64,000 nt of DNA, from positions 1,550,001-1,614,000 of the forward strand of contig NZ_CP039396.1 of NCBI RefSeq assembly GCF_004803915.1, read 5' to 3'. Below are positions 1 to 64,000 of the stretch, one piece after another. The position numbers and the translations under genes are program-made. The notes below the pieces were generated by a model that did no database searches, was not told the origin of the DNA, and was given only the letters and a program-made list of their open reading frames with translations. Positions within the stretch are counted from its first letter, which is position 1; every line of letters starts with the position of its first letter. The DNA comes from Duncaniella dubosii (lineage in GTDB: Bacteria > Bacteroidota > Bacteroidia > Bacteroidales > Muribaculaceae).

Positions 1-463
1 CGCCGATTGTGACACCGGGCAGGATGACTACGTTTGCTCCAAGCCAGACATTGTTGCCGATTGTGACAGGTAGGGCACGCATGATTCCGGTGTTTCGCTG
101 CTCGGGCAACAGGGCATGGTTGATTGTGTAGATGCCGCAGTTTGGCCCGATAAATACGTTGTCTCCGATTGTTACCATTGCTTCGTCAAGTATGGTGAGA
201 TTGAAATTGGCTACAAAGTTCTTGCCGATTGTTATATGTTTCCCAAAATCGCAGTGAAATGGCGAATGTATGGTAAACGGTTCTTCGATTTTGCCGAACA
301 AGGCTTTTATGATATGTGCCCGCTCCTTTTCTCTACGAGGCGACAGAGCGTTTAGCTCGAAACACCGTTCTTCGGTCTCAAGAAGCATCCGGCGAATCTC
401 TTCGCCAAAGCCATACACCCACATTCCGGCCTGTAAATTTCCGATAGTCTCGTTGACATCCAT
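1..463 (-). CDS. Sugar O-acetyltransferase (maltose/galactoside acetyltransferase family), C-terminus cut by window edge
   Basis: The minus strand reads from ATG at 463 without a stop to the window edge (154 codons). The N-terminal segment with RRMLLETEERCFELNAL resembles the maltose-acetyltransferase cap. It is followed by hexapeptide repeats of the left-handed beta-helix (TIGKNFVANFN, VTIGDNVFIGPNCGIY, VTIGNNVWLGANVVI). The sequence TINHALLPEQR holds the histidine that is catalytic in LacA/Maa/NodL enzymes. The family transfers acetyl from acetyl-CoA to a sugar hydroxyl in the cytoplasm. The exact sugar cannot be read from sequence. It diverges from the GNAT gene that starts at 623. Family assignment is firm; substrate is unknown. 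Confidence 0.88.
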   Translation of the reverse strand, partial: MDVNETIGNLQAGMWVYGFGEEIRRMLLETEERCFELNALSPRREKERAHIIKALFGKIEEPFTIHSPFHCDFGKHITIGKNFVANFNLTILDEAMVTIGDNVFIGPNCGIYTINHALLPEQRNTGIMRALPVTIGNNVWLGANVVILPGVTIG

Positions 464-622
464 AGAAACAAGTTTAAAAAGACTCTTAGAAATATTTTCT
501 GCAAATATAGGCAGTATCTGATGAAAAATCATCGTGGCAGCCGGATAAATGCTCCAGCAAATTGCAGGAAATCGGTTGGAAATATATATTTTTGTGAATC
601 TTAACTTTACAATAGTATTATT

Positions 623-1111
623 ATGCTGAGTGTGCGTCCATCACGAATTGCCGATATTGAGGATATAATGGCTGTTTATAGCCATGCAAAGAATTTCATG
701 GCCGAGTGCGGTAACGCAGGCCAATGGATCAACGGCTATCCCCGGCGCAGCCTGATCGAGTCGGATATTGAAAATGGCTACAGTCATGTGGTGATGACTG
801 AAGACGGGTGTCTTGCCGGGGTTTTCTGCCTGATAATCGGTCCGGATCCGACATATAGTGTGATTGATGGGGCTTGGCTTGATGATTCGGCCTACGGTAC
901 GATTCATCGTATAGCGTCGTCGGGCATCGAAAAAGGAGTGGCGGATTGTTGTCTCGCTTTCTGCCTGTCAAAAATAGGCAATATAAGGATTGACACTCAT
1001 ACGGACAACGTGCCGATGAGGAGATGGATTTTAAAGTCTTCGTTTGTGTTTTGCGGAATCATTCATACACATGACGGTTCGCCGAGGCTCGCATTTCAGT
1101 TGAAGAAATAA
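623..1111 (+). CDS. GNAT family N-acetyltransferase
   Basis: 162 residues, close to a single GNAT domain. The N-terminus (VRPSRIADIEDIMAVYSHAK) has the usual beta1-alpha1 pattern, the centre (VVMTEDGCLAGVFCLIIG) is the beta2-beta3 hairpin, and the C-terminal part (IRIDTHTDNVPMRRWILKS then FVFCGII) matches the conserved end of the fold, where the residue after the N-P/V-M step packs on acetyl-CoA. The family acetylates amines on small molecules or proteins. No substrate can be inferred, and no neighbour suggests one. It stands alone between a divergent O-acetyltransferase and a long non-coding stretch. Confidence 0.8.
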   Translation: MLSVRPSRIADIEDIMAVYSHAKNFMAECGNAGQWINGYPRRSLIESDIENGYSHVVMTEDGCLAGVFCLIIGPDPTYSVIDGAWLDDSAYGTIHRIASSGIEKGVADCCLAFCLSKIGNIRIDTHTDNVPMRRWILKSSFVFCGIIHTHDGSPRLAFQLKK

Positions 1112-1601
1112 ATCATGACTGACGGATGTGCCTTTGACTTAATCTGTTTTTTAGAATTTTTTCAAAAAAGTCTTTTGGGGGGTTGAGTTTTTGGGATGTT
1201 GTGTGTCTTTGTTATAGTAACTATTCATCGAATCGGCAAAGTAAATGGTGTTAATAATCAGAGATTTATAAAATATATTTTTATGAGACCAACGAAAAAA
1301 CATCAATTTTCTGCGATTCATGAAATTGGCGCTTTAGTAAGCATCTGAAAATCAAGAAAGGTTTTCGCTGAATAGTTACGGACTAATGGCGATGTGTTAA
1401 AGGTTTGAAATTTAGTGATGGGAAAGCCGTAAATTAAGATATTTTCATTAATTTTACACCGCTTGTTTGCAATAGCGCTGGCAATCGTGTTTAATTGTCA
1501 GATGGTGCGAACTTTAGTCATGACCAATTGTTAAATTTATAAGCGTAAGTTTTGAGTAGCTACGCATGAATTAAAAATTTAACGTTTTAAACTATACAGC
1601 T
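1112..1601. other. 490-nt non-coding stretch
   Basis: AT-rich sequence between the GNAT gene and the small membrane protein gene. I find no complete TTTG/TAnnTTTG promoter pair, no strong hairpin and no tRNA. The only start-to-stop frame of note is a 21-codon one at 1283-1348, which has no family resemblance. A long 5' leader or a small RNA could lie here, but nothing in the sequence proves it. Confidence 0.4.
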
Positions 1602-1853
1602 ATGAGTGCTCAACGAAATTCTTCCGGAACGCCGGCCGCAATGCGCAATATCTTCGGCATCATAATGATTATCATTTATGTAGGAGTAGGTATCCTATTC
1701 TTCTGTGGCTTTTTTGATATACTCTTTCCCAGCTGGGGCTGGATGCGTTGGGTTGCCGGCGGTCTGTTTACAGCTTATGGTCTATGGCGTGCCTACAGAC
1801 AGTTTAAGGGTATCGAACCCGGCTATGGCAACGACCGGGATATGATTGAATAA
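1602..1853 (+). CDS. Small inner-membrane protein, unknown function
   Basis: 83 residues with two likely membrane helices (roughly residues 17-37 and 44-62). A short polar N-terminus with Ser, Thr and Pro precedes them and a charged tail ending in DRDMIE follows. The gene ends 19 nt before the PstS-like lipoprotein gene, so the two are probably co-transcribed. In related Bacteroidales, small membrane proteins of this kind lie near exbB/exbD/tonB-type genes and the same PstS-like and TPR genes (recollection of gene neighbourhoods, not shown here). I do not recognise a named domain. Confidence 0.7.
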   Translation: MSAQRNSSGTPAAMRNIFGIIMIIIYVGVGILFFCGFFDILFPSWGWMRWVAGGLFTAYGLWRAYRQFKGIEPGYGNDRDMIE

Positions 1854-1872
1854 CGGATAATACATTATTATA

Positions 1873-2850
1873 ATGACAACAGCATTGAAAAGCATAGCCG
1901 CTGTCGCAGCGTTCGCACTTCTTGCCCTTCTTAGCGGATGTGGCAAAAAGTCGTCGTCGATGCAGCCATTGCCATTGGCCAAGGTTGCATGTGACGAATC
2001 GTTTGAAAATATCATGGAACAGGAGATAAATGTCTATGAGTACATTTATCCCAAAGAAGATGTCGTGGCTTATTATCTGCCGGAAAATGCCTGTATTGAT
2101 TCCATCATGGCTATGGGCAGTGTAAAGGCGGCGGTAGTGACACGTCCGCTTACTGAAAAGGAGGTGAGCTATCTTCGCAGCCATAAAAAACTTGTCCATC
2201 AACAGCGCATTGCTGTAGATGCTCTTGCCATTATTGTAAATCCGCAGAATCCTGTCGAGATACTGTCACGAAAGGATATTGCTGAGATTTTGTCGGGTGA
2301 TGTCACCCGCTGGGATCAGGTCGAGCCATGCAAGCTTGGTGAAATCTCTGTGATATTCGATCATCAGGGATCGTCGACCGTAAAATATATGCGAGACTCT
2401 ATAATGGACGGACGGCCTTTCGGCCCGAATGTCTCGGCTGTGAAGACAAATCCTGAAGTGTTCAAGGCTGTAGCTGAAAACAAAAACGCTATGGGTGTCA
2501 TTGGTGTCAGCTGGGTTTCGAGCGACATGAAAGGGCGAGAGCATTCTGTCGAGGAGCTTGCCAAGGCTGTCGAGAAGAGCGATACCACCATGCTTGATTT
2601 CAATCACGATGTAAAAGTGCTTAAGATCCGTGGTAATGACGTGGTTCAAGCCTACAAGCCTTATCAAGCGTATATCTTCGATGGAAGCTACCCGCTGTTC
2701 CGCTCCGTTTATATGATTTCGACCGCCCCCGGCGGGACGACTACACACCGTTTCTACAGTTTTGTCACCGGTTTTCAGGGGCAGAAACTGATTCAGATGA
2801 CAGGAATTTTACCGGCCACATTGCGTCCGCGCATGGTGTCGGTTGAATGA
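1873..2850 (+). CDS. PstS-like phosphate-binding-fold lipoprotein
   Basis: 325 residues. The N-terminus is a lipoprotein signal (hydrophobic stretch then LLSGC at about residue 23). The mature part follows the PstS-like periplasmic binding fold: an early strand with FENIMEQEINVYE, a central NPQNPVEILSRKDIAEILSG segment (typical of PBP-like domains that bind phosphate or other oxyanions), and a C-terminal YPLFRSVYMIST strand. No pstCAB genes adjoin, so it is unlikely to feed a Pst ABC importer from this locus. It follows the small membrane protein and precedes a TPR protein, an arrangement I associate with TonB/ExbBD energisation loci in Bacteroidetes. The ligand is unknown. Confidence 0.82.
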   Translation: MTTALKSIAAVAAFALLALLSGCGKKSSSMQPLPLAKVACDESFENIMEQEINVYEYIYPKEDVVAYYLPENACIDSIMAMGSVKAAVVTRPLTEKEVSYLRSHKKLVHQQRIAVDALAIIVNPQNPVEILSRKDIAEILSGDVTRWDQVEPCKLGEISVIFDHQGSSTVKYMRDSIMDGRPFGPNVSAVKTNPEVFKAVAENKNAMGVIGVSWVSSDMKGREHSVEELAKAVEKSDTTMLDFNHDVKVLKIRGNDVVQAYKPYQAYIFDGSYPLFRSVYMISTAPGGTTTHRFYSFVTGFQGQKLIQMTGILPATLRPRMVSVE

Positions 2851-2877
2851 ATGCGATAAAAAATTCCCTGCATATTC

Positions 2878-2908
2878 TTGCATATTGGAAATAAAATGTC
2901 GTATTTTG
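2878..2908 (+). promoter_or_regulatory. Candidate Bacteroidetes promoter for the TPR gene
   Basis: TTGC at 2878 and TATTTTG at 2902-2908 are separated by 20 nt. This is close to the TTTG/TAnnTTTG pattern of the primary Bacteroidetes sigma factor, with one base missing in the -7 element. It lies about 125 nt upstream of the ATG at 3033. Confidence 0.4.
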
Positions 2909-3032
2909 CGTTAGATTATAATAGTAGGCTCTTGTCGGGCCTTATTTGTTGTGCCGTAGCTTCAAGATGCGGTTGACAAGGCAATAACTCATAAAAAATA
3001 ATAATAAAACAAGAATATAATAAACCATAGAC

Positions 3033-4661
3033 ATGAAATTCCGTACTATCTTTTCCTTCGTGCTCGGAGGCATGGTGATGACCGCTTTCGCACAGGGTGG
3101 CTATCAGGATGGCGTAGATTACTACAATGCTGAACGTTTTGACAAGGCAAAGACTATCCTTGAAAAGACACTCAACGACCCTTCGACCAAGAAGGCTGTG
3201 TCCTATTTCTATCTCGGCTCGCTTGAACTTGACAATAATAACGTCGCAGCAGCATCTGAAAATTTCAACAAGGGTGTGCAGGCTGACCCCGCATATGGCT
3301 ATAATTATGTAGGTCTCGGACAGATTGCCCTTAAAAACGGAAACAAGAAGGATGCTGAAAATTACTTCAAGCAGGCTCTTGAGGGTAACAAGAAAGATGC
3401 CTCTGTGATGGCAGCTATCGCACGCGCATATTTCAATGTGGATCCCACTCTATATGCCAAGGAGATTGAGAAGAATATCGCAAACGCCATGAAGGTGTCT
3501 AAAAACAAGGAAGCTCAGGTCTATGTGCTTCAGGGCGATATGGCCAAGGCTTCTGACATAGGTCAGGCTGCCGGTTTCTACGAACAGGCAATGGTCTATG
3601 ATGAGCAGGCCGGAAATGTGAATCCCGAAGCTTACGTGAAGTATGCCAACCTTTACAACAAGGTTAATCCTGACTTCGCTATCGGCAAGCTTGTTGAGCT
3701 TAACGAGAAACTTCCGACTTCGGCTCTCGCACAGAGTGAGCTTGCTGAAAAGTATTATGACGGCAACCAGTTCACCAAAGCTGCCGAGCAGTATGGTAAG
3801 TATATAAAGAACCCTAACCACTTTCAGGGTGACGAACAGCGCTACTCAGGTCTCCTTTACTTCGGCAAGAAATATCAGGAGTCACTCGACGTTGCCAATC
3901 AGGTGCTTGCAGCCGACCCCAATAATGAGTACATGCAGCGTATGGTGATGCTCAACAAGGCCGCTCTTAAGGACTTCGCCGGAGCTGAGGAAGCTGCTCA
4001 GAAGCTTTTCTCTCATGCCAATGCCAAGTTTACAGCTACCGACTACTCTACTTATGGCGATATCCTCGGAGAGCTTGGCCGTCCGCAGGAAGCAATCGAG
4101 GCTTACGTGAAGGCTTATGAAATGAATCCGGAGAAAAACAAGCAGATGCTTGCCGAAATCTCGTCGATGTATAACGATCTTGAAAATGACCAGAAGGCTG
4201 TGGAATACATGCAGAAGTTTGTTGATGCAGGTGACGCCACTCTCAATGACTACTTCATCCTTTCAAACCGTTATAAAAATCTCGGCCTTTCTCTTCCCGA
4301 AGGTTCTCCCGAACGTGCGGAAGCTGCCAACAACGGTATCAAGAATATTGACCTTGCCATCGAGGGTGCAGCCAACAAGGGGCCGCTTTACCGTAACAAG
4401 GCTACTCTTCTTATGATTCGCGACGGAGCAGAAAACACCACTCCCGAACTTATCGATACATATAAGGCAATGATTGCCGCTTATGACGAAGATCCTGCAA
4501 ACAAGGAAAAATATGCCGATGCCTACAAGATGGCATATACCCGTATGGGCTCTTACTACATGCAGCAGGGCGACAACGCGCAGGCTCGTGAATACTTCCA
4601 GAAAGTGCTCGAAATGGATCCTGAAAACGCACCCGTCAAGGAAGTCATGAAGAAGCTCTGA
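3033..4661 (+). CDS. Exported tetratricopeptide-repeat protein
   Basis: 542 residues. A Sec signal peptide (MKFRTIFSFVLGGMVMTAFA, cleavage before QGG) is followed by tandem TPR units over almost the whole length, for example GYNYVGLGQIALKNGNKKDA and a last unit ending with GDNAQAREYFQKVLEMDPE. TPR arrays mediate protein-protein contacts, so this is probably a periplasmic scaffold. The C-terminus is a complete TPR. A strong terminator follows it at 4695-4746. It has its own probable promoter but sits next to the PstS-like gene. A specific partner cannot be read from sequence. Confidence 0.85.
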   Translation: MKFRTIFSFVLGGMVMTAFAQGGYQDGVDYYNAERFDKAKTILEKTLNDPSTKKAVSYFYLGSLELDNNNVAAASENFNKGVQADPAYGYNYVGLGQIALKNGNKKDAENYFKQALEGNKKDASVMAAIARAYFNVDPTLYAKEIEKNIANAMKVSKNKEAQVYVLQGDMAKASDIGQAAGFYEQAMVYDEQAGNVNPEAYVKYANLYNKVNPDFAIGKLVELNEKLPTSALAQSELAEKYYDGNQFTKAAEQYGKYIKNPNHFQGDEQRYSGLLYFGKKYQESLDVANQVLAADPNNEYMQRMVMLNKAALKDFAGAEEAAQKLFSHANAKFTATDYSTYGDILGELGRPQEAIEAYVKAYEMNPEKNKQMLAEISSMYNDLENDQKAVEYMQKFVDAGDATLNDYFILSNRYKNLGLSLPEGSPERAEAANNGIKNIDLAIEGAANKGPLYRNKATLLMIRDGAENTTPELIDTYKAMIAAYDEDPANKEKYADAYKMAYTRMGSYYMQQGDNAQAREYFQKVLEMDPENAPVKEVMKKL

Positions 4662-4694
4662 TTCAGTCAGACGCTATCTGTATAATTTATCAAG

Positions 4695-4746
4695 GCCTCG
4701 CGCCCGTCCCCCATTCGGAGGGGCGCGCGCGAGGTGCTTTTTATAT
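4695..4746 (+). terminator. Rho-independent terminator after the TPR gene
   Basis: A GC-rich hairpin (left arm starting CCTCGCGC, right arm ending GCGCGAGG, with inner TCCCC/GGGG pairing around ATTCG) is followed by TGCTTTTTATA. It separates the TPR gene from the acyl ligase gene. Confidence 0.8.
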
Positions 4747-4843
4747 TCAATGATGCAAGGCCGTGGATTTTTTATAGGGCGTGTCTTAAACCCTTGTCTG
4801 AAAGCCGACGTTATAAAGTAACAAACATTTATGAGAGTCACCC

Positions 4844-6514
4844 ATGAATAGTAAAGATAACCTTTTGCAGATCTACGCATCGAGTTTCCGGCAAAACTGG
4901 GATCTTCCGGCGCTTACCGAATTTGGCAGTGGTCAGACCATGACTTATGCCGATATGTCGCGCCGTATAGCGGCCATTCACATGCTGTTTAAGGAATGTG
5001 GCGTGAAGCGTGGAGACAAGATTGCTCTGATGGGGCGTAATTCCTTTTCGTGGGTGGTTGTCTATATGGCAACATTGACTTATGGAGCGGTGGTCGTGCC
5101 GGTGCTTCATGATTTTAATGTTCAGGACGCACAGCATATAATCAATCATTCCGACAGTGTGATACTTTTCATAAACGAAAGTATCTTTGACAACATGGAG
5201 TTTGATAAGATTCCTCAGGTGAAAGCAGTGATGTCGCTTGACCGCCGGGAGGTGCTTGCCGAACACCCTGTCACAAACCGTGCCGTTGAAAAATTTCTTG
5301 CACGTCTTCCTGAGAAGATGCGTCGGAAATATCCCCACGGGTTCACCACAGCCGACATCGATTATCCGGATATCGACGAGAGCGAGCTGGCCGAGATAAA
5401 CTACACGTCGGGGACAACTGGTTTCTCAAAGGGTGTGATGCTTACTCTTGGAAATCTTGGCGGTAATGTCAGGTTCGGTGTGCGTTCGCGGTTGCACTTC
5501 CGTGGATCGCGAGCCCTCTCGTTCCTGCCTCTGGCTCATGCCTATGGTTGCGCTTTCGATATGCTTGTCCCCTTGGCGGTTGGCACTCATGTCACTATTC
5601 TTGGCAAACTTCCAACTCCGAAATTGCTTCTTAAGGCATTTGCTGAAGTGAGACCGAGCCTTGTCATCTGTGTCCCGCTGATATTGGAAAAGATTTATCG
5701 CAACAAGCTACGTCCTGTCATCGAAAAGCCGGCTGTGCGCAATGCTCTTAAGCTTCCGGGGTTGAAGACTCTTGTTTTCCGTAAAATCCGCAACCAGCTT
5801 GTCGAGGCTTTCGGCGGAGAGTTTGCGGAAGTGATTGTCGGTGGCGCTCCGCTTAACCGCGAAGTAGAGGAATTCCTCCACCGCATTAAGTTTCCGTTTA
5901 CAGTCGGATATGGCATGACCGAGTGCGGCCCTCTTATCAGCTACACTCCGTGGCGGCAGTTCATACCGTCGTCTTCCGGCCGCACGCTTCCGTCAATGGA
6001 ATGCAGGATTGCCGACAGTGCAGACCCCGAACGAATCCCGGGCGAGATCTGTGTGAGAGGTGAGAACGTCATGCGTGGATATTTTAAGAATCCCGAAGCG
6101 ACTGAAGCGGTCATAGATGCTGAGGGCTGGCTTCATACCGGGGATATGGGTACACTTTCGGATGACAGGACAATCTTTATACGAGGACGCTACAAGACTA
6201 TGATTCTCGGCGCGAACGGTCAGAATATATATCCCGAAGAGATTGAGGCTAAACTCAATAACATGCCGTATGTCTGCGAAAGTCTTGTCGTCGAGCGTGG
6301 TAAGCATCTTATTGCATTGGTCTATCCCGACTATGAGGCTATGGACCGCGACAAGATACAAAACGAAAAGCTGCCTGGGCTTATGGAACAGGTACGCTCG
6401 GATCTCAACAGGCTTGTAGCCCCCTATGAGCGGATTGACCGCATACAGCTTATCGCAAACGAATTTGAAAAGACTCCAAAGCGTTCGATCAAACGCTATC
6501 TCTATAACGCTTAG
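4844..6514 (+). CDS. AMP-forming long-chain acyl-CoA/acyl-acid ligase
   Basis: 556 residues, an ANL-superfamily adenylating enzyme. Motifs in order: YTSGTTGFSKGV (ATP phosphate loop, about residue 185), GYGMTECGPL (A5), GWLHTGDMG (A7), RGRYKTMILGANGQNIYPEE (A8 hinge), and a C-terminal catalytic lysine in TPKRSIKRYLYN. This layout is that of fatty-acyl-CoA synthetases: a carboxylate plus ATP gives acyl-AMP, then the thioester. A hotdog thioesterase lies about 105 nt downstream, so lipid or aromatic acyl thioester turnover is plausible. Chain-length preference is not visible. The start codon follows a terminator and an intergenic gap. Confidence 0.92.
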   Translation: MNSKDNLLQIYASSFRQNWDLPALTEFGSGQTMTYADMSRRIAAIHMLFKECGVKRGDKIALMGRNSFSWVVVYMATLTYGAVVVPVLHDFNVQDAQHIINHSDSVILFINESIFDNMEFDKIPQVKAVMSLDRREVLAEHPVTNRAVEKFLARLPEKMRRKYPHGFTTADIDYPDIDESELAEINYTSGTTGFSKGVMLTLGNLGGNVRFGVRSRLHFRGSRALSFLPLAHAYGCAFDMLVPLAVGTHVTILGKLPTPKLLLKAFAEVRPSLVICVPLILEKIYRNKLRPVIEKPAVRNALKLPGLKTLVFRKIRNQLVEAFGGEFAEVIVGGAPLNREVEEFLHRIKFPFTVGYGMTECGPLISYTPWRQFIPSSSGRTLPSMECRIADSADPERIPGEICVRGENVMRGYFKNPEATEAVIDAEGWLHTGDMGTLSDDRTIFIRGRYKTMILGANGQNIYPEEIEAKLNNMPYVCESLVVERGKHLIALVYPDYEAMDRDKIQNEKLPGLMEQVRSDLNRLVAPYERIDRIQLIANEFEKTPKRSIKRYLYNA

Positions 6515-6619
6515 ACGGCCAAGGTCGTTATCGGTGGAAAAGTGTGTCACATAGCTCCGATTGGCTTATGTGATGTGTTTTTCCTTCACGTTTCTATTAA
6601 CCGATACAACACAGTAGCA

Positions 6620-7012
6620 ATGGAATATGAATTACAAATAAAAGTTCGCGACTATGAGGTAGACTCTCAGGGAATAGTCAACAACGCCAATTATCTGCAC
6701 TACCTTGAAATCACCCGACACGATTTCTGCGAACATGCAGGAACATCTTTCCGCGAAATGCAGGAAAAGGGTCTTGATCCGGTAGTGCGTAAAATAGAGA
6801 TTGAATATCTCTCCTCGCTTACTCTCGGGGAGACCATGATCTCGCGTCTTTCCATGAGGCGCGAAGGTGCCCGGTTTATTTTCGTTCAGGACATCTACAA
6901 TGCCGGAAACGGAGCACACGTGGTTCATGCGCTTGTGACTATAGTATGTCTTGAAAACGGCCGTCTGTCACGTGGCGAAATCCTCGCCGAAGCATTTCGC
7001 GATTATCTATGA
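6620..7012 (+). CDS. Hotdog-fold acyl-CoA thioesterase (YbgC/FadM-like)
   Basis: 130 residues. I choose ATG 6620 because the residues coded upstream of it do not match the family, and the fold begins at MEYELQIKVRDYEVDSQG. The motif VDSQGIVNNANYLHYLE corresponds to the D-x-x-G-x-V-x-x-x-x-Y family signature with the catalytic aspartate. The rest (RKIEIEYLSSLTLGE, ISRLSMRREG) follows the 4-hydroxybenzoyl-CoA thioesterase pattern. It hydrolyses acyl-CoA or acyl-ACP thioesters in the cytoplasm. It overlaps dprA by 4 nt (ATGA), so the two are translationally coupled, and it follows the acyl ligase. Confidence 0.88.
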   Translation: MEYELQIKVRDYEVDSQGIVNNANYLHYLEITRHDFCEHAGTSFREMQEKGLDPVVRKIEIEYLSSLTLGETMISRLSMRREGARFIFVQDIYNAGNGAHVVHALVTIVCLENGRLSRGEILAEAFRDYL

Positions 7013-8118
7013 CAGATAACGCTCTGACATATCGTGTCGCCTTCTCGTCATTGCGGTCGCTGACTCCGTCTCTTGCCGGGACTATTCTCGACCGAGTGGG
7101 GTCGGAGGAAAATTTCTTTGCGTTTACCGAATCTCAGCTTTCGGCAGTAATGGGATTTTCCAACCGGCTGTTCACGTCTTCTGTTCGTGGCGAAGCATTG
7201 GAGAAGGCTCGCGATGAGGTCGAATTTATAAACGCAAATTCGATTTCGTCCATATATTTCCAATCCGGGCAATATCCCGGGCGGCTTTTGGAGTGTGACG
7301 ATGCTCCACTTATGCTTTACGGGCTCGGTGATTGTGATCTTAATCATTCACGGTTCATATCTGTCGTCGGGACGCGGCATGCCACTGCCTACGGAGTGGA
7401 TTTTGTCGAGCGTTTTATAAATGAACTTGCAACGCTTCTTCCCGAAAAGCCGGTGATTGTCAGCGGGCTTGCCTATGGGATAGATATATGCGCCCACAAG
7501 GCTGCTCTTAAATGCGGGCTTCCGACTGTGGGAGTCCTTGCTCATGGACTCAACACGCTTTATCCATCTCAGCATCGGTCGGTAGCGGTTGAGATGGTCA
7601 GGAATCATGGAATGCTGCTTACTGATTACCGCTCTTCAACTCCTGTCCACAAGGGTAATTTTCTTGCCCGTAACCGCATTGTGGCCGGTCTCTCGGATGC
7701 CCTTGTGGTGGTTGAGTCTGCGAGCAAGGGTGGTGCGCTTGTCACAGCTCGCCTTGCCTCTGGATATAACCGGGATGTGTTCGCGCTTCCGGGACGTATT
7801 TCAGATAGATATTCTGCCGGCTGCAATGGTCTGATTGCAAACCACATGGCTGCACTCGTCACATCAGCCTACGATTTCTGTAGTCAGATGAGGTGGCCTG
7901 TAGCCGAGGCCGATGATGCAATGCCAAGCCTTTTCCCCGAAATGTCTCCTGAGGAGGAAGCCGTCATGGCAGTGCTTACCGCGCGTGGTGAAGCGACTCT
8001 CGCTGATTTGAGCAGCCGTATAGATCTTCCTGTCGCCCGCTTGATGTCAATGCTTATCGACATGGAATTTCGCGCACTGATTATCAGCATTCCCGGCGGA
8101 CGCTACCGTCTGCGTTAA
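7009..8118 (+). CDS. dprA: DNA-processing protein DprA/Smf
   Basis: 369 residues, normal for the family. The Rossmann core starts near residue 114 (FISVVGTRHATAYG), continues with VSGLAYGIDICAHKAAL and GVLAHGLNTLYPSQH, and includes RNRIVAGLSDALVVVE and KGGALVTARLA. A C-terminal winged helix (EEAVMAVLTARGEATLADLSS) completes it. DprA binds single-stranded DNA and loads RecA during natural transformation, and it is also kept in bacteria not known to be competent. The start overlaps the thioesterase stop by 4 nt. Confidence 0.95.
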   Translation: MTDNALTYRVAFSSLRSLTPSLAGTILDRVGSEENFFAFTESQLSAVMGFSNRLFTSSVRGEALEKARDEVEFINANSISSIYFQSGQYPGRLLECDDAPLMLYGLGDCDLNHSRFISVVGTRHATAYGVDFVERFINELATLLPEKPVIVSGLAYGIDICAHKAALKCGLPTVGVLAHGLNTLYPSQHRSVAVEMVRNHGMLLTDYRSSTPVHKGNFLARNRIVAGLSDALVVVESASKGGALVTARLASGYNRDVFALPGRISDRYSAGCNGLIANHMAALVTSAYDFCSQMRWPVAEADDAMPSLFPEMSPEEEAVMAVLTARGEATLADLSSRIDLPVARLMSMLIDMEFRALIISIPGGRYRLR

Positions 8119-8203
8119 GTGTGATTTTGCATAAACATTAAGAATTGCTTCAGCGTTTCTTACTTATATACAGTATTATAATCATCATAACAGTTAACCT
8201 ATC

Positions 8204-9079
8204 ATGGAAAATAAAATTATAGCTCCGTCTGAACTTATAATCAATCCTGACGGATCGGTATTTCATCTTCATCTCCGTCCCGAACAATTGACCGACCGGG
8301 TTATTCTTGTCGGTGATCCGGCGCGTGTCAACATGGTGGCTTCCTTCTTCGACACTACTGATTTTGAGGTGTCGTCGCGTGAGTTCCACACAATAGGCGG
8401 AACTTATAACGGAAAGCCTATAATGTGTCTTTCACATGGTATAGGCCCTGACAATATAGACATTGTCATCAACGAGCTTGATGCCCTTGCCAATGTCGAT
8501 TTCAAGACACGTGAGGTCAAAACGGACAAACGTCGCCTGACGCTTGTCCGCATAGGCACATCCGGGGCGCTTCAGCCTGAACTCACAATCGGTACGCCGG
8601 TCATCGCTGAGAAAGCTATCGGTTTTGATGGTGTGCTCAACTACTATGCCGGCAGAGACCTTGTGGCTGATCTCGATTTTGAACACGCTTTCTGCGATGC
8701 TGTCGGATGGAATCCTCTTTGGGCTAAGCCTTATGTGGTGAATGCCGACGAAGAACTTGTCAATCAGATCGGAGGTGACGATATGGTGCGTGGCAATACC
8801 ATTTCAGCAGTTGGATTCTACGGCCCTCAGGGTCGTGAGTTGCGTTTGCCGCTTGCCAATCCTGATCTTAACCGCCGGATAGAGGAATTCCGTTTTAACG
8901 GACGTAAGGTCACAAACTACGAGATGGAGTCTGCTCCGCTTCAGGGACTTGGCCGTCTGATGGGACATAGGGCAATGACAGTTTGCTCCATTATTGCAAA
9001 CCGCATGAACAACAATGCCAATCCCAATTATAAAAATGCGGTCAAGGATCTTGTCGCCACAGTTCTTGAGCGTATATAA
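8204..9079 (+). CDS. Nucleoside phosphorylase, uridine-phosphorylase type
   Basis: 291 residues of the PNP/UDP superfamily. VILVGDPARVNMVASFF near the N-terminus matches the phosphate-binding region GDPxRV. LSHGIGPDNIDIVINEL matches the conserved turn of uridine phosphorylases. RIGTSGALQP is the central phosphate/ribose motif, and NYEMESAPLQGLGRLMG carries the ME-S ribose-binding segment. It cleaves a nucleoside with phosphate to base plus ribose-1-phosphate in the cytoplasm. Uridine is the likely substrate but other nucleosides remain possible. It is preceded by an 85-nt gap and followed closely by the AlkZ-related gene. Confidence 0.88.
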   Translation: MENKIIAPSELIINPDGSVFHLHLRPEQLTDRVILVGDPARVNMVASFFDTTDFEVSSREFHTIGGTYNGKPIMCLSHGIGPDNIDIVINELDALANVDFKTREVKTDKRRLTLVRIGTSGALQPELTIGTPVIAEKAIGFDGVLNYYAGRDLVADLDFEHAFCDAVGWNPLWAKPYVVNADEELVNQIGGDDMVRGNTISAVGFYGPQGRELRLPLANPDLNRRIEEFRFNGRKVTNYEMESAPLQGLGRLMGHRAMTVCSIIANRMNNNANPNYKNAVKDLVATVLERI

Positions 9080-9116
9080 TCCCTTATCACTTATATTCCA
9101 ATCCACAATCTAAAAA

Positions 9117-9839
9117 ATGCTCCGTTCTTCCGACGATCTTGAGGCAAAAGTGATTGAAATCGGCTTTCTGCCTTTTTTCCACAATTCAGTCAAAGGCTTT
9201 TCCATTCAGGAAATGGTTGATCCGAGGCTGTGGTTTTCTGACGAGGAAGGGCCTTGGGAGTGGAAAGGGCCGGTGATTCGCAACATGAATTGCGCCTACG
9301 GTAAATTGTTCAATGGCAAAGCCGGGTATGTCAGTCTTGAGTGGCTACCCGACTTTGCCAACTACCGTCGGGCTTTTCGGCCGGTTGACTCTGTGGTGTC
9401 GGATTTTCCCTCTGGAGTCACTGAGAAAATGATTCTTGAAGCGGTCCGTGCTCATGAATCTCTATTGTCAAAGGAGTTGAAAGACCTCTGTGTCCTGACT
9501 GTCAGCCGTCGACGTAAGACGTTTGACCTGATTGATGCAATCGAACCTGTTCCTGCTGTCAAACGCAATCGCAGGGGTAGTCTCGAGCCGGCTCTTACCC
9601 GTCTCCAGATGTCTACGCGGATTGTGATTGCCGATTTCGAATATTCAATTTCACGTTCAGGCGAATTATACGGATGGGGGATAGCCCGCTATACGACTCC
9701 CGAGGCGCTCTACGGTGATGATTTCCTTTCGGTCTGTGAAGGCCGGACACCGGAAGAATCATACGATAGGATTATGACTCATCTGAGATCAGTGTTTCCT
9801 GCGGTAACCGATCTGAGTCTCCGCAAGCTCATTGACTGA
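9117..9839 (+). CDS. AlkZ-related protein
   Basis: 240 residues. The pattern IGFLPFF, then a DPRLWF...PWEWKGPVI block, CAYGKLFNGKAGYVS and WLPDFANYRR matches what I remember of the small family annotated as AlkZ-related. The later parts (ESLLSKELKDL, LQMSTRIVIADFEY, GELYGWGIARYTTPE and LRKLID at the end) also fit. AlkZ proper is a DNA glycosylase that unhooks cross-links, and this family is only distantly related. The function here is unproven, with DNA repair a possibility. Its last 11 nt overlap the convergent gluQ stop. Confidence 0.65.
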   Translation: MLRSSDDLEAKVIEIGFLPFFHNSVKGFSIQEMVDPRLWFSDEEGPWEWKGPVIRNMNCAYGKLFNGKAGYVSLEWLPDFANYRRAFRPVDSVVSDFPSGVTEKMILEAVRAHESLLSKELKDLCVLTVSRRRKTFDLIDAIEPVPAVKRNRRGSLEPALTRLQMSTRIVIADFEYSISRSGELYGWGIARYTTPEALYGDDFLSVCEGRTPEESYDRIMTHLRSVFPAVTDLSLRKLID

Positions 9840-10809
9840 TGTCGCCATGCACGATTGACATTGTTTTGGGTATTTTATCCCAGCTGAACAATTTTATCAA
9901 TTCTTTTAGCGAGCAAGGTGAATATGACGGTATAAGATTGGCAAGAGCTGCGATATGGCCGATTATTTCATCCGGGGAATAGCATAGGCGCAGAGCTTCC
10001 ATGCTCAGACTCTGGTCGCGTTTCGACAGGCGTCTCATTTCAGTGTTGCATATTAACGGAAGATGTACGTAGGCCGGAACTTTGAATTCAAGTAGATTAT
10101 ACAGATAAAGTTGTTGGGCGGTCGATAGGAGCAGGTCAGATCCTCTGACCACCTCTGTCACACCCATCAAGCCATCGTCGACAACTACTGCGAGTTGATA
10201 GGCCCATGCACCGTCGGCTCGTTGCAGTATGAAATCTCCGCAGTCTGTAGCGAGATTGCTGTGCTGTTTTCCGAAAACCCCATCGTTGAACTCTATTTCT
10301 TCGTTCGGGACAAAAAGTCTGGTCGCATGTCGTCGTGCTGGTTCTTGTAATGGTTCGCATGATGGAAATTCCTCCGGACGGCATGTCCCTTTATAAATGA
10401 CACGGCCGTCAGACTGATGTGGTGCTTGCGTTGCCATAATGTCGGCGCGTGTGCAGAAGCATGGATATGTAAGACCTGTCGATTTAAGGCGAGTGAGATA
10501 TTGATTGTAGATGTCGCCTCTGAGGCTTTGCCGGTATGGACCGTGTGGCCCTATATCATCAATGCCTCCTTCATCCCAAGTCAGACCAAGCCATTGCAGG
10601 TCATCTTCGAGTTGACGGGCATATTCATATTTCGAACGTTGAGGATCAAGGTCTTCTATACGTAGTATCCATTTTCCGCCTCTTGAGCGAATTGATAGCC
10701 ATGATAATACTGCGGTGAATATATTGCCGAGGTGCATGCGCCCTGTCGGTGACGGAGCGAAGCGTCCCACCGGCGCTGCATGATTTTCTTTATTGGTTGA
10801 AACGTCCAT
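9829..10809 (-). CDS. gluQ: Glutamyl-Q tRNA(Asp) synthetase
   Basis: 326 residues, shorter than GltX because the anticodon-binding domain is absent. GRFAPSPTGRMHLGNI is the class I HIGH-type signature of Glu-tRNA synthetases. IEDLDPQR follows it, CFC...YKGTC supplies the zinc-binding Cys-x-Cys...Tyr-x3-Cys, and RLSKRDQS is the KMSKS counterpart. GluQRS attaches glutamate to queuosine at position 34 of tRNA(Asp). The gene is convergent with the AlkZ-related gene and has a TAnnTTTG element 30 nt upstream. Confidence 0.92.
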   Translation of the reverse strand: MDVSTNKENHAAPVGRFAPSPTGRMHLGNIFTAVLSWLSIRSRGGKWILRIEDLDPQRSKYEYARQLEDDLQWLGLTWDEGGIDDIGPHGPYRQSLRGDIYNQYLTRLKSTGLTYPCFCTRADIMATQAPHQSDGRVIYKGTCRPEEFPSCEPLQEPARRHATRLFVPNEEIEFNDGVFGKQHSNLATDCGDFILQRADGAWAYQLAVVVDDGLMGVTEVVRGSDLLLSTAQQLYLYNLLEFKVPAYVHLPLICNTEMRRLSKRDQSLSMEALRLCYSPDEIIGHIAALANLIPSYSPCSLKELIKLFSWDKIPKTMSIVHGDISQ

Positions 10810-10838
10810 TACCGGCTGTGATTCTTGATTTTCTATGG

Positions 10839-10846
10839 CAAAGGTA
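10839..10846 (-). promoter_or_regulatory. Candidate -7 element (TACCTTTG) for gluQ
   Basis: TACCTTTG on the minus strand matches TAnnTTTG and lies 30 nt upstream of the gluQ ATG. No good TTTG is seen at the usual spacing, so support is partial. Confidence 0.3.
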
Positions 10847-10985
10847 AGGAATAATAGAAAAATATTTACGAAAAAACGTCTTCTACGTGCAAGATTTCTG
10901 AAAAAGTGGATTTATAGAGATAGAATGACATCTGTGCAGAATATTCACCACATAAAAATCAACCAAAGAATAATCAATAGAAACA

Positions 10986-11726
10986 ATGAATCAGTTTGTG
11001 AAAAAGGCCGTTCGGTTTTTGCCGATTGTGGCGCTTACGGCAATGTCTGTCTCTTTTCAGTCGTGTCTTGATGACGATGACAACAGCGCGCTCTATCGTC
11101 CGACGGCAGTTGTGACCGTATGCCCTGCGGCGGATGGAAAATTCAGCATGGTACTTGATGATGAGACCTCGCTTGTCGCAACCAACATGACTTCTTCTCC
11201 CTTCGGAGACAAAGAGGTGAGGGCTTTGGTTAACTACACCGAGGATTCATCCTATAACGGAGGCAAAGGTGTATATATTAACTGGATTGACAGCATACGG
11301 ACAAAAGAACCTGTCATCATACATGTTGATGAAGATGGTCTGACTTATGGTTCTGATCCGATAGAAATCGTAAGAGACTGGGTGACGGTTGCCGAGGACG
11401 GTTATCTGACTCTGAGAATCCGTACTTTATGGGACGGCAGCGGCAAGCCTCACTATATAAATCTTCTTTCGGGTATGGATCCTTATAATCCTTACGAACT
11501 CGAACTTCGTCACGACGCACAGGGTGACATCAACGGTCAGTATGGCGACGCCCTTATCGCATTTAACCTTAACAATCTGCCACATTCTGACCGTGGCCCT
11601 GTAAAAATTAAGCTCCACTGGAATTCGTTCAGCGGGAAAAAATCTCTTGAATTCGACCTGACCATGCGTAACGAGACTCATGGTGACGCGCCAAAGAATC
11701 TCGTGGCCGCAAGCTTGTTGAAATAG
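10986..11726 (+). CDS. NigD-like lipoprotein
   Basis: 246 residues. A signal peptide ends at SFQSC (cysteine near residue 28), followed at once by DDDDN, the acidic stretch associated with surface lipoproteins of Bacteroidetes. The rest is mainly beta: an N-terminal small domain (RPTAVVTVCPAADGKFSMVL) and a C-terminal beta-sandwich (FNLNNLPHSDRGPVKIKLHW). This matches the NigD-like family. NigD comes from a bacteriocin-linked operon of Prevotella, but most homologues have no known role. It precedes an ECF sigma factor by about 75 nt, and a regulatory link is possible but unproven. Confidence 0.78.
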   Translation: MNQFVKKAVRFLPIVALTAMSVSFQSCLDDDDNSALYRPTAVVTVCPAADGKFSMVLDDETSLVATNMTSSPFGDKEVRALVNYTEDSSYNGGKGVYINWIDSIRTKEPVIIHVDEDGLTYGSDPIEIVRDWVTVAEDGYLTLRIRTLWDGSGKPHYINLLSGMDPYNPYELELRHDAQGDINGQYGDALIAFNLNNLPHSDRGPVKIKLHWNSFSGKKSLEFDLTMRNETHGDAPKNLVAASLLK

Positions 11727-11802
11727 AATGAACATCATTCTATTACACTAAATAATCTTCTTACCACGTTAAGGATACATGAGAAACTTCAGATAATAGC
11801 GA

Positions 11803-12375
11803 TTGAAAACAGTTGACAGCGAACAGGAATTACTACGTCTCGTCAACGTCGGCGAGCCTGCGGCTTTGAGAATGGTATATTCTCGGTATATCAAAGTTCT
11901 CACAGCCGTATGCTCCCGTTATCTTATTGAAGAAGAGGATGTGAAAGATGTGCTTCAGGAGAGTTTTATTAAAATTTTTACATCTATAGGGGATTTCCGT
12001 TTTCGTGGAGAGGGTTCGCTGCAGGCATGGATGATAAGAGTGGTTGTAAACGAATCTCTCAAGTTTATCCGTAAAAACAGTCGGATTGATTTCACGACGA
12101 TGACCGACGAACATGCCGATATGCCTGATGAAGAACCTGAAATAGATATTGTCCCTACCGATGTCATATATGGATTCATCCGTCAGCTTCCCGACGGTTA
12201 TAGAATGATATTCAACCTGTATGTTGTTGAGGGACGGAATCATAAAGAAATCTCCGGGCTGCTCGGAATCAAGGAAAGCACATCGGCTTCACAGTTACAC
12301 AGAGCCAAAGCCATCTTGGCGGAAAAAATAAGGAGTTATCAGAAAGAATGTCAAATAATCGGAAAAGAGCTATGA
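11803..12375 (+). CDS. ECF-type RNA polymerase sigma factor
   Basis: 190 residues. Region 2 (YSRYIKVLTAVCSRYLIEEE, DVLQESFIKIF, FRGEGSLQAWMIRVVVNES) and region 4 (LPDGYRMIFNLYVVEGRNHK, EISGLLGIKESTSASQLHRA) are both clear. I accept TTG at 11803 as start because no ATG lies upstream in frame and the next one would remove the first part of region 2. It overlaps the downstream membrane protein gene, as sigma/anti-sigma pairs often do. It directs RNA polymerase to a regulon that cannot be read here, possibly for an envelope signal. Confidence 0.9.
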   Translation: MKTVDSEQELLRLVNVGEPAALRMVYSRYIKVLTAVCSRYLIEEEDVKDVLQESFIKIFTSIGDFRFRGEGSLQAWMIRVVVNESLKFIRKNSRIDFTTMTDEHADMPDEEPEIDIVPTDVIYGFIRQLPDGYRMIFNLYVVEGRNHKEISGLLGIKESTSASQLHRAKAILAEKIRSYQKECQIIGKEL

Positions 12376-13640
12376 AAGACCTTTGGCAGAAAAAAATACA
12401 GGAGCGACTTAACGGTTTCGAAGTAGAAGAACCGGCCGGTCTTTGGGAGGCTATTGAAGAGCGTTGCAAGACTGACGCTGACTTCAAGAGTGCTATGGGT
12501 GTGACCAATAAAAAGCCTGTGATAGTTGCATTCGGACGTCGCTTGTATGCTTTAGCCGCTGTTTTGGCTTTACTATTGGGATTTGTAGGAATTCGGCTTA
12601 TTTTTAACGGTTCTGAGGTCTCTTTTGCCACGGTAGAAACATGCTATGCCGATTCTGAACCACTGACAGGGGAGTCTGGCAGACTTCAATCGATTGAGCG
12701 GATGAAAAAAATCCCGGATAAGATTATTGCAGGGGCTGAGGTTGTCGGCCGGTCTCATGAAAGAGATATCGAGGTTTCTGATGTCGATGATAAGGCTGAG
12801 GAAACAATTGACACGGATGAAACGGTTGCTGAGAAAAAAGACGAGTGTGAATCTCTTGTGGTTGAGAGTAATCGCGACAGGTCTCCAAAATGCGACAGAC
12901 CAGTAAAAAGAGAGCAGCCAAGAGATTTCTACAACAGCTCTGCTGTCGCTAAGAAATCTTCACATCTGACATTCGGACTGTATGCTTCCGGCGGTAACGC
13001 CGCTTCGATTGGCCGTACCTCTTCGCCACAACCCGTTTCAGATCCGGGTCTTGGGATAGACCAATACATGTGGGCTGATGATCCGATGCTTGGCATAATC
13101 CTGTTTAACCGTGGCAGCGAACTTAAAACATCGATCAAACATCGGCAGCCTGTGCGTTTCGGACTTTCGTTGCGATACGATTTCAATGACAGGCTCGGTA
13201 TCGAGAGCGGTCTGACATACACGAAACTTGATTCTGACATGAGGGAGGGGAGTGAAAAGCATTATTTCTTAGGAAACCAGTCGCTGCATTATGTGGGGAT
13301 TCCTGTCAGTCTGAAATACCGTTTGTTCACATGGAAATTTATCGACCTCTATGCCTCGGCGGGAGGAATGGTCGAAAAATGCGTGTCAGCATCGCAGACC
13401 AAGAATTATGTGATTGAAAATGTGATGAAATCAAGCGAGACTGACGATATTAAAGTCAAGCCTTTGCAGTGGTCTGTAAATGCGTCGGCAGGTGTGCAGT
13501 TCCGCCTTACAAAATTCATGGGAGTGTATGCTGAACCCGGTATCGCTTATTATTTTGACGACGGTTCTGAGATTAAGACAATATATAAGGAAAAGCCTGT
13601 TAATTTTAATTTGAATCTGGGTGTGCGTTTTGAGCTATAG
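12372..13640 (+). CDS. Membrane protein with anti-sigma-like N-terminus and outer-membrane-barrel-like C-terminus
   Basis: 422 residues from ATG 12372, which forms an ATGA overlap with the sigma gene. An alternative ATG at 12348 would add 8 residues. A cytoplasmic N-terminus (KDLWQKKIQERLNGFEVEEP) precedes one membrane helix (about residues 58-78), a long acidic/basic linker, and a C-terminal beta-rich part (LTFGLYASGG, RFGLSLRYDFNDRLGIESGL, LNLGVRFEL) of the PorT/OmpW-like barrel style. Position after an ECF sigma factor suggests it holds or senses for that factor. A single inner-membrane helix joined to a barrel-like domain is topologically odd. No named family beyond outer-membrane beta-barrel protein. 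Confidence 0.72.
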   Translation: MKDLWQKKIQERLNGFEVEEPAGLWEAIEERCKTDADFKSAMGVTNKKPVIVAFGRRLYALAAVLALLLGFVGIRLIFNGSEVSFATVETCYADSEPLTGESGRLQSIERMKKIPDKIIAGAEVVGRSHERDIEVSDVDDKAEETIDTDETVAEKKDECESLVVESNRDRSPKCDRPVKREQPRDFYNSSAVAKKSSHLTFGLYASGGNAASIGRTSSPQPVSDPGLGIDQYMWADDPMLGIILFNRGSELKTSIKHRQPVRFGLSLRYDFNDRLGIESGLTYTKLDSDMREGSEKHYFLGNQSLHYVGIPVSLKYRLFTWKFIDLYASAGGMVEKCVSASQTKNYVIENVMKSSETDDIKVKPLQWSVNASAGVQFRLTKFMGVYAEPGIAYYFDDGSEIKTIYKEKPVNFNLNLGVRFEL

Positions 13641-13666
13641 AGTTAATAGTTATAGCATTAATATTG

Positions 13667-14665
13667 TCATGCTCTTTTGCGTCCGCGCAGTAAAATCCAG
13701 ATTACGACCGGGGCACCGATTATAGGAGTCACGGCATTTACAGGGAGAATTGAATTGACAGGAAGTACACAGAGAAGGTTGCAGCAAAGTGTGACACCGC
13801 CGCCCATAAGGATGGTCGCCGGCATTAGTGTGCGGTGGTCGTCTGTTCGGAAGATAAGCCGGGCGATATGGGGAACGGCCAGTCCGATAAATGATACAGG
13901 ACCACAGAATGCTGTAATGGCGGCTGTCAGCAGACCGGTGGCAAGCAGCAGCAGATTGCGCACTCTACTGAGGTTGACACCGAGATTGCGCGCATAGCCG
14001 TCACCGAGAAGAAGAAGATTAAGAGGTTTTACCAACAGCAAAGCAAGGACAAGTCCGGCGCATGTGATACCACCAAATAGCGGGAGCTGCGAGAGGGATA
14101 CTCCGTTGAATGTGCTCATACCCCACATGACATAGCTTTGTACGCCTTCGGCTGTCGATACATAGTTCAGAAGCATGATAGCCGACGAGACAAGATAGCC
14201 GATCATGATGCCGGTTATAAGGAGCATCAGGTCGTTTTTAAGCAAAGTCGATAGCGATAGCAGTATTGCCATTATCAGCAGGCTACCGAAAAAAGCGCCT
14301 GTGACCACGGCTGCATATCCGCCGATAGTGACAGTGCCGGCCGAAATTGTCCCTCCGAGCAGGAGCATCACCAATGCCACGCCAAGACTTGCGCCCGAAC
14401 TTATGCCGAGAATCGAAGGGCCTGCCAGCGGATTGCGGAACGCGGTCTGGAGCAGCAGACCGGAGACCGCAAGCCCCGCACCGGCAAGCAGTGCTGTGAC
14501 GGCCATCGGCAGACGGCTGCCGAGCACTATAAATTCCGCTGTCCCTCCGTCACTTTGGCCCATAAGTATGCCTGATACTTCGCTGACCGACAGATTGACC
14601 GAACCTATGTAGAGATTCATGACAAACAGGATGAAGACAATGATGGCTGTTATGATAAATTTCAT
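13667..14665 (-). CDS. btuC: FecCD/BtuC-type ABC importer permease
   Basis: 332 residues, about ten membrane helices. Family motifs are visible: GSRLPMAVTALLAGAGLAVSG near residue 50, QTAFRNPLAGPSILGISSGA, and GPVSFIGLAVPHIARLI near the C-terminus, the segment that meets the ATPase. It forms the inner-membrane channel for a corrinoid or iron chelate. The B12 riboswitch upstream of the operon and the btuB/btuG/btuF genes point to cobalamin. It is the last gene of the operon. No ATPase (btuD) gene follows, as the next gene is convergent and unrelated. Confidence 0.9.
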   Translation of the reverse strand: MKFIITAIIVFILFVMNLYIGSVNLSVSEVSGILMGQSDGGTAEFIVLGSRLPMAVTALLAGAGLAVSGLLLQTAFRNPLAGPSILGISSGASLGVALVMLLLGGTISAGTVTIGGYAAVVTGAFFGSLLIMAILLSLSTLLKNDLMLLITGIMIGYLVSSAIMLLNYVSTAEGVQSYVMWGMSTFNGVSLSQLPLFGGITCAGLVLALLLVKPLNLLLLGDGYARNLGVNLSRVRNLLLLATGLLTAAITAFCGPVSFIGLAVPHIARLIFRTDDHRTLMPATILMGGGVTLCCNLLCVLPVNSILPVNAVTPIIGAPVVIWILLRGRKRA

Positions 14666-14734
14666 TGCGGATTGACGTAGAAGGTGGGGCTGTCAGGTGC
14701 TTTTAATTGAGATATAGGTGCGATGTGTGCTGTT

Positions 14735-15877
14735 CTAAGGTTTCAATGGTGTGAAATACCTGTTTCTATATTCGGGGTCTGAGATCTCAGGATGGATTAT
14801 GCTTATGAAATCCTTCAGCACCCAGTGTGGATGAAACGGAGTCTGTTCGTAGTAATTTATTTTTTGAGTATTGCAGCCGTAGACCTTGCCATCCTTCAGC
14901 GGTTTGAATTGTCCGTATATCGGGCTGTCGGAAGCCAATTCGTGTAAGGTTTTGTCTGTCGCCTGTCCGTAGCGTAGAATCCATATATCGGCGTTGCCGG
15001 CTTCGTGGAGCACCTGCTCACCCGACATTCCGATGCTTCCGGCATCTCCTGCGCCGTCAAAAGGATTGCTTCCTCCGGCATCCTTTATGAATCTTCCCAT
15101 TGTTGAATTGGCTGAAGGCACATACCAGCTGTTTCCATAGAGGCGGTCTATCATCACTTTCGGACGATAGCTGACGGTATCAGTGAGCGCGGTCAGACGC
15201 TTGTATTCTTTTTCGATATTATCGAACATACCGTTGGCGTGTGCTTCTGTGCCGAAAAGTATGCCGTAGAATTTCATCCATTCCGTGCGTCCGAGAGGCG
15301 ACCCTTCCATATAGTCCGCACATTCCACCAGTGGGATTCCCATCTGGCCGAGTTTGCCATAGTTACCTGAATTCTCATATGGCGAGAGGAGAATGGCATC
15401 CGGATTCAGCTGTATGATGCGCTCCATGTTTGGAGTATAGCTGTTTCCGCAGTCGGCAACTTTGCCGTCGGCTATCAGCTGAAGGAGTTCAGGATTGTGG
15501 ATATATTGAGCGTCGCATATTCCGCCGATGGCTTCGCGTGCGCCGAGTTCGCCAATGAGTGACTGATGGACGGTGGAGTAGACAAGAGCGTTTTTCAGAG
15601 GTACGCGGATCACAGTGCCTTCCGGTAAATCCGAAGGCCGGTCAACGCTATCTGGTATAAGCAGATAGGTATGCAGGGTTTTCGTCGTATCCCACGGATT
15701 GCGCACGGTAGCGCGGATAAAGCCGTCGAACTCATCCAATTTTAGATTGTGCGCATAGCTCAATTCAACGGATTTGTTGGCAGACTCTGAAAAAACAGAG
15801 CCATTGCCCCCTTTGCACGATGGCAGCAGGGGCAACAGCAGAGTTGCTATTAAAGACAGAAAAATAGAATGTCTCAT
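14735..15877 (-). CDS. btuF: Cobalamin-type ABC importer substrate-binding lipoprotein
   Basis: 380 residues from ATG 15877. I prefer this to an ATG at 15904 because the lipoprotein signal (MRHSIFLSLIATLLLPLLPSC) begins here and the overlap with btuG disappears. The mature protein follows the class III binding-protein plan: an N-lobe with NPDAILLSPYENSGNYGKLG and GIPLVECADYMEGSP, a long helix, and a C-lobe (VMIDRLYGNSWYVPSANS, DIWILRYG). It delivers ligand to BtuC in the periplasm. Assignment to B12 rather than iron rests on operon context. The stop is 69 nt before btuC. Confidence 0.88.
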   Translation of the reverse strand: MRHSIFLSLIATLLLPLLPSCKGGNGSVFSESANKSVELSYAHNLKLDEFDGFIRATVRNPWDTTKTLHTYLLIPDSVDRPSDLPEGTVIRVPLKNALVYSTVHQSLIGELGAREAIGGICDAQYIHNPELLQLIADGKVADCGNSYTPNMERIIQLNPDAILLSPYENSGNYGKLGQMGIPLVECADYMEGSPLGRTEWMKFYGILFGTEAHANGMFDNIEKEYKRLTALTDTVSYRPKVMIDRLYGNSWYVPSANSTMGRFIKDAGGSNPFDGAGDAGSIGMSGEQVLHEAGNADIWILRYGQATDKTLHELASDSPIYGQFKPLKDGKVYGCNTQKINYYEQTPFHPHWVLKDFISIIHPEISDPEYRNRYFTPLKP

Positions 15878-15888
15878 TTGATTTATTT

Positions 15889-16944
15889 TCAGAATACGAA
15901 GCATCCGGCTCCGACACCTACGTTATACTGGTCGACAAAGTTGCCTGTGGCTGTGTATTCGTTGACGATACACGGTTCTCTGTAGCCGTAGGGAACAGAG
16001 TAGCTTGCAACGAAGAGGTTGTTTGTGAAGGGATTGACACCGATTGCTGACGGAGTTATGAGTTTCTCAAGGTCCAGCTGGGTTTTAGTCCCGGTCACGA
16101 TGTCGTATGACCAATATGTCGGGGTCACGTAGGGATCGTTGATGGTGTAGAGGGTGTTTCCGTTGATTGCCATTAACGAAGCTTCGAAGAGAGTCTCTAC
16201 GCTGTCGTCTGATTTGATACGCTTGAGTGTCGGGTTGACATCAGAGTAATTGCCTGTGCAGATGACAAACACATCGTGTCCGTTGGTGACGAGTTTGTTG
16301 GTGTTGATACCGGCGTTGATTTTAGCTTCCTCAGTGAATGTCGGGATATTGATTTTTGATACATATCCGTCGACACAATTGTTGGAGGTGTTATAACCGT
16401 CAGAAACGGCTACATAAAGATTATTGCCGACAATTCCAAGCTCTTCAGGGCATGGACCGAGTTTAAGAGTCTTGTCGATAGCGAGTGAGAGGGTGTCGAT
16501 TCGTGAAACATAGCCGTCGAACATCGTGACATAGACATAACCGTCTTTTGCAGTGAGGCTGCGGGGAGAGCTTCCTTCACCGGTAGGCTGGATTGTCTTT
16601 ATAGATTTCATCGTGATGGGATTGATGACCTCTATGATGTTTGACTGGGTGACTGCTACATAGAGCTTGCTGCCGTGGATGATTGCGCCTTGAGGAGTGT
16701 CGCCGAGTACACGTCCGTTGGCCTCGCGGAACACATTGTTGGTCACTGTTCCGGTTGCCATGTCAATTGAAGAGAGGCTTCCGGGGATATTGCCCGACAT
16801 ATTGCCGTTGTTGAGTACGAGGACTGTCTTTCCGGCATAGAAACCGGGGACGTCATCGGGGAGCACGTCGTTATCGTCGTCATTGCTACATGCTGTGAAT
16901 GACAGTGCACAAAGTGCAAGAGCAAAATATTTTCCAAGATTCAT
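15889..16944 (-). CDS. btuG: Surface vitamin B12-binding beta-propeller lipoprotein (BtuG type, DUF5074-like)
   Basis: 351 residues from ATG 16944, where the lipoprotein signal MNLGKYFALALCALSFTAC begins. Cysteine is followed by SNDDDND, which suggests surface export. The mature region repeats propeller blades, for example GSKLYVAVTQSNIIEVIN, DGYVYVTMFDGYVSRID and GNNLYVAVSDGY. In Bacteroides thetaiotaomicron, BtuG is a beta-propeller lipoprotein that binds B12 very tightly on top of BtuB (established). Here the gene sits directly after btuB and before btuF under a B12 riboswitch, so the same role is strongly implied. The upstream ATG at 17031 would run into btuB and is rejected. Confidence 0.87.
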   Translation of the reverse strand: MNLGKYFALALCALSFTACSNDDDNDVLPDDVPGFYAGKTVLVLNNGNMSGNIPGSLSSIDMATGTVTNNVFREANGRVLGDTPQGAIIHGSKLYVAVTQSNIIEVINPITMKSIKTIQPTGEGSSPRSLTAKDGYVYVTMFDGYVSRIDTLSLAIDKTLKLGPCPEELGIVGNNLYVAVSDGYNTSNNCVDGYVSKINIPTFTEEAKINAGINTNKLVTNGHDVFVICTGNYSDVNPTLKRIKSDDSVETLFEASLMAINGNTLYTINDPYVTPTYWSYDIVTGTKTQLDLEKLITPSAIGVNPFTNNLFVASYSVPYGYREPCIVNEYTATGNFVDQYNVGVGAGCFVF

Positions 16945-17000
16945 AATTGTGGTTGGAATAAAAGTGATTACGGGTTTAGTTATAGTGTTGGATATCCTTT

Positions 17001-19016
17001 TTACAATGTAAATTTCACCGTTATACGCCAAGAACGTCCGGGCATGGGATAGCGCGCCACGACCACATACTGGCGGTTGAGGAGATTCATCAGGTCACCG
17101 CGCAGTTCGATGTCATGACCCTTTAACCCGAAGACGCGGTAAGCTGTAAGCCCTACATCGGCATAACCTCCGAGACGAGTGTCGGGATTGTTGTTGTTGG
17201 TTGCGTAGCGTCCGCTGACGGCGGTTGTGTGTACCGACAGGTTGACCCACGGATTTTCATAGCTGACAGTCACGTTGCCGGAATGGCGTGGGATGTAGGC
17301 AATCTGTTTCTTGTATTCAGTAACTTGTGAGCGTGTGCGGGGTTCAGCCCGTTGATAGCTGTAATTGCCGGTGAGGAGTATCTGTTGCTGCCGGCCGACA
17401 TTGAATGTCGCCGATTCGGTCAGGTCGACACCTATCATTCGTGCTTTGTCAAGATTGACCACCGTCCAGACAAACATGTTGTAGGGGATGGCGACGATCT
17501 TATCCTTGACTTGGTTGATGTATGCGTCGGCTGTGATTTCAAGGTTAGGAAGCCATGACAGTGACGGAAGGCGGTAGGTAAGGCCGACATTAAACTGATT
17601 GGCCGTCTCGGGTCTTACGTCCGGGTTGCCGTAGTGATAGAAATAGGTTTCGTTGAAGGTCGGCATACGGAATATGTTCTTGTAGGAGAGACGGACAAAG
17701 AACATTTCATCGGAGAATGGCTGAACCGAAACGCTTGCCGATGGCGAGAGACGGCTGTAATCACGAGCGCCATCGCCGAGTTTCGCGCTATTGGTATAGA
17801 TTGAGCCGAGCAGTCGTGCCGAGGCTGTCAGCAGACGGCTGCGGTAGCGCGCGGTCAGAATCTGTAGGACCGAATGGCGGCGCGGAAAGGTCTCGTTCGG
17901 AAGGTTGCTGGTGAAATTGTTGAAGAAATAGTCGGCCGAATAGTCGAGAGCCCATCTGTCGGTCGGGAGAAATAGGAGACATGCACTTGTGTATGCCTCT
18001 CGCTGCCAATAGTTCTGGTTCAGTTCTCCACCGGGATATTTTCCGTTCTCGTCGTGATAAAGAGACGATGCCCAGTTGAACTTTCCGTGGAGTTGCAGCG
18101 ACCACTGTGAGGTGAAAGCGTTGCGGTATTGGAGCTGTCCGAAAAAGTTGCGGTCGCGCAGAGTCTCGTGGTTCTCGTTGCTGTAATAGATGGCCGGTCC
18201 CGGTATCTGGCGGTCGTTGTCGTAATAGTAGAGTTTCGCACTGAGATTCGATCGGCTGTCGGGATTCCAGATTGCGTTCAGTTCACCGTGGCCGCTGTTC
18301 ATTCGAGAATTATTGCGGCGCTCGGTGACTGTATGCTGTCCGTTTTTGAGACGGAATGGATAGTCGTTTTCAGCATAAGTGTAGTCACCGATGAGGTTCA
18401 TTGAAAACTTCTCTGAAAATGCTTTGCCGACGCGGAGGTATGGGTTTATGTAGCCGAATGATCCGTATTTAACCTGTGTCGTGAGGTCAAGCGGTTTTGT
18501 GGGATCAGGCTGTCGGAAACTTGAAATGCTGAACGATGCTGCCGATGCCGCGACGCGGGCGGGCATGAATATATCGTCGTTGTCGCCGATAACCATCGAG
18601 AGTGATTCGACATTATCGAGCGAATAGCGCGCCACATCTACCTCTCCGCTCTGGCAGTCGCTCAGGACTATACCGTCGTAGACGACCGCAGTGTGCTGTG
18701 AGCCAAGACCGCGCACCGAAACCGTTTTCAGACCACCGAGTCCACCGTAGTCACGAAGATTGACCCCGGGCAGGCGATGTATGGCATCGGAAATATCTGT
18801 GACTCCCAGCCGGTTGAACTCTTTTTCACTGAGCTTGAATGCAGGAGCGGTGCTTTTGATGGACTTTGTGATATGGGACTGGACGACTTCCACTGTGTCC
18901 AGCTCTATTGTAGAGGGTGTCTGGGCACGACAAATCTGCGGGACAAGGGTCAGAGCCGGCACTGCCACGCAAGATAAAGAGCGTATGTAGCGAATAACGA
19001 AGCTATTTGTGAACAT
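17001..19016 (-). CDS. btuB: TonB-dependent outer-membrane cobalamin receptor
   Basis: 671 residues from ATG 19016, giving the signal MFTNSFVIRYIRSLSCVAVP and mature start near QTPSTIELDTVEV (TonB box region). The plug has LGVTDISDAIHRLPGVNLRD and VSVRGLGSQHTAVVYDGI. The barrel ends with a typical final strand, PGRSWRITVKFTL. It moves B12 across the outer membrane using TonB energy. The cobalamin riboswitch (19059-19248) lies immediately upstream, and btuG, btuF and btuC follow. Length is near BtuB of other bacteria rather than the 900-1000 of SusC types. The ORF can be read from an ATG at 19058, but that start falls next to the riboswitch. Confidence 0.92.
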   Translation of the reverse strand: MFTNSFVIRYIRSLSCVAVPALTLVPQICRAQTPSTIELDTVEVVQSHITKSIKSTAPAFKLSEKEFNRLGVTDISDAIHRLPGVNLRDYGGLGGLKTVSVRGLGSQHTAVVYDGIVLSDCQSGEVDVARYSLDNVESLSMVIGDNDDIFMPARVAASAASFSISSFRQPDPTKPLDLTTQVKYGSFGYINPYLRVGKAFSEKFSMNLIGDYTYAENDYPFRLKNGQHTVTERRNNSRMNSGHGELNAIWNPDSRSNLSAKLYYYDNDRQIPGPAIYYSNENHETLRDRNFFGQLQYRNAFTSQWSLQLHGKFNWASSLYHDENGKYPGGELNQNYWQREAYTSACLLFLPTDRWALDYSADYFFNNFTSNLPNETFPRRHSVLQILTARYRSRLLTASARLLGSIYTNSAKLGDGARDYSRLSPSASVSVQPFSDEMFFVRLSYKNIFRMPTFNETYFYHYGNPDVRPETANQFNVGLTYRLPSLSWLPNLEITADAYINQVKDKIVAIPYNMFVWTVVNLDKARMIGVDLTESATFNVGRQQQILLTGNYSYQRAEPRTRSQVTEYKKQIAYIPRHSGNVTVSYENPWVNLSVHTTAVSGRYATNNNNPDTRLGGYADVGLTAYRVFGLKGHDIELRGDLMNLLNRQYVVVARYPMPGRSWRITVKFTL

Positions 19017-19058
19017 GTCTTCTCGTCCTCGAAAGAAAAACATCATTAATAATGACAT

Positions 19059-19248
19059 TGGCAGGTCTTCGGACTTATTCCGGGCTTGTTTTTATTCAGA
19101 ATGCCTTCCCATTACCGTTATCCGGCCACAGTGGCATGGATCTGAGCCCTTTGTTAATTGGAAATTACCGCAGCGGGACTGTCCGGGATTCTCACCCGTG
19201 TTCCCTTTTAATCGGAATGATGCAGAATGTCGTGCATGTATCCGAACC
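19059..19248 (-). promoter_or_regulatory. Cobalamin riboswitch controlling btuBGFC
   Basis: On the minus strand the leader contains the elements of the AdoCbl aptamer in order: AGGGAACACGGGTGAGAATC, GGACAGTCCCGCTGCGGTAA, CATGCCACTGTGGCCGG, GGGAAGGCATTCTG, and the B12 box AGTCCGAAGACCTGCC at about 19062-19077. The aptamer ends about 43 nt before the btuB ATG, which suggests control of translation initiation or early termination. When B12 is bound, expression of the operon should fall. Confidence 0.95.
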
Positions 19249-19258
19249 AATGAGAGTG

Positions 19259-19288
19259 CAAAATTACACAAAAATTCAGAATCGCAAA
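19259..19288 (-). promoter_or_regulatory. Promoter of the riboswitch/btu operon
   Basis: TAATTTTG (exact TAnnTTTG) at 19259-19266 and TTTG at 19285-19288, 18 nt apart, on the minus strand directly upstream of the aptamer. Confidence 0.65.
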
Positions 19289-19433
19289 CCAAAAATTCGG
19301 ATTTTATTAGATTGTATTTTTTTGTCATTGAAATTGAGTAATTTTGTGCTATTGAAATTAAGAGGCTGTTGAATAAGAATTTTTAAGTATACTTTTAAAG
19401 GAAAAGCGGCACAACATCAGTTAACTTCGGAAT

Positions 19434-20294
19434 ATGGAAAAAAGTAATATTAAAGAATTAAGAGATAAAGAATTCGGAGGTGAACGCCCGTTGTTTGCAT
19501 CCCATTGTCTGCGACTTGAGAGCGTTACGTTTCATGCCGGTGAGTCGGCGCTGAAATACTGTGGCGATATTGTCGCCGTCCGCTGTACTTTTGAAGGCAA
19601 ATATCCGTTCTGGCATGTGGACGGTTTTGAGGTGAAGGACTGCCTTTTCACTCCCGGTGCGCGTGCGGCTCTGTGGTATTCGCGTAATCTTGTCATGACA
19701 GACACTCTTGTCGAAGCTCCAAAAATGTTTCGTGAAATGGACAATCTGTCGCTTTCAAATGTCCGTATCCCTGACGCGCAGGAGACGTTGTGGCATTGTC
19801 GTGGCGTGAAGCTGCGCAATGTTGAGGTTGCGAATGCCGACTACCTGTTCATGCACTCGTCGGACATTGATATTGACAATTATCGTCAGCAGGGAAACTA
19901 TTCGTTTCAGTATTGTAAGGATGTGGTGATACGCAATGCAGTGATTGATTCGAAGGATGCCTTTTGGAATACGGAAAATGTTACGGTCTACGATTCAGAG
20001 CTGACCGGCGAATATCTCGGCTGGCATTCCCGGAATCTGAAACTTGTGCGCTGTCGGATTTCAGGGACGCAGCCGCTCTGTTACTGTGAGAATCTCGTAA
20101 TGGAAGACTGCCGTATGGGCGACGATGCCGACCTTGCTTTCGAGGACTCGTCGCTTCACGCCGTGATTAATTCCAATGTTGTCAGTGTCAAAAATCCCCG
20201 TAGCGGTTCAATCAAGGCGCTTGCGATCGGTGAGACTATCCTTGATGAAAATCTGCTTGCTCCGGGCGACTGTGAGATTGTCACGGAAATATAA
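19434..20294 (+). CDS. DUF3737 family protein (beta-helix-like)
   Basis: 286 residues without a signal peptide. The sequence has a repeating pattern of short strands ending in aromatic or Cys-rich turns (ALKYCGDIVAVRCTF, FWHVDGFEVKDCLF, ALWYSRNLVMTDTL, LWHCRGVKLRNVEV), typical of a right-handed beta-helix. I recognise the DUF3737 family from the start KELRDKEFGGERPLFAS. The function is unknown, and homologues occur in many Firmicutes and Bacteroidetes. It is divergent from the btu operon, and a TAATTTTG element at 19339 may be its -7 box. The following gene is a separate PLP enzyme. Confidence 0.8.
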   Translation: MEKSNIKELRDKEFGGERPLFASHCLRLESVTFHAGESALKYCGDIVAVRCTFEGKYPFWHVDGFEVKDCLFTPGARAALWYSRNLVMTDTLVEAPKMFREMDNLSLSNVRIPDAQETLWHCRGVKLRNVEVANADYLFMHSSDIDIDNYRQQGNYSFQYCKDVVIRNAVIDSKDAFWNTENVTVYDSELTGEYLGWHSRNLKLVRCRISGTQPLCYCENLVMEDCRMGDDADLAFEDSSLHAVINSNVVSVKNPRSGSIKALAIGETILDENLLAPGDCEIVTEI

Positions 20295-20485
20295 ATAACA
20301 AAAAGCTCGGTAACTCTTGAAAATTAACTATATTTGAAGTGCGTTTTATCACAAGGGAAAATCAAGGGACGATAGTCGATATGTCGCCAACCTGATTTTC
20401 CCGGATATAGCTACAAGAAGTATGGATGCTTCTTTCAGGGTTACTTTCTCTAAAAATACCAACTGCTAATTTTAAAGAGTTACTT

Positions 20486-21649
20486 ATGGCTAAGGATTTT
20501 AATTTTGACAAGATTGTGCTCCGCAGGGGCTCAGGGTCATTGAAGTGGGATTCACGTCACGATGTGATACCCTTGTGGGTGGCCGATATGGACTTTCAGG
20601 CTGCTCCTTGTATACTCGAAGCTCTCAGGCGTCGTGTGGATCACGGTGTGTTCGGCTATACGTATGTTGACGAGAACTACTATGATGCGCTCATCGACTG
20701 GTTCAGTTCGCGCCACCTCTACACGTTCGACCGCAGTGACGTGATTTATATTCCCGGAGTAGTTCCTGCTCTCTCTGCCATAGTCAAGGCTCTTGCTCCG
20801 GCCGGGTCGGGTGTGATTGTCCAGACTCCTGTGTATAATTGTTTCTTCTCATCTATCCGTAACAACGGCTGCCGTGTGGTCGAGAATCCGTTGCTGCGCA
20901 AGGATTTGTCGGACAATGAATTCACCTATGTCATGGATCTTGACGGGCTTGAACGTCTTGCGTCTGATCCGGCCAATGTCCTGATGCTGCTGTGCAATCC
21001 CCATAATCCGGCCGGCCGTGCATGGACGCACGAGGAGCTTGAGGCTGTACGTGACATCTGTCAGCGCCACGGAGTGACTGTCATAAGTGACGAGATACAC
21101 AACGAACTCACCATGCCGGGTTATCGCTATGTTCCTTACGGGACAGTCGACCGCAAGGCGACAGTGTGTGTCTCTCCGTCGAAATCGTTTAATATCGCAG
21201 GTTTGCAGATTGCCAATATTATCGCTCCTGATTCCGTGAAGCGGTCGCGCATAGAACAAGCTGTCAACGATAACGAAGTCTGCGATGTCAATCCCTTCGG
21301 AGTCGTGGCTCTCCGTGCTGCATATTCTTCGGAAGGCGAGGAATGGCTGGAGGCTTTGAAGGTCTATCTCCATGAAAATTATCTTTTCTTCCGTGAATAT
21401 CTCGGGCGCAGACTTCCGCAGTGTCCTGTCGCGAAGCTTGAAGCGACCTATCTTCCGTGGGTGGACATCTTGCCTCTCGGTGTCGGTTCTGACGAGCTTG
21501 TCAAACGAGTCCTCGACGAAGCCCGCGTATGGCTCAATTCGGGCGTGATGTATGGTGTTGACGGCTATGTGAGATTCAACATTGCCTGTCCGCGCAACAC
21601 CCTTGAGGAAGGTCTCGAACGCATCTGCGATCTTCTCGGGAAGGCTTAA
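20486..21649 (+). CDS. PatB/MalY-type PLP-dependent C-S lyase (cystathionine beta-lyase)
   Basis: 387 residues from ATG 20486; the 20 residues coded before it are not conserved in the family. The fold-type I signature begins FDKIVLRRGSGSLKWD, with VIPLWVADMDFQ typical of MalY/PatB. NPHNPAGRAWTHEEL holds the PLP pyridine contact, SDEIHNEL the aspartate, and SPSKSFNIAGLQ the PLP-binding lysine (about residue 233). The family breaks C-S bonds of cystathionine or cysteine conjugates, giving pyruvate, ammonia and a thiol. An aminotransferase role is less likely. The MATE exporter follows 68 nt later. Confidence 0.9.
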   Translation: MAKDFNFDKIVLRRGSGSLKWDSRHDVIPLWVADMDFQAAPCILEALRRRVDHGVFGYTYVDENYYDALIDWFSSRHLYTFDRSDVIYIPGVVPALSAIVKALAPAGSGVIVQTPVYNCFFSSIRNNGCRVVENPLLRKDLSDNEFTYVMDLDGLERLASDPANVLMLLCNPHNPAGRAWTHEELEAVRDICQRHGVTVISDEIHNELTMPGYRYVPYGTVDRKATVCVSPSKSFNIAGLQIANIIAPDSVKRSRIEQAVNDNEVCDVNPFGVVALRAAYSSEGEEWLEALKVYLHENYLFFREYLGRRLPQCPVAKLEATYLPWVDILPLGVGSDELVKRVLDEARVWLNSGVMYGVDGYVRFNIACPRNTLEEGLERICDLLGKA

Positions 21650-21717
21650 AAATCAGCTATGGTGTCCGGGCTGTGTGCTTCGGACACCATCATTGTCTTA
21701 TAATTTTCATTTTTTTG

Positions 21718-23127
21718 ATGGCCGATATATCACTCATCCGTTCCGGCGCTCCTCTCGATTTCCGTCAGCAGTTGAAACTGACCGTACAGCTGTCATGGCC
21801 GGCCATGATGGCGCAGCTTTCAAGCATAATGATGCAATATATTGATGCTGCAATGGTCGGCAGGCTTGGTGCAGACGATTCGGCGGCTGTCGGACTGGTC
21901 TCTACAAGCCTATGGCTTTTCTGGGGAATATGTTCGGCCGTGACTGTCGGTTTCTCCGTGCAGGTAGCCCACCGTATAGGCGCTTCCGACCATGATGGTG
22001 CCCGGCGCGTTCTGCGCCAGTCGATAGTGGCCTGTCTTTTGTTCAGTCTTGCCGTCGTCATAGTCGGGGCGGCTATAGCATGGCCGTTGCCTCATTGGCT
22101 TGGAGGAACGGACGTAGTATGCCCTAAGGCATCGCTCTACTTCCTTGTGTTCGTACTCGCACTTCCGCTGCTGACCATGAACTATCTCGGCGGTGCGATG
22201 TTGAGGTGTGTAGGAAACATGAAAGTTCCGGGAGGTCTGAACGTTATGATGTGTGTCCTTGATATCATCTTTAATTTTTTCCTGATATTTCCATCGCGGG
22301 AGGTGGATTTCATGGGGCATGCGATACATATTCCCGGAGCGGGACTCGGTGTTCTCGGGGCGGCTCTTGGCACGGTCTCGGCCGAGATTGTGACTGCCGG
22401 ACTGATGATGTGGTATCTGTGTTCGAGAGAAAAGTCAATATGTCTTGTAGGGCATCCCGGCTCGTTCCGACCCACGCGTCAGGTGCTTGCAAGAGCGCTC
22501 AAAGTGTCAGCACCGATGACTCTCGAACATGCGGTGATATGTGGAGCGCAGATTGCCGTAACGGTTATCGTCGCTCCCCTCGGAGTGATGGCTATCGCCG
22601 CTAATGCGTTTGCTGTGACAGCTGAAAGCATCTGTTATATGCCGGGCTACGGCATAGGTGATGCGGCGACCACGCTCGTCGGGCAGAGCTATGGGGCGAA
22701 ACGCCTTGACGTTGCCCGGCGGTTCGGTTACATCACTGTCGGTCTCGGTATGGTGACAATGACGCTTATGGGGGTGGTCATGTATGTCTGTGCTCCTTGG
22801 GTGATGGAACTTATGACTCCTGTCGGAGAGATTCAGTCGCTCGGTGTGGAGGCACTGCGTATTGAGGCATTTGCCGAACCGATGTTTGCTGCTGCAATCG
22901 TGAGTTACGGAGTGATGATAGGTGTAGGCGACACTATCATTCCGGCTTCAATGAACTTCGGAAGCATCTGGCTTGTACGTCTGCCGATTGCCGCGTTGCT
23001 TGCACCGGCTATGGGACTTGCCGGAGTATGGCTTGCGATGTGTGTTGAGCTGTGTTTTCGCGGGGCGATATTCTTATGGAGGCTTATATCTGGCGCATGG
23101 CTGAAAAAGGGGTTGAAACCGGCTTAA
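21718..23127 (+). CDS. MATE family efflux transporter
   Basis: 469 residues and twelve likely membrane helices. ATG 21718 gives the usual short N-terminus before LKLTVQLSWPAMMAQLS, the first helix of the family. Other typical features: IDAAMVGRLGADDSAAVGL in helix 2, GVLGAALGTVSAEIVTAGL, and the second-half repeat with GYGIGDAATTLVGQSYGAK. The family exports drugs or metabolites with sodium or proton exchange in the inner membrane. It lies just downstream of the C-S lyase. A common substrate is possible but only guilt by location. The upstream in-frame ATG at 21673 adds a poor hydrophobic stretch. Confidence 0.9.
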   Translation: MADISLIRSGAPLDFRQQLKLTVQLSWPAMMAQLSSIMMQYIDAAMVGRLGADDSAAVGLVSTSLWLFWGICSAVTVGFSVQVAHRIGASDHDGARRVLRQSIVACLLFSLAVVIVGAAIAWPLPHWLGGTDVVCPKASLYFLVFVLALPLLTMNYLGGAMLRCVGNMKVPGGLNVMMCVLDIIFNFFLIFPSREVDFMGHAIHIPGAGLGVLGAALGTVSAEIVTAGLMMWYLCSREKSICLVGHPGSFRPTRQVLARALKVSAPMTLEHAVICGAQIAVTVIVAPLGVMAIAANAFAVTAESICYMPGYGIGDAATTLVGQSYGAKRLDVARRFGYITVGLGMVTMTLMGVVMYVCAPWVMELMTPVGEIQSLGVEALRIEAFAEPMFAAAIVSYGVMIGVGDTIIPASMNFGSIWLVRLPIAALLAPAMGLAGVWLAMCVELCFRGAIFLWRLISGAWLKKGLKPA

Positions 23128-23204
23128 ACAGACAACGGTTTCGTATAATATCATTTGTTAATGATATTTAACTGTTATTATCCGCAAATAATAGATTAAA
23201 GCCC

Positions 23205-23212
23205 TAAATTTG
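23205..23212 (+). promoter_or_regulatory. Candidate -7 element (TAAATTTG)
   Basis: Exact TAnnTTTG 48 nt upstream of the barrel-protein ATG at 23261. No convincing TTTG at the right distance. Confidence 0.3.
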
Positions 23213-23260
23213 TCGGCGAAACCATTTATTAATCACATTTTAAATCAAGTGCTTGACATC

Positions 23261-23917
23261 ATGGGTCGTATTTTACTCTCTCTGATGCTTCTGATTGCCG
23301 GTTTTACCGCCTTCGGAGCAGAAAATGAATCTCAGTTGACTATTAAAACAAATGTTGACAGCGTTTCCACCGGCGAGTTGCAACAGGCAATGAGCCGTAA
23401 TATCTTTGCCGAGTTTTTTGGACCGTCGTTTGGTGTCGGTCTGGGTTTTGATTCACGTTTCCGTCCCGGTTCGGTATTCGGCTATCGTGTCGGACTCTCT
23501 TTTACGTCCGGCTCATTGTCTTATGACGATGATTATAATTATTGGAGGGACATGGAATTTAAAGGTATATGTATCCCTCTTGAGGTCAATGCGATTTTAG
23601 GAAGCGGTAAAAGTAAGTTTGAGGTTGGTGTGGGTATTGTCCCTTCACTTCTGAAGCGTAATGAGTGGAAGGTCTCGGGCGAATGGATATGGGATGAGGA
23701 GACAGGTGAAGTAATTTCTTCTCCCGAGAGCTCTTTCCGTCAGGTTACACGACCCAATATACTTGGACTGATCAATATGGGATACCGTTATCAGCGTTCC
23801 ACCGGTTTCTTCATGCGTATAGGTCTGACGGCATTCATCGGCGCATGGGATTGTTCGCCTATTGACGGTGTGATTCTTCTTCCAAATCTGTCTCTGGGGT
23901 ATACTATCCGCTATTGA
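23261..23917 (+). CDS. Exported outer-membrane beta-barrel-like protein, unknown function
   Basis: 218 residues from ATG 23261. A Sec signal (MGRILLSLMLLIAGFTAFGA) precedes a mature protein of alternating hydrophobic/polar strands with glycine-aromatic turns: GPSFGVGLGFDSRF, VFGYRVGLSFTSG, KFEVGVGIVPSL, GFFMRIGLTAFIG, and a terminal strand NLSLGYTIRY. This is the pattern of small 8-stranded barrels (PorT/OmpW-like) common in Bacteroidetes. No specific function can be assigned. It is convergent with ilvC and shares a bidirectional terminator. Confidence 0.72.
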   Translation: MGRILLSLMLLIAGFTAFGAENESQLTIKTNVDSVSTGELQQAMSRNIFAEFFGPSFGVGLGFDSRFRPGSVFGYRVGLSFTSGSLSYDDDYNYWRDMEFKGICIPLEVNAILGSGKSKFEVGVGIVPSLLKRNEWKVSGEWIWDEETGEVISSPESSFRQVTRPNILGLINMGYRYQRSTGFFMRIGLTAFIGAWDCSPIDGVILLPNLSLGYTIRY

Positions 23918-23931
23918 TACGCTAAAGATAT

Positions 23932-23992
23932 AAAAAAATAACAGATTTATATTTCAGCATTCGCGCCGGAGATATAAATCTGTTATTTTTTT
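23932..23992. terminator. Bidirectional terminator between the barrel gene and ilvC
   Basis: A perfect 16-bp stem (23937-23952 with 23972-23987) is flanked by A7 on the left and T7 on the right, so it works for both converging transcripts. A second small hairpin (CTATTCCC...GGGAATAG, 23999-24025) lies beside it, closer to ilvC. Confidence 0.85.
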
Positions 23993-24031
23993 GCTTATCT
24001 ATTCCCTATTTAGGGGAGGGAATAGGAGCGA

Positions 24032-25075
24032 TTAAGCGTTTTCGGGACGGAGTGTGCGTACTGTCGCACCTGCACGCCACATTTCGCTCTCGCGGAGAGC
24101 CTTGAGTTCTTCCTCAAGTTTCTCACGGTAGTCAGGCTGGGTGTTGGAGTCGATTGAACGCTGAGCCTCACGACCTGTTTTCACGCTCTCATAGAGGTCG
24201 TATACCACAGGCTTGATTGCATCGTGGAACGGGCCCATCCAGTCAAGTGCGCCACGCTGTGCGGTGGTAGAGCAGTTTGCATACATCCAGTCCATGCCTT
24301 TCGCTGCAAAGAGGGGCATGAGTGACTGTGTGAGTTCTTCGACAGTTTCGTTGAATGCTTCCGAGGGTGTGTGACCGTTTTCACGGAGCACTTCATACTG
24401 TGCGAGGAGAAGACCTTGGATCGCACCCATGAGCGAACCGCGTTCGCCGGTGAGGTCGCTGACTGCTTCGCGCTGGAAAGTCGTCTCGAAGAGATAGCCT
24501 GAACCGATACCGATACCGAGGGCAAGTGTGCGTTCGAGCGCACGACCGGTAGCATCCTGATAAACGGCAAAACTTGAGTTTGTGCCCTTGCCTTCCTTGA
24601 AAAGAATGCGGAGCATAGTGCCTGAACCCTTGGGGGCAACCATTATCACGTCAACGTCGGCAGGGGGGACAACGCCTGTGCGGTCGCTCCAGTTGATAGC
24701 GAAGCCGTGGCTGAAATAGAGAGCCTTGCCGGGGGTGAGATGTTCTTTGATTGTGGGCCACTGAGAGATTACAGCTGCATCGCTGAGAAGACACATGATG
24801 ATAGTGCCGCGCTTGCAGGCTTCTTCGATAGAGAAAAGAGTCTCGCCGGGAACCCAGCCGTCGGCTACAGCTTTCTCGTAAGTCTTGCCTTCGCGCTGGC
24901 CTACGATTACGTTGAAACCGTTGTCGCGGAGATCGAGTCCCTGACCGGGGCCTTGGACACCATAGCCGATGACTGCGATGGTTTCGTCCTTGAGGACTTC
25001 ACGTGCTTTTTCGAGGGGGAATTCTTCGCGGGTGATGACGGTTTCTTCAACACCGCCGAAATTTAATTTTGCCAT
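24032..25075 (-). CDS. ilvC: Ketol-acid reductoisomerase
   Basis: 347 residues. The Rossmann motif IAVIGYGVQGPGQGLDLRDN and cofactor-loop GQREGKTYEKA are at the N-terminus, VDVIMVAPKGSGTMLR is the typical active-site segment, and the C-terminal knotted domain carries the acidic metal ligands (DLTGERGSLMGAI and NETVEELTQ). It converts acetolactate or acetohydroxybutyrate to the dihydroxy acid using NAD(P)H and Mg2+. The sequence is of the divergent Bacteroidetes type. It is the last gene of the ilv operon, 74 nt after the acyl-ACP thioesterase gene, and ends at the bidirectional terminator. Confidence 0.96.
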   Translation of the reverse strand: MAKLNFGGVEETVITREEFPLEKAREVLKDETIAVIGYGVQGPGQGLDLRDNGFNVIVGQREGKTYEKAVADGWVPGETLFSIEEACKRGTIIMCLLSDAAVISQWPTIKEHLTPGKALYFSHGFAINWSDRTGVVPPADVDVIMVAPKGSGTMLRILFKEGKGTNSSFAVYQDATGRALERTLALGIGIGSGYLFETTFQREAVSDLTGERGSLMGAIQGLLLAQYEVLRENGHTPSEAFNETVEELTQSLMPLFAAKGMDWMYANCSTTAQRGALDWMGPFHDAIKPVVYDLYESVKTGREAQRSIDSNTQPDYREKLEEELKALRESEMWRAGATVRTLRPENA

Positions 25076-25149
25076 AATATTTTAAGTTTAAAGTTTTTTG
25101 TTTTAAAGTTCAGAGGTGAGAGAGTCGGTGAGAAGATGGAGTGTGTAAA

Positions 25150-25899
25150 TCAGTCTCTGGCCGTGAACCGTAGGCGGGCAAGGCAACAGGAAGTGGAGTT
25201 GACGCGGATTTCGACATCGTTCACTTCAGGACTTCCTTCATGAGATGCGGCGATTACCACAGCCTCTTCATCATAGCGGGCTTCGTGTTTGAATGCAAGT
25301 TCAAAACGCGACGGTCGCATTGTGTCGTAGTAATCGAGCGGCCACATGTCGACAATCAGGTCGATATAGCGGCGCGTGGTGACATGGCGGTTGACATCAA
25401 TGTCGGAAACTGCGAAGCGATAGGTGCTTTCTCTCTCCGGAGTGTGGGAAGGGAGAAGCTTTCCTCCCTTATCTCCGGCATATCTGCGGTCACTGATGAC
25501 ATCGAGTCCTTCGAATATCGGAGTAAGGTCGCCGGGACGGCGTGTGGTCATATTGACTGCCATCCATGTAGAATGGGCGCGCATCACCGTGTGGCCGGTC
25601 TCTGCATCTGTCATTTCAAATCCGCGTTCTGAAAACAGCCGGCTGACACTTTCAATCCATGTCTCCATACGATATGTCCGGTTGACAGTGACAGGAGCGT
25701 CAATGTCGATGGTCAGTCGGCTGAGCACCCAAGATATTCCCTCGCGGATCATGCGGTCGAATCCGATGCCGATGATATTGGCGTGCCCTGTGGCTGTGTC
25801 AATCAGTGTCGTGACAAGACGTGAGAGTGGCATTTCGCGCTGGGCGTTTACCTCGGATGCCGTGAGATAGAATTCGTATGAATAGAGTTTTGGATTCAT
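25150..25899 (-). CDS. Acyl-ACP thioesterase (Fat-type double hotdog)
   Basis: 249 residues, two hotdog halves as in bacterial acyl-ACP thioesterases. The first half has LYSYEFYLTASEVNAQREMP and VNRTYRMETWIES; ISWVLSRLTIDID is the typical central strand. The second half holds the catalytic Asn/His region DIDVNRHVTTRRYIDLIVD. It releases fatty acids from ACP in the cytoplasm. The gene lies inside the ilv operon between ilvN and ilvC. I recall the same arrangement in other Bacteroidetes, where branched-chain 2-oxo acids prime iso-fatty acids. That functional link is inference. The stop is 74 nt before ilvC. Confidence 0.88.
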   Translation of the reverse strand: MNPKLYSYEFYLTASEVNAQREMPLSRLVTTLIDTATGHANIIGIGFDRMIREGISWVLSRLTIDIDAPVTVNRTYRMETWIESVSRLFSERGFEMTDAETGHTVMRAHSTWMAVNMTTRRPGDLTPIFEGLDVISDRRYAGDKGGKLLPSHTPERESTYRFAVSDIDVNRHVTTRRYIDLIVDMWPLDYYDTMRPSRFELAFKHEARYDEEAVVIAASHEGSPEVNDVEIRVNSTSCCLARLRFTARD

Positions 25900-25920
25900 C
25901 TGACTTATGCGGTCTGACGG

Positions 25921-26469
25921 TTATTTGTCGGTCTGCTCCCTGCGTGATTCCTGTTCATGCAGGTAGTGGGTGAAATGTTCGGTCGGCGATTTGGTGATGC
26001 AGATTCGTCCTGAGCGTATAAACTGGAGTATGCCGTATTTGTTCAGCAATTCATAGAGAGCCTGAGTCTCGCTTTCATGACCTGTCTTTTCGAGTATGGT
26101 ATATTCGCGTGTCAGTTCCAGAATGCGCACGTTGTGTACACGGATGATTCTTTCGAAATCCTTTTCGTCGAGCAGCTTCTGGGTCGGGACTTTGTAGAGA
26201 GCCACCTCCTGATATATGATTTCATCGTCAGTGTAGAGATAGGCGCGCAGCACGTCGATGCAACGTTCAATCTGCTTGATGACCTTCTCCATTGTCTCGC
26301 GGTCTGAGGTACATGTGAAGTTCATTTTGTGGATGCCGGGCATTGAGCTTGCGCTTGACGATACGCTCTCCAGATTAAGGCCGCGCCGAGTGAAAATTAT
26401 GGAGATGCGGTTGAGAAGGCCGACCTGATTTTCGGTGAATACCGATATGGTGAACAGTTTCTTTTCCAT
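25921..26469 (-). CDS. ilvN: Acetolactate synthase regulatory (small) subunit
   Basis: 182 residues. The N-terminal ACT domain (LFTISVFTENQVGLLNRISI, FTRRGLNLESVS) senses branched-chain amino acids. The C-terminal ACT-like half (IIRVHNVRILELTREYTI, LYELLNKYGILQFIRSGRI) completes the IlvN/IlvH fold. It binds IlvB, raises activity and confers feedback inhibition by valine. It starts 14 nt after ilvB, and the thioesterase gene follows by 21 nt. Confidence 0.95.
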   Translation of the reverse strand: MEKKLFTISVFTENQVGLLNRISIIFTRRGLNLESVSSSASSMPGIHKMNFTCTSDRETMEKVIKQIERCIDVLRAYLYTDDEIIYQEVALYKVPTQKLLDEKDFERIIRVHNVRILELTREYTILEKTGHESETQALYELLNKYGILQFIRSGRICITKSPTEHFTHYLHEQESRREQTDK

Positions 26470-26483
26470 GTATTCTTAACAGA

Positions 26484-28208
26484 TTAGCCTTGATATTTGG
26501 TTGTTGGATTTATTAAGATGTCATCGACTGCCGCGCCGGGGACTACCATTGGGAAAACCATGTCCTCAGGGTCGATGTTGACATCAAGCAGATAAGTGCC
26601 TTCGTGGCTCATCATGCGGGCGATTGCTGCGTCGAGTTCGGCGCGGCATGCCACCCGTTCGGCATGGAAGCCGTAGGCTTCGGCTATGGTGACAAAATCA
26701 GGGTTGACCATAGGCGTGGCAGAGAAACGGTTGTTGTAGAACATCGCCTGCCACTGCCTTACGTTTCCAAGGAAATCATTGTTGAGGATTATTACCTTGA
26801 CCCCGATATTGTAGGCAAGCATAGTGCCGAGTTCCTGCATGGTCATCTGGAAACCGCCGTCGCCCATGAATGCGAATACCTCTCGCTCCGGGGCTGCGAT
26901 TTTCGCGCCGATTGCTGCCGGAAGGCAGAATCCCATTGTCCCGAGGCCGCCTGAGGTCAACACGCTTTTGGGAAGCGTGTATTTGAAGTAGCGGGCAGCC
27001 ATCATCTGGTTCTGGCCGACATCAGTCACGAGAATGCCGCAATTGCCGGATGCTTCCGAGATTTTACGGACCACTTCTCCCATGCGCATCGCTCCGTCAG
27101 GTCCGATATCCGACGGGTCAAGCTCACGCTTCATAACCTCTTCGCGTTCGACTTCTTCAGGTCTGTCGAACGACGCAAGCCAGTCGGTATGACGGCTCTT
27201 GTTTACGAGCGGAAGTAGTGCTTTTAGAGCCTTCTTTGCGTCGGCGTGGATGGTGGTGTGGGCCTTTACATTCTTATTGAATTCAGCGCAGTCGATGTCG
27301 ACGTGGATGATTTTGGCATCCGGGGCATATCCTTTGATAACACCGGTAACACGGTCGTCGAAACGGAGTCCGACAGCAAGGATGACATCGGCTTTGTTGG
27401 TATTGACGTTAGGGCCGATGTTTCCGTGCATTCCTACCATTCCTTTGTAAAGTGGATGGTCGGAAGGAACAGATGAAAGTCCGAGCAGAGTCGACACTAC
27501 CGGGATATCGGCCTTTTCGGCAAGTGCGATGATATCGGCTTCGGCGTTTGAGAGCATGACTCCGTGACCGGCGATGATCATAGGACGCTCTGCGCGGTTG
27601 AGCAGTGAGGCTGCGCTGAGCATGTTGCCGGGCTGGAGTTCGGGATCCGGGTTATAGCTGCGGATATATGTGATTTTTTCGTAATTCCATTCCATTGTGC
27701 CCACCTGCGCGTCGCGTGTCACGTCGAGCACGACAGCTCCCGGACGGCCGGTCGAGGCAATGTAGAATGCGCGTGCGACAGCCCAAGGAATTTCCTCCGG
27801 GGTACGTATCTGGTAGGTCCATTTGGTGACAGGTAGAGTGATGCCTATCACGTCGGTTTCCTGAAAAGCATCTGTCCCCAGTGAGTTTGTGGCCACCTGT
27901 CCGGTAATGACCACCAACGGTGTACAGTCGATATTTGCATCGGCCACACCGGTGATGATATTTGTGGCAGCCGGGCCCGAGGTCACTGAGACCACGCCTA
28001 CTTTGCCTGATACGCGGGCATAGCCCTGTGCCGCATGGACCGCTCCCTGTTCGTGGCGTGTCAGTATGTGGTGAAGCTTGTCTGAAAAATCATAAAGCTT
28101 GTCGTAAAAAGGCATTATCTGGCCTCCCGGATAGCCGAAGATGGTGTCGACACCTTCAGCCAGCAGGGCGCGGCATAATGCTTCAGAACCTTTGATTCGT
28201 TCACTCAT
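26484..28208 (-). CDS. ilvB: Acetolactate synthase large subunit
   Basis: 574 residues with the three domains of the ThDP-dependent family. GVDTIFGYPGGQIMPFYD and RHEQGAVHAAQGYAR (catalytic glutamate) are in the first domain, LGLSSVPSDHPLYKGMVGMH in the middle, and MGDGGFQMTMQELGTMLAY in the third. The GDG...NN motif is completed by IILNNDFLGNVRQWQ. It condenses pyruvate with pyruvate or 2-oxobutyrate, with FAD and Mg2+. It is in the operon after ilvD (65 nt gap) and before ilvN (14 nt). Confidence 0.96.
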   Translation of the reverse strand: MSERIKGSEALCRALLAEGVDTIFGYPGGQIMPFYDKLYDFSDKLHHILTRHEQGAVHAAQGYARVSGKVGVVSVTSGPAATNIITGVADANIDCTPLVVITGQVATNSLGTDAFQETDVIGITLPVTKWTYQIRTPEEIPWAVARAFYIASTGRPGAVVLDVTRDAQVGTMEWNYEKITYIRSYNPDPELQPGNMLSAASLLNRAERPMIIAGHGVMLSNAEADIIALAEKADIPVVSTLLGLSSVPSDHPLYKGMVGMHGNIGPNVNTNKADVILAVGLRFDDRVTGVIKGYAPDAKIIHVDIDCAEFNKNVKAHTTIHADAKKALKALLPLVNKSRHTDWLASFDRPEEVEREEVMKRELDPSDIGPDGAMRMGEVVRKISEASGNCGILVTDVGQNQMMAARYFKYTLPKSVLTSGGLGTMGFCLPAAIGAKIAAPEREVFAFMGDGGFQMTMQELGTMLAYNIGVKVIILNNDFLGNVRQWQAMFYNNRFSATPMVNPDFVTIAEAYGFHAERVACRAELDAAIARMMSHEGTYLLDVNIDPEDMVFPMVVPGAAVDDILINPTTKYQG

Positions 28209-28273
28209 ACAGAGTCGTTGGAATAATGTGTGCGAATAAATTATTTATATGCGGATGGTAATGGAGAGTCCTG

Positions 28274-30106
28274 TCAGTCGTCGAGATGTCTGACTCCGCC
28301 TTTGTCAGCAGATGTGACCATCGATGCGTAGGCGCGGAGAGCCTGAGACACTTTTCGGTCACGGTCACGTGGGGTGAATGCCTTGTTGCCGAGGGCTTCC
28401 TCTTCCTTGCGTCGTGCGTCAAGCTCTTCGTCAGTCAGTCTGACGTTGATGGTTCGTGCGGGAATGTCGATTTCGATAATGTCGCCGTCCCTGACAAGTC
28501 CGATATTGCCGCCGTTGGCAGCTTCGGGCGAAATGTGGCCAATGGAGAGACCTGATGTGCCTCCCGAAAAACGGCCGTCGGTGATGAGCGCGCACTCTTT
28601 GCCAAGATGTTTGCTCTTGATATAGGAAGTGGGATAGAGCATCTCCTGCATTCCCGGGCCTCCCTTTGGGCCTTCATAGGTTATGACTACGACATCTCCG
28701 CTTTTAACCTTGTCGCGGAGAATTCCGTCGACTGCGGCCTCCTGCGAGGTGAAAACTTTAGCCGGACCGCTGAAACGGAATATGCTTTCATCGACACCTG
28801 CGGTCTTGACAACGCAGCCGTCTTGTGCGATATTCCCTTTGAGCACTGCGAGACCGCCGTCCTTCACATAGGCATGTTCCATGTCGCGGATACATCCGTT
28901 CGCGCGGTCGGAGTCGAGAGAGCTGTAGTAGCTCATCTGTTTTCCGAGTTCGGTGGTGCGCTTCATTCCCGGGGCGCTTTTCCAGAGTTCGTCAGCATGA
29001 TTGTCGAAGTCTTTGCCGCCGATGGCATATCTGTCCATTGCTTCCGCAAGAGTCATGCTGTCGACGCGTTTAACGCCGGCATCGATCAGTCCTGCGTCGG
29101 AAAGAATCTTCATGATCGACAGGATTCCTCCTGCACGGTTTACGTCCTGAATATGGTAGTGGGAATTGGGAGCAACTTTACATAGCACCGGTGTGTGGCG
29201 CGATAGCGAGTCGATGTCATCCATCGTGAAATCCGCACCGGCTTCGTGGGCGACTGCCAGAAGATGGAGCACGGTGTTTGTCGATCCACCCATTGCAATG
29301 TCGAGTGTCATTGCGTTGAGCATTGCCTGACGTGTGGCTATGTTACGGGGGAGTACGCTTTCGTCACCGTCGCGGTAATAGGCATACGTGTTGCGCACAA
29401 TCATTTCGGCCGCTTTTTTGAACAGCTGCAGACGGTTGATGTGGGTGGCCACGACTGTGCCGTTGCCGGGAAGAGCGAGGCCGATGGCTTCGTTGAGCGA
29501 GTTCATGGAATTGGCGGTGAACATGCCGGAGCATGAGCCGCATGTCGGACAGCCTTTCTGTTCAAGCTCTGTCACAGCTTCGTCGCTGACGGTCGAGTCG
29601 GCGGCGTCAATCATTATGTCGATGAGGTCCACGGGACGGCCGTTGACATCACCGGCTTCCATCGGGCCTCCTGAAACGAATATTGCCGGAATATTGAGGC
29701 GCATGGCTGCCATCAGCATGCCCGGGGTGACTTTGTCGCAGTTTGAAATGCAGACCATTGCGTCGGCCTTGTGGGCATTTACCATATATTCGATTGAATC
29801 GGCAATCATGTCGCGCGACGGGAGTGAGTATAACATGCCGTCGTGGCCCATTGCTATACCGTCGTCAATGGCTATGGTGTTGAATTCGGCAGCGAAACAG
29901 CCCTGTTTCTCGATTTCGGCCTTTACAACCTGTCCGACTTCATGGAGATGAGTATGTCCGGGGACAAATTGAGTGAACGAGTTGACAATTGCGATGATAG
30001 GCTTACCGAATTGTTCGTCCTTCATGCCGTTTGCGCGCCAGAGAGCACGGGCACCGGCCATTCGGCGTCCCTCTGTGCTTGCTGCGCTTTTCAAAGGAAA
30101 ACTCAT
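28274..30106 (-). CDS. ilvD: Dihydroxy-acid dehydratase
   Basis: 610 residues, full length. [18 protein letters not shown] and [19 protein letters not shown] carry the iron-sulfur cysteines. [20 protein letters not shown] and [20 protein letters not shown] (ending motif with the substrate-binding serine) are typical. It dehydrates dihydroxy-isovalerate and dihydroxy-methylvalerate to 2-oxo acids. As the first gene of the operon, it has a good promoter at 30144-30175. Confidence 0.96.
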
Positions 30107-30143
30107 AATTATTGCGAACCTATGAATTTGTTAAAATTATCCG

Positions 30144-30175
30144 CAAAAATACGATAATATGTTGTAAAACACAAA
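30144..30175 (-). promoter_or_regulatory. Promoter of the ilvD-ilvB-ilvN-thioesterase-ilvC operon
   Basis: On the minus strand TTTG (30172-30175) and TATTTTTG (30144-30151) are separated by 20 nt, an exact match to the Bacteroidetes pattern. It lies 38 nt upstream of the ilvD ATG. I see no leader peptide or attenuator between promoter and gene. Confidence 0.7.
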
Positions 30176-30256
30176 AATTTAACGAGGTATTTTTATTTTT
30201 TGCGTGGTGGCGGGGTCGGAATAAACAGATTCCGCATACGAAATAATCGATATATA

Positions 30257-30305
30257 AACAATCCATACCCTGATATGTATCGAAAATATCTGAGTATGGA
30301 TTGTT
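30257..30305. terminator. Hairpin terminator after the fimbrial tip gene
   Basis: A 12-bp stem (30257-30268 with 30294-30305) has extra inner GATAT/ATATC pairing. It lies 25 nt after the tip gene stop and before the divergently separated ilv promoter. U-rich sequence follows on both sides but is not a clean tract. Confidence 0.6.
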
Positions 30306-30330
30306 ATTATATTTGTTGTGGTTCTATCGA

Positions 30331-33258
30331 TTAATCAGCGATTGGCCAGACTGTGATGCCATATGAGTTATTGGAGCCTGTACACGATCCAAAATTTCGG
30401 CCTCCGCTAAGGACTCCTGTCCAACTTCCGAAGTTGGATGCACGGTTGTCAAGATAGAATATCAATGTCTGTTTGCTGCTATTGAGGTTCGAGGAACATA
30501 GATAGGTGATCATACTATATGCAGCCCATGTCGTTCCTTTGAGTTCAGACGGTATTTTATTAATGTCTGGTACATTCATGTCCCTCATACCCGTGGCATA
30601 TAGCTTGACTTCATCTCCGGTGCCATCGGAATTGCTATGAAAAGTCCAGCATCTGGAATTGCTGTCCCATGTTATTTTATTATTTTCATAGCAACAATCA
30701 TTCATATAATTGCCGCTGTTAGGTCTTACAAAACCTGAAAAAGCGTTTGCAGGAGCGATATGATAGCCTGCCGGAGAGGGGTCATATATTGTTTTGGTGA
30801 CAGGCTGGGAGTTCTTTTCATTAGAACTCCCCGCACTCCCTCCAAAAGATGATGTAGAATTCCAAGCGTTATACATGTTTCCATCGGAATCGAGGTATGT
30901 TGTCCCTGACGGATTATGCCAGTGCTGACGGTAGTCTCCTGTACCTAAGACAAAATGGTGTGGATATCGAATGGCTTCTCCGAGGCTCATTCCGTTATCG
31001 CGTTCTGAGCGTGAGAATTTAAAGTCGGTATTATAGTCAAACACCCTTTTGTTAAGCATCGTGAATTCGCCTGTCATGCCATTTCTATAATATAAATGGT
31101 CCGGCTTGTCATATACACCGGCGACCATAGGGTCTTTTCGTCCCCATTGGTAATAAGTGTTGTCGCCGGCCAGCGATGCGATAATCCCATGTTGTGTACG
31201 GCTGATTTCTTTGCTTATAGTCCCGCATTTAAGAGCTGAGAGGTCAAACTCGAATTTTATCTTCATTTTGCGTTCGGCAGCGGCGGCATGACTGTCGCAA
31301 TAGCCAAGGGTGCTTTGGGGGAATATATACGTTTTTTTATCAGCCCCGATGGTGGTTATGCGGTTTGAAGTCCAGTCATAGTCGGTCACCCATATATGCC
31401 AGCTCCAAACAATATCTCCTTTTTCATTTCGAAGTGCGATAACCGCATTTCCCTGAGCGATAGAATGCTTGCTTAGACGGAAACTAATATAGTCTCCGTT
31501 CTTGTCAAGTTCCACTTGATCGATTAGTCCCGGAGAATCAGACCATAGGACGAAGGCATCTTTCAGCGGGCCTGCCTGCTGTTTTATGTATGGGGTTGTG
31601 ATTTCGTTGTTAGCATGGTCCGCATAGAATTTCATGCCGTGTTCGGCGTTGGGAGCCGAGCGGTTTATAGTATAGGCACTCTTGTTTGCTGTCCCGTTTT
31701 TCATGGAGTTGCCATAGACGGTCGAGAACTTATAGCAGCCGGGCCGGTGGATCATGTAGCAGTTGGCTGATTCTTGCTCCGAAAGGTCTTTCATTTCCGT
31801 ATTGAATTTTCTGTCAGGAAATTTTGCCGCCTGTAGTTCTGTAAACAAAGGCTGTGCCGGAAGAATCAGCGACCCTGTATTAACGCGTGGCTGCAACACT
31901 TTTTTATCGGCAACAGTGATATCGTCGGATTCCCACAGGGCTTCCTGCCATGACTTGCCGTCGTCGGTCGATGCAAGAATCCTTATAGGGGCATCCACTT
32001 CTTTGGTTTCAGCTCCTTCCTGTGTCACTCTAACGTAGGATGTGAGTTTAAGATTGCGTATGATACCCGAGAAGGGGACAATCGAATCAAACTTAAACTC
32101 TGTGTTGTCGGCGATGTTTTGTGCAAATTCTACAATCGGAGTTACGACAACTCCTGTCGAGGAAACAGAATATGTGTAAAGTTTTCCGGCTTCCCATGAC
32201 TTGTCTTTGCCTCCGAGCTTGGCTGTGAGCGTGCGTTTGGTATTTGTCAGTTTGTCAGTGAATTCAAGGGTGAGTTTTGCCGAGCTTGTGAGCTCTTGCG
32301 GTATCATGAAGAAAGTCAGCCCGTCGTTTTTCCCTTCGCTGTCCTTGCCTCCGGCTATGTTAAGTCCGGGTGATGAATTCAGCTTATTGTCGTCAGTGTC
32401 ATAAAGCCTTAATGCTATGTCTGCGGAATATGAGGCGGCCGGCTCGCCGGAAACACTCCAGCTGCCGTTCGAGAGCGTGAGTCTGCCACTTCCGTGGATG
32501 CCTGAAATGGTTGCTTTTGTGATATCGCCCGCAAGCATTGCATCGCCGGTGCGAATCGTTATCGCGGCCAAGGCATGGCCGAACTTAAGTCCGACAGTCG
32601 GAGTCCCGCTTCCTGCAAGGTCGGTAGAGGCGGTAAGCAGGTCGGTCTGGGACGCGACATCGCCATTTACTGTGAAATCAATGGCAGGGTGTGTGCCTGA
32701 TGCGGTATGGACTATTCCGTTATCGGTGGTCGCATAGGGTGCGTATGCCATGAAACGTATCCGTCCTGAACCGGGCCACGATAGTTTGTCGGATGCAGTC
32801 CATTGGTCGCCGGTGGCACTTACGGATGTATTACAGGCAAAGTTTGCTGTGAAGTCTGAAAGGTCGGCGGCCTCTGTAGTGCTGTTGTAGCAGATGGCTG
32901 AGAGGCCGAATGTCTTGGGAAAGGTTTCGGCGGTGACTGTTGTGCCTCGTGACATCCGGAGGCTCTTATCCGGCTTGTCGTTGAGTGTTTCGGATTCCGA
33001 GATAAGATACATTTGTGTCCCAAACCCGCCGTCGTCAATTTTTTTGATGGAAATGTCGGAATCTGTATTTCTTGACACAACAGTGCCTTTCACCCATGAC
33101 GATTCAAATTCGACTTCAAAGGTGGGATAGGGCGCAGCATTATTATTGTCTGACATTATCCGGTCCTCACATGACGATAGCACAGCCATAAATGCCACAG
33201 TCTGTAAGGATATTTTTATGAAATGTGGTTTGAAAGGAAAATGTATCATTATTGTCAT
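30331..33258 (-). CDS. Large fimbrillin-family lipoprotein, probable fimbrial tip component
   Basis: About 975 residues from ATG 33258 (ATG 33249 is also possible). A lipoprotein signal ends at AVLSSC followed by EDRIMSD. The N-terminal part (to about residue 370) follows the fimbrillin/Mfa-like plan: GLSAICYNS, WPGSGRIRFMAYAP, GLKFGHALAAITI, FFMIPQELTSSAKLTLEF and WEAGKLYTYSVS. The C-terminal 550 or so residues hold large Trp/Tyr/Asn-rich blocks (ANCYMIHRPGCYKFS, DIVWSWHIWVTDY, YYQWGRKDPM, DPSPAGYHIAPANAFSGF), which resemble adhesin-like tips and FISUMP-type modules. It is the last gene of the fimbrial operon, probably expressed below fimbrillin because of the preceding terminator. Adhesion function is inferred. 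Confidence 0.78.
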   Translation of the reverse strand: MTIMIHFPFKPHFIKISLQTVAFMAVLSSCEDRIMSDNNNAAPYPTFEVEFESSWVKGTVVSRNTDSDISIKKIDDGGFGTQMYLISESETLNDKPDKSLRMSRGTTVTAETFPKTFGLSAICYNSTTEAADLSDFTANFACNTSVSATGDQWTASDKLSWPGSGRIRFMAYAPYATTDNGIVHTASGTHPAIDFTVNGDVASQTDLLTASTDLAGSGTPTVGLKFGHALAAITIRTGDAMLAGDITKATISGIHGSGRLTLSNGSWSVSGEPAASYSADIALRLYDTDDNKLNSSPGLNIAGGKDSEGKNDGLTFFMIPQELTSSAKLTLEFTDKLTNTKRTLTAKLGGKDKSWEAGKLYTYSVSSTGVVVTPIVEFAQNIADNTEFKFDSIVPFSGIIRNLKLTSYVRVTQEGAETKEVDAPIRILASTDDGKSWQEALWESDDITVADKKVLQPRVNTGSLILPAQPLFTELQAAKFPDRKFNTEMKDLSEQESANCYMIHRPGCYKFSTVYGNSMKNGTANKSAYTINRSAPNAEHGMKFYADHANNEITTPYIKQQAGPLKDAFVLWSDSPGLIDQVELDKNGDYISFRLSKHSIAQGNAVIALRNEKGDIVWSWHIWVTDYDWTSNRITTIGADKKTYIFPQSTLGYCDSHAAAAERKMKIKFEFDLSALKCGTISKEISRTQHGIIASLAGDNTYYQWGRKDPMVAGVYDKPDHLYYRNGMTGEFTMLNKRVFDYNTDFKFSRSERDNGMSLGEAIRYPHHFVLGTGDYRQHWHNPSGTTYLDSDGNMYNAWNSTSSFGGSAGSSNEKNSQPVTKTIYDPSPAGYHIAPANAFSGFVRPNSGNYMNDCCYENNKITWDSNSRCWTFHSNSDGTGDEVKLYATGMRDMNVPDINKIPSELKGTTWAAYSMITYLCSSNLNSSKQTLIFYLDNRASNFGSWTGVLSGGRNFGSCTGSNNSYGITVWPIAD

Positions 33259-33260
33259 TA

Positions 33261-33311
33261 AAATAAAAAAGAAACGTGACATGCAGTCAAAAAGGCGACA
33301 TGTCACGTTTC
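33261..33311 (-). terminator. Intra-operonic terminator between fimbrillin and tip genes
   Basis: A perfect 13-bp inverted repeat (33271-33283 with 33299-33311) is followed on the minus strand by TTTTTTATTTTAATG. The hairpin lies 13 nt after the fimbrillin stop, and its U-tract runs to within a few nt of the tip start codon at 33258. Confidence 0.75.
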
Positions 33312-33323
33312 AATAAACATTGA

Positions 33324-34556
33324 TTAGTTCATGTCTATATTACCATCGGTCCAGCCGTCGGTTGAGCCTCCGGCATCAACCCAATCGGAAACAGTTACAG
33401 TAAATCTGATGGGGTTATCAAGCACGGGGTCGCCTGCGTATTTTCCTTGCGCCGGAATCTTGATATATTTATACTCGCCATTTCCGTCGGGTTTTTCGTC
33501 CAGACTTCCGGTAGGAGGATAGATGCCCGCACCGCTTGTCGCACCACAGAAAGAGAGATTATAAATATAGCGTTTCCCGGCTTCCCATTTAGTATCGATT
33601 GGAACGCAGGTATATCCATATTCATATTCATCAAATTTAGTAGTGTAAGGGAAAAGCTGATGAATGTGTCGGTTATTTTCGGTATCTGATTTTATGGCAT
33701 CATCACCGCCTCCTACATGTTCAGCTCCGGGATGGATGGCTTCAACACGGCAAAGGAATAATATGTATGCGCCTTCAGTGGCGTTGGTCGGATTTGATTT
33801 TCCTTCCCATGCCTTGAGTTGCTGTGGAATTAGCAATAAATTGGTCTTGTTTTCGGCATCCAATAGGGCTGTAGAAGTGTGGTCAAGTTGACGAGGTGTG
33901 GTGAATTCGATGCCGTATTGTGCTTTTTTTGAAGAGTTGGTAGACCAGATTAGATCACTTCCATCTGTTGTTGATAAGTTTTCTTTACCTGACGGATTGA
34001 CAACCCAGACACCTTTGATTTTGATGTTCTTTGTCTCGTCGCCTTTCGTTCCCTCAGAGGCATTTATGATGATTTGAGACAAGGCATGACGAAATTCTAA
34101 GGATACAGAAGTTCCTTTTGACAGCTGTGCTGTAGTTTGGGCAACTATTAAATCCAGTTGTTTTGTCGGGACGGTATCGGGGCTATAATCATCAATTCTC
34201 AGCTTTTTTCCGCTGCCATCTTGGCCTATACCTTTGATGGTTGCCGGTGCTACAGCCCAGAAATTAAGAGTATTCACATCTGATGGCCAGAATATTGAAT
34301 TGCTGAATGTGAAATATTCTTTACCATTTACTTTGGTAGCAGTTTGACCATCGATAAAAGGTGCGCTGTCCGTAATGTCAGAGAAAGCCCATACTTTAAA
34401 AGATTCAAGGTTCGACTTATCGAGGTTCATTGCACGGCTGATGCTGGTGTTGAAGGTGATTTCCGAACCATTGTTGACCAGCTCTACACTGTCCTCGGAA
34501 CACGCAGAGGTCAACAAAAGCACTGCCACCCCGAGAAAAGATAATTTAGTGTTCAT
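33324..34556 (-). CDS. Fimbrillin family lipoprotein (FimA/Mfa1-like major subunit candidate)
   Basis: 410 residues from ATG 34556. Signal MNTKLSFLGVAVLLLTSAC gives a lipidated cysteine followed by SEDSVELVNNGSEITFNTSI. Fimbrillin features: ITFNTSISRAMNLDKSNLES, FKVWAFSD, FWPSDVNTLNFWAVAP, LEFRHALSQIIINAS and WEAGKRYIYNLSF. In this fold the lipid anchor is removed and donor strands polymerise subunits outside the cell (established for Porphyromonas). The cluster position before the tip and after DUF3575/DUF5119 supports the main-stalk role. Polymer assembly is inferred. Confidence 0.84.
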   Translation of the reverse strand: MNTKLSFLGVAVLLLTSACSEDSVELVNNGSEITFNTSISRAMNLDKSNLESFKVWAFSDITDSAPFIDGQTATKVNGKEYFTFSNSIFWPSDVNTLNFWAVAPATIKGIGQDGSGKKLRIDDYSPDTVPTKQLDLIVAQTTAQLSKGTSVSLEFRHALSQIIINASEGTKGDETKNIKIKGVWVVNPSGKENLSTTDGSDLIWSTNSSKKAQYGIEFTTPRQLDHTSTALLDAENKTNLLLIPQQLKAWEGKSNPTNATEGAYILFLCRVEAIHPGAEHVGGGDDAIKSDTENNRHIHQLFPYTTKFDEYEYGYTCVPIDTKWEAGKRYIYNLSFCGATSGAGIYPPTGSLDEKPDGNGEYKYIKIPAQGKYAGDPVLDNPIRFTVTVSDWVDAGGSTDGWTDGNIDMN

Positions 34557-34611
34557 TTTGTGATGTGGTTTTAAACAGTTATACAATTATATTTATTTTG
34601 ATGATTATGAA

Positions 34612-35550
34612 TCAGCTCATGTCGACATCCAAATATACGTCCTCGGTCCAGTCGCTGACAGACGGAAACATGCCACCGCTTTCGTTCTGTTCAGGCAGTT
34701 TGATACCGTCGATTATGATTGTGATTCTCCGTTGGTCGGGTGCATCATGAATCTGCGACGTAACATTGAAGTTATAGTAGTGTTTGTCGGATGTGTATAG
34801 TGTAAATATATGTTGCTGTTCGGATGTCGGGCAATGGCCAAACAGAGTGACAGATCCTTCGATTGTCGAAGGTGCGGTCATAGACAACGCTATAGGGACG
34901 GTCACGTTTCTGCCGGTATGGTTTTTCATGGCAGGGCTGAAATTTTCAGACATTGTGGAGATTGCTCCGCTTATACCAAGCGAGGGTGTCAGATTGGTTA
35001 CCCCTGTAAGTATTATTTTATACGTGACAGTCGATTCGACAGGAGTGAACTTGATGGCTTGTCCTTGGCTCATGGTGACTGATATGTTTTCCATCATGTC
35101 TGCCCATATCATATCTGGTGACGCTTTTACTGGTTCGTCTTTCACGGCGTCGAAGCGTGGAGGCTCGGGCAGGGGATTGCGGCTCATGGGTGCAAGGATA
35201 TTTTCAACATCGGTCGTGAGCACGAAGTCATCGAATGTAGCGCCGCTTTCAACGATTGATTCGGTGCATCCGTTGAATACTGCTGCATTATATCCACCTG
35301 CGGGAACGCGGATGGCAGAGCCGTTCACGTCGGAAAATTCATAGCGCAATGGCTTTTCTCCGTCTATGGGAAAAAGATACAGCACCATCGTTTTTGGTGT
35401 GGCATCCGGCTGGGCGCTCCAATCGAATTTCACTTTAAGGTCGGTCCAGTGTGTGTGGTCGAAACATAGTTCACGGTGGTCGCACGATGTCTGCATGAGA
35501 CCGAGGTATAGGATAAAGCTGACAGCCGCCTGACGCGATAGAAATTTCAT
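34612..35550 (-). CDS. DUF5119 domain lipoprotein (fimbrial anchor/accessory)
   Basis: 312 residues. Signal peptide ends in LGLMQTSC, followed by DHRELCFDHTHWTDLKVKFD, which is how I recognise DUF5119. The body has PKTMVLYLFPIDGEKP, VPAGGYNAAVFNG and, at the end, SVSDWTEDVYLDVDMS. These features parallel the Mfa2/FimB anchor proteins of Bacteroidales fimbriae. The start overlaps the DUF3575 stop by 4 nt and the fimbrillin gene follows by 55 nt. A role in anchoring the stalk to the outer membrane is inferred. Confidence 0.8.
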   Translation of the reverse strand: MKFLSRQAAVSFILYLGLMQTSCDHRELCFDHTHWTDLKVKFDWSAQPDATPKTMVLYLFPIDGEKPLRYEFSDVNGSAIRVPAGGYNAAVFNGCTESIVESGATFDDFVLTTDVENILAPMSRNPLPEPPRFDAVKDEPVKASPDMIWADMMENISVTMSQGQAIKFTPVESTVTYKIILTGVTNLTPSLGISGAISTMSENFSPAMKNHTGRNVTVPIALSMTAPSTIEGSVTLFGHCPTSEQQHIFTLYTSDKHYYNFNVTSQIHDAPDQRRITIIIDGIKLPEQNESGGMFPSVSDWTEDVYLDVDMS

Positions 35551-36746
35551 TTGCGGTCTCCTCTCGTACTTTTTGTGTTGATATTTCCGTCACCTATAAG
35601 CCACGACAGACCTATTTCCGCTTTTGTCGGGCCGAACCAGCTCCGGTTGTGTGTTGATTGCCAGACATCGTGGGTGTCGACAAGATGTTGCTTCATGTAT
35701 TTGCCCCACATGTAGCCTATGCCTATCGAGAAGTCGAGATTAAGCCTTGAGGAAATCGGGAGGCTATAGCCGTAGGAGATGCCGGCTGCATAATTGAATT
35801 TGTCGCCCATTATGCCGGTATGTGACCGCCCGGCCTGAATGTCATAGGTCAGGATTGAGGCATATGCACCGATGCGGTGGCCTGAAAACGGGTTCTCACT
35901 GCGGCCGTGTCCGAGCTGGATGCGGACTTCTATGTCACCTCCGTAAATTCTCCAGTATTTGCGTTTGTCACGGTTGCTCCACCATGCGTACATCCAGTCG
36001 GCCCAGAGTGTGTATCTGTTGTTGAGGCATATGCCGATACCGATATTCGGTATGAGTGCGGCATCATAAAGCAGATTTGTGCCGGCAATTATATGTAACG
36101 GCCCTCGGGTGGAATTTGATGATGATATAGTGGGAGGTGGCGTGTTTTCAGGTTTATTGTCTGTCTGTAAGTTCGGGCTGCTGTCGTCGCTTATTGTCGG
36201 TGGCCCGTCTGTGTGCGATATGTCATTCTTGTTTTTGTCAGGATCGCCGTCATTCACTGAGGCATTGTCATCTGAAATTTTCGATGGGAAGAATGATGCG
36301 CGGAATTCGGCATATCTGAGTTGTGGCCACGAAGATTCGGATGCCGGATTATGGATGACAGTCTTTATGCCGGTATTGGCGGGTAGTCTGAAATAGTCAC
36401 ATAAGGCCGAAGCTCTTTTTTTAGCAAGAGATATATTATATGTGTGATTTCCTTCGGGAGAGGCAGAGCCTATGACCTCTATGCTTAGTTCCCGCAAAGT
36501 ATCGGCCTCGGATAGGAAGCGGGCTATGTTGTCGATGCTGAAACTGTTGTTAACTAAATTGCGCTCAATAGTGGATGAAGCGGTGGAAAAATGTATTTTT
36601 TCAGAGAATACCCTTTCTGAATTAGAAGACGATGATTTTGCCCCCCCCATTAAGTTGCTGGTTATTAGCAACATAACAAGAGAGAGGACTCCACGACAAT
36701 TGGAAAGAATCGGAATATAATTATATAATTTGCACGAGTTTTTCAT
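35547..36746 (-). CDS. DUF3575 protein with OmpA-like N-terminal segment
   Basis: 399 residues. A hydrophobic export signal covers about residues 17-33. Residues 45-125 resemble an OmpA C-terminal-like domain (KIHFSTASSTIERNLVNNSF, VIGSASPEGNHTYNISLAK), followed by an Asp/Pro/Ser-rich linker. The C-terminal DUF3575 part shows ALIPNIGIGICLNNRYTLWA, WMYAWWSNRDKRKYWRIYGG and WFGPTKAEIGLSWLIGDG. It is likely an outer-membrane protein binding peptidoglycan, first in the fimbrial operon. An 8-G run codes MGGA at the end of the signal (36641-36648). Exact function is unknown. Confidence 0.82.
   Translation of the reverse strand: MKNSCKLYNYIPILSNCRGVLSLVMLLITSNLMGGAKSSSSNSERVFSEKIHFSTASSTIERNLVNNSFSIDNIARFLSEADTLRELSIEVIGSASPEGNHTYNISLAKKRASALCDYFRLPANTGIKTVIHNPASESSWPQLRYAEFRASFFPSKISDDNASVNDGDPDKNKNDISHTDGPPTISDDSSPNLQTDNKPENTPPPTISSSNSTRGPLHIIAGTNLLYDAALIPNIGIGICLNNRYTLWADWMYAWWSNRDKRKYWRIYGGDIEVRIQLGHGRSENPFSGHRIGAYASILTYDIQAGRSHTGIMGDKFNYAAGISYGYSLPISSRLNLDFSIGIGYMWGKYMKQHLVDTHDVWQSTHNRSWFGPTKAEIGLSWLIGDGNINTKSTRGDRK
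36641..36648 (-). repeat. G8 homopolymer tract inside the DUF3575 gene
   Basis: Eight consecutive C on the plus strand (G8 on the coding strand), coding MGG-A near residue 33. Loss or gain of one base would shift the frame of the first gene of the fimbrial operon. See findings. Confidence 0.9.
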
Positions 36747-36788
36747 TGAAGTGTGCTAAATTATGGCTAAATCATATTATTAGATACA

Positions 36789-36819
36789 CAAAGAATACAT
36801 GGTATGGTATTGTCGCAAA
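36789..36819 (-). promoter_or_regulatory. Candidate promoter of the fimbrial operon
   Basis: On the minus strand TTTG (36816-36819) and TATTCTTTG (36789-36797) are separated by 18 nt. The -7 box has one extra base relative to TAnnTTTG. It lies about 43 nt upstream of the DUF3575 ATG. Confidence 0.4.
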
Positions 36820-36838
36820 ATTAAATCTTTTTTCATAA

Positions 36839-36891
36839 ATAGCCAAATATTTTCCCATTTTTTGGTTAAAAACAGGAAAATATGTGGCTAT
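36839..36891. repeat. 17-nt inverted repeat (16/17) upstream of the fimbrial promoter
   Basis: Arms 36839-36855 and 36875-36891 match in 16 of 17 positions, with a 19-nt AT-rich spacer. It could be a regulator binding site or a hairpin ending the meaB transcript. No T-tract decides between them. Confidence 0.7.
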
Positions 36892-36913
36892 GGTACAAAT
36901 TTTTATATGGCTT

Positions 36914-36940
36914 ATGCTGCTGTCTGAACGTCAGTAGCAT
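36914..36940 (-). terminator. Possible hairpin after meaB
   Basis: ATGCTACTG and CAGCAGCAT (minus strand, one mismatch) form a 9-nt stem 45 nt after the meaB stop. The sequence after it is A/T-rich but not a clean U-tract. Confidence 0.35.
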
Positions 36941-36984
36941 ATCTTGGCGCGTAGTCTGACGATAATCGGGGAGACGGATTGTCT

Positions 36985-38070
36985 CTAACCTTTGAAATAG
37001 AGGTCGAGAATGTCGCGTGCGGCGGTGAATGACGACTGCTGGTTGTTGAGTACACTGATTTCCTTTTCTGCAAGCATGCGCTCTATTTCCGGATTGTGAT
37101 AGAAATGGGCGCGGAGCTGTTCGTCGATTGTCTCATACATCCAGTAGCGGGCCTGTTCACTGCGTTTTCGCTCGAAATAGCCGTTGGCATCGACAAATTC
37201 GAAGTAGCGGTCGATCATATCCCATACTTCCGGGATGCCAAGCTCGAAGTAGCCCGAATAAGTCAGCACTTCGGGTCGCCATCCTGATGCGGTAGGCGGA
37301 AAGAGATGCAGGGCGCTGCGGAACTGGGCCTGTGCGAGCTGCGCTCGCTGGATGTTGTCGCCGTCGGCCTTGTTGATGACTATGCCGTCGGCCATTTCCA
37401 TGATGCCGCGTTTGATTCCCTGAAGTTCATCGCCTGTGCCTGCAAGCTGAATCAGCAGGAAGAAATCGACCATTGAATGCACGGCGGTCTCGCTTTGCCC
37501 GACACCTACGGTCTCGACAAATATGTTGTTGAAGCCCGCAGCTTCGCATAGGACTATGGTCTCGCGTGTTTTCCGGGCCACACCTCCGAGTGATCCTGCC
37601 GACGGACTGGGGCGGATGAAGGCATCGGGGTGTACCGAAAGTTTCTCCATTCGGGTCTTGTCGCCGAGGATGCTGCCTTTGGTGCGCTCGCTCGAAGGGT
37701 CGATTGCAAGTACGGCGAGTTTGCCACCGCGTTTGAGCACATGGAGTCCGAACACATCGATCGACGTGCTTTTGCCTGCTCCGGGTACGCCGGTGATGCC
37801 TATGCGGCGGGAATTGCCTGAATGGGGAAGGCATTTTTCAATGACTTCCTGTGCGATTGCCTGATGTTCGGGTGACAGGCTCTCGACGAGTGTGACCGCA
37901 CGGGCGAGTGTGGTGATGTCGCCTTTAAGGATTCCTTCAACGAGTTCTCCGGCATTGGGGAGCACACGTCTGCGGCGCGGACGCAGATATGGATTGACCA
38001 CAGGGGGCTGGTTGACACCTTTGTTGACGGTGAGTCCGCCGAACTGCTCATCGTTTTCTATATGTTCCAT
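36985..38070 (-). CDS. meaB: Methylmalonyl-CoA mutase-associated GTPase
   Basis: 361 residues. Walker A motif GVPGAGKSTSIDVFG, switch region SPSAGSLGGVARKTRE, Walker B-like FVETVGVGQSE, and guanine motif NKADGDN are all visible, with the typical C-terminal arm for dimerisation. MeaB guards the B12 cofactor of methylmalonyl-CoA mutase, gating delivery of adenosylcobalamin. The mutase subunits are not in the window. The gene follows two DUF1573 genes, the nearer ending 25 nt before it, and may share their promoter. Confidence 0.94.
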   Translation of the reverse strand: MEHIENDEQFGGLTVNKGVNQPPVVNPYLRPRRRRVLPNAGELVEGILKGDITTLARAVTLVESLSPEHQAIAQEVIEKCLPHSGNSRRIGITGVPGAGKSTSIDVFGLHVLKRGGKLAVLAIDPSSERTKGSILGDKTRMEKLSVHPDAFIRPSPSAGSLGGVARKTRETIVLCEAAGFNNIFVETVGVGQSETAVHSMVDFFLLIQLAGTGDELQGIKRGIMEMADGIVINKADGDNIQRAQLAQAQFRSALHLFPPTASGWRPEVLTYSGYFELGIPEVWDMIDRYFEFVDANGYFERKRSEQARYWMYETIDEQLRAHFYHNPEIERMLAEKEISVLNNQQSSFTAARDILDLYFKG

Positions 38071-38095
38071 GGGGGAGTATTAAGGTAGTGATGGG

Positions 38096-39178
38096 TTATT
38101 TGATTTCAGCCACGACACGAATCATCGTTGACGGATGGTCGGGGTCGTTGGCCACAATGTTTATGCGGGCATTCAGCAGATTGCTGTCGCCGAGAAGTGA
38201 GGGGGTCACTGTCACGCTGACTTTCTCGCTTTTGCCCGGTTTGATTTCTTTGTTCTTTAATTTGATGCCGACGGCATTTTCCGGACAGCTGATTTTGCGT
38301 ATGATAAGAGGCTTTTTCCCCTTGTTGGTGATTGTGAACGTCTGTGTCACTGGTGAGGAGTTGCGTGATATGCGTTCAAAGTCGAGTGCTGTGACATTTG
38401 CGTCGAGTACGGGCGCGTTTTTACGTTCTTCAGCCGACATTCCCGAAAAATCTTCGTTGACAATCGCTACTGTCTCTATGGTTATCTTTTCGCCAGACGT
38501 TGCTCCGGGGCTTACAGTCATTGAGTCAGTCACAACGCCCCAGTCGTTTATTTCATCGGCGTTTATTATCGTTGAGATTACGAAACGGTCGCCGGGAGGG
38601 ACGACGGTCGGTTCGACCATTACCTTTATATATCCGGGAACGTCGGTGACTGATGGCCGCATGCTGTCGGCCGAAGCATTATAGCCTTCGAGGAACTGCC
38701 CGCCTGTATGGCCTTTTAGCACCTCGCCATAGGCAATGATTTTAGACCTGAGTTTCATCGGGCCGACTGATACCGGGAAACGGGATTTCAGCGTGTTTGA
38801 CGAACCGATCACTGTCCCGTGGATTGAGAGCGAAGTACGTTTGGGCTTGGCGTCGAGGTCGACGTTGACATATTTATAAAATCTGCCCGGACGTCCTTTC
38901 GGATCAAAGCCGACACGTATCACGGCTGTGTCGCCGGGTGCGATTGGCTCGCGGGAATATTCGGGACGGGTGCATCCGCAGTTGGCACGGGCGTTGATGA
39001 TGGCTATAGGCTCATTGCCGGTATTGACAAGACGGAAGTCGCAATACACTGTTCCAAGTCCTTCGTCGAATGCGCCGAAATCATGTTTCTGTTCCAGCCA
39101 TACGCCTTGTCCCTCGGCAGATGCGCCAATGGCACAGCAACCGGCAGCTAAAAGCGATAGGAATGCAGGCAGTTTCAT
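38096..39178 (-). CDS. DUF1573 exported protein, multi-domain
   Basis: 360 residues with a signal peptide (MKLPAFLSLLAAGCCAIGASA). Two or three immunoglobulin-like units are visible. The first, HDFGAFDEGLGTVYCDFRLVN...RANCGCTRPEYSREPIAPGD, is the DUF1573 signature, which includes a Cys-Gly-Cys. A further unit near residue 265-360 (QTFTITNKGKKPLIIRKI, KPGKSEKVSVTVTPSL) has no CGC. The family is common in Bacteroidetes and Planctomycetes, with unknown function. Its neighbours are a shorter DUF1573 gene and meaB. Confidence 0.85.
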   Translation of the reverse strand: MKLPAFLSLLAAGCCAIGASAEGQGVWLEQKHDFGAFDEGLGTVYCDFRLVNTGNEPIAIINARANCGCTRPEYSREPIAPGDTAVIRVGFDPKGRPGRFYKYVNVDLDAKPKRTSLSIHGTVIGSSNTLKSRFPVSVGPMKLRSKIIAYGEVLKGHTGGQFLEGYNASADSMRPSVTDVPGYIKVMVEPTVVPPGDRFVISTIINADEINDWGVVTDSMTVSPGATSGEKITIETVAIVNEDFSGMSAEERKNAPVLDANVTALDFERISRNSSPVTQTFTITNKGKKPLIIRKISCPENAVGIKLKNKEIKPGKSEKVSVTVTPSLLGDSNLLNARINIVANDPDHPSTMIRVVAEIK

Positions 39179-39221
39179 AAATTATAGTTAAAACGTTTTT
39201 TGAATGGTTCGGCTTATGCCA

Positions 39222-39602
39222 TCAGGGCACAATCACACCGTTGAATGTCAATGTTTTCCGGCCTGACTCGGCATTGGTCTTTACCTTCACGGAACGGTTG
39301 AACTCGCCGGAGCGGCCTTTGGGCTGGAATGTAATCTTGATTTCACCCTTTTTGCCGGGAGCTATCGGAGCTTTCGGAAAATCAGGTTTGGTGCATCCGC
39401 ATCCGCCGTTGGTGACGGTGATGATCGTCAGCGGCTCGTCGCCGGTATTGGTGAAAGTGTAGACGGCTGAAACCTTTCCGCCATTCTCCTTGATAGTCCC
39501 GAAGTCATGAGCGGTCGTGTCGAAAGTAATCTGGGCTTTACCCTTGGCGGCTGCGCTCAGAGTGGCGAGAGCCAGCAGCATTATGGTCAGTATTTTTTTC
39601 AT
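39222..39602 (-). CDS. DUF1573 exported protein, single domain
   Basis: 126 residues from ATG 39602, where a signal peptide (MKKILTIMLLALATLSAAA) starts. The mature part is one DUF1573 domain: TTAHDFGTIKENGGKVSAVY, TFTNTGDEPL, GGCGCTKPDFPKAPIAPGKK, KITFQPKGRSG. The CGC motif may hold a disulfide or metal, but this is a guess. It begins a probable operon with the 360-residue DUF1573 gene (43 nt gap) and meaB. A good promoter lies at 39672-39704. Confidence 0.88.
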   Translation of the reverse strand: MKKILTIMLLALATLSAAAKGKAQITFDTTAHDFGTIKENGGKVSAVYTFTNTGDEPLTIITVTNGGCGCTKPDFPKAPIAPGKKGEIKITFQPKGRSGEFNRSVKVKTNAESGRKTLTFNGVIVP

Positions 39603-39671
39603 AATCGGAATGAAATGAGAGTGTTGTTGCCTTTTGGCGTGATGGATTGTGTCCATTTGCGAGATACAGTG

Positions 39672-39704
39672 CAAAAATAACGAAAATCATGGATATAACC
39701 CAAA
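39672..39704 (-). promoter_or_regulatory. Promoter of the DUF1573-DUF1573-meaB group
   Basis: TATTTTTG (39672-39679, exact TAnnTTTG) and TTTG (39701-39704) on the minus strand, 21 nt apart, 70 nt upstream of the ATG at 39602. Confidence 0.6.
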
Positions 39705-39782
39705 TTATAAACATTTTCAGTGGTATCAATGTTTAGATAACGAAGACTACAAACCTAAGCATTCACTTCTTTCAACTTGATT

Positions 39783-40031
39783 ATGAGACGAAAAAATTTA
39801 ACGGCTTTGTTTATCACGCTAATAATATCCGTGGTATTACCTGTAGCTTTAAGCAGTTGCGGGTCTGTACGCACGCATTGGGGTATAGAGGGGGACTATG
39901 AACTTCCGTTTGGCGATGATGACTATTATCGTCCGAAACACAAGAAGCATAAGAAACATAAAAAGCATCGTCATCATGACGATGACGCTATCATATATCA
40001 CCACGACGATGAAGTGGTAGTGCCGGTCTGA
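39783..40031 (+). CDS. Small lipoprotein with a Lys/His-rich and Asp/His-rich tail
   Basis: 82 residues from ATG 39783; a TTG two codons earlier is possible. The signal peptide ends at VALSSC near residue 26. After GSVRTHWGIEGDYELPFGDD comes a tail with repeated KHKKHKKHK blocks and then RHHDDDAIIYHHDD. Alternating positive and His/Asp segments could bind metal or polyanions, but no family is recognised. It lies between divergent DUF1573 and the pectate lyase-like gene, whose promoter is just after it. Confidence 0.68.
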   Translation: MRRKNLTALFITLIISVVLPVALSSCGSVRTHWGIEGDYELPFGDDDYYRPKHKKHKKHKKHRHHDDDAIIYHHDDEVVVPV

Positions 40032-40064
40032 GCAATCAATAGCAAATAATACGGTTGTGTCCGT

Positions 40065-40095
40065 TTTGACTGTTGCTTGAAAATACCTATATTTG
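40065..40095 (+). promoter_or_regulatory. Promoter of the pectate lyase-like gene
   Basis: TTTG (40065-40068) and TATATTTG (40088-40095, exact) separated by 19 nt, 34 nt upstream of the ATG at 40130. Confidence 0.75.
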
Positions 40096-40129
40096 CAGCA
40101 GGTCATCAATTTTAATAAACCAATCAACC

Positions 40130-42844
40130 ATGAAGAAATTCCTACTATTATCATTGGTGGGTGTTGCTGCCATATCCGAGGTGCATGCCCAAAAAATTGA
40201 CTTCGATAATCAGGCAAGGGACACCTACACGGCTACCGGCTACTCTCAATGGGTAGTCCCGAAAAGCAAATCAGAGACGAAGCTGTTTGAACCATGCGCT
40301 GATGACAATTGGTCGCCACTGACAATCAACTTGAGCGTAGGTGATATTACAGACATAACACTGCGTGCTAACTGGGACAAGGGTTGTGTCACATCAAGCT
40401 CGAATCTCATCGGTGATTGTGTGGCTGTCTATGGTCTTGAATCCGATGGAAATACCCCACAGCTCACTGACCGTAGTGTTACAATGATATTTACTATTAG
40501 CGGTCTTGCTGCCGGACCTCACTCTCTGCTTGCATATCATAACGTAACAGACGGAAACATTGTCAATCCGGCCAAAATATCAGTGAAGGTCAACGGTGAG
40601 ACTATGTTGACTGGTGTCGAGCAATCATCGCGGGCGCAGATTCCTTCGGCTGCAGGTTTGTCCTATGTATCGTTCAATGCTGTTGAGGGCGAAAGTGTAG
40701 TGATTGAATACTCTTCAGAAGTCTCGCCGGGCGAAACATACGGAACTACAGGCGTTTTTGTCAATGCTCTGGTGTTTGATGAGCCTAATCCACGCTATAC
40801 AGCTCTTGACCCATGTCCGGCAGACGAGGATATCCATGTTGATGGAGATGCTGGAAGTGTTTGCTTGTCATGGGTGATGCCGGAATCGTCGAAAAGTAAC
40901 CACCTTTATGTTGGAACATCTAAAGACAATATGACTCTGGTTTCGTCCGGAATGGCCACGACATACTTACTTAACGGGGTCTATTCGATGAATACTTATT
41001 ATTGGCGTGTCGACGAAGAGGATGCGCAGGGTAATATCTACAAAGGTCAGACATGGACATTCCGTCCTCGTCAGCTTGCATTCCCCGGCGCTGAAGGCTA
41101 TGGACGTTATGCTACCGGCGGTCGTGGAGGTGCAGTATATCACGTGACTTCTCTCGAAGATTATGCCGAAGGCGAAAGTCCTATACCGGGTACGCTTCGC
41201 TATGGAATCAAGGAAGTGGCCGGGCCGCGCACAATTGTTTTTGACATAGCCGGTATTATCACTCTAAAAAGCCGTCTTACATGCTCTGATTCGTTTGTAA
41301 CCATCGCCGGCCAGACCGCACCGGGAAAGGGCATAATGCTCCGTGGCGCACCACTTGGGGTCGGAAGCGAAAGCATCACCCGCTTCATCAGGATGCGACG
41401 AGGGTATGCCGCGACCGAAGAGGATCAGAACAAGGGGCTTGACGGACTTGGTATGGCCGGAGACAATTTCAGCATCATGGATCATTGTTCCGTAAGCTGG
41501 ACTATTGATGAGGCATTTAGCTCTCGTAACTGCAAAAATGTCACTCTTCAGCGGACTCTTCTGTCAGAGGCTCTTAATGTTGCTGATCATCCAAATTACG
41601 GCACCGGAACCCGTCATGGCTATGCTGCAACAATCGGTGGTGACACTGGCTCATATCACCATAACCTCATGGCTCACAATGAGGGCCGTAACTGGAGTCT
41701 TTCGGGTGGTCTTGATGCAGGAGGTTCATACGCCGGACACCATGATATTTTCAATAATGTATGCTACAACTGGGGCGGCCGCGCCACCGACGGAGGTACT
41801 CACGAGTGTAATTTCGTCAACAACTACTACAAGATGGGGCCGGCTACTACTCAGCGGACGCTTCTAAAAGCTGAACTTGAGGGTACGGGCAAAGGTACTC
41901 AGGCATATTACGTCAGCGGTAACATCCGTGAGAACCTCAACGGCTCAAAGACAAAGGATACGCTTAACGATACCTACCGATACACTACGTCGAACGGTCA
42001 GGTTGTCGACTGGACTGTTTTTGTTAACAAACCATTCTTTGAATCATTTGCTGAAATCGAATCTGCCGAACTGGCCTACAAAATCGTGCTTTCTGATGTG
42101 GGCGCTAATATGCCGGTTATTGATAATCATGATATAAGAATAATCAACGAGACACTGACCGGAACTACGAGCACTGTTGGTTCGAAAAGTGGCAAACCCG
42201 GTCTCATTGACCGAGAGAGCGATGCCGGGGGCTATGAGGAATTTCCTGAGGAGAGCCGCAGTGCTGACTTCGATTCTGACGGTGATGGTATGCCGGATTG
42301 GTGGGAGAACGCCGCTGGCTATAATCCTTATGTCGCCGACAACAATAACGATGATGACCGAGACGGCTACACCGCACTCGAAGAGTATCTCAACTGGATT
42401 GCCGAGCCAAATATCTCAGTATCTGCAGACGAGATATTTACGCTCGATCTTAAGACTCTGTTCGCCGGTTTCCAAGACAAGGATGTGAAATACACTGTCA
42501 GTGCTCCAGCAGGATTAAGTGCAACCATAGAAGACGATCTGCTGGAAGTAGCCTCTACGGCTGACGCGAATTCACTCAGCTCCATACAGGTTACTGCCGA
42601 CAATGACGACGGTATCGGTTCGATGACTCGTACCATAAACCTTTACGTGCAGGGCGGCAAGAGCTCTATTTTCGATATTTCAGCTGATATCGCAGACGAT
42701 TCTCTGACTGTCTATTCGGTCTATAATCTCAGTGGCATGTTTGTTGGTAACAGCAAAGACCTTGAAGGTCTCGCACCTGGTATCTACATTATCAAAGCAA
42801 TAAACGGACTCGCTGTCAAAGTGACAAAAGTCATCAAGAAATAG
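40130..42844 (+). CDS. Multidomain pectate lyase-like enzyme (PL1 type) with C-terminal sorting-like domain
   Basis: 904 residues from ATG 40130 with a Sec signal (MKKFLLLSLVGVAAISEVHA). Domains in order: a beta-sandwich/CBM-like region (to about 230), an FN3-like module (ADEDIHVDGDAGSVCLSWVM, about 240-315), a pectate lyase beta-helix (FPGAEGYGRYATGGRGG from about 316, NFSIMDHCSVSW, HHNLMAHNEGRNWS), a calcium-binding DSDGDGMPDWWEN segment near 713, a cadherin-like part, and a final 70 residues ending GLAPGIYIIKAINGLAVKVT in the style of type IX sorting domains. It should cut polygalacturonate-like pectin by beta-elimination outside the cell. Substrate and secretion route are inferred. Confidence 0.83.
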   Translation: MKKFLLLSLVGVAAISEVHAQKIDFDNQARDTYTATGYSQWVVPKSKSETKLFEPCADDNWSPLTINLSVGDITDITLRANWDKGCVTSSSNLIGDCVAVYGLESDGNTPQLTDRSVTMIFTISGLAAGPHSLLAYHNVTDGNIVNPAKISVKVNGETMLTGVEQSSRAQIPSAAGLSYVSFNAVEGESVVIEYSSEVSPGETYGTTGVFVNALVFDEPNPRYTALDPCPADEDIHVDGDAGSVCLSWVMPESSKSNHLYVGTSKDNMTLVSSGMATTYLLNGVYSMNTYYWRVDEEDAQGNIYKGQTWTFRPRQLAFPGAEGYGRYATGGRGGAVYHVTSLEDYAEGESPIPGTLRYGIKEVAGPRTIVFDIAGIITLKSRLTCSDSFVTIAGQTAPGKGIMLRGAPLGVGSESITRFIRMRRGYAATEEDQNKGLDGLGMAGDNFSIMDHCSVSWTIDEAFSSRNCKNVTLQRTLLSEALNVADHPNYGTGTRHGYAATIGGDTGSYHHNLMAHNEGRNWSLSGGLDAGGSYAGHHDIFNNVCYNWGGRATDGGTHECNFVNNYYKMGPATTQRTLLKAELEGTGKGTQAYYVSGNIRENLNGSKTKDTLNDTYRYTTSNGQVVDWTVFVNKPFFESFAEIESAELAYKIVLSDVGANMPVIDNHDIRIINETLTGTTSTVGSKSGKPGLIDRESDAGGYEEFPEESRSADFDSDGDGMPDWWENAAGYNPYVADNNNDDDRDGYTALEEYLNWIAEPNISVSADEIFTLDLKTLFAGFQDKDVKYTVSAPAGLSATIEDDLLEVASTADANSLSSIQVTADNDDGIGSMTRTINLYVQGGKSSIFDISADIADDSLTVYSVYNLSGMFVGNSKDLEGLAPGIYIIKAINGLAVKVTKVIKK

Positions 42845-42880
42845 CTTACAGCAAATTCAGAAGATATTTTTAATAGTCTT

Positions 42881-42946
42881 TTATCCCAATGACAGTCATG
42901 GCATCGTCCCAAGAAAGAGACGATGCCATGACTGTCATTGGGATAA
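42881..42946. terminator. 28-bp perfect hairpin between pectate lyase-like gene and maeB
   Basis: Left arm 42881-42908 and right arm 42919-42946 are exact reverse complements with a 10-nt loop (CCAAGAAAGA). It stands between two convergent genes and probably ends both transcripts. The left flank is TCTTTT and the right flank ATCTAAG, with no long T-run. Confidence 0.75.
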
Positions 42947-42967
42947 ATCTAAGTCGGTGATTACATT

Positions 42968-45241
42968 TTACTTATGATCCATTGTGGCGGCGTCGAGGCC
43001 GGCTACGGCGATTAGGTTGATGATGTCACGGACCTCTGCGTCGATGTTGATGAAGTGGATTGGCTTTTTCAGACCCATCTGGATCGGGCCGATTGACTCA
43101 CCTACACCCATCTCCAGCATTATGCGGTAGACTGCGTTGGCTGCGCTCAGATTGGGGAATACGATGGTGTTGACATCCTTTCCGTAGAGACGTGTGAAGG
43201 GGTATACCTTGTCACGCACCGGTTTGTTGAGCGCGTAGTTGACCTGCATCTCTCCGTCGACCACCATATCTGGATAATCGCGGTGGAGACGGTCGACGAC
43301 ATTGTGTACCATCGAAGGTTCTGCTTCCTCGTTAGAGCCGAAATTCGAATACGACACGAGTGCCATGACAGGGTCATGTGCGAAGAATTTCACGGCGTCG
43401 TTGGCAAGACGTGCGATGTCAAGGAGAGTGCTTTCGTCGGCTGCGCCATTGACCATTGTGTCAGCGAGGAAGTATGTGCCCTTTGTGGTTTCAAGCACAT
43501 GCATCGATGCGAAATGGTTGAATCCGTCGCGGAGTCCGATGACTTCACGGGCAATGTCGGCGGCGGCGTTGTTGGCCGACCGTGTTCCGGCGATAAAGGC
43601 ATCGGCATCGCCTGTCTCAACCATCATCATGCCGAAATAGTTGCGGTCAAACATCTTGTCGAGCGCACTTTCAAAATTTTCGCCCTTGCGCTGACGTTTA
43701 GTGGTGAGCATGGCTGCATAGCGTTCGCGGCGCGGGGCTTCGCGGTCATGGCGCAGGTTGACAATCTCAATGCCCTCGATGTTGAGTCCGAGACGGTGGG
43801 CACGCTTCTCGATCATCTCCTCGTTGCCGAGCAGGATGGGAACGCAGAGACCGTCGGCTGCCGCGATGGCTGCCGCACGGAGCATGTTGTCGGTATTTGC
43901 TTCGCCGAATACCACTCGTTTGGGGTTGGTGCGTGCGGCTTCGTTGATACGGCGGGTGAACTTGCGGTCATTGCCTTTAAGCTGACGGAGCTTTTCGTCA
44001 TAGGCATCCCAGTCTGTGATGGGGCGGCGTGCGACACCGCTGTCCATAGCGCCTTTTGCAACGGCAGGAGAGACAGATGTCAGCAATCGCGGGTCAAAAG
44101 GTGTCGGGATTATGTAGTCTCGTCCAAATTTAATGTCCGAGCGGTTATAGGCTGCGCTTACAACAGGGGGGACAGGCTTCTTGGCAAGGGCTGCGATAGC
44201 GCGCACGGCATAAATCTTCATGGTCTCGTTGATTTCCGATGCGCCGCAGTCGAGAGCTCCACGGAAAATATAGGGGAAACCGAGCACGTTGTTGATCTGG
44301 TTGGGATAGTCGGAGCGTCCGGTTCCCATGATGAGGTCGGGACGGGCGGCCACGGCTGTCTCGTATGCGATTTCCGGATCTGGATTGGCCAGTGCGAATA
44401 CGATAGGCTTTTCAGCCATGCTCTTGACCATTTCGGCTGTAACGACGTCTTTGACCGAAAGTCCGAGGAACACGTCGGCATCTTTCATAGCTTCGGCAAG
44501 CGTGGTGATAGGACGTGAGGTCGCAAACTGGGCTTTCTGAGGGTTGAGGTCTGTGCGGCTGGTCGAGATTACGCCCTTGCTGTCACACATGACGACATTT
44601 TCTTTCTTCACGCCAAGGGCGCAGTAAAGTTTCGTGCATGAAACGGCGGCTGCACCGGCTCCGTTGACCACGAGACGGACATCCTCGATTTTCTTGCCCT
44701 GAATTTCTATGGCGTTGAGCAATGCTGCGGCCGAGATGATTGCAGTGCCGTGCTGGTCGTCGTGCATCACGGGGATATTCATTTCAGCCTTGAGACGCTC
44801 TTCGATTTTGAAACATTCGGGAGCTTTGATATCTTCAAGATTTATGCCTCCGAATGTTGGGCCGAGAGCCTTGACAATTTCGATGAATTTGTCGGGGTCT
44901 GCCTCGTCGACTTCAATGTCGAAGCAGTCGAGTCCGGCAAATATCTTGAACAGAAGTCCCTTGCCTTCCATGACCGGCTTTCCGGCAAGAGCGCCGATAT
45001 TGCCGAGACCGAGGACTGCAGTTCCGTTGGAAATCACGGCTACAAGATTGCCTTTGTCAGTGTATTTATATACGTCGTCGGGATTATCCTTAATCTCAAG
45101 ACAAGGATAGGCTACTCCCGGGGAATAGGCCAGTGCGAGATCCGCCTGGGTGGCGTAGGGTTTGGTCGGGATTACTTCGATTTTACCGGGGCGCGGGTAA
45201 CGGTGATAGTCAAGCGCCATTTCTTTTGTAACTTTTGCCAT
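42968..45241 (-). CDS. maeB: NADP-dependent malic enzyme with phosphotransacetylase-like domain
   Basis: 757 residues, the length of MaeB. The N-terminal malic enzyme (YSPGVAYPCLEI, GLGNIGALAGKPVMEGKGLLFK, MHDDQHGTAIISAAALLNA, NGAGAAAVSCTKL) is followed from about residue 430 by a Pta-like domain (RVVFGEANTDNMLRAAAIAA, MMMVETGDADAFIAGT, NAVYRIMLEMGVGESIGPIQ). It makes pyruvate, CO2 and NADPH from malate. The Pta-like half is a regulatory domain in E. coli. A TAACTTTG element upstream and perfect hairpins at both ends make it a stand-alone unit. Confidence 0.95.
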   Translation of the reverse strand: MAKVTKEMALDYHRYPRPGKIEVIPTKPYATQADLALAYSPGVAYPCLEIKDNPDDVYKYTDKGNLVAVISNGTAVLGLGNIGALAGKPVMEGKGLLFKIFAGLDCFDIEVDEADPDKFIEIVKALGPTFGGINLEDIKAPECFKIEERLKAEMNIPVMHDDQHGTAIISAAALLNAIEIQGKKIEDVRLVVNGAGAAAVSCTKLYCALGVKKENVVMCDSKGVISTSRTDLNPQKAQFATSRPITTLAEAMKDADVFLGLSVKDVVTAEMVKSMAEKPIVFALANPDPEIAYETAVAARPDLIMGTGRSDYPNQINNVLGFPYIFRGALDCGASEINETMKIYAVRAIAALAKKPVPPVVSAAYNRSDIKFGRDYIIPTPFDPRLLTSVSPAVAKGAMDSGVARRPITDWDAYDEKLRQLKGNDRKFTRRINEAARTNPKRVVFGEANTDNMLRAAAIAAADGLCVPILLGNEEMIEKRAHRLGLNIEGIEIVNLRHDREAPRRERYAAMLTTKRQRKGENFESALDKMFDRNYFGMMMVETGDADAFIAGTRSANNAAADIAREVIGLRDGFNHFASMHVLETTKGTYFLADTMVNGAADESTLLDIARLANDAVKFFAHDPVMALVSYSNFGSNEEAEPSMVHNVVDRLHRDYPDMVVDGEMQVNYALNKPVRDKVYPFTRLYGKDVNTIVFPNLSAANAVYRIMLEMGVGESIGPIQMGLKKPIHFINIDAEVRDIINLIAVAGLDAATMDHK

Positions 45242-45291
45242 ATCTTTTGTTGCGTATCGTCTACGGTGACAATTTTATAGAAATATATGCG

Positions 45292-45299
45292 CAAAGTTA
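45292..45299 (-). promoter_or_regulatory. Candidate -7 element (TAACTTTG) for maeB
   Basis: Exact TAnnTTTG on the minus strand, 51 nt upstream of the maeB ATG. No clear TTTG at the usual spacing. Confidence 0.35.
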
Positions 45300-45381
45300 A
45301 CAAAAATCTACCATAGTCCCGATCATACTTACAATATTTTAACTTTAAGAATCTTAATTGAGATTTGACACAGGATTGGCG

Positions 45382-45428
45382 GTTTTTGTAGACAGAGCAG
45401 AGCAACGCTCTGCTCTGTCTACAAAAAC
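45382..45428. terminator. 22-bp perfect hairpin between maeB and fimbrillin/LRR gene
   Basis: Arms 45382-45403 and 45407-45428 are exact reverse complements with a 3-nt loop (AAC). Each arm has five T or A at its outer end, giving a terminator on both strands. The leftward fimbrillin/LRR transcript ends here. Confidence 0.8.
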
Positions 45429-45440
45429 ACTATTAACGTG

Positions 45441-47144
45441 TTATTTATTTGGCGGTGTGCCTACGGCCCATTTAGGATTGGTCAGTTTCCATTTTGTGCT
45501 TGTGGAAAGTGCGTCAAGGATTGCCTGTGAGCTGACATAGATTGTCAGGTTCGGTGTCGGATACTGCGCCCCGCCAAGTATGTCGTTACCCATTGTAGCC
45601 GGAACCGCTGTGGTTCTTGTGATGTCCATAGTCTCCATTTCTGTACAAGCCTTGAATGCACAGTCAAGAATCTTAGTCAGATTTCCCAAGACTGCGTATC
45701 GCAATGATTTACAATTATCGCAGGCATTCCCTCCGACAACAGATACGGAGGATGCCAGAAGTTCTGTTATTCCACTTCTATAAAATGCCATTTCTCCTAA
45801 TTCTGTCACGCTTGACGGAATTGTGACGTCAGTGAGATTTATGCAGTCGGCAAATGCGCCGTCGGATATTTTGGTCAGTCCGTCAGGCAATAAGATTTCT
45901 TTTAATCCTGAAATCGGATTCGGATTCTCTTTTCCATAAAAATCGTCCAGTTTCAGCTGTGTGCAGAATGCGAGATTAGGCAGTGCGGTTATTCCGGCAT
46001 TTTCGAGGTTCAATGCCAGCTGTTTGTCACTTCCGTTGCCATCGGAAGCGAGATATGTGCGCAGGACTTTGAAATCGGCATCGTTCATCGGGCCGGAAAT
46101 CTTCAATGAATTTCCAGAGCCGATGGCCTCAATTAGTTTTGCCTCAGTGAGAGTTCCTGCCGTTGTCAATGTTATCTCTGGATATACGGTGGGTTGGGGC
46201 TCATCTCCCGGTCCGGGGACAGGAGTTTCATCTCCGATTCCGGGTGTGTTATTGTCATTCCAGCCTGTATTGATTGATACGGAGAATGATTGGGACACTT
46301 TCGACAGACTCATGATGTTTCCTTCAATGATAGTTCTGTGATTGGCTTTAAATGACACATTTGAAATCGTTTGTCTGTGAGCCGTTGTTTCTCCTTTCGG
46401 AGTATATGTCAGACAAAAATCATCAACAAGCATCGAAGGGTCGTTGCCGGCTTTGTAGGAATCGTTCGGCGCGAGCATGTAGGCCGATATTATGTCGCCG
46501 CTTTGTGTCGAACTGTCAACGGTCTTTTCAAATGAAACTGTTGTGTTGTCGCTTTCAGCCTTATAACTTTGGTTGACCGCAGAGTAGATGTAGTTCTTTC
46601 TTGTGAATGTCACATTGACACGGTCACCTACATTAATCACTGAAGATTCCCGGATAACGAGTTTTGCAACGGCGTGTTGCAATGTGATTGTTGCGGTTGA
46701 CTCGCTTGGCTTGAAACCTGTATTGCATTGTGCGTATGCAATCGAGGGACTGTTGTTGGCCGTATCGGAATATTTTATGGATTCAAGGCCAGCGGTTGAA
46801 TCAATCTCATATCCTCCTGCGTCAGCCCAGAAAGCGACAGTGTATGTATGGCTGCGGTCAAGTTCCAGAGAAAACTCGAACAGGTTTCCGTTCGGATTTC
46901 CCGGCATCGCTTTCTGTAGAATCTCATTGTTTGTATTGTCCTTGATATACATGTATGCTCTGGATGGTGCAGCGTCGGGAATGTCCGTTCCGGCTCTTGA
47001 CAGTCGTTCGGCATCTGCCGACACGCTGAATGTCATGTTGATTGGAGAACTCGCGATTGGTTCAGGCGAGAAATCATCATTCTGACTGCATGAGGTGATG
47101 ATTAGCGCTACCGTACCTGTCAATAAGAATTGATTGATTTTCAT
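45441..47144 (-). CDS. Fimbrillin-like lipoprotein with C-terminal leucine-rich repeats
   Basis: 567 residues. A lipoprotein signal (ALIITSC) precedes SQNDDFSPEPIA. Residues 35-290 resemble fimbrillin/DUF6562 proteins: INMTFSVSADAERLSRAGTD, SHTYTVAFWADAGGYEID, ATITLQHAVAKLVIRES, SVSINTGWNDN. A linker rich in Gly/Pro/Glu (TPVPGPGDEPQP) follows, then BspA-type leucine-rich repeats (LKEILLPDGLTKISDGAFAD, CINLTDVTIPSSVTELGEMA, SLRYAVLGNL). LRRs of this type bind proteins or host surfaces in other Bacteroidales. It may be an extracellular adhesive subunit. The Mfa2-like gene lies upstream in the same operon. Confidence 0.8.
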   Translation of the reverse strand: MKINQFLLTGTVALIITSCSQNDDFSPEPIASSPINMTFSVSADAERLSRAGTDIPDAAPSRAYMYIKDNTNNEILQKAMPGNPNGNLFEFSLELDRSHTYTVAFWADAGGYEIDSTAGLESIKYSDTANNSPSIAYAQCNTGFKPSESTATITLQHAVAKLVIRESSVINVGDRVNVTFTRKNYIYSAVNQSYKAESDNTTVSFEKTVDSSTQSGDIISAYMLAPNDSYKAGNDPSMLVDDFCLTYTPKGETTAHRQTISNVSFKANHRTIIEGNIMSLSKVSQSFSVSINTGWNDNNTPGIGDETPVPGPGDEPQPTVYPEITLTTAGTLTEAKLIEAIGSGNSLKISGPMNDADFKVLRTYLASDGNGSDKQLALNLENAGITALPNLAFCTQLKLDDFYGKENPNPISGLKEILLPDGLTKISDGAFADCINLTDVTIPSSVTELGEMAFYRSGITELLASSVSVVGGNACDNCKSLRYAVLGNLTKILDCAFKACTEMETMDITRTTAVPATMGNDILGGAQYPTPNLTIYVSSQAILDALSTSTKWKLTNPKWAVGTPPNK

Positions 47145-47216
47145 GGAGGTTTTGTTTTTATGTGATTGGTTTGGAGTAAATTGTATTCAATTAAAAATGT
47201 GTAAGGAATGGGAAAA

Positions 47217-48182
47217 TCAGAAGTGGATTATAATATCCTCACGCCAGCTGGTGTCGATATTTATGCCTCCGGCTGCGACTCCGAGTGTAAGGAAATTGCC
47301 GGTAACAGTTGTCTCATAACCTTGGCGATAAGCTATTTTCAGACCTGAAGCCCGGCTTATGATCTGACCGGACTTGTCTTTGATTTCAATGGTCAAGGTT
47401 ACCGAAGAATCGCTGTCGGATGCAAAAATCATATCTCCTCCGAGCATGACTGTACTGGTTATTACAGACCCTTCTGCCGGACATGGGTGAAACGTGTAAC
47501 TGATACCCGTAGCTGAGTCGTTAGGTCGATATGTCGCTACATTGAACGATGAAATGATAAAGAATTCATAGTGGACTTCAACTGTAAGTTCCTCTATCGA
47601 AGGGTATTTGTCAGGATGTAGTTCTGTCATGCGTGCGTATGCCTCGACATCAGTGGAGATTATGCGGTATCGTGCCAGAGGAGAATTAAGGTATGCTTCC
47701 TCGGTTGTTGTTCTCGCACAATTAAGCATTACGTTATTTACGGACGTACATGATGCAAATTTGGATGTAATATTTCCAGTATAGTCATCAGGCATAACGG
47801 TAACCGTATGTAAATTGTCAGTATTATAATGTAAATCCCTGTAAGGTTGATTGATGTCCGTATGGTCACACCATATCAGAAGGTCATAGACACCTTCGGC
47901 GGCATTCAGTTCAATCTGACTGCAATTGCCTTCGGCATCAGCAGTCAGTCTTGCAATGTGTCTGAATGCTTTGGCTCCATCTGTGGAGTTGTAACCCTCG
48001 ATAACACAACGGGTCGCATAAATATCAAACATAACGCTTCTGCCCGACGGCTCGTAGGGAATCATCGCCGACACGGGCAGATGTAATGTCAACAAAAGCC
48101 GTGGCGGTTCATTCTCATCGGAATATATGCAACCGGACAGACCAAAAGCTGTTATCAGTAAGGCTTTGGTCAATCGTCTCAA
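47217..48182 (-). CDS. Fimbrial accessory lipoprotein, Mfa2/FimB-like
   Basis: 321 residues. The signal ends at AFGLSGC followed by IYSDENEPPRLLLTLHLPVS. The early region VMFDIYATRCVIEGYNS, the middle YDLLIWCDHTDINQPYRDLH and the end GVAAGGINIDTSWREDIIIHF resemble Mfa2/FimB-type anchor proteins. I do not see a firm signature, so this is a family-level guess supported by the fimbrillin-like gene that follows by 72 nt. It would be an outer-membrane lipoprotein that ends or anchors the polymer. Confidence 0.62.
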   Translation of the reverse strand: MRRLTKALLITAFGLSGCIYSDENEPPRLLLTLHLPVSAMIPYEPSGRSVMFDIYATRCVIEGYNSTDGAKAFRHIARLTADAEGNCSQIELNAAEGVYDLLIWCDHTDINQPYRDLHYNTDNLHTVTVMPDDYTGNITSKFASCTSVNNVMLNCARTTTEEAYLNSPLARYRIISTDVEAYARMTELHPDKYPSIEELTVEVHYEFFIISSFNVATYRPNDSATGISYTFHPCPAEGSVITSTVMLGGDMIFASDSDSSVTLTIEIKDKSGQIISRASGLKIAYRQGYETTVTGNFLTLGVAAGGINIDTSWREDIIIHF

Positions 48183-48308
48183 AAGTGCATTATACCGACT
48201 GCAAGGTGTTTTTATGTCGTGACGGTCGAAGGTTGAAACGTGGTTAAATAGTTATATTTCTTAATGTAGTCTGGATATTGAGACGTGAAATCAATATCAT
48301 AGCCGTTG

Positions 48309-48316
48309 CAAATATA
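48309..48316 (-). promoter_or_regulatory. Candidate -7 element (TATATTTG) of the second fimbrial pair
   Basis: Exact TAnnTTTG on the minus strand, 126 nt upstream of the Mfa2-like ATG. No convincing -33 box. Confidence 0.3.
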
Positions 48317-48419
48317 TACTTTTTAATTTGATTTTGTATGTAATTGTCAGTAAAAAACTTTGTCGGAGTTTCAAATTATAGATAAAACCTGCTTTTTAGC
48401 ATGGAAATCCTCACAAATA

Positions 48420-48953
48420 TCATCTTGCCAGATGTGCCGGGCGGAGGATGAACGGCAACGGGTCACGGAGCACGATTGATTTGTCGTCTTTCACTCTGAC
48501 AAACGCTTTTTCAGCCTCCTCAGGAGTCGCGCATGCCTGAGTGCAGACATAGTAGAGGGGTTCACGGGTGTGGATTATAAAGGCTGAGTCATAGCCCGAC
48601 GACTGAAGCCGTGCCCGCATCTGGCGTGCGTTGAACACCTGTTTGAACTGTCCGACTACAACGTTGTATCGTCCGATTGTCTCGCGCGACGCTCCACCGT
48701 CTTCGGTATATCCGATATATTCGGTGCGCATGGGCATTGTGTCGCCTGTCACGACAAGGTCGGATGTGCGGGCGCTGTTGCGGATTTTGGCGTAGATGGT
48801 TGAATCGACACCGGATGAATCACGGTTTTTTGCAACCGCCGTCTCGTATGCCTGACGGTAGTTGCTTTCGGTGGTTTTGCAACCCACTGTCATCATGGCA
48901 AGAGCCATGAGTGACAGCGGGAGGAATGCCATTGATGATATGGGCTTTCTCAT
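48420..48953 (-). CDS. SPOR-domain lipoprotein
   Basis: 177 residues. Lipoprotein signal ends at MMTVGC, cysteine near residue 25. The C-terminal half (RYNVVVGQFKQVFNARQMRA, LQSSGYDSAFIIHTREPLYY) follows the SPOR fold, which binds denuded glycan strands at the septum. A short N-terminal helical part lies between. It is probably an envelope protein of division or peptidoglycan turnover. ilvA lies 38 nt upstream in the same direction and the two may be co-transcribed. Confidence 0.82.
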   Translation of the reverse strand: MRKPISSMAFLPLSLMALAMMTVGCKTTESNYRQAYETAVAKNRDSSGVDSTIYAKIRNSARTSDLVVTGDTMPMRTEYIGYTEDGGASRETIGRYNVVVGQFKQVFNARQMRARLQSSGYDSAFIIHTREPLYYVCTQACATPEEAEKAFVRVKDDKSIVLRDPLPFILRPAHLAR

Positions 48954-48991
48954 AGTTTAAGAAATCAGGATATTGGTTACTGTGATATAGA

Positions 48992-50194
48992 TTAAACAAC
49001 GTGATAGCCCTTTTCGGTCAGTGCGTTGCGCAGAATTTCGATGTGGTCGTTGTTTCGGGTCTCGACTTCAACGCGAATGAGACAGCCGTTGATTGACGTG
49101 ATGTGAGAATTTCGTTCGTGGGTTACAGATATTATGTTCGCGCCGTTTTCGCCAAGCACGTGGCATACGCCAGACAGCTGTCCCGGCTGGTCGGTGAGGT
49201 CGAGGGTGAGCGTGCAGTTACGGCCGCTCTTGACGAGTCCTCTGGTGATGACGCGGTTGAGAATTGTCACGTCGATGTTTCCGCCTGAAACAACACATAC
49301 CGTCTTTTTGCCCTTGATGGGAACTTTGTCAAACATTGCGGCTGCGACAGAGACAGCGCCGGCACCTTCCGACACGAGTTTCTGCTGTTCGATCAGAGCG
49401 AGAATGGCGGCTGCGATTTCGTCTTCGCTGACAGTGACAATCTCGTCGACATACTTCGAGCAGAAGTCAAATGTGTTGACACCCGGCTCTTTCACTGCGA
49501 TGCCGTCGGCGATTGTAGCTACCTTTTCAAGACGGACACGTTCACCGTCATTGATTGACTGGAACATCGAGGGAGCGCCTTCGGCCTGAACGCCATAGAC
49601 TTTGACATCGGGTTTGAGCTGTTTAAGCGTAAAAGCTATGCCGGCAATCAGTCCGCCGCCTCCGATGGGTACGATTACGGCTTCGACATCGGGCATTTCT
49701 TCAAGTATCTCAAGGCCGATTGTGCCTTGTCCGGCAATGACTTTCAGGTCGTCGAAAGGATGGATGAAAGTGTAGTTGTGTTCCTTTTGCAGTTCGACAG
49801 CTTTTTGATAGGCATCATCGTAGACTCCGGGCACGAGGCAAACTTCAGCACCGAGACGCTTGGTGGCCTCTATTTTTGAAATCGGTGCTCCGGCTGGAAG
49901 GCAGATGAGCGATTTTATGCCGTTGCGGGTGGCTGCAAGCGCAACTCCCTGTGCATGGTTTCCGGCTGAACATGCGATTACGCCGTGGGCTTTCTCCTCG
50001 GGAGTAAGCTGTGATATTTTATAGTATGCGCCACGGAGTTTGAACGCTCCCGTGTGCTGGAGGTTTTCAGGTTTGAGATAGACTTCTGCTTCAGGATTGA
50101 TTTTGGGGACACCGATGAGGCGCGGATGGCGCGCCACGTCGCGTAGCACCTGTGCCGCGCGATAGACTTCTGAAATTTCCAATGTTTCTGCCAT
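48992..50194 (-). CDS. ilvA: Threonine ammonia-lyase
   Basis: 400 residues. HTGAFKLRGAYYKISQL holds the PLP lysine, CSAGNHAQGVALAA follows, and VIVPIGGGGLIAGIAFTLK is the glycine-rich phosphate loop. The last 80 residues (NCTLTLDLTDQPGQLSGVC, ANIISVTHERNSHI) form an ACT-like regulatory domain, shorter than the double domain of E. coli IlvA. It turns threonine to 2-oxobutyrate for isoleucine. It has its own promoter (50232-50263), about 19 kb from the ilv operon. The exact biosynthetic versus catabolic role cannot be proven. Confidence 0.93.
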   Translation of the reverse strand: MAETLEISEVYRAAQVLRDVARHPRLIGVPKINPEAEVYLKPENLQHTGAFKLRGAYYKISQLTPEEKAHGVIACSAGNHAQGVALAATRNGIKSLICLPAGAPISKIEATKRLGAEVCLVPGVYDDAYQKAVELQKEHNYTFIHPFDDLKVIAGQGTIGLEILEEMPDVEAVIVPIGGGGLIAGIAFTLKQLKPDVKVYGVQAEGAPSMFQSINDGERVRLEKVATIADGIAVKEPGVNTFDFCSKYVDEIVTVSEDEIAAAILALIEQQKLVSEGAGAVSVAAAMFDKVPIKGKKTVCVVSGGNIDVTILNRVITRGLVKSGRNCTLTLDLTDQPGQLSGVCHVLGENGANIISVTHERNSHITSINGCLIRVEVETRNNDHIEILRNALTEKGYHVV

Positions 50195-50231
50195 AGTGGA
50201 GATTGAATTTTGGCTGTGAAATGATTTAGCG

Positions 50232-50263
50232 CAAAATTAAAAAATCCCCGCCGATTAACCAAA
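50232..50263 (-). promoter_or_regulatory. Promoter of ilvA
   Basis: TTTG (50260-50263) and TAATTTTG (50232-50239, exact) on the minus strand, 20 nt apart, 38 nt upstream of the ilvA ATG. Confidence 0.65.
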
Positions 50264-50310
50264 ATAAAAATTTGGCCTGAAAAATAAGGCGATGAATGCT
50301 GTATATGCAA

Positions 50311-50348
50311 GAACCCGCTCCCATATCTTGGTTGACGGAAGCGGGTTC
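50311..50348 (-). terminator. Hairpin after trxA
   Basis: GAACCCGCT and AGCGGGTTC arms (9 bp) around a 20-nt loop, about 70 nt after the trxA stop. No U-tract on the minus strand, so a terminator role is likely but not certain. Confidence 0.45.
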
Positions 50349-50419
50349 ATACGTATGTGTTGTTATCGTAGCTTAAATCGTTTTATAATCACTCCGGTGG
50401 GAGGAGTTGCGTGAAGGCT

Positions 50420-50728
50420 CTATTTGCCGGGCTGCTCCTGAATGCGGAGTTTGTCTTCAAGGATTTCAAGCTGCTGAAGACCTGAGGCACGCCATTGCGG
50501 CTCTCCGTTTTTAAAGATGATGATAGTCGGGACACTGCGGATCTGATACTTGGCCGAGAGGTCAGGGTTGCGGTCAACATCGACTTTTACGATATTGGCT
50601 GCGTCACCCACTTTGTTCTTTAACTCGTCGAGAATCGGGCTCTGCATCTTGCAAGGTCCGCACCATGTGGCAAAGAAGTCTACAAGCGTTGGCTTGTCAC
50701 TGTTGATTATTTCATTGAAATCATTCAT
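50420..50728 (-). CDS. trxA: Thioredoxin
   Basis: 102 residues, one thioredoxin fold. The active site WCGPCK is at residues 22-27 (CysGlyProCys) and the cis-proline loop is [11 protein letters not shown]. It reduces disulfides in the cytoplasm. No signal peptide is present. It follows birA by 51 nt, at the end of a chain that starts with porW, and may be co-transcribed. Confidence 0.95.
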
Positions 50729-50779
50729 AATTTTATAACTTTTAGTGCATGTATAACGTCATTTCAGCTCTGAATGTTT

Positions 50780-51541
50780 TTACAGTAAAGATTCTTTAAC
50801 CACAGCACTTATTTCCTTGAATGCGTAGCTGCGATGTTCGCCGGTTCGGAGACACAGTGTGATGATGCCGTCGGAAGCGACGGAAACAATCCGGGCGTCG
50901 ATTCGTTCATGACGGAGATTATCGACATACGGATAGAATGAGTCAGTGCGCCACAGTGCGTTGAAATATTTTTCACCGAGACTGTCCGCGCTGTCGTTTA
51001 GCGCGGCTTCTGTCGCGGAATCGACTTCGTGTAGAATCTCTTTGGAAAATTCAACAGTGAGTTGGCTGATGTCAAACTTTTTTCCTGCAAATTGAGCCAT
51101 CGATACCGGATTTGGCGCGTCAGACAGGAATATAGTCTGATTGACATTGATCCCTATCCCGGCTATCGAATGATTGATGTTTGTAGGGGAGATGCTGTTT
51201 TCGATTAGTATACCACAGATTTTTCCGTCACCGATATAGATGTCGTTGGGCCATTTGATTCTTACGTCGTGTCCGGGAAGGTGTCGGCGCAGCACATTTA
51301 CGATGGCGAGCGATACGGCCTCTGAAATGATGAACTGACGTGAGGGATGCAGACCTTCCGGCTTCAGGAGTATCGACATGGTGATATTCTCGCCGGGGGC
51401 GGCTTCCCATGAGTTTCCGCGTTGGCCGCGGCCTGCCGTCTGTGTATGTGCGCAGACGACAGTCCCGTGGGATGATGCGTGGGCTATTCCGGCAAGATAG
51501 CTGTTGGTCGAGGGACTCTCGTCGAGTTCGATCAGTCTCAT
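50780..51541 (-). CDS. birA: Biotin-[acetyl-CoA carboxylase] ligase
   Basis: 253 residues, catalytic and C-terminal domains only. TAGRGQRGNSWEAAPGENIT is the ATP-binding GRGR-type loop, SILLKPEGLHPSRQF and IRIKWPNDIYIGDGKICGIL are the conserved core, and SIAGIGINVNQT follows. It lacks the N-terminal DNA-binding helix-turn-helix of E. coli BirA, so repression is not expected. It joins biotin to the carrier protein. The start overlaps the tsaE stop by 4 nt. Confidence 0.92.
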   Translation of the reverse strand: MRLIELDESPSTNSYLAGIAHASSHGTVVCAHTQTAGRGQRGNSWEAAPGENITMSILLKPEGLHPSRQFIISEAVSLAIVNVLRRHLPGHDVRIKWPNDIYIGDGKICGILIENSISPTNINHSIAGIGINVNQTIFLSDAPNPVSMAQFAGKKFDISQLTVEFSKEILHEVDSATEAALNDSADSLGEKYFNALWRTDSFYPYVDNLRHERIDARIVSVASDGIITLCLRTGEHRSYAFKEISAVVKESLL

Positions 51542-51984
51542 ACGTTGGCTACTTCTTCCTGCGAACCGATTGAGAGGCGGCGGCTGCCGTCGGGCATGAC
51601 ATCTATTTTAACCCATACGGTGTCATCGGGCAGTATGTCAGCTATACGGTCGGGCCATTCGATGAGGCAGAGAGCGCCTGAATCAAGATAATCTTCTATG
51701 CCGATGTCGAAAGCCTGCTCGAGATTTTCGATGCGGTAGAGGTCGAAGTGATAGATGAGTTCGGCAGTGGTGTCCGAGCGATATTCGTTTACAATCGAGA
51801 ATGTCGGTGAGCCGGTCGGATCGTCTTCCACTCCGAGTGCGCGGCTGAGAGCGTTGATAAACGTCGTTTTGCCTGCTCCCATCTCGCCGTCGAAAGCGTA
51901 GACAGTGGCATCGTCCATGAGACCGAGGAATTCTTGAGCAGCTTCGGGAAGTGCTTCTGCCGAAGGTATCAGTATCTGTTTCAT
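51538..51984 (-). CDS. tsaE: tRNA threonylcarbamoyladenosine biosynthesis ATPase TsaE
   Basis: 148 residues. Walker A GEMGAGKTTFINALSRALG followed by SPTFSIVNEY and HFDLYRIENLEQAFDIGIED, and a C-terminal LIEWPDRIADILPD, are all family-typical. TsaE works with TsaB and TsaD to make t6A at position 37 of tRNAs reading ANN codons. birA overlaps its end by 4 nt and porX lies 47 nt upstream. Confidence 0.93.
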   Translation of the reverse strand: MKQILIPSAEALPEAAQEFLGLMDDATVYAFDGEMGAGKTTFINALSRALGVEDDPTGSPTFSIVNEYRSDTTAELIYHFDLYRIENLEQAFDIGIEDYLDSGALCLIEWPDRIADILPDDTVWVKIDVMPDGSRRLSIGSQEEVANV

Positions 51985-52031
51985 ATCTGATGAAAAATAT
52001 GTATATGTTGTTGAATTGATGAATGACAGGT

Positions 52032-53576
52032 TTATTTTGCAGTGAGAGTAATCAGCGGAACAAGCATTTCTTCCGGGGATATGCCTCCGTGCTGGAAAGT
52101 CCCCTCGTAATACTGCACGTAATAATTATAGTTGTTCGGATATGCAAAGAAGTCACGCCCTGTCGCGAAGATATAGGTCGACGAGACATTTGGAGCTGGT
52201 AGCCCCAGACGGCCGGGATTCTTCACTTCGTAGACCTGCTTGGGATTGTAGGCGAGATTTTTGCCAATCTTGTAACGTAGGTTGGTATTGGTGTTCTTGT
52301 CGCCCACGACCTTGACGGGATTGTCGACTCTGACAGTGCCGTGGTCTGTCGTCAGGATAATCTTGTATCCTTTGGCTGCGATGCGGCGGAATATCTCGAT
52401 GGCCGACGAGTGCCGGAACCACGATTCCGACAGTGAACGGTAGGCGGCGTTGGTCGATGCGAGCTCCCTTATCATCTTTGACTCCGTGCGGGCATGTGAA
52501 AGCATGTCGATAAAGTTGAACACGATTACATTCAGGTCATTTGCCAGCAGGTTGGAGAATTCACGCAGCAGTTTCTCGCCGGCGGCTGAATCGTTGATTT
52601 TGGTATAGGAAAACTTGCAGTGGCGGCGGTAGCGTTCAAACTGAGTGGCAATCAGCGGAGATTCGTTAAGGTTTTTTCCTTCCGGCGAATCCTCGTCGAC
52701 CCATAGCTCGGGAAACATTGATGCTATATCCTTAGGCATAAGTCCTGAGAATATGGCATTGCGGGCATACTGTGTCGCTGTCGGTAGAATCGAGCAGTAG
52801 AGTTCCTCGCGGAAGTTGAAACTGTCGGCAAGAAGAGGCTTTATTGCCGCCCACTGGTCGAGACGGAAGTTGTCAATGAGTACAAAAAATGCCTTCTCTC
52901 CTGCGTCAAGAAGCGGGAACACATGGGTCTTGAAGATTTCAGGTGACATGAGCGGACGTCCCTCCGCCTGTGGATTGACAATCCAGTCGGCGTAGTTGTT
53001 TCTGATAAACTTGGCAAATGCTGTGGCTGCTTCTTTCCGCTGCATGTCGAGAAGCTCGTCCATCCGGGTCTCGGTGGCCGACAGCTGCATTTCCCAATGC
53101 ACGAGAAGACGGTAAAGTTCCATCCAGTCATTCACGTTGGATGCCTCGCCGATGAGCTGGGATATGCGGGTGAATTCCTGCCGGTAATCGTTCCCTGTCT
53201 GCGACGAAACAAGCTCGTCGGAGTGAAGGTTTTTCTTTATGGACAGAAGTATCTGTTTCGGATTGACAGGTTTTATGAGGTAGTCGGCGATTTTGTTGCC
53301 GACTGCCTGATCCATGATATTTTCTTCCTCGCTTTTGGTAATCATTATCACCGGAATGTGGGGCGATACGAGCTTGATGCGCTGCAATGTCTCAAGTCCC
53401 GTCAATCCGGGCATGTTTTCATCGAGGATGATGAGGTCGAAGTTCTGTTCGTCGACGAGTGCAAGAGCGTCAGCACCGCTGCAGGCGGTGACAACCTCGT
53501 AGCCCTTCCCTTTGAGGAACATTATGTGGGGTTTTAGCAGGTCGATTTCATCGTCGGCCCAAAGTATGGTGGACAT
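52032..53576 (-). CDS. porX: PorX-type response regulator with alkaline phosphatase-like effector
   Basis: 514 residues. Receiver domain (residues 1-120) with acidic pair ADDE, phosphoacceptor Asp52 in ILDENMPG, and K in LIKPVNP. A helical linker leads to an alkaline phosphatase/PglZ-like domain (FFVLIDNFRLDQWAAIKPLL, NVIVFNFIDMLSHART, KIILTTDHGTVRVDN) which in PorX is a zinc phosphodiesterase. PorX is a regulator of the type IX secretion system in Porphyromonas and Flavobacterium. It also occurs in Bacteroidetes without a full T9SS. Its gene follows porW by 40 nt. The cognate kinase porY is not in the window. Confidence 0.93.
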   Translation of the reverse strand: MSTILWADDEIDLLKPHIMFLKGKGYEVVTACSGADALALVDEQNFDLIILDENMPGLTGLETLQRIKLVSPHIPVIMITKSEEENIMDQAVGNKIADYLIKPVNPKQILLSIKKNLHSDELVSSQTGNDYRQEFTRISQLIGEASNVNDWMELYRLLVHWEMQLSATETRMDELLDMQRKEAATAFAKFIRNNYADWIVNPQAEGRPLMSPEIFKTHVFPLLDAGEKAFFVLIDNFRLDQWAAIKPLLADSFNFREELYCSILPTATQYARNAIFSGLMPKDIASMFPELWVDEDSPEGKNLNESPLIATQFERYRRHCKFSYTKINDSAAGEKLLREFSNLLANDLNVIVFNFIDMLSHARTESKMIRELASTNAAYRSLSESWFRHSSAIEIFRRIAAKGYKIILTTDHGTVRVDNPVKVVGDKNTNTNLRYKIGKNLAYNPKQVYEVKNPGRLGLPAPNVSSTYIFATGRDFFAYPNNYNYYVQYYEGTFQHGGISPEEMLVPLITLTAK

Positions 53577-53585
53577 ATATTAAGT

Positions 53586-53613
53586 ATTAAGTCGTGAGGA
53601 TTAAGTCGTGAGG
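53586..53613. repeat. 14-bp tandem duplication between porW and porX
   Basis: ATTAAGTCGTGAGG occurs twice in tandem in the 40-nt space between the porW stop and the porX start. It looks like a small duplication with no evident role. Confidence 0.7.
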
Positions 53614-53616
53614 AAA

Positions 53617-56600
53617 TCAGTCGTCTTCGTCGCCTTCACTTCCGAGCGGATAGTCGGGAAGTCTCGGTGTCTTGGGCTGAGGTTTGGGGACAGCTGTCTT
53701 TTGAGGCTGCTTTTTGGCCTTTGGTTTCGGCACAGGTGGCTGCGCCGGTCTGACTGCCGGTCGCGGAGTCACTTTTTTCAGTGTGTCGGCATCGTTTTTC
53801 AGACTGTCAGCCTTGGTTGTCGGCCGGGCAATTTGTTTGGGTGCGGTGACATTGACAGTGACGCTATCGGTATTAACACTTTCAGTTGCCGGTTTTGTTT
53901 CCAATACAGGTACCGGAATATCGAAGTCGCCGGTCTCTTCCGGCTTGTCATTCGGCATTGTCTCGGGTGTGGTTGCCGGTGTAGGCAGAGCTTCTTCACC
54001 ATCGGTGTCATGGTCATCTTCTCCGCCATACATCTCTCCGGCAGAAGGATATTCTTCCGGGGGGAGGACAGACTCATGCGTCTCCCGGATGTTCTCCTCT
54101 CCGATGAAGCGGAAATAGTCGTCAAACGAACCTCCTCCTTGCAGAAGCTTCTCAAAGTTACTTTTGCTGATCTGTACAGGGCGTACTCCTTCAGGGAGCA
54201 TGACCCCGTTATCCTGTGCGAGAAGAGAACGGTAATGATTCAGTTCTCCCTCATTTCTGAATCCTTTTATCAGTAGCAGGCCGAGTTGGCCGAAATTCAT
54301 GACTTCAAGGTCGAAATCCCTTACCATATATGTAGTGAAGTTATGACGAGCCACATCAAACAGAAGCTGGTTTGGCGAAATGTTTTCTGTCGAGAAGAGC
54401 AAGACGAGATAGTGTGGCTCTTCCGGTTCGAGTACAAAGTCTATTTCGCCGCCTTCGGTTGATGTTGAGTCGTTCGACAGGCGTATGTCCCACAGCATAC
54501 CTCGCATATTCGATCCGCCGCTACGCAGTTTTCGTCCCTGAGCGAGTCCGCGGAGATATGAGGATGCCATAGGGGTTACATCGGTGTCGGGATAACGTTC
54601 GAGAAGTTCTTTGAGTGTTGCTCCGAACTCGTCAGGTTTGTTGTCGGTGACATAGGCGAGCGCTTCAAGGAACATGAATTTCGGCATCAGGGGCGACAGG
54701 GGATATTCTTCCTTCATGCGGCTGTATGCCTCATGAACCTTGGCATTGTTGTCGGCGAGATAACTGGCATAGGCATCCTCATATAGCTGTTCCTGACGGG
54801 CGAACATGGAGCGTAGGTTTTCGATATAGTTCGGGTCGGACATCGCTTTTGCAAAATTCGATTCCGGGAAATCTCGCAGGATAAGCTGGCGGTAGCGCTC
54901 AGCCTCCACAGGGCGGTTGGCCCTGATGTTCATCAGATATTCGTTATAATAGATGTCAAGCCGGTAGATATTGTCGGGATAGCGGTTCATGAGCCGTTGC
55001 CATTCGGCATCGGCCGCATCGAAATCTTCAAGCTTGTCTTTGAGAATAAGCCCGGAGGTGTAGAGACCCTCGCGTATCACATCTTCGGCGGTTGTCTTTT
55101 CGACATCGGTCGACGGGATCTGCTTCAGATAGTATTCGGGATAGTGTGGGTCATTGGCCTTTGCAGCCTCGCTTTTCTTTTCGTCGGAGTTATTGTCGCC
55201 AGTCTCGGCGGAGTCGTCAGCATTATCGTCCTCTGTTCCGTCGTCATCGCTTTCCGAACCAAAATCGTCGAAACTGAATGACGATTTGTTTCTGCGCCGC
55301 CAGTCGTTTTCAAGTTTTCGCGACCCCCACCGTTTCTGGAAGTCCGTGCGTCCGGCATTGCGGGTTGCGGTATTGTAGAAATACCATGAATTGTCGGTGT
55401 TCAGATTGAATGAGGTCGGAGCTTTGACATTGTCCTGTTTCAGATTCGATCCGGCAGCTTGTTGTTCAGCCAGATATTCTTCACGTTGTGCTGCATCGGC
55501 TTCTTCTTTTTCCCGTTTTCTGAGGTCGGCGATGATTTTGTCGATAACAGCAAGGCGCTCGGCTTCGGGCATGGCAGCCAGCCGGAGCAGAGAGTCATTC
55601 AGATTTACATTCTGAGAGTAGACGGCAAGTTCGTCGAGCACGTCCGATCTCTTTCTGAGTGTTGCGATGTCAGGGTAGTCGTCAGGAAGCAGAGGTACAG
55701 CCTCGGCATAGCATGGCTGTGCGAGGTCATAGCGGTGTCTGTCGAAGTAGAGGCTGCCGAGTGTTATCTGCGAGAATGCTTTCTCGACTCCGCCGCGTGT
55801 CGATTTCTCTGCTGCAAGGATGTAGTTGGCTATGGCGTTGGCCGTGTCGCGTCTTGACAGATAAAGATTGCCGATGGCATAGTAGATCTGGTCGAGATAT
55901 TCTTTGTTGCGGTCATAGCGCGTCATCCGTTTCAGAGCCTTGACCTCGGGGGTGATGTCAGCGCCCTGAAAGACCTCGCTTTGCTTTATGCGAGCATTGA
56001 ACTTGGTGCGGTATGAGGCCGAGGTCGACTTCCCGGCTTTCTTATATGCCTGATAGGCGGCTGTCTTGTCACCTTCGGAGGAATATAGCTGTCCTAAGAG
56101 GAAATTCAGGCGAGTTTTTTGTGTTCCCTTGGCGAAGGCCAACGCCTCTTTGAGCATGGGGATTGCCTTCGCATTGTCATGGGAGCGGATATAGAAATCA
56201 GCGTATGTGAAGTAGTAAAGCTCCTTTAGCCGTGAATTTGTGAGTTCGTCAGATTTGATTCGGGTAAGTATGGTTTCGGCTTCGAACAGCCAGTCGAGTC
56301 CGCAATAACTTCTAGCCTGCCACAGTTTTGCTTCAGTTACGGTTTCCGGCAGCCATGTGAAATGTTTTACGACGTAATAGAATGTGGAAGCAGCCCCGAG
56401 GAAGTCACCGTTGAAATACTGGCTTCTGCCCATGAGCATCCATGCGTTATGGAGAAACGGATTGTACTCCTCGCGTTTAAGCCATTTTTTGTATTCCGGA
56501 TCGTTCGAATGGCCCGGTTTGCGTTTGGGCCGCTTCTTGATACTGTGGAGCTGAATGGCTTTCTGGGCTTTCTCTATGGACCGTGTGAACGATCCGTTTG

Positions 56601-56898
56601 GCTGCGGAGCTTTTGGATTGGAATAGGCTTCGACCGGGTGCATGAACAGTTGCGAGGTGTAATCGTCCTCGTAGGCCCGTTCCATTTCCTTCAAAGTTTC
56701 TTTGAAATGCTGGTCACCGTTGAAATAGACATTATAGCGGGTGATAAAAGCCTGATAGTTGCGTGAGGCGGCAGTGTTCTTCTTGGTCGAACATGATGAG
56801 ACCGACGCGACGATTGCCGCGACAGCGATTACCGTCATCACCCTGTGCAGGAGATGGCCGAAAAAGAGGTCAGACCATTTTTTCATCTTTTTCTTCAA
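53617..56898 (-). CDS. porW: PorW/SprE-type TPR lipoprotein of type IX secretion
   Basis: 1093 residues. The lipoprotein signal has a TM-like stretch ending in SVSSC near residue 36, then NYQAFITRYNVYFNGDQHFK, a hallmark of SprE/PorW proteins. A long run of TPRs follows (for example HNAWMLMGRSQYFNGDFLGA, LYYFTYADFYIRSHDNAKA, RTKFNARIKQSEVFQGAD). The centre is acidic and low complexity (SESDDDGTEDDNADDSAE), and the C-terminus is Pro/Lys-rich. PorW links the outer-membrane complex of T9SS to other parts (established). It starts a chain with porX, tsaE, birA and trxA. Confidence 0.87.
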   Translation of the reverse strand: MKKKMKKWSDLFFGHLLHRVMTVIAVAAIVASVSSCSTKKNTAASRNYQAFITRYNVYFNGDQHFKETLKEMERAYEDDYTSQLFMHPVEAYSNPKAPQPNGSFTRSIEKAQKAIQLHSIKKRPKRKPGHSNDPEYKKWLKREEYNPFLHNAWMLMGRSQYFNGDFLGAASTFYYVVKHFTWLPETVTEAKLWQARSYCGLDWLFEAETILTRIKSDELTNSRLKELYYFTYADFYIRSHDNAKAIPMLKEALAFAKGTQKTRLNFLLGQLYSSEGDKTAAYQAYKKAGKSTSASYRTKFNARIKQSEVFQGADITPEVKALKRMTRYDRNKEYLDQIYYAIGNLYLSRRDTANAIANYILAAEKSTRGGVEKAFSQITLGSLYFDRHRYDLAQPCYAEAVPLLPDDYPDIATLRKRSDVLDELAVYSQNVNLNDSLLRLAAMPEAERLAVIDKIIADLRKREKEEADAAQREEYLAEQQAAGSNLKQDNVKAPTSFNLNTDNSWYFYNTATRNAGRTDFQKRWGSRKLENDWRRRNKSSFSFDDFGSESDDDGTEDDNADDSAETGDNNSDEKKSEAAKANDPHYPEYYLKQIPSTDVEKTTAEDVIREGLYTSGLILKDKLEDFDAADAEWQRLMNRYPDNIYRLDIYYNEYLMNIRANRPVEAERYRQLILRDFPESNFAKAMSDPNYIENLRSMFARQEQLYEDAYASYLADNNAKVHEAYSRMKEEYPLSPLMPKFMFLEALAYVTDNKPDEFGATLKELLERYPDTDVTPMASSYLRGLAQGRKLRSGGSNMRGMLWDIRLSNDSTSTEGGEIDFVLEPEEPHYLVLLFSTENISPNQLLFDVARHNFTTYMVRDFDLEVMNFGQLGLLLIKGFRNEGELNHYRSLLAQDNGVMLPEGVRPVQISKSNFEKLLQGGGSFDDYFRFIGEENIRETHESVLPPEEYPSAGEMYGGEDDHDTDGEEALPTPATTPETMPNDKPEETGDFDIPVPVLETKPATESVNTDSVTVNVTAPKQIARPTTKADSLKNDADTLKKVTPRPAVRPAQPPVPKPKAKKQPQKTAVPKPQPKTPRLPDYPLGSEGDEDD

Positions 56899-57014
56899 CG
56901 TAAATATAAGGGTATTATTGCCTTTTGTCTACATTATGGCAACACTCTGATTCGATTGCAGTTAAATTTAAACAGATCTATGTGAAAAATGTTAAAAAAT
57001 ATAAAATGGAGGGG

Positions 57015-57022
57015 TAATTTTG
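57015..57022 (+). promoter_or_regulatory. Candidate -7 element (TAATTTTG) of the decarboxylase gene
   Basis: Exact TAnnTTTG. No clear TTTG 19-21 nt upstream. If used, it gives a 5' leader of about 230 nt. Confidence 0.35.
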
Positions 57023-57257
57023 ATTTCAGGTTGTTATAAAGTCAACGTCAGCGAAACGCAAGCTTCACAGGCGCTAAAATCTTGGTCGGAGGCGCATTGC
57101 TCCTGAGGTAAATCAGGATTGTGAATCATGCAGACCACAACCTACAAACCTGAATACTAAAAGATCCTGCATGACGGTCAACGGGGATTGAACAACTTCT
57201 TCGAAGCCAGAGTGTACGGTCAATAAATATATTCATAAACACTTAATTTTTATTACT
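57023..57257 (+). other. Long leader upstream of the PSD-like decarboxylase
   Basis: 235 nt with several short dyads: TCCTGA/TCAGGA (around 57102-57119), GGAG...CTCC, and ACGGTCAA twice (57175 and 57218 regions). I recognise no known riboswitch or leader-peptide class. It could carry regulation of the decarboxylase operon. No reading frame in it is convincing. Confidence 0.35.
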
Positions 57258-58403
57258 ATGGCAGACAAGAAGTATTCACCCGTAGTACAAGAACTCGCTG
57301 ACCTCATCAAAGAAAACAATTGGGAGGACAAATTCAATCAGGCTATCGCCAAAGTCGTGTCTTACAAGATTCCCGGATTGTCGGATATAGCCACGATAGA
57401 TGACTATCTTGCCTATCTTGAGGCTTATATGCACTGGGTTCCTGCTGAAAACAAAGAAGGTACACACGTCTATCAACACCTGTTCCGTTCCTTCTTCCTG
57501 TTGGATCAGGAACCTGTCAAGTCTCTGCAGACTCCATGTAAACCGGCAGACAGGCAGCCCGAACTTACTCCGCTTTCAAAATGGATGGTCGACTATTGCT
57601 ACGGAATCGGCAACTGGCTTGACAGTCCCGAATCGATTACCGACGACAGCGTGAAATCCTTCTATGACTGTGCGGTCTACAACATGGACGAGTATCTTGA
57701 GCCGCGAGGAGGCTGGAAGACATTCAACCAGATGTTTGCCCGTCACGTGAAACCCGGCTACCGTCCTATCGCTGCGATTGACGACGATAAGATTATCGTC
57801 CATCCGGCCGACGCTTGTTTCGGTGGCCAGTGGGAAATCCGTCCTGACACCCATGTACGTATCAAGGGTCTTGACTGGAGCATAGACGAGCTTCTTGAAG
57901 GTAGCCCCTATAAGGATAAATTCAAAGGCGGCATGTGGTGTCACTCGTTCCTTAGCTGGACCGACTATCATCGTCAGCATGCACCGCTTTCAGGCATTGT
58001 CCGTGAGGCACGTGTCATTCAGGGAGCATGCTATGTGGATCTCGTCGCTGTTCCTGACAAGGTAAATCCTGCCACCAATCAGGTTGAGGCATGGCGTGCG
58101 ACAGCTCCTGACCAGGCCGGTTATGAATTCATGCAGACCCGTGGTCTGATTGTCCTTGAGACGAAATACGGATATGTAGCCATTCTGCCTATTGCGATGC
58201 CTCAGGTTTCGTCGGTTGTCGTTACGGCTGAAGAAGGTGTCGCCCTTAAGAAAGGTGATGAGATATCCTACTTCCAGTTCGGCGGATCGGATATTGTCTA
58301 CCTCTTCTCTGCCAATATGAATGTTTCTATGTCTGCCCATAAGGGAACTCACTATAAAGTCGGCACAAAAATCGGAGAAGTCTATCCGGTGGTTGAACTC
58401 TGA
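57258..58403 (+). CDS. Phosphatidylserine decarboxylase-like pyruvoyl enzyme, probable amino acid decarboxylase
   Basis: 381 residues, longer than the phosphatidylserine decarboxylase (PSD) of membrane synthesis. Residues 1-120 are an N-terminal region of the PSDC type. The PSD core starts near 153 (WKTFNQMFARHVKPGYRPI). Asp185 (HPADACFGG) and His238/His241 (TDYHRQHAPLSG) match the PSD catalytic Asp and His. The cleavage motif FGGSDIV puts the pyruvoyl precursor serine at 344 (Gly343-Ser344), leaving a 38-residue alpha chain. No transmembrane anchor is seen. PSD-like tryptophan decarboxylase PsiD of fungi has a similar layout. The antiporter, MFS and porin genes downstream favour a small-molecule substrate. 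Lipid synthesis remains possible but less likely. Confidence 0.8.
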   Translation: MADKKYSPVVQELADLIKENNWEDKFNQAIAKVVSYKIPGLSDIATIDDYLAYLEAYMHWVPAENKEGTHVYQHLFRSFFLLDQEPVKSLQTPCKPADRQPELTPLSKWMVDYCYGIGNWLDSPESITDDSVKSFYDCAVYNMDEYLEPRGGWKTFNQMFARHVKPGYRPIAAIDDDKIIVHPADACFGGQWEIRPDTHVRIKGLDWSIDELLEGSPYKDKFKGGMWCHSFLSWTDYHRQHAPLSGIVREARVIQGACYVDLVAVPDKVNPATNQVEAWRATAPDQAGYEFMQTRGLIVLETKYGYVAILPIAMPQVSSVVVTAEEGVALKKGDEISYFQFGGSDIVYLFSANMNVSMSAHKGTHYKVGTKIGEVYPVVEL

Positions 58404-58487
58404 CCGTCGTAAGACACGATTTTCTCGAATTTCAACTATGAAGTGATTTTTTGAACGTTTTCATGACCGTCTGCCGGTCATGGCACA

Positions 58488-58523
58488 GCGGGGGTCGGCA
58501 TCACCGCCGACTCCCGCTTTTTT
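58488..58523 (+). terminator. Rho-independent terminator between decarboxylase and antiporter genes
   Basis: GCGGGGGTCGGC pairs with GCCGACTCCCGC (12 bp, one G-U), loop ATCACC region, followed by TTTTTTC. A smaller CATGACC/GGTCATG hairpin precedes it. Much of the decarboxylase transcript should stop here. Confidence 0.85.
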
Positions 58524-58585
58524 CAAACGCTCCGATTCATAGCTTCTCATCCTATCATTTAATAACGTATTTAATTAAGGCATAT

Positions 58586-60295
58586 ATGGCTACTTCAACT
58601 TCACCACGGTCATCCTCTGACAAACCTAAGGTGAATAAGCCATCGGCGGCTTTGATATCGACAGGAGCGATGACAGTAATGATCATCACGACTGTGGTCA
58701 GTCTCCGTGGACTTCCATCGCAGGCAGAGTTTGGCATTCAGTCAATTTTCTACTATCTGTTTGCCGCAATCGTTTTTCTGATTCCGTTTTCTCTTGTTTG
58801 TGCCGAGCTTGCTTCGACCTATACTCATTCCGGTGGCCTTTATCGTTGGGTTTCGGAAGCCTTTGGCCCTCGTTGGGGATGGACGGCAATGTATCTTGAA
58901 TGGCAGACTCTTGTAATATGGTTTCCTGCTGTCCTCATGTTTGCAGCCGTGTCGCTCGCCTATATATTCTGGCCGGAATCTTTTGACGCGAAGCTGTCGG
59001 CCAATAAGATTTACACACTGATTGTTGTGCTTGCGGTCTATTGGATAACTAACTTTATCGCTTTTAGGGGCATGAAGTCCTCGAAGATTCTGAGCACGCT
59101 CGGAGGTCTTTTCGGCACCATAGTGCCCGGTGCGATTCTGATTATTCTTGGTGTCGCATATCTGTGCATGGGCAAACCTATCATGCTGACCCATGAATCT
59201 TTCTTTCCTGATTTTACAAAAATCGGCACAATCGTACTCGCTGCATCGATTTTCCTGTTCTACGGTGGTATGGAGATGAATGCCGTCCATGTGCAGAACA
59301 TGAGTAATCCTGCCCGTCAGTTCCCGCGTGCGATTTTCCTTGCGGTCGCTGTCATCGTGCTCATATTTGTCTTCGCTACTCTTGCAATCGGTTTTGTCGT
59401 TCCTGCGAAGGATATAAATCTTCTCGCCTCGCTGCTGGTTGCCTACAATGACCTCTGGGCATCCATCGGAGTGCCTTGGCTTGGAAATGTGATGGCATTG
59501 CTGATCACTTTCGGTGTGATAGGTCAGGTGAGTGTCATCATTGCAGGCCCGTCGACAGGTCTTGTAGCGGTCGGTGAGAGCGGTTATCTTCCGCGTGGTC
59601 TCCAGAAGACCAATTCGCGAGGTGTCAATAAACCGATTCTTTACGTTCAGGCCATTTTTGTGAGCCTGCTTTCGCTGGTGCTCGTCGTGCTTCCATCGGT
59701 TGAATCAGCCTATCAGGTTATGTCGCAGATGGCTACTGTCATCTATCTGATACTTGTATTGATGATTTATTTTGCATTTATCAGATTGCGTCACACTCAG
59801 CCGCAGAAACATCGCGGTTTCCGTATTCCGGGTGGTAAATTCGGAGAAGTCGTAGTCGGTGGTATTGGAATTCTTGGTGCGATTGTTGCCATGATTCTTA
59901 GCTTTTTCCCGCCTTCGCAGATTAACACCGGCAGTCCGGTAGTTTATGTGCTCATAATTCTCTGTGGAGCTGTCCTGTTTTTCTGTGTTCCTCTGATTGT
60001 ATTTGCCAAACGTAAGCCGTCATGGCGTAATCCGCAGGCTGATTTCTATCCTTTCGACTGGCAGATTGAGAACCGTGAGCCTTCACAGCCGTCAAAATGG
60101 AGTGCCGATTATCAGCCGACACCGGCCGACATTGCTGCTACGGATGCGAGAATTCTTGCCGAGGAAAACGGAGCGAGCCGGTCGGAGGCAGAGGCTCTTG
60201 CCGCAGAGGCAGCCAAAGCTTACAATGATTCAGCCAATCCACAGGCGGTAGCTTATGAGATTTTCAATAAAAACAAAGGCGGCACAGCGAAGTGA
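58586..60295 (+). CDS. APC-family amino acid/amine antiporter (GadC-like)
   Basis: 569 residues from ATG 58586; upstream in-frame residues are not membrane-like. Twelve helices with the APC start SAALISTGAMTVMIITTVVS, then QSIFYYLFAAIVFLIPFSLV, GGLYRWVSEAFGPRWGWTAM and FYGGMEMNAVHVQNMSNPAR (typical of GadC-like transporters). After the last helix comes a 70-90 residue polar tail rich in Ala/Glu. GadC's C-terminal plug closes the channel at neutral pH. The tail here may act alike (inference). It probably exchanges an amino acid for its amine or another product. Confidence 0.85.
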   Translation: MATSTSPRSSSDKPKVNKPSAALISTGAMTVMIITTVVSLRGLPSQAEFGIQSIFYYLFAAIVFLIPFSLVCAELASTYTHSGGLYRWVSEAFGPRWGWTAMYLEWQTLVIWFPAVLMFAAVSLAYIFWPESFDAKLSANKIYTLIVVLAVYWITNFIAFRGMKSSKILSTLGGLFGTIVPGAILIILGVAYLCMGKPIMLTHESFFPDFTKIGTIVLAASIFLFYGGMEMNAVHVQNMSNPARQFPRAIFLAVAVIVLIFVFATLAIGFVVPAKDINLLASLLVAYNDLWASIGVPWLGNVMALLITFGVIGQVSVIIAGPSTGLVAVGESGYLPRGLQKTNSRGVNKPILYVQAIFVSLLSLVLVVLPSVESAYQVMSQMATVIYLILVLMIYFAFIRLRHTQPQKHRGFRIPGGKFGEVVVGGIGILGAIVAMILSFFPPSQINTGSPVVYVLIILCGAVLFFCVPLIVFAKRKPSWRNPQADFYPFDWQIENREPSQPSKWSADYQPTPADIAATDARILAEENGASRSEAEALAAEAAKAYNDSANPQAVAYEIFNKNKGGTAK

Positions 60296-60341
60296 TGTCT
60301 GACCTTCGGACCACGTCATTTCCCCTCAAACAGTCGACGTT

Positions 60342-61673
60342 ATGAAAGTAAACACCGGAAAGGGCTCTATCTCCCTTATGACCCTGATTGCCATATGGTC
60401 AATCTCTCTGACTGTCAATCTGCCCGGGCTTGCCATCACACCTATGTTAGGCAATCTGGACAAGATATTCCCTCACACGTCTGAACTGGAGATTCAGCTC
60501 CTGACCGTGTTGCCTAACCTTTTCATAATCCCGTTTGTATTGCTTTCGGGGAAGCTGTCGCTGTCGAAAAGCAAAATTAAAATAGTAGTGGTGGCACTCG
60601 CCATCTATCTGGCGAGTGGCATCCTCTATTTCTTTGCCAAAAGCATGGTCGACCTGATTGTCATAAGCTGTCTGCTTGGCATCGGGTGCGGTTTGCTGAT
60701 ACCGCTTGCCGCAGGTCTTCTGGCTGATACATTTGTCGGGAAGTACCGTATGAGGCAGCTTGGAATCAAGTCCGGTCTCTCGAATATCGCTCTTGTTATT
60801 GCCACCTATATCGTCGGTTGGCTTAATCATGGCAACTGGCGGTTGCCGTTTCTCGTTTATCTGATTCCGGCGATACCTCTCGTATTGTCTGTGTTCCTGC
60901 GAGGCATTCCGAAAGCAGATCTCTATCCGGCTTCTGTAACACCGTCGCCCGACGTGAAAGCCACAGCCAAGGTCGCATCGAAGGCTTCTGTTGCCGGAGT
61001 TCCGGCAAAGGCCATACATGCCAAAGTCCCGGCCTACGTTAATGACGAAGAGAATGGAAAGCCGTGTCTTGTGAAGGATGGATTCATAATCTCACGTGTG
61101 TGGTCGCTCATTACCGTCTATTTCTTTGTCTGCTACGCGACTGTGATAGTCAGCTATTACACCCCGTTTCTCATGCAGTCCGATGGAATGAGTGACTCAG
61201 ATGTCGGATCTGTAACCGCGATTTTCTTTCTTGCCGTCTTTCTCCCGGGCTTTATTCTGCCTTATGTCGTGAAGATGTTGAGACAGACCACACTGATTGC
61301 CTGCTCTATTGTCATGGCCGGCGGTATAATCCTCATGGTTGCAGGGCATAATTTCGGTGTGATGTGTGTGGCAGCTGTGCTTGTCGGATTCGGCTATGGA
61401 GTTTTCCAGCCTTTGATTTATGACAAGGCTACCCAGATAGTAACCGATCCGGCAAAATCGACTCTCGCATTGGCAATAGTGCTTGCAGCCAATTATGTCT
61501 CTGTAAGCGTCACGCCTTTCATTGTCGATGGCTTAAGGGATATTTTCGATCCTCACCATCTCAACAATGCTTTCCCGTTTATTCTGAATTCAGTCCTTCT
61601 CGGCATATTTACATTTATTGTAATCATATTTCGCAAGTCGTTCGTGTTCCGTATCGATCGTTCCTACTATTAA
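60342..61673 (+). CDS. MFS transporter
   Basis: 443 residues, twelve helices in two halves. Typical: AITPMLGNLDKIFP early, LSGKLSLSKSKIKIVVVALA in loop 2-3, GCGLLIPLAAGLLADTFVGK, and LVGFGYGVFQPLIYDKATQI in the second half. The middle loop (about residues 195-245) is long and has Ala/Lys/Val-rich repeats. No antibiotic-specific signature is seen. It starts 46 nt after the antiporter, so it is in the same transcript and may import or export the same compounds. Confidence 0.86.
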   Translation: MKVNTGKGSISLMTLIAIWSISLTVNLPGLAITPMLGNLDKIFPHTSELEIQLLTVLPNLFIIPFVLLSGKLSLSKSKIKIVVVALAIYLASGILYFFAKSMVDLIVISCLLGIGCGLLIPLAAGLLADTFVGKYRMRQLGIKSGLSNIALVIATYIVGWLNHGNWRLPFLVYLIPAIPLVLSVFLRGIPKADLYPASVTPSPDVKATAKVASKASVAGVPAKAIHAKVPAYVNDEENGKPCLVKDGFIISRVWSLITVYFFVCYATVIVSYYTPFLMQSDGMSDSDVGSVTAIFFLAVFLPGFILPYVVKMLRQTTLIACSIVMAGGIILMVAGHNFGVMCVAAVLVGFGYGVFQPLIYDKATQIVTDPAKSTLALAIVLAANYVSVSVTPFIVDGLRDIFDPHHLNNAFPFILNSVLLGIFTFIVIIFRKSFVFRIDRSYY

Positions 61674-61737
61674 TTTATGGAACATACATTGCGGAAACAA
61701 GGCTAAATATTAAAAGCTTCTTTACACTTAACTGATA

Positions 61738-63045
61738 ATGAATACTTTTACACGTTTCATCGTTTTTTGTCCGGCCTTGGCTATCGTGCCTTCTGTATTC
61801 GGACAGACACATTCCCTCACTCCTGAGTATCAGGAAGTGACTATAGTTAACCCGCAGTCAGGAGTATCATCAGATACCACTGTCATCAATGTCTATAACA
61901 TATTCCTTGAGAATGCGCCTAAATCATTTAAAGTTCCGGGTGCGCCTCGGTTTGCAATCGAGGGTAAGGACAGGAAGTTTTATCTTGGCATCGGTGGAAC
62001 AGCCAAAGCCACTCTTTCGTATGATTGGGGTAATCCGATTGACAACGCCTACGATTTCACGACATCAGCCATACCTATGACACAACGTCCCGGAGACGGT
62101 GGTCTTGTGCAGGCAACGGCTGCGACGAGCGGTCTGTTTGTCAACTTCGTCGCAATGCCCGGTGATAAAAATCAGCTTGGAGTATATTTTAATTTCAATC
62201 TGACGGGTAATGGAAATGACTATGGCTTCAATCTCTGCTATGCCTATATAAAATATCGTGGCTTCACTGTCGGTTATGACTATAGCCTGTTCTCGGATAT
62301 GGCGGCCGCTCCACCGAGCATAGATAATGAAGGCCCTTGTGGATTCACGGCCATACCTAACGGAGTCATAGACTATCGCTATAATATCAATTCAAAATGG
62401 AGTGTGGCTATAGGCGCTGAGATGCCTATGGTCTCGGCCACAACCGGCGAGAATACTTATGTAGTGAATCAGCGTGTCCCTGACATACCCGCTTATGTGC
62501 AGTATTCGTGGGGTGGTGGCGAGAGCTGGCTTCGTTTCTCAGGTATAATGCGCAATATGCTTTATCGTGATGAGCTTTCCGGCAAAAACAGGGATCAGCT
62601 TGGCTGGGGAGTGAAAATGAGCGGAAGCGCTTCAGTCTCTCCATTTATAACGGCATATTATCAGGCTGCCTATGGAAAGGGTATTACAAGTTATTTTCAA
62701 GATTTGTATGAAGGAGGACTTGACATGGTTCCCTCAGGAGACGGCTCTCTGAAAGCTGTCAAGGCTTGGGGCGGTTATCTCGGTCTTCAGTACAACATAT
62801 CGCCAAAAGTATATGCGACAACTACCTACAGTCATGTGCGCAACTATGCCCGGGATTATTCCGGCGGTTCTACAGCGTGGAGCGGACAGTACAAGTATGC
62901 GCAATATGCGTTGGCAAATATAATGTGGAACATTACGCCACAGATTTCGACCGGTCTCGAATATATCTATGGCCGTCGTGTGGATATGGATGGCATGTCG
63001 CGTCACGACAACCGCATACAGACCATGCTTCAGGTTACATTCTGA
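61738..63045 (+). CDS. Outer-membrane porin (DcaP/OprO-like barrel)
   Basis: 435 residues. A Sec signal (MNTFTRFIVFCPALAIVPSVFG) is followed by an N-terminal segment and then a beta-barrel: FYLGIGGTAKATLSYDWGNP, FVNFVAMPGDKNQLGVYFN, GFTVGYDYSLFSDMAAAPPS, YRYNINSKWSVAIGAEMP, and a final strand QTMLQVTF ending in Phe, the usual barrel signal. This is a DcaP-like porin fold for small anions or organic acids. It is 64 nt after the MFS gene. Its place suggests a role in uptake or release of the substrate of the decarboxylase/antiporter system. The solute is unknown. Confidence 0.82.
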   Translation: MNTFTRFIVFCPALAIVPSVFGQTHSLTPEYQEVTIVNPQSGVSSDTTVINVYNIFLENAPKSFKVPGAPRFAIEGKDRKFYLGIGGTAKATLSYDWGNPIDNAYDFTTSAIPMTQRPGDGGLVQATAATSGLFVNFVAMPGDKNQLGVYFNFNLTGNGNDYGFNLCYAYIKYRGFTVGYDYSLFSDMAAAPPSIDNEGPCGFTAIPNGVIDYRYNINSKWSVAIGAEMPMVSATTGENTYVVNQRVPDIPAYVQYSWGGGESWLRFSGIMRNMLYRDELSGKNRDQLGWGVKMSGSASVSPFITAYYQAAYGKGITSYFQDLYEGGLDMVPSGDGSLKAVKAWGGYLGLQYNISPKVYATTTYSHVRNYARDYSGGSTAWSGQYKYAQYALANIMWNITPQISTGLEYIYGRRVDMDGMSRHDNRIQTMLQVTF

Positions 63046-63072
63046 CAGATAACTACAGTATGATAATTGGAA

Positions 63073-63114
63073 ACGGCTGTCAGCTCATGGAGTAGTCCTG
63101 ATGCTGACAGCCGT
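63073..63114. terminator. 12-bp hairpin between porin and DUF3256 gene
   Basis: ACGGCTGTCAGC (63073-63084) and GCTGACAGCCGT (63103-63114) are perfect complements with an 18-nt loop. It sits between convergent genes. The U-tract is poor on both sides. Confidence 0.55.
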
Positions 63115-63137
63115 GATGTTATCTTCCGTCTGATGGA

Positions 63138-63763
63138 TTATTTTTTTGCCTTGAATGCTTTCCCTGTCCATTCATATGTCAGTGACGGCATGAGGTCGGA
63201 CGAAATGTCGTCATAGAGAGCCTTGTCAAGAAGCTTGTCAAGATTATTTGTAAGGGTCAGAGTCGAGGTCGACGGGTCGATGCGGTAGGAGGCGAGCATG
63301 AAAGGCACCTGCATGGTCACGTCAGCCTCGTTCTTGCTTCCGCTTTCGGTCAGCCACTCTTTCCAGCCGGGTTTGGTAAAGTAGTTTTCAGTCGGCAGCG
63401 GATTCCAGTCAGTATCGTAGAATCTGATATCGGAATCCAGCCCGGGGTGGCGACAGTGCTGATCAAGGCGATAATGCGGCCCTTTGTCCCTTTCAGCTCC
63501 ACCAGTTGTATGGCTGATGAATCAGTCATTTTTACAGTGATTGATTCAGGGGTCATTTCAGTGATTGCCGAGCGTCCGTCAAGCTGGTTTTGAGAGGGAG
63601 TGGCCATACCGTTTTTGAAATAGTCGACCATGTCAAGACGGGTATTCCTGTCAAGCAATGGAAATATTTTCTGCGGTGCTGAGGTAAACAGGTCGGCTGC
63701 CGACTGTGCGCTCATTGTCAGCGATGCAGCCCCGATGGCGATGGCAAGGAGATATTTTTTCAT
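63138..63763 (-). pseudogene. DUF3256 family gene, broken by a one-base frameshift
   Basis: Two adjacent frames together make one DUF3256 protein of about 208 residues. The N-terminal part (signal MKKYLLAIAIGAASLTMSAQ, then FPLLDRNTRLDMVDYFKNG and LVELKGTKGRIIALISTVAT) runs from 63763. After TVATPG the sequence goes out of frame. The other frame resumes with LDSDIRFYDTDWNPLPTENY and continues to SLTYEWTGKAFKAKK with stop at 63138. The lost base lies in the CCCCGGG run near 63441-63447. DUF3256 proteins are small exported Bacteroidetes proteins of unknown function. It may be a real mutation or an assembly error. It lies 21 nt after the helicase gene. Confidence 0.82.
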
Positions 63764-63784
63764 TGTCGATATGTCTGTTAATTA

Positions 63785-64000
63785 TTACTTGTTACCCTTT
63801 TTGCCTTTGCGTTTATCTGCTATTTTGGAGTAGTCGCGGTCAGCGTCGGCGATTTCGCTGTGAATGCGTTTGCCATAGAAATCAGCACCAGTGAGCGCTC
63901 CGACTACTTTCCGGGCATCTGCCTTCTTCACATCAAAGAGCGAATAGGCCGGCAGTAGGTCTATGCGGCCTACGTCAACGCGCTTGCCGGTGACGAGCTT
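63785..64000 (-). CDS. DEAD-box RNA helicase, C-terminal DbpA-type RNA-binding domain (partial)
   Basis: 71 codons from the window edge to a TAA at 63785. KRVDVGRIDLLPAYSLFDVK, KVVGALTGADFYGKRIHSEI and a Lys/Gly tail ending in KGKKGNK are the DbpA RNA-binding domain seen at the end of many Bacteroidetes DEAD-box helicases. The helicase core lies beyond the window. It should unwind structured RNA, perhaps in ribosome assembly. It is transcribed into the broken DUF3256 gene. Confidence 0.85.
   Translation of the reverse strand, partial: KLVTGKRVDVGRIDLLPAYSLFDVKKADARKVVGALTGADFYGKRIHSEIADADRDYSKIADKRKGKKGNK

Follow-up and report, generated by a model that had tools for sequence, protein, structure and literature searches.

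Pyruvoyl-type decarboxylases encoded beside an amino acid antiporter have been described for histidine (HdcA/HdcP) and for arginine (AaxB/AaxC), and HdcA belongs to Pfam family PF02329 (excerpt of PMC8465708); the statement in the first-pass annotation of the DNA analyzed here, that known decarboxylase/antiporter systems use PLP enzymes, is therefore not supported. These pairs share with the module reported here the combination of a pyruvoyl-type decarboxylase and an antiporter, but the folds differ: the decarboxylase of the module, which we term PSDL, matches PF02666 alone among Pfam families, and PF02329 is not among its matches. The fold of AaxB likewise differs from the PSD fold. Within the PSD fold, the chains of the fungal enzyme PsiD (8zia, 8x4q) are named L-tryptophan decarboxylase, that is, an enzyme with a free amino acid substrate, and we know of no antiporter partner for PsiD. 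Like PSDL, PsiD and the PsiD-like protein 9jer have a PF02666-like core with GG at a chain end, and at the positions where Psd has Tyr137 and Ser166 they have Phe and Ala, PSDL having Phe and Val. Also close in gene order are GAD-GlsA-GadC sets, glutamate/glutamine modules for acid resistance found in genomes of the same family (e.g., L154 and L160), which, like the PSDL module, place a decarboxylase upstream of a GadC-like antiporter, and which in L160 continue with an MFS gene and a porin gene related to those described below; they differ in having a PLP decarboxylase (TIGR01788 in L154) and a glutaminase, and no PSDL. A system that combines a PSD-like enzyme with an antiporter was not found in print among openly licensed PubMed Central papers.

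The window, a 64,000-nucleotide stretch of Duncaniella dubosii DNA, contains four genes, all on the + strand, and analysis of open reading frames and Pfam matches bears out their first-pass description as PSD-like, GadC-like APC, MFS, and porin genes. The first gene (57258..58403; 381 aa; PF02666, 2.9e-44) encodes PSDL, a predicted PSD-fold pyruvoyl decarboxylase that databases label as phosphatidylserine decarboxylase; the second (58586..60295; 569 aa from ATG; PF13520, 4.5e-53) encodes the antiporter; the third (60342..61673; 443 aa; PF07690, 1e-37) encodes an MFS carrier, relatives of which sit after antiporters in PSDL modules and in some GAD-GlsA-GadC sets; and the fourth (61738..63045; 435 aa; PF02530, Porin_2, 4.5e-12; DcaP below its cut-off) encodes an outer-membrane porin. 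The PSDL module is also carried by Duncaniella muris DSM 103720 (L006). Between PSDL and the antiporter gene, on the + strand, lies a terminator-like hairpin of 13 pairs (10 G-C) followed by TTTTT (58487..58518), and a mechanically assigned TTG start for the antiporter at 58451 is unlikely because it is upstream of this hairpin. A terminator-like hairpin follows PSDL in 34 of 60 stretches (a count that includes L191, a copy of a counted locus), as compared to a mean of 1.2 after shuffling; no known RNA element was detected at the module at the gathering threshold. Simple co-expression of PSDL with the antiporter is thus made doubtful by the hairpin, which also argues against reading the four genes as one simple operon.

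A separate psd gene of 226 aa, the presence of which the first-pass annotation had named as a point to check, adjoins a pssA-like gene elsewhere in this genome. This rules out PSDL as the sole psd of the genome and makes it improbable that PSDL serves there in lipid synthesis. Six NCBIfam psd models matched PSDL, none above its cut-off, the nearest being TIGR00163 (82.9 vs. 111.75). The residues for maturation and catalysis are in place, as the first-pass annotation had it: Asp185 (57810..57812) corresponds to Asp90 of the maturation triad of E. coli Psd and is Asp in 70 and Glu in 8 of 78 antiporter-linked PSDL copies; His238 (57969..57971) corresponds to His144 and is kept in all 78; His241 aligns with His147; and Gly343/Ser344 (58284..58289), the predicted site of self-cleavage and pyruvoyl formation, lies in FQFGGSD in place of LGST and was matched to Gly253/Ser254 by its motif, the MAFFT alignment being off by one at this site. 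(Residue counts omit L164-L166, L174, and L191, which are copies of loci already counted.) The two phosphate ligands, in contrast, are gone in 78/78 linked copies: Phe231 (57948..57950), Phe in every copy, replaces Tyr137, and Val260 (58035..58037), Val in 26 copies and Leu in 52, replaces Ser166. All of these codons are on the + strand. According to an excerpt of PMC7952604, His144 of E. coli Psd is essential for decarboxylation, Tyr137 and Ser166 bind phosphate, position 137 of Psd is Tyr (85%) or Arg (15%), activity on phosphatidylserine is much reduced by Y137F/S166A, and about half of that activity is retained with Y137F alone, so that some lipid activity of PSDL is conceivable. Relative to canonical phosphatidylserine decarboxylase, exemplified by E. 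coli Psd, PSDL thus shares PF02666, the Asp/His/Ser maturation residues, and the Gly/Ser pair, but lacks the LGST motif, Tyr137/Ser166, and the pssA neighborhood. The maximum 19-residue hydrophobicity mean is 1.62 for PSDL, as compared to 1.55 for E. coli Psd and 2.72 for the short psd product of this genome; strongly hydrophobic 19-residue stretches are absent from PSDL. In a single-sequence search with PSDL, E. coli Psd (56.4 bits) scores above PsiD (42.4 bits), and a profile search reverses the order (PsiD 74, E. coli Psd 69.5). One feature ascribed to PSDL in the first pass, a PSDC-type N-terminus as in PsiD, was not borne out: PF12588 (PSDC) was not reported for the window PSDL at E <= 10, a setting under which HMMER filters discard most matches above ~0.1, and was reported for 1 of 19 aligned proteins (E = 0.027). 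The PSDC domain was found in the distant L212 protein.

These results bear on the possibility that the genome has in PSDL an additional phosphatidylserine decarboxylase for tuning membrane lipids under acid stress, with the antiporter as a neighbor having a separate role. That possibility draws on membership in PF02666, on the intact Asp, His, and Ser residues, on the activity retained by E. coli Y137F, and on the hairpin between the two genes; it is opposed by the separate psd beside a pssA-like gene, by scores under the psd cut-offs, by the loss of both phosphate ligands, and by the sharing of the PSDL slot with a PLP decarboxylase (see below). We consider it very improbable.

The antiporter is present in 59 of 79 fetched PSDL loci, and in 56 of these it is the next gene after PSDL, in the same orientation; in the other three, the genes are divergent neighbors (L053, L077) or the antiporter lies beyond a PLP decarboxylase (L079). 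When loci are divided by record title, the antiporter is present in 59 of 63 gut-type loci and in 0 of 16 environmental loci, one of which (L064) has merely 218 bp available downstream; its absence at environmental loci is a further point for a lipid role. Among 297 genomes of the mouse-associated family Muribaculaceae, 52 contain PSDL, and, among the first 70 antiporter matches listed, an antiporter lies within 5 kb of PSDL in 47 of the 52 and in 47 of the 50 with a close PSDL, with 47 PSDL copies having it directly downstream at a gap of 44-310 bp (median 150). Later matches are 40-49% identical, and those opened are of GAD type; in G167 and G194, the two genomes among them that also contain PSDL, they are on other contigs. 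An antiporter beside PSDL is missing in three close-PSDL family genomes, in four gut loci, and, elsewhere in the order, in two genomes with a close PSDL (G307, G476). Across 81 loci plus the window, recurrent PSDL neighbors are the antiporter (59 stretches), the MFS carrier (31), and the porin (25), every other cluster of open reading frames occurring in at most 5. Distances between PSDLs and distances between antiporters are correlated (Mantel r 0.74 for 57 pairs, including the L191 copy; 0 of 2000 permutations as high). The trees are quick ones with several long branches, and one omits L162, L163, L164-L166, L174, L191, and loci from L184 on. The linkage counts and the co-divergence rule out chance linkage; conserved linkage to the antiporter, the absence of which the first-pass annotation had named as refuting its proposal, is thus observed, and a decarboxylase-fold gene conserved next to an APC antiporter is one mark of a decarboxylase-antiporter module.

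The nearest model to the window antiporter is TIGR03813 (Gln/GABA antiporter), and its score (622 bits) is below the cut-off (650), whereas both GAD-linked antiporters that were scored pass (788, 772). The window antiporter has Ile318 for the GadC gate residue Trp308, Gln314 for Glu304, and Val391 for Tyr382. Trp308 is kept in 11/11 GAD-linked antiporters and in 0/75 antiporters of the window antiporter's clade, and in GadC its replacement by Ala abolishes glutamate transport (excerpt of PMC4970712); the absence of Trp308 throughout the clade makes glutamate an unlikely substrate of the module. A scenario in which PSDL, as a pyruvoyl enzyme, takes over the role of GadB and makes GABA from glutamate next to a genuine Glu/GABA antiporter could appeal to TIGR03813 being the nearest model, to the glutaminase gene that closes one PSDL module (L041), and to the rarity with which GAD, counted as PF00282 matches >160 bits, and a close PSDL occur together: 2 of 297 genomes vs. 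7.7 expected (Fisher p = 0.010), or 3 vs. 8.1 (p = 0.034) when GAD-like fragments in G007 and G035 are added, both p values being uncorrected for shared ancestry. Against the scenario stand the missed TIGR03813 cut-off, the lost Trp308, the absence of glutaminase from PSDL loci other than L041, and the hydrophobic residues at PSDL positions 231 and 260. We dropped glutamate/GABA as the leading substrate on the antiporter scores and Trp308 loss, and we regard the scenario as improbable. The loss of Trp308 counts against glutamate only: it is not proof of an aromatic substrate, because Enterococcus TyrP retains Trp and proteobacterial members retain Tyr382.

In other genomes, the PSDL slot beside an antiporter of the same clade is taken by an unrelated PLP decarboxylase. 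A PF00282 decarboxylase of ~583 aa, which is not GAD, adjoins the antiporter in 8/8 family genomes in which it was found (its presence was confirmed in G132 and in G078, where it is split in two pieces), and, among 92 records, lies upstream of the antiporter in the best four distinct plasmid matches from outside Bacteroidota that were opened. Its pairs with an antiporter (L144-L146; Plesiomonas, Escherichia albertii, and Sphingomonadales plasmids) occupy the same slot, and their antiporters resemble the window's in having Gln304 and no Trp308, but the decarboxylase is a PLP enzyme of another fold. The E. albertii pair has no close DNA match among E. coli genomes. No NCBIfam equivalog was passed by the 583-aa enzyme, and automatic names for it such as L-2,4-diaminobutyrate decarboxylase are not upheld by the NCBIfam cut-off. 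By coordinates, PSDL lies between the PLP enzyme and the antiporter in five of the eight family genomes, and the order PLP decarboxylase-PSDL-antiporter is seen in six loci (L018, L019, L024, L031, L198, L230). In the five genomes, PSDL may perform a different task. The two decarboxylases could use different amino acids and share one antiporter, as in the three-component histidine/arginine systems described in an excerpt of PMC8465708. However, most modules, including the window's, are without the PLP enzyme, and a PF00282 search of this genome gave no match; a three-component system therefore cannot be the general rule, and we rate it as rather unlikely.

The reading we favor, and consider likely, is that PSDL uses a pyruvoyl group on the PSD fold to decarboxylate a free amino acid, in a reaction coupled to antiport. 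Because PSDL stands beside an exchanger, in the slot of an ordinary amino acid decarboxylase, it probably converts a free amino acid to an amine that is swapped for more of the amino acid. PSDL would be a soluble, self-cleaving enzyme that acts on the free amino acid and not on phosphatidylserine; the antiporter would import the amino acid and export the amine; the porin and MFS carrier would probably help passage across the outer and inner membranes; and each turnover would use one cytosolic proton, which could provide acid resistance or energy. As to which amino acid is used, our guess is a neutral or hydrophobic one. The first-pass proposal of a decarboxylation-antiport module thus stands as to a PSD-fold enzyme in a decarboxylase slot with conserved antiporter linkage, and lacks support as to the PSDC N-terminus, the PLP-only precedent, and the four genes as a simple operon. 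More tentatively, and with less than even confidence, we suggest that gut Bacteroidales recruited the PSD fold to decarboxylate free amino acids, replacing a PLP enzyme in a proton-consuming antiport module that releases into the gut an amine that is neutral and perhaps aromatic, as one branch of a wider bacterial set of PSD-fold amino acid decarboxylases. If so, mouse-gut genes labeled phosphatidylserine decarboxylase are amine makers that surveys for PLP enzymes or HdcA overlook, and a lipid-enzyme fold works as a bacterial energy or acid-resistance decarboxylase. The environmental PSDLs, which are without the antiporter, keep the catalytic residues in 16/16 cases and have Tyr at position 231 in 7/16; the ancestral role of PSDL may thus have differed from the antiport-coupled one.

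ORF calling and a Pfam search of the window confirmed the four genes proposed in the first-pass annotation: PSDL, a 381-aa protein (57258-58403, + strand) whose sole Pfam match is PF02666 (phosphatidylserine-decarboxylase-like), followed on the same strand by a GadC-like APC antiporter, an MFS carrier and a porin. The antiporter start is most likely the ATG at 58586, and the antiporter-MFS and MFS-porin gaps are 46 and 64 bases (ORF coordinates). A strong terminator-like hairpin (58487-58518) lies between PSDL and the antiporter, which may mean that more PSDL than antiporter is made or that each has its own transcript. T-run hairpins of this kind occur 3' of PSDL in 34 of 60 stretches (at most 180 bases each), vs. 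a mean of 1.2 and a maximum of 2 in 20 rounds of dinucleotide shuffling.

PSDL and the antiporter are linked well beyond the window. Among 79 genome-contig loci from the best 80 of 156 PSDL relatives, 59 contain an APC gene, in 56 of the 59 directly downstream on the same strand; in L053 and L077 it adjoins PSDL in divergent order, and in L079 it lies beyond a PLP decarboxylase. Of the 20 loci lacking APC, 16 are environmental and 4 (L021, L025, L057, L067) come from the gut; one of the 20, L064, has only 218 bases downstream. MAG labels that were not credible (e.g. Staphylococcus for L008) were disregarded. ORF clustering (81 loci, including L001 and L002, plus the window, with some genes masked by opposite-strand ORFs) yielded as frequent companions only APC (59 stretches), MFS (31) and porin (25), with every other cluster near PSDL in at most 5. 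In Muribaculaceae, PSDL is present in 52 of 297 genomes (50 close, 2 distant homologues), and 47 genomes have APC within 5 kb (46 downstream on the same strand, 1 divergent); the five others are G115, G215, G264 and the two with distant homologues, G041 and G140. In an order-level draw of 393 genomes, 20 match PSDL at 1e-20, five of them closely (G000, the window's own genome, G007, G307, G476, G631); no APC was found in the opened 9 kb (G307) and 12 kb (G476) around close PSDLs. PSDL and APC distances are correlated (Mantel r 0.74, 57 pairs), also outside the window's clade (r 0.66, 41 pairs), and none of the 2000 permutations reached the observed value in either case. PSDL presence is patchy inside genera across the 297 family genomes, as for a mobile cassette. 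Seven environmental PSDLs (L045, L062, L065, L068, L069, L074, L081) have no antiporter in the locus and neighbor a catalase, a small membrane protein, a peptidase S51 (cyanophycinase-like by eye) or an aminotransferase.

PSDL is probably not the genome's lipid enzyme. The only other PF02666 match in G000 is a 226-aa psd adjoining a pssA-like gene (C1:1061985-1062491; pssA-like gene named by eye from sequence), and PSDL falls under the cut-off of every NCBIfam psd model matched (6 of 6). Alignment to E. coli Psd shows that the window's PSDL retains Asp90, His144 and His147 as well as the Gly|Ser pair of the cleavage site, whereas Tyr137 is replaced by Phe (PSDL position 231) and Ser166 by Val (position 260). 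As stated in excerpts of PMC7952604, His144 is essential; Tyr137 and Ser166 are ligands of the lipid phosphate; position 137 is 85% Tyr and 15% Arg across the family; and Y137F leaves ~50% activity, S166A alone causes no significant change, and Y137F/S166A is substantially lower. All 78 PSDL copies from antiporter-holding loci have Phe231 with Val or Leu260; the combination is also present in 5 of the 6 gut copies without linkage, in 8 of the 16 environmental ones and in 11 of the 21 distant homologues. PsiD chains align with Phe and Ala at the 137/166 positions and have the chain end GG; decarboxylation of a free amino acid by a PSD-fold enzyme is known from PsiD, as its chain names indicate. 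Tandem PSDL copies occur at L023, L028, L039, L049, L051, L054, L055 and L063, with Glu at position 185 in one copy of each; these Glu185 copies form one group in the tree, L049's excepted. Two PSDL proteins, P0016 and P0017, resemble chimeras of two subfamilies and are perhaps assembly artefacts.

Opening 28 stretches that hold an antiporter without PSDL or PSDL without an antiporter revealed other occupants of the decarboxylase slot beside the antiporter. Antiporters of 40-48% identity have the PLP glutamate decarboxylase GAD or the glutaminase GlsA directly upstream in 11 of 11 opened (both in 9, GlsA alone in L158, GAD alone in L171); downstream of the antiporter, a relative of the window's MFS is present in L159, L160, L161 and L170 and, in L160, also one of its porin. 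In PSDL-less genomes (L144-L146), a 63-64%-identity antiporter directly follows a ~583-aa non-GAD PF00282 decarboxylase. Of the family's genomes, 64 have a PF00282 match and 8 of these carry this PLP enzyme (G010, G076, G078, G094, G096, G106, G132, G163), always beside the antiporter and with PSDL between the two in 5 (G010, G078, G094, G132, G163); in G078 its gene is split in two pieces. Ten more low-scoring PF00282 matches were opened: those of G007 and G035 are GAD-like fragments, and the other eight do not match the ~583-aa enzyme. The Pfam profile search found no PF00282 match in the window's genome, which has a second same-clade antiporter, 62% identical and standing alone (L167:4968-6581, C1). 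Antiporters stand alone in L147-L152, L167 and L168, and with MFS and porin only in L153.

Outside Bacteroidota, 4 of 92 antiporter plasmid records were opened, the best of each distinct kind, and in 4 of 4 a PLP enzyme with 53-61% identity to the Bacteroidales enzyme lies upstream of the antiporter. These pairs (L222, L223, L224, L221; hosts Plesiomonas, Polymorphobacter, Escherichia albertii and Sphingomonas) combine a 570-591-aa PF00282 decarboxylase, annotated in L221 as a shorter piece, with a GadC-like antiporter. The tree of antiporters places the 11 GAD-linked rows from the window's family in a single clade (99), whose split from the 75 other antiporters has support 83 and is not starred; PSDL-linked, PLP-linked and lone antiporters are intermixed among the 75.

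Residues of the antiporter bear on the substrate. Excerpts of PMC4970712 describe GadC Trp308 as the counterpart of AdiC Trp293 and as required for glutamate transport. All 11 GAD-linked antiporters have Trp at this position, whereas the 75 members of the other clade, of which 62 are PSDL-linked, all have Ile, Leu, Val or Asn; Glu218 and Tyr378 are retained throughout both groups. Glutamate is therefore an unlikely substrate. Loss of Trp308 does not in itself point to an aromatic substrate, since TyrP of Enterococcus (a fifth record, opened for tyrosine decarboxylase and TyrP) keeps Trp308. Since PSDL 231/260 are hydrophobic and antiporter 318/391 (GadC Trp308/Tyr382) have smaller side chains, our guess would be a neutral or hydrophobic amino acid. 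Proteobacterial antiporters retain Tyr at the 391-equivalent position, the second antiporter site. Against this guess, a glutaminase gene (L041:14272-15201) lies straight 3' of PSDL-APC-MFS, the sole case among PSDL loci. Of the 297 genomes, 46 have GAD and 50 a close PSDL, and the two co-occur in 2 (Fisher p = 0.010, or 0.034 with the two GAD-like fragments added, ancestry not corrected in either); this rarity could reflect redundancy, which would also count against a neutral or hydrophobic substrate.

Antiport modules with a pyruvoyl decarboxylase (HdcA, AaxB), and systems with two decarboxylases and one antiporter, are described in excerpts of PMC8465708. A PSD-fold enzyme in such a module was not found in openly licensed PubMed Central papers.

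Distant PSD-like proteins have other settings. In L210, L212 and L214, such a protein (PSDC plus PSD domains in L212) lies directly beside a PAD_porph gene (L210, L212) or a look-alike (L214), an arrangement that may point to a PSD-fold enzyme acting as arginine decarboxylase. In L211 (5941-8064), a Condensation domain is fused to a PSD domain, with AMP-ligase-like and carrier-protein-like genes as neighbors (by eye). Elsewhere in the window, the only Rfam match at gathering threshold is a cobalamin riboswitch (19043-19266, - strand; 92 bits, gathering 31.5), and a 137-aa DUF3256 ORF (63350-63763, - strand) matches positions 2-96 of the 195-position family, then diverges, and is perhaps truncated.
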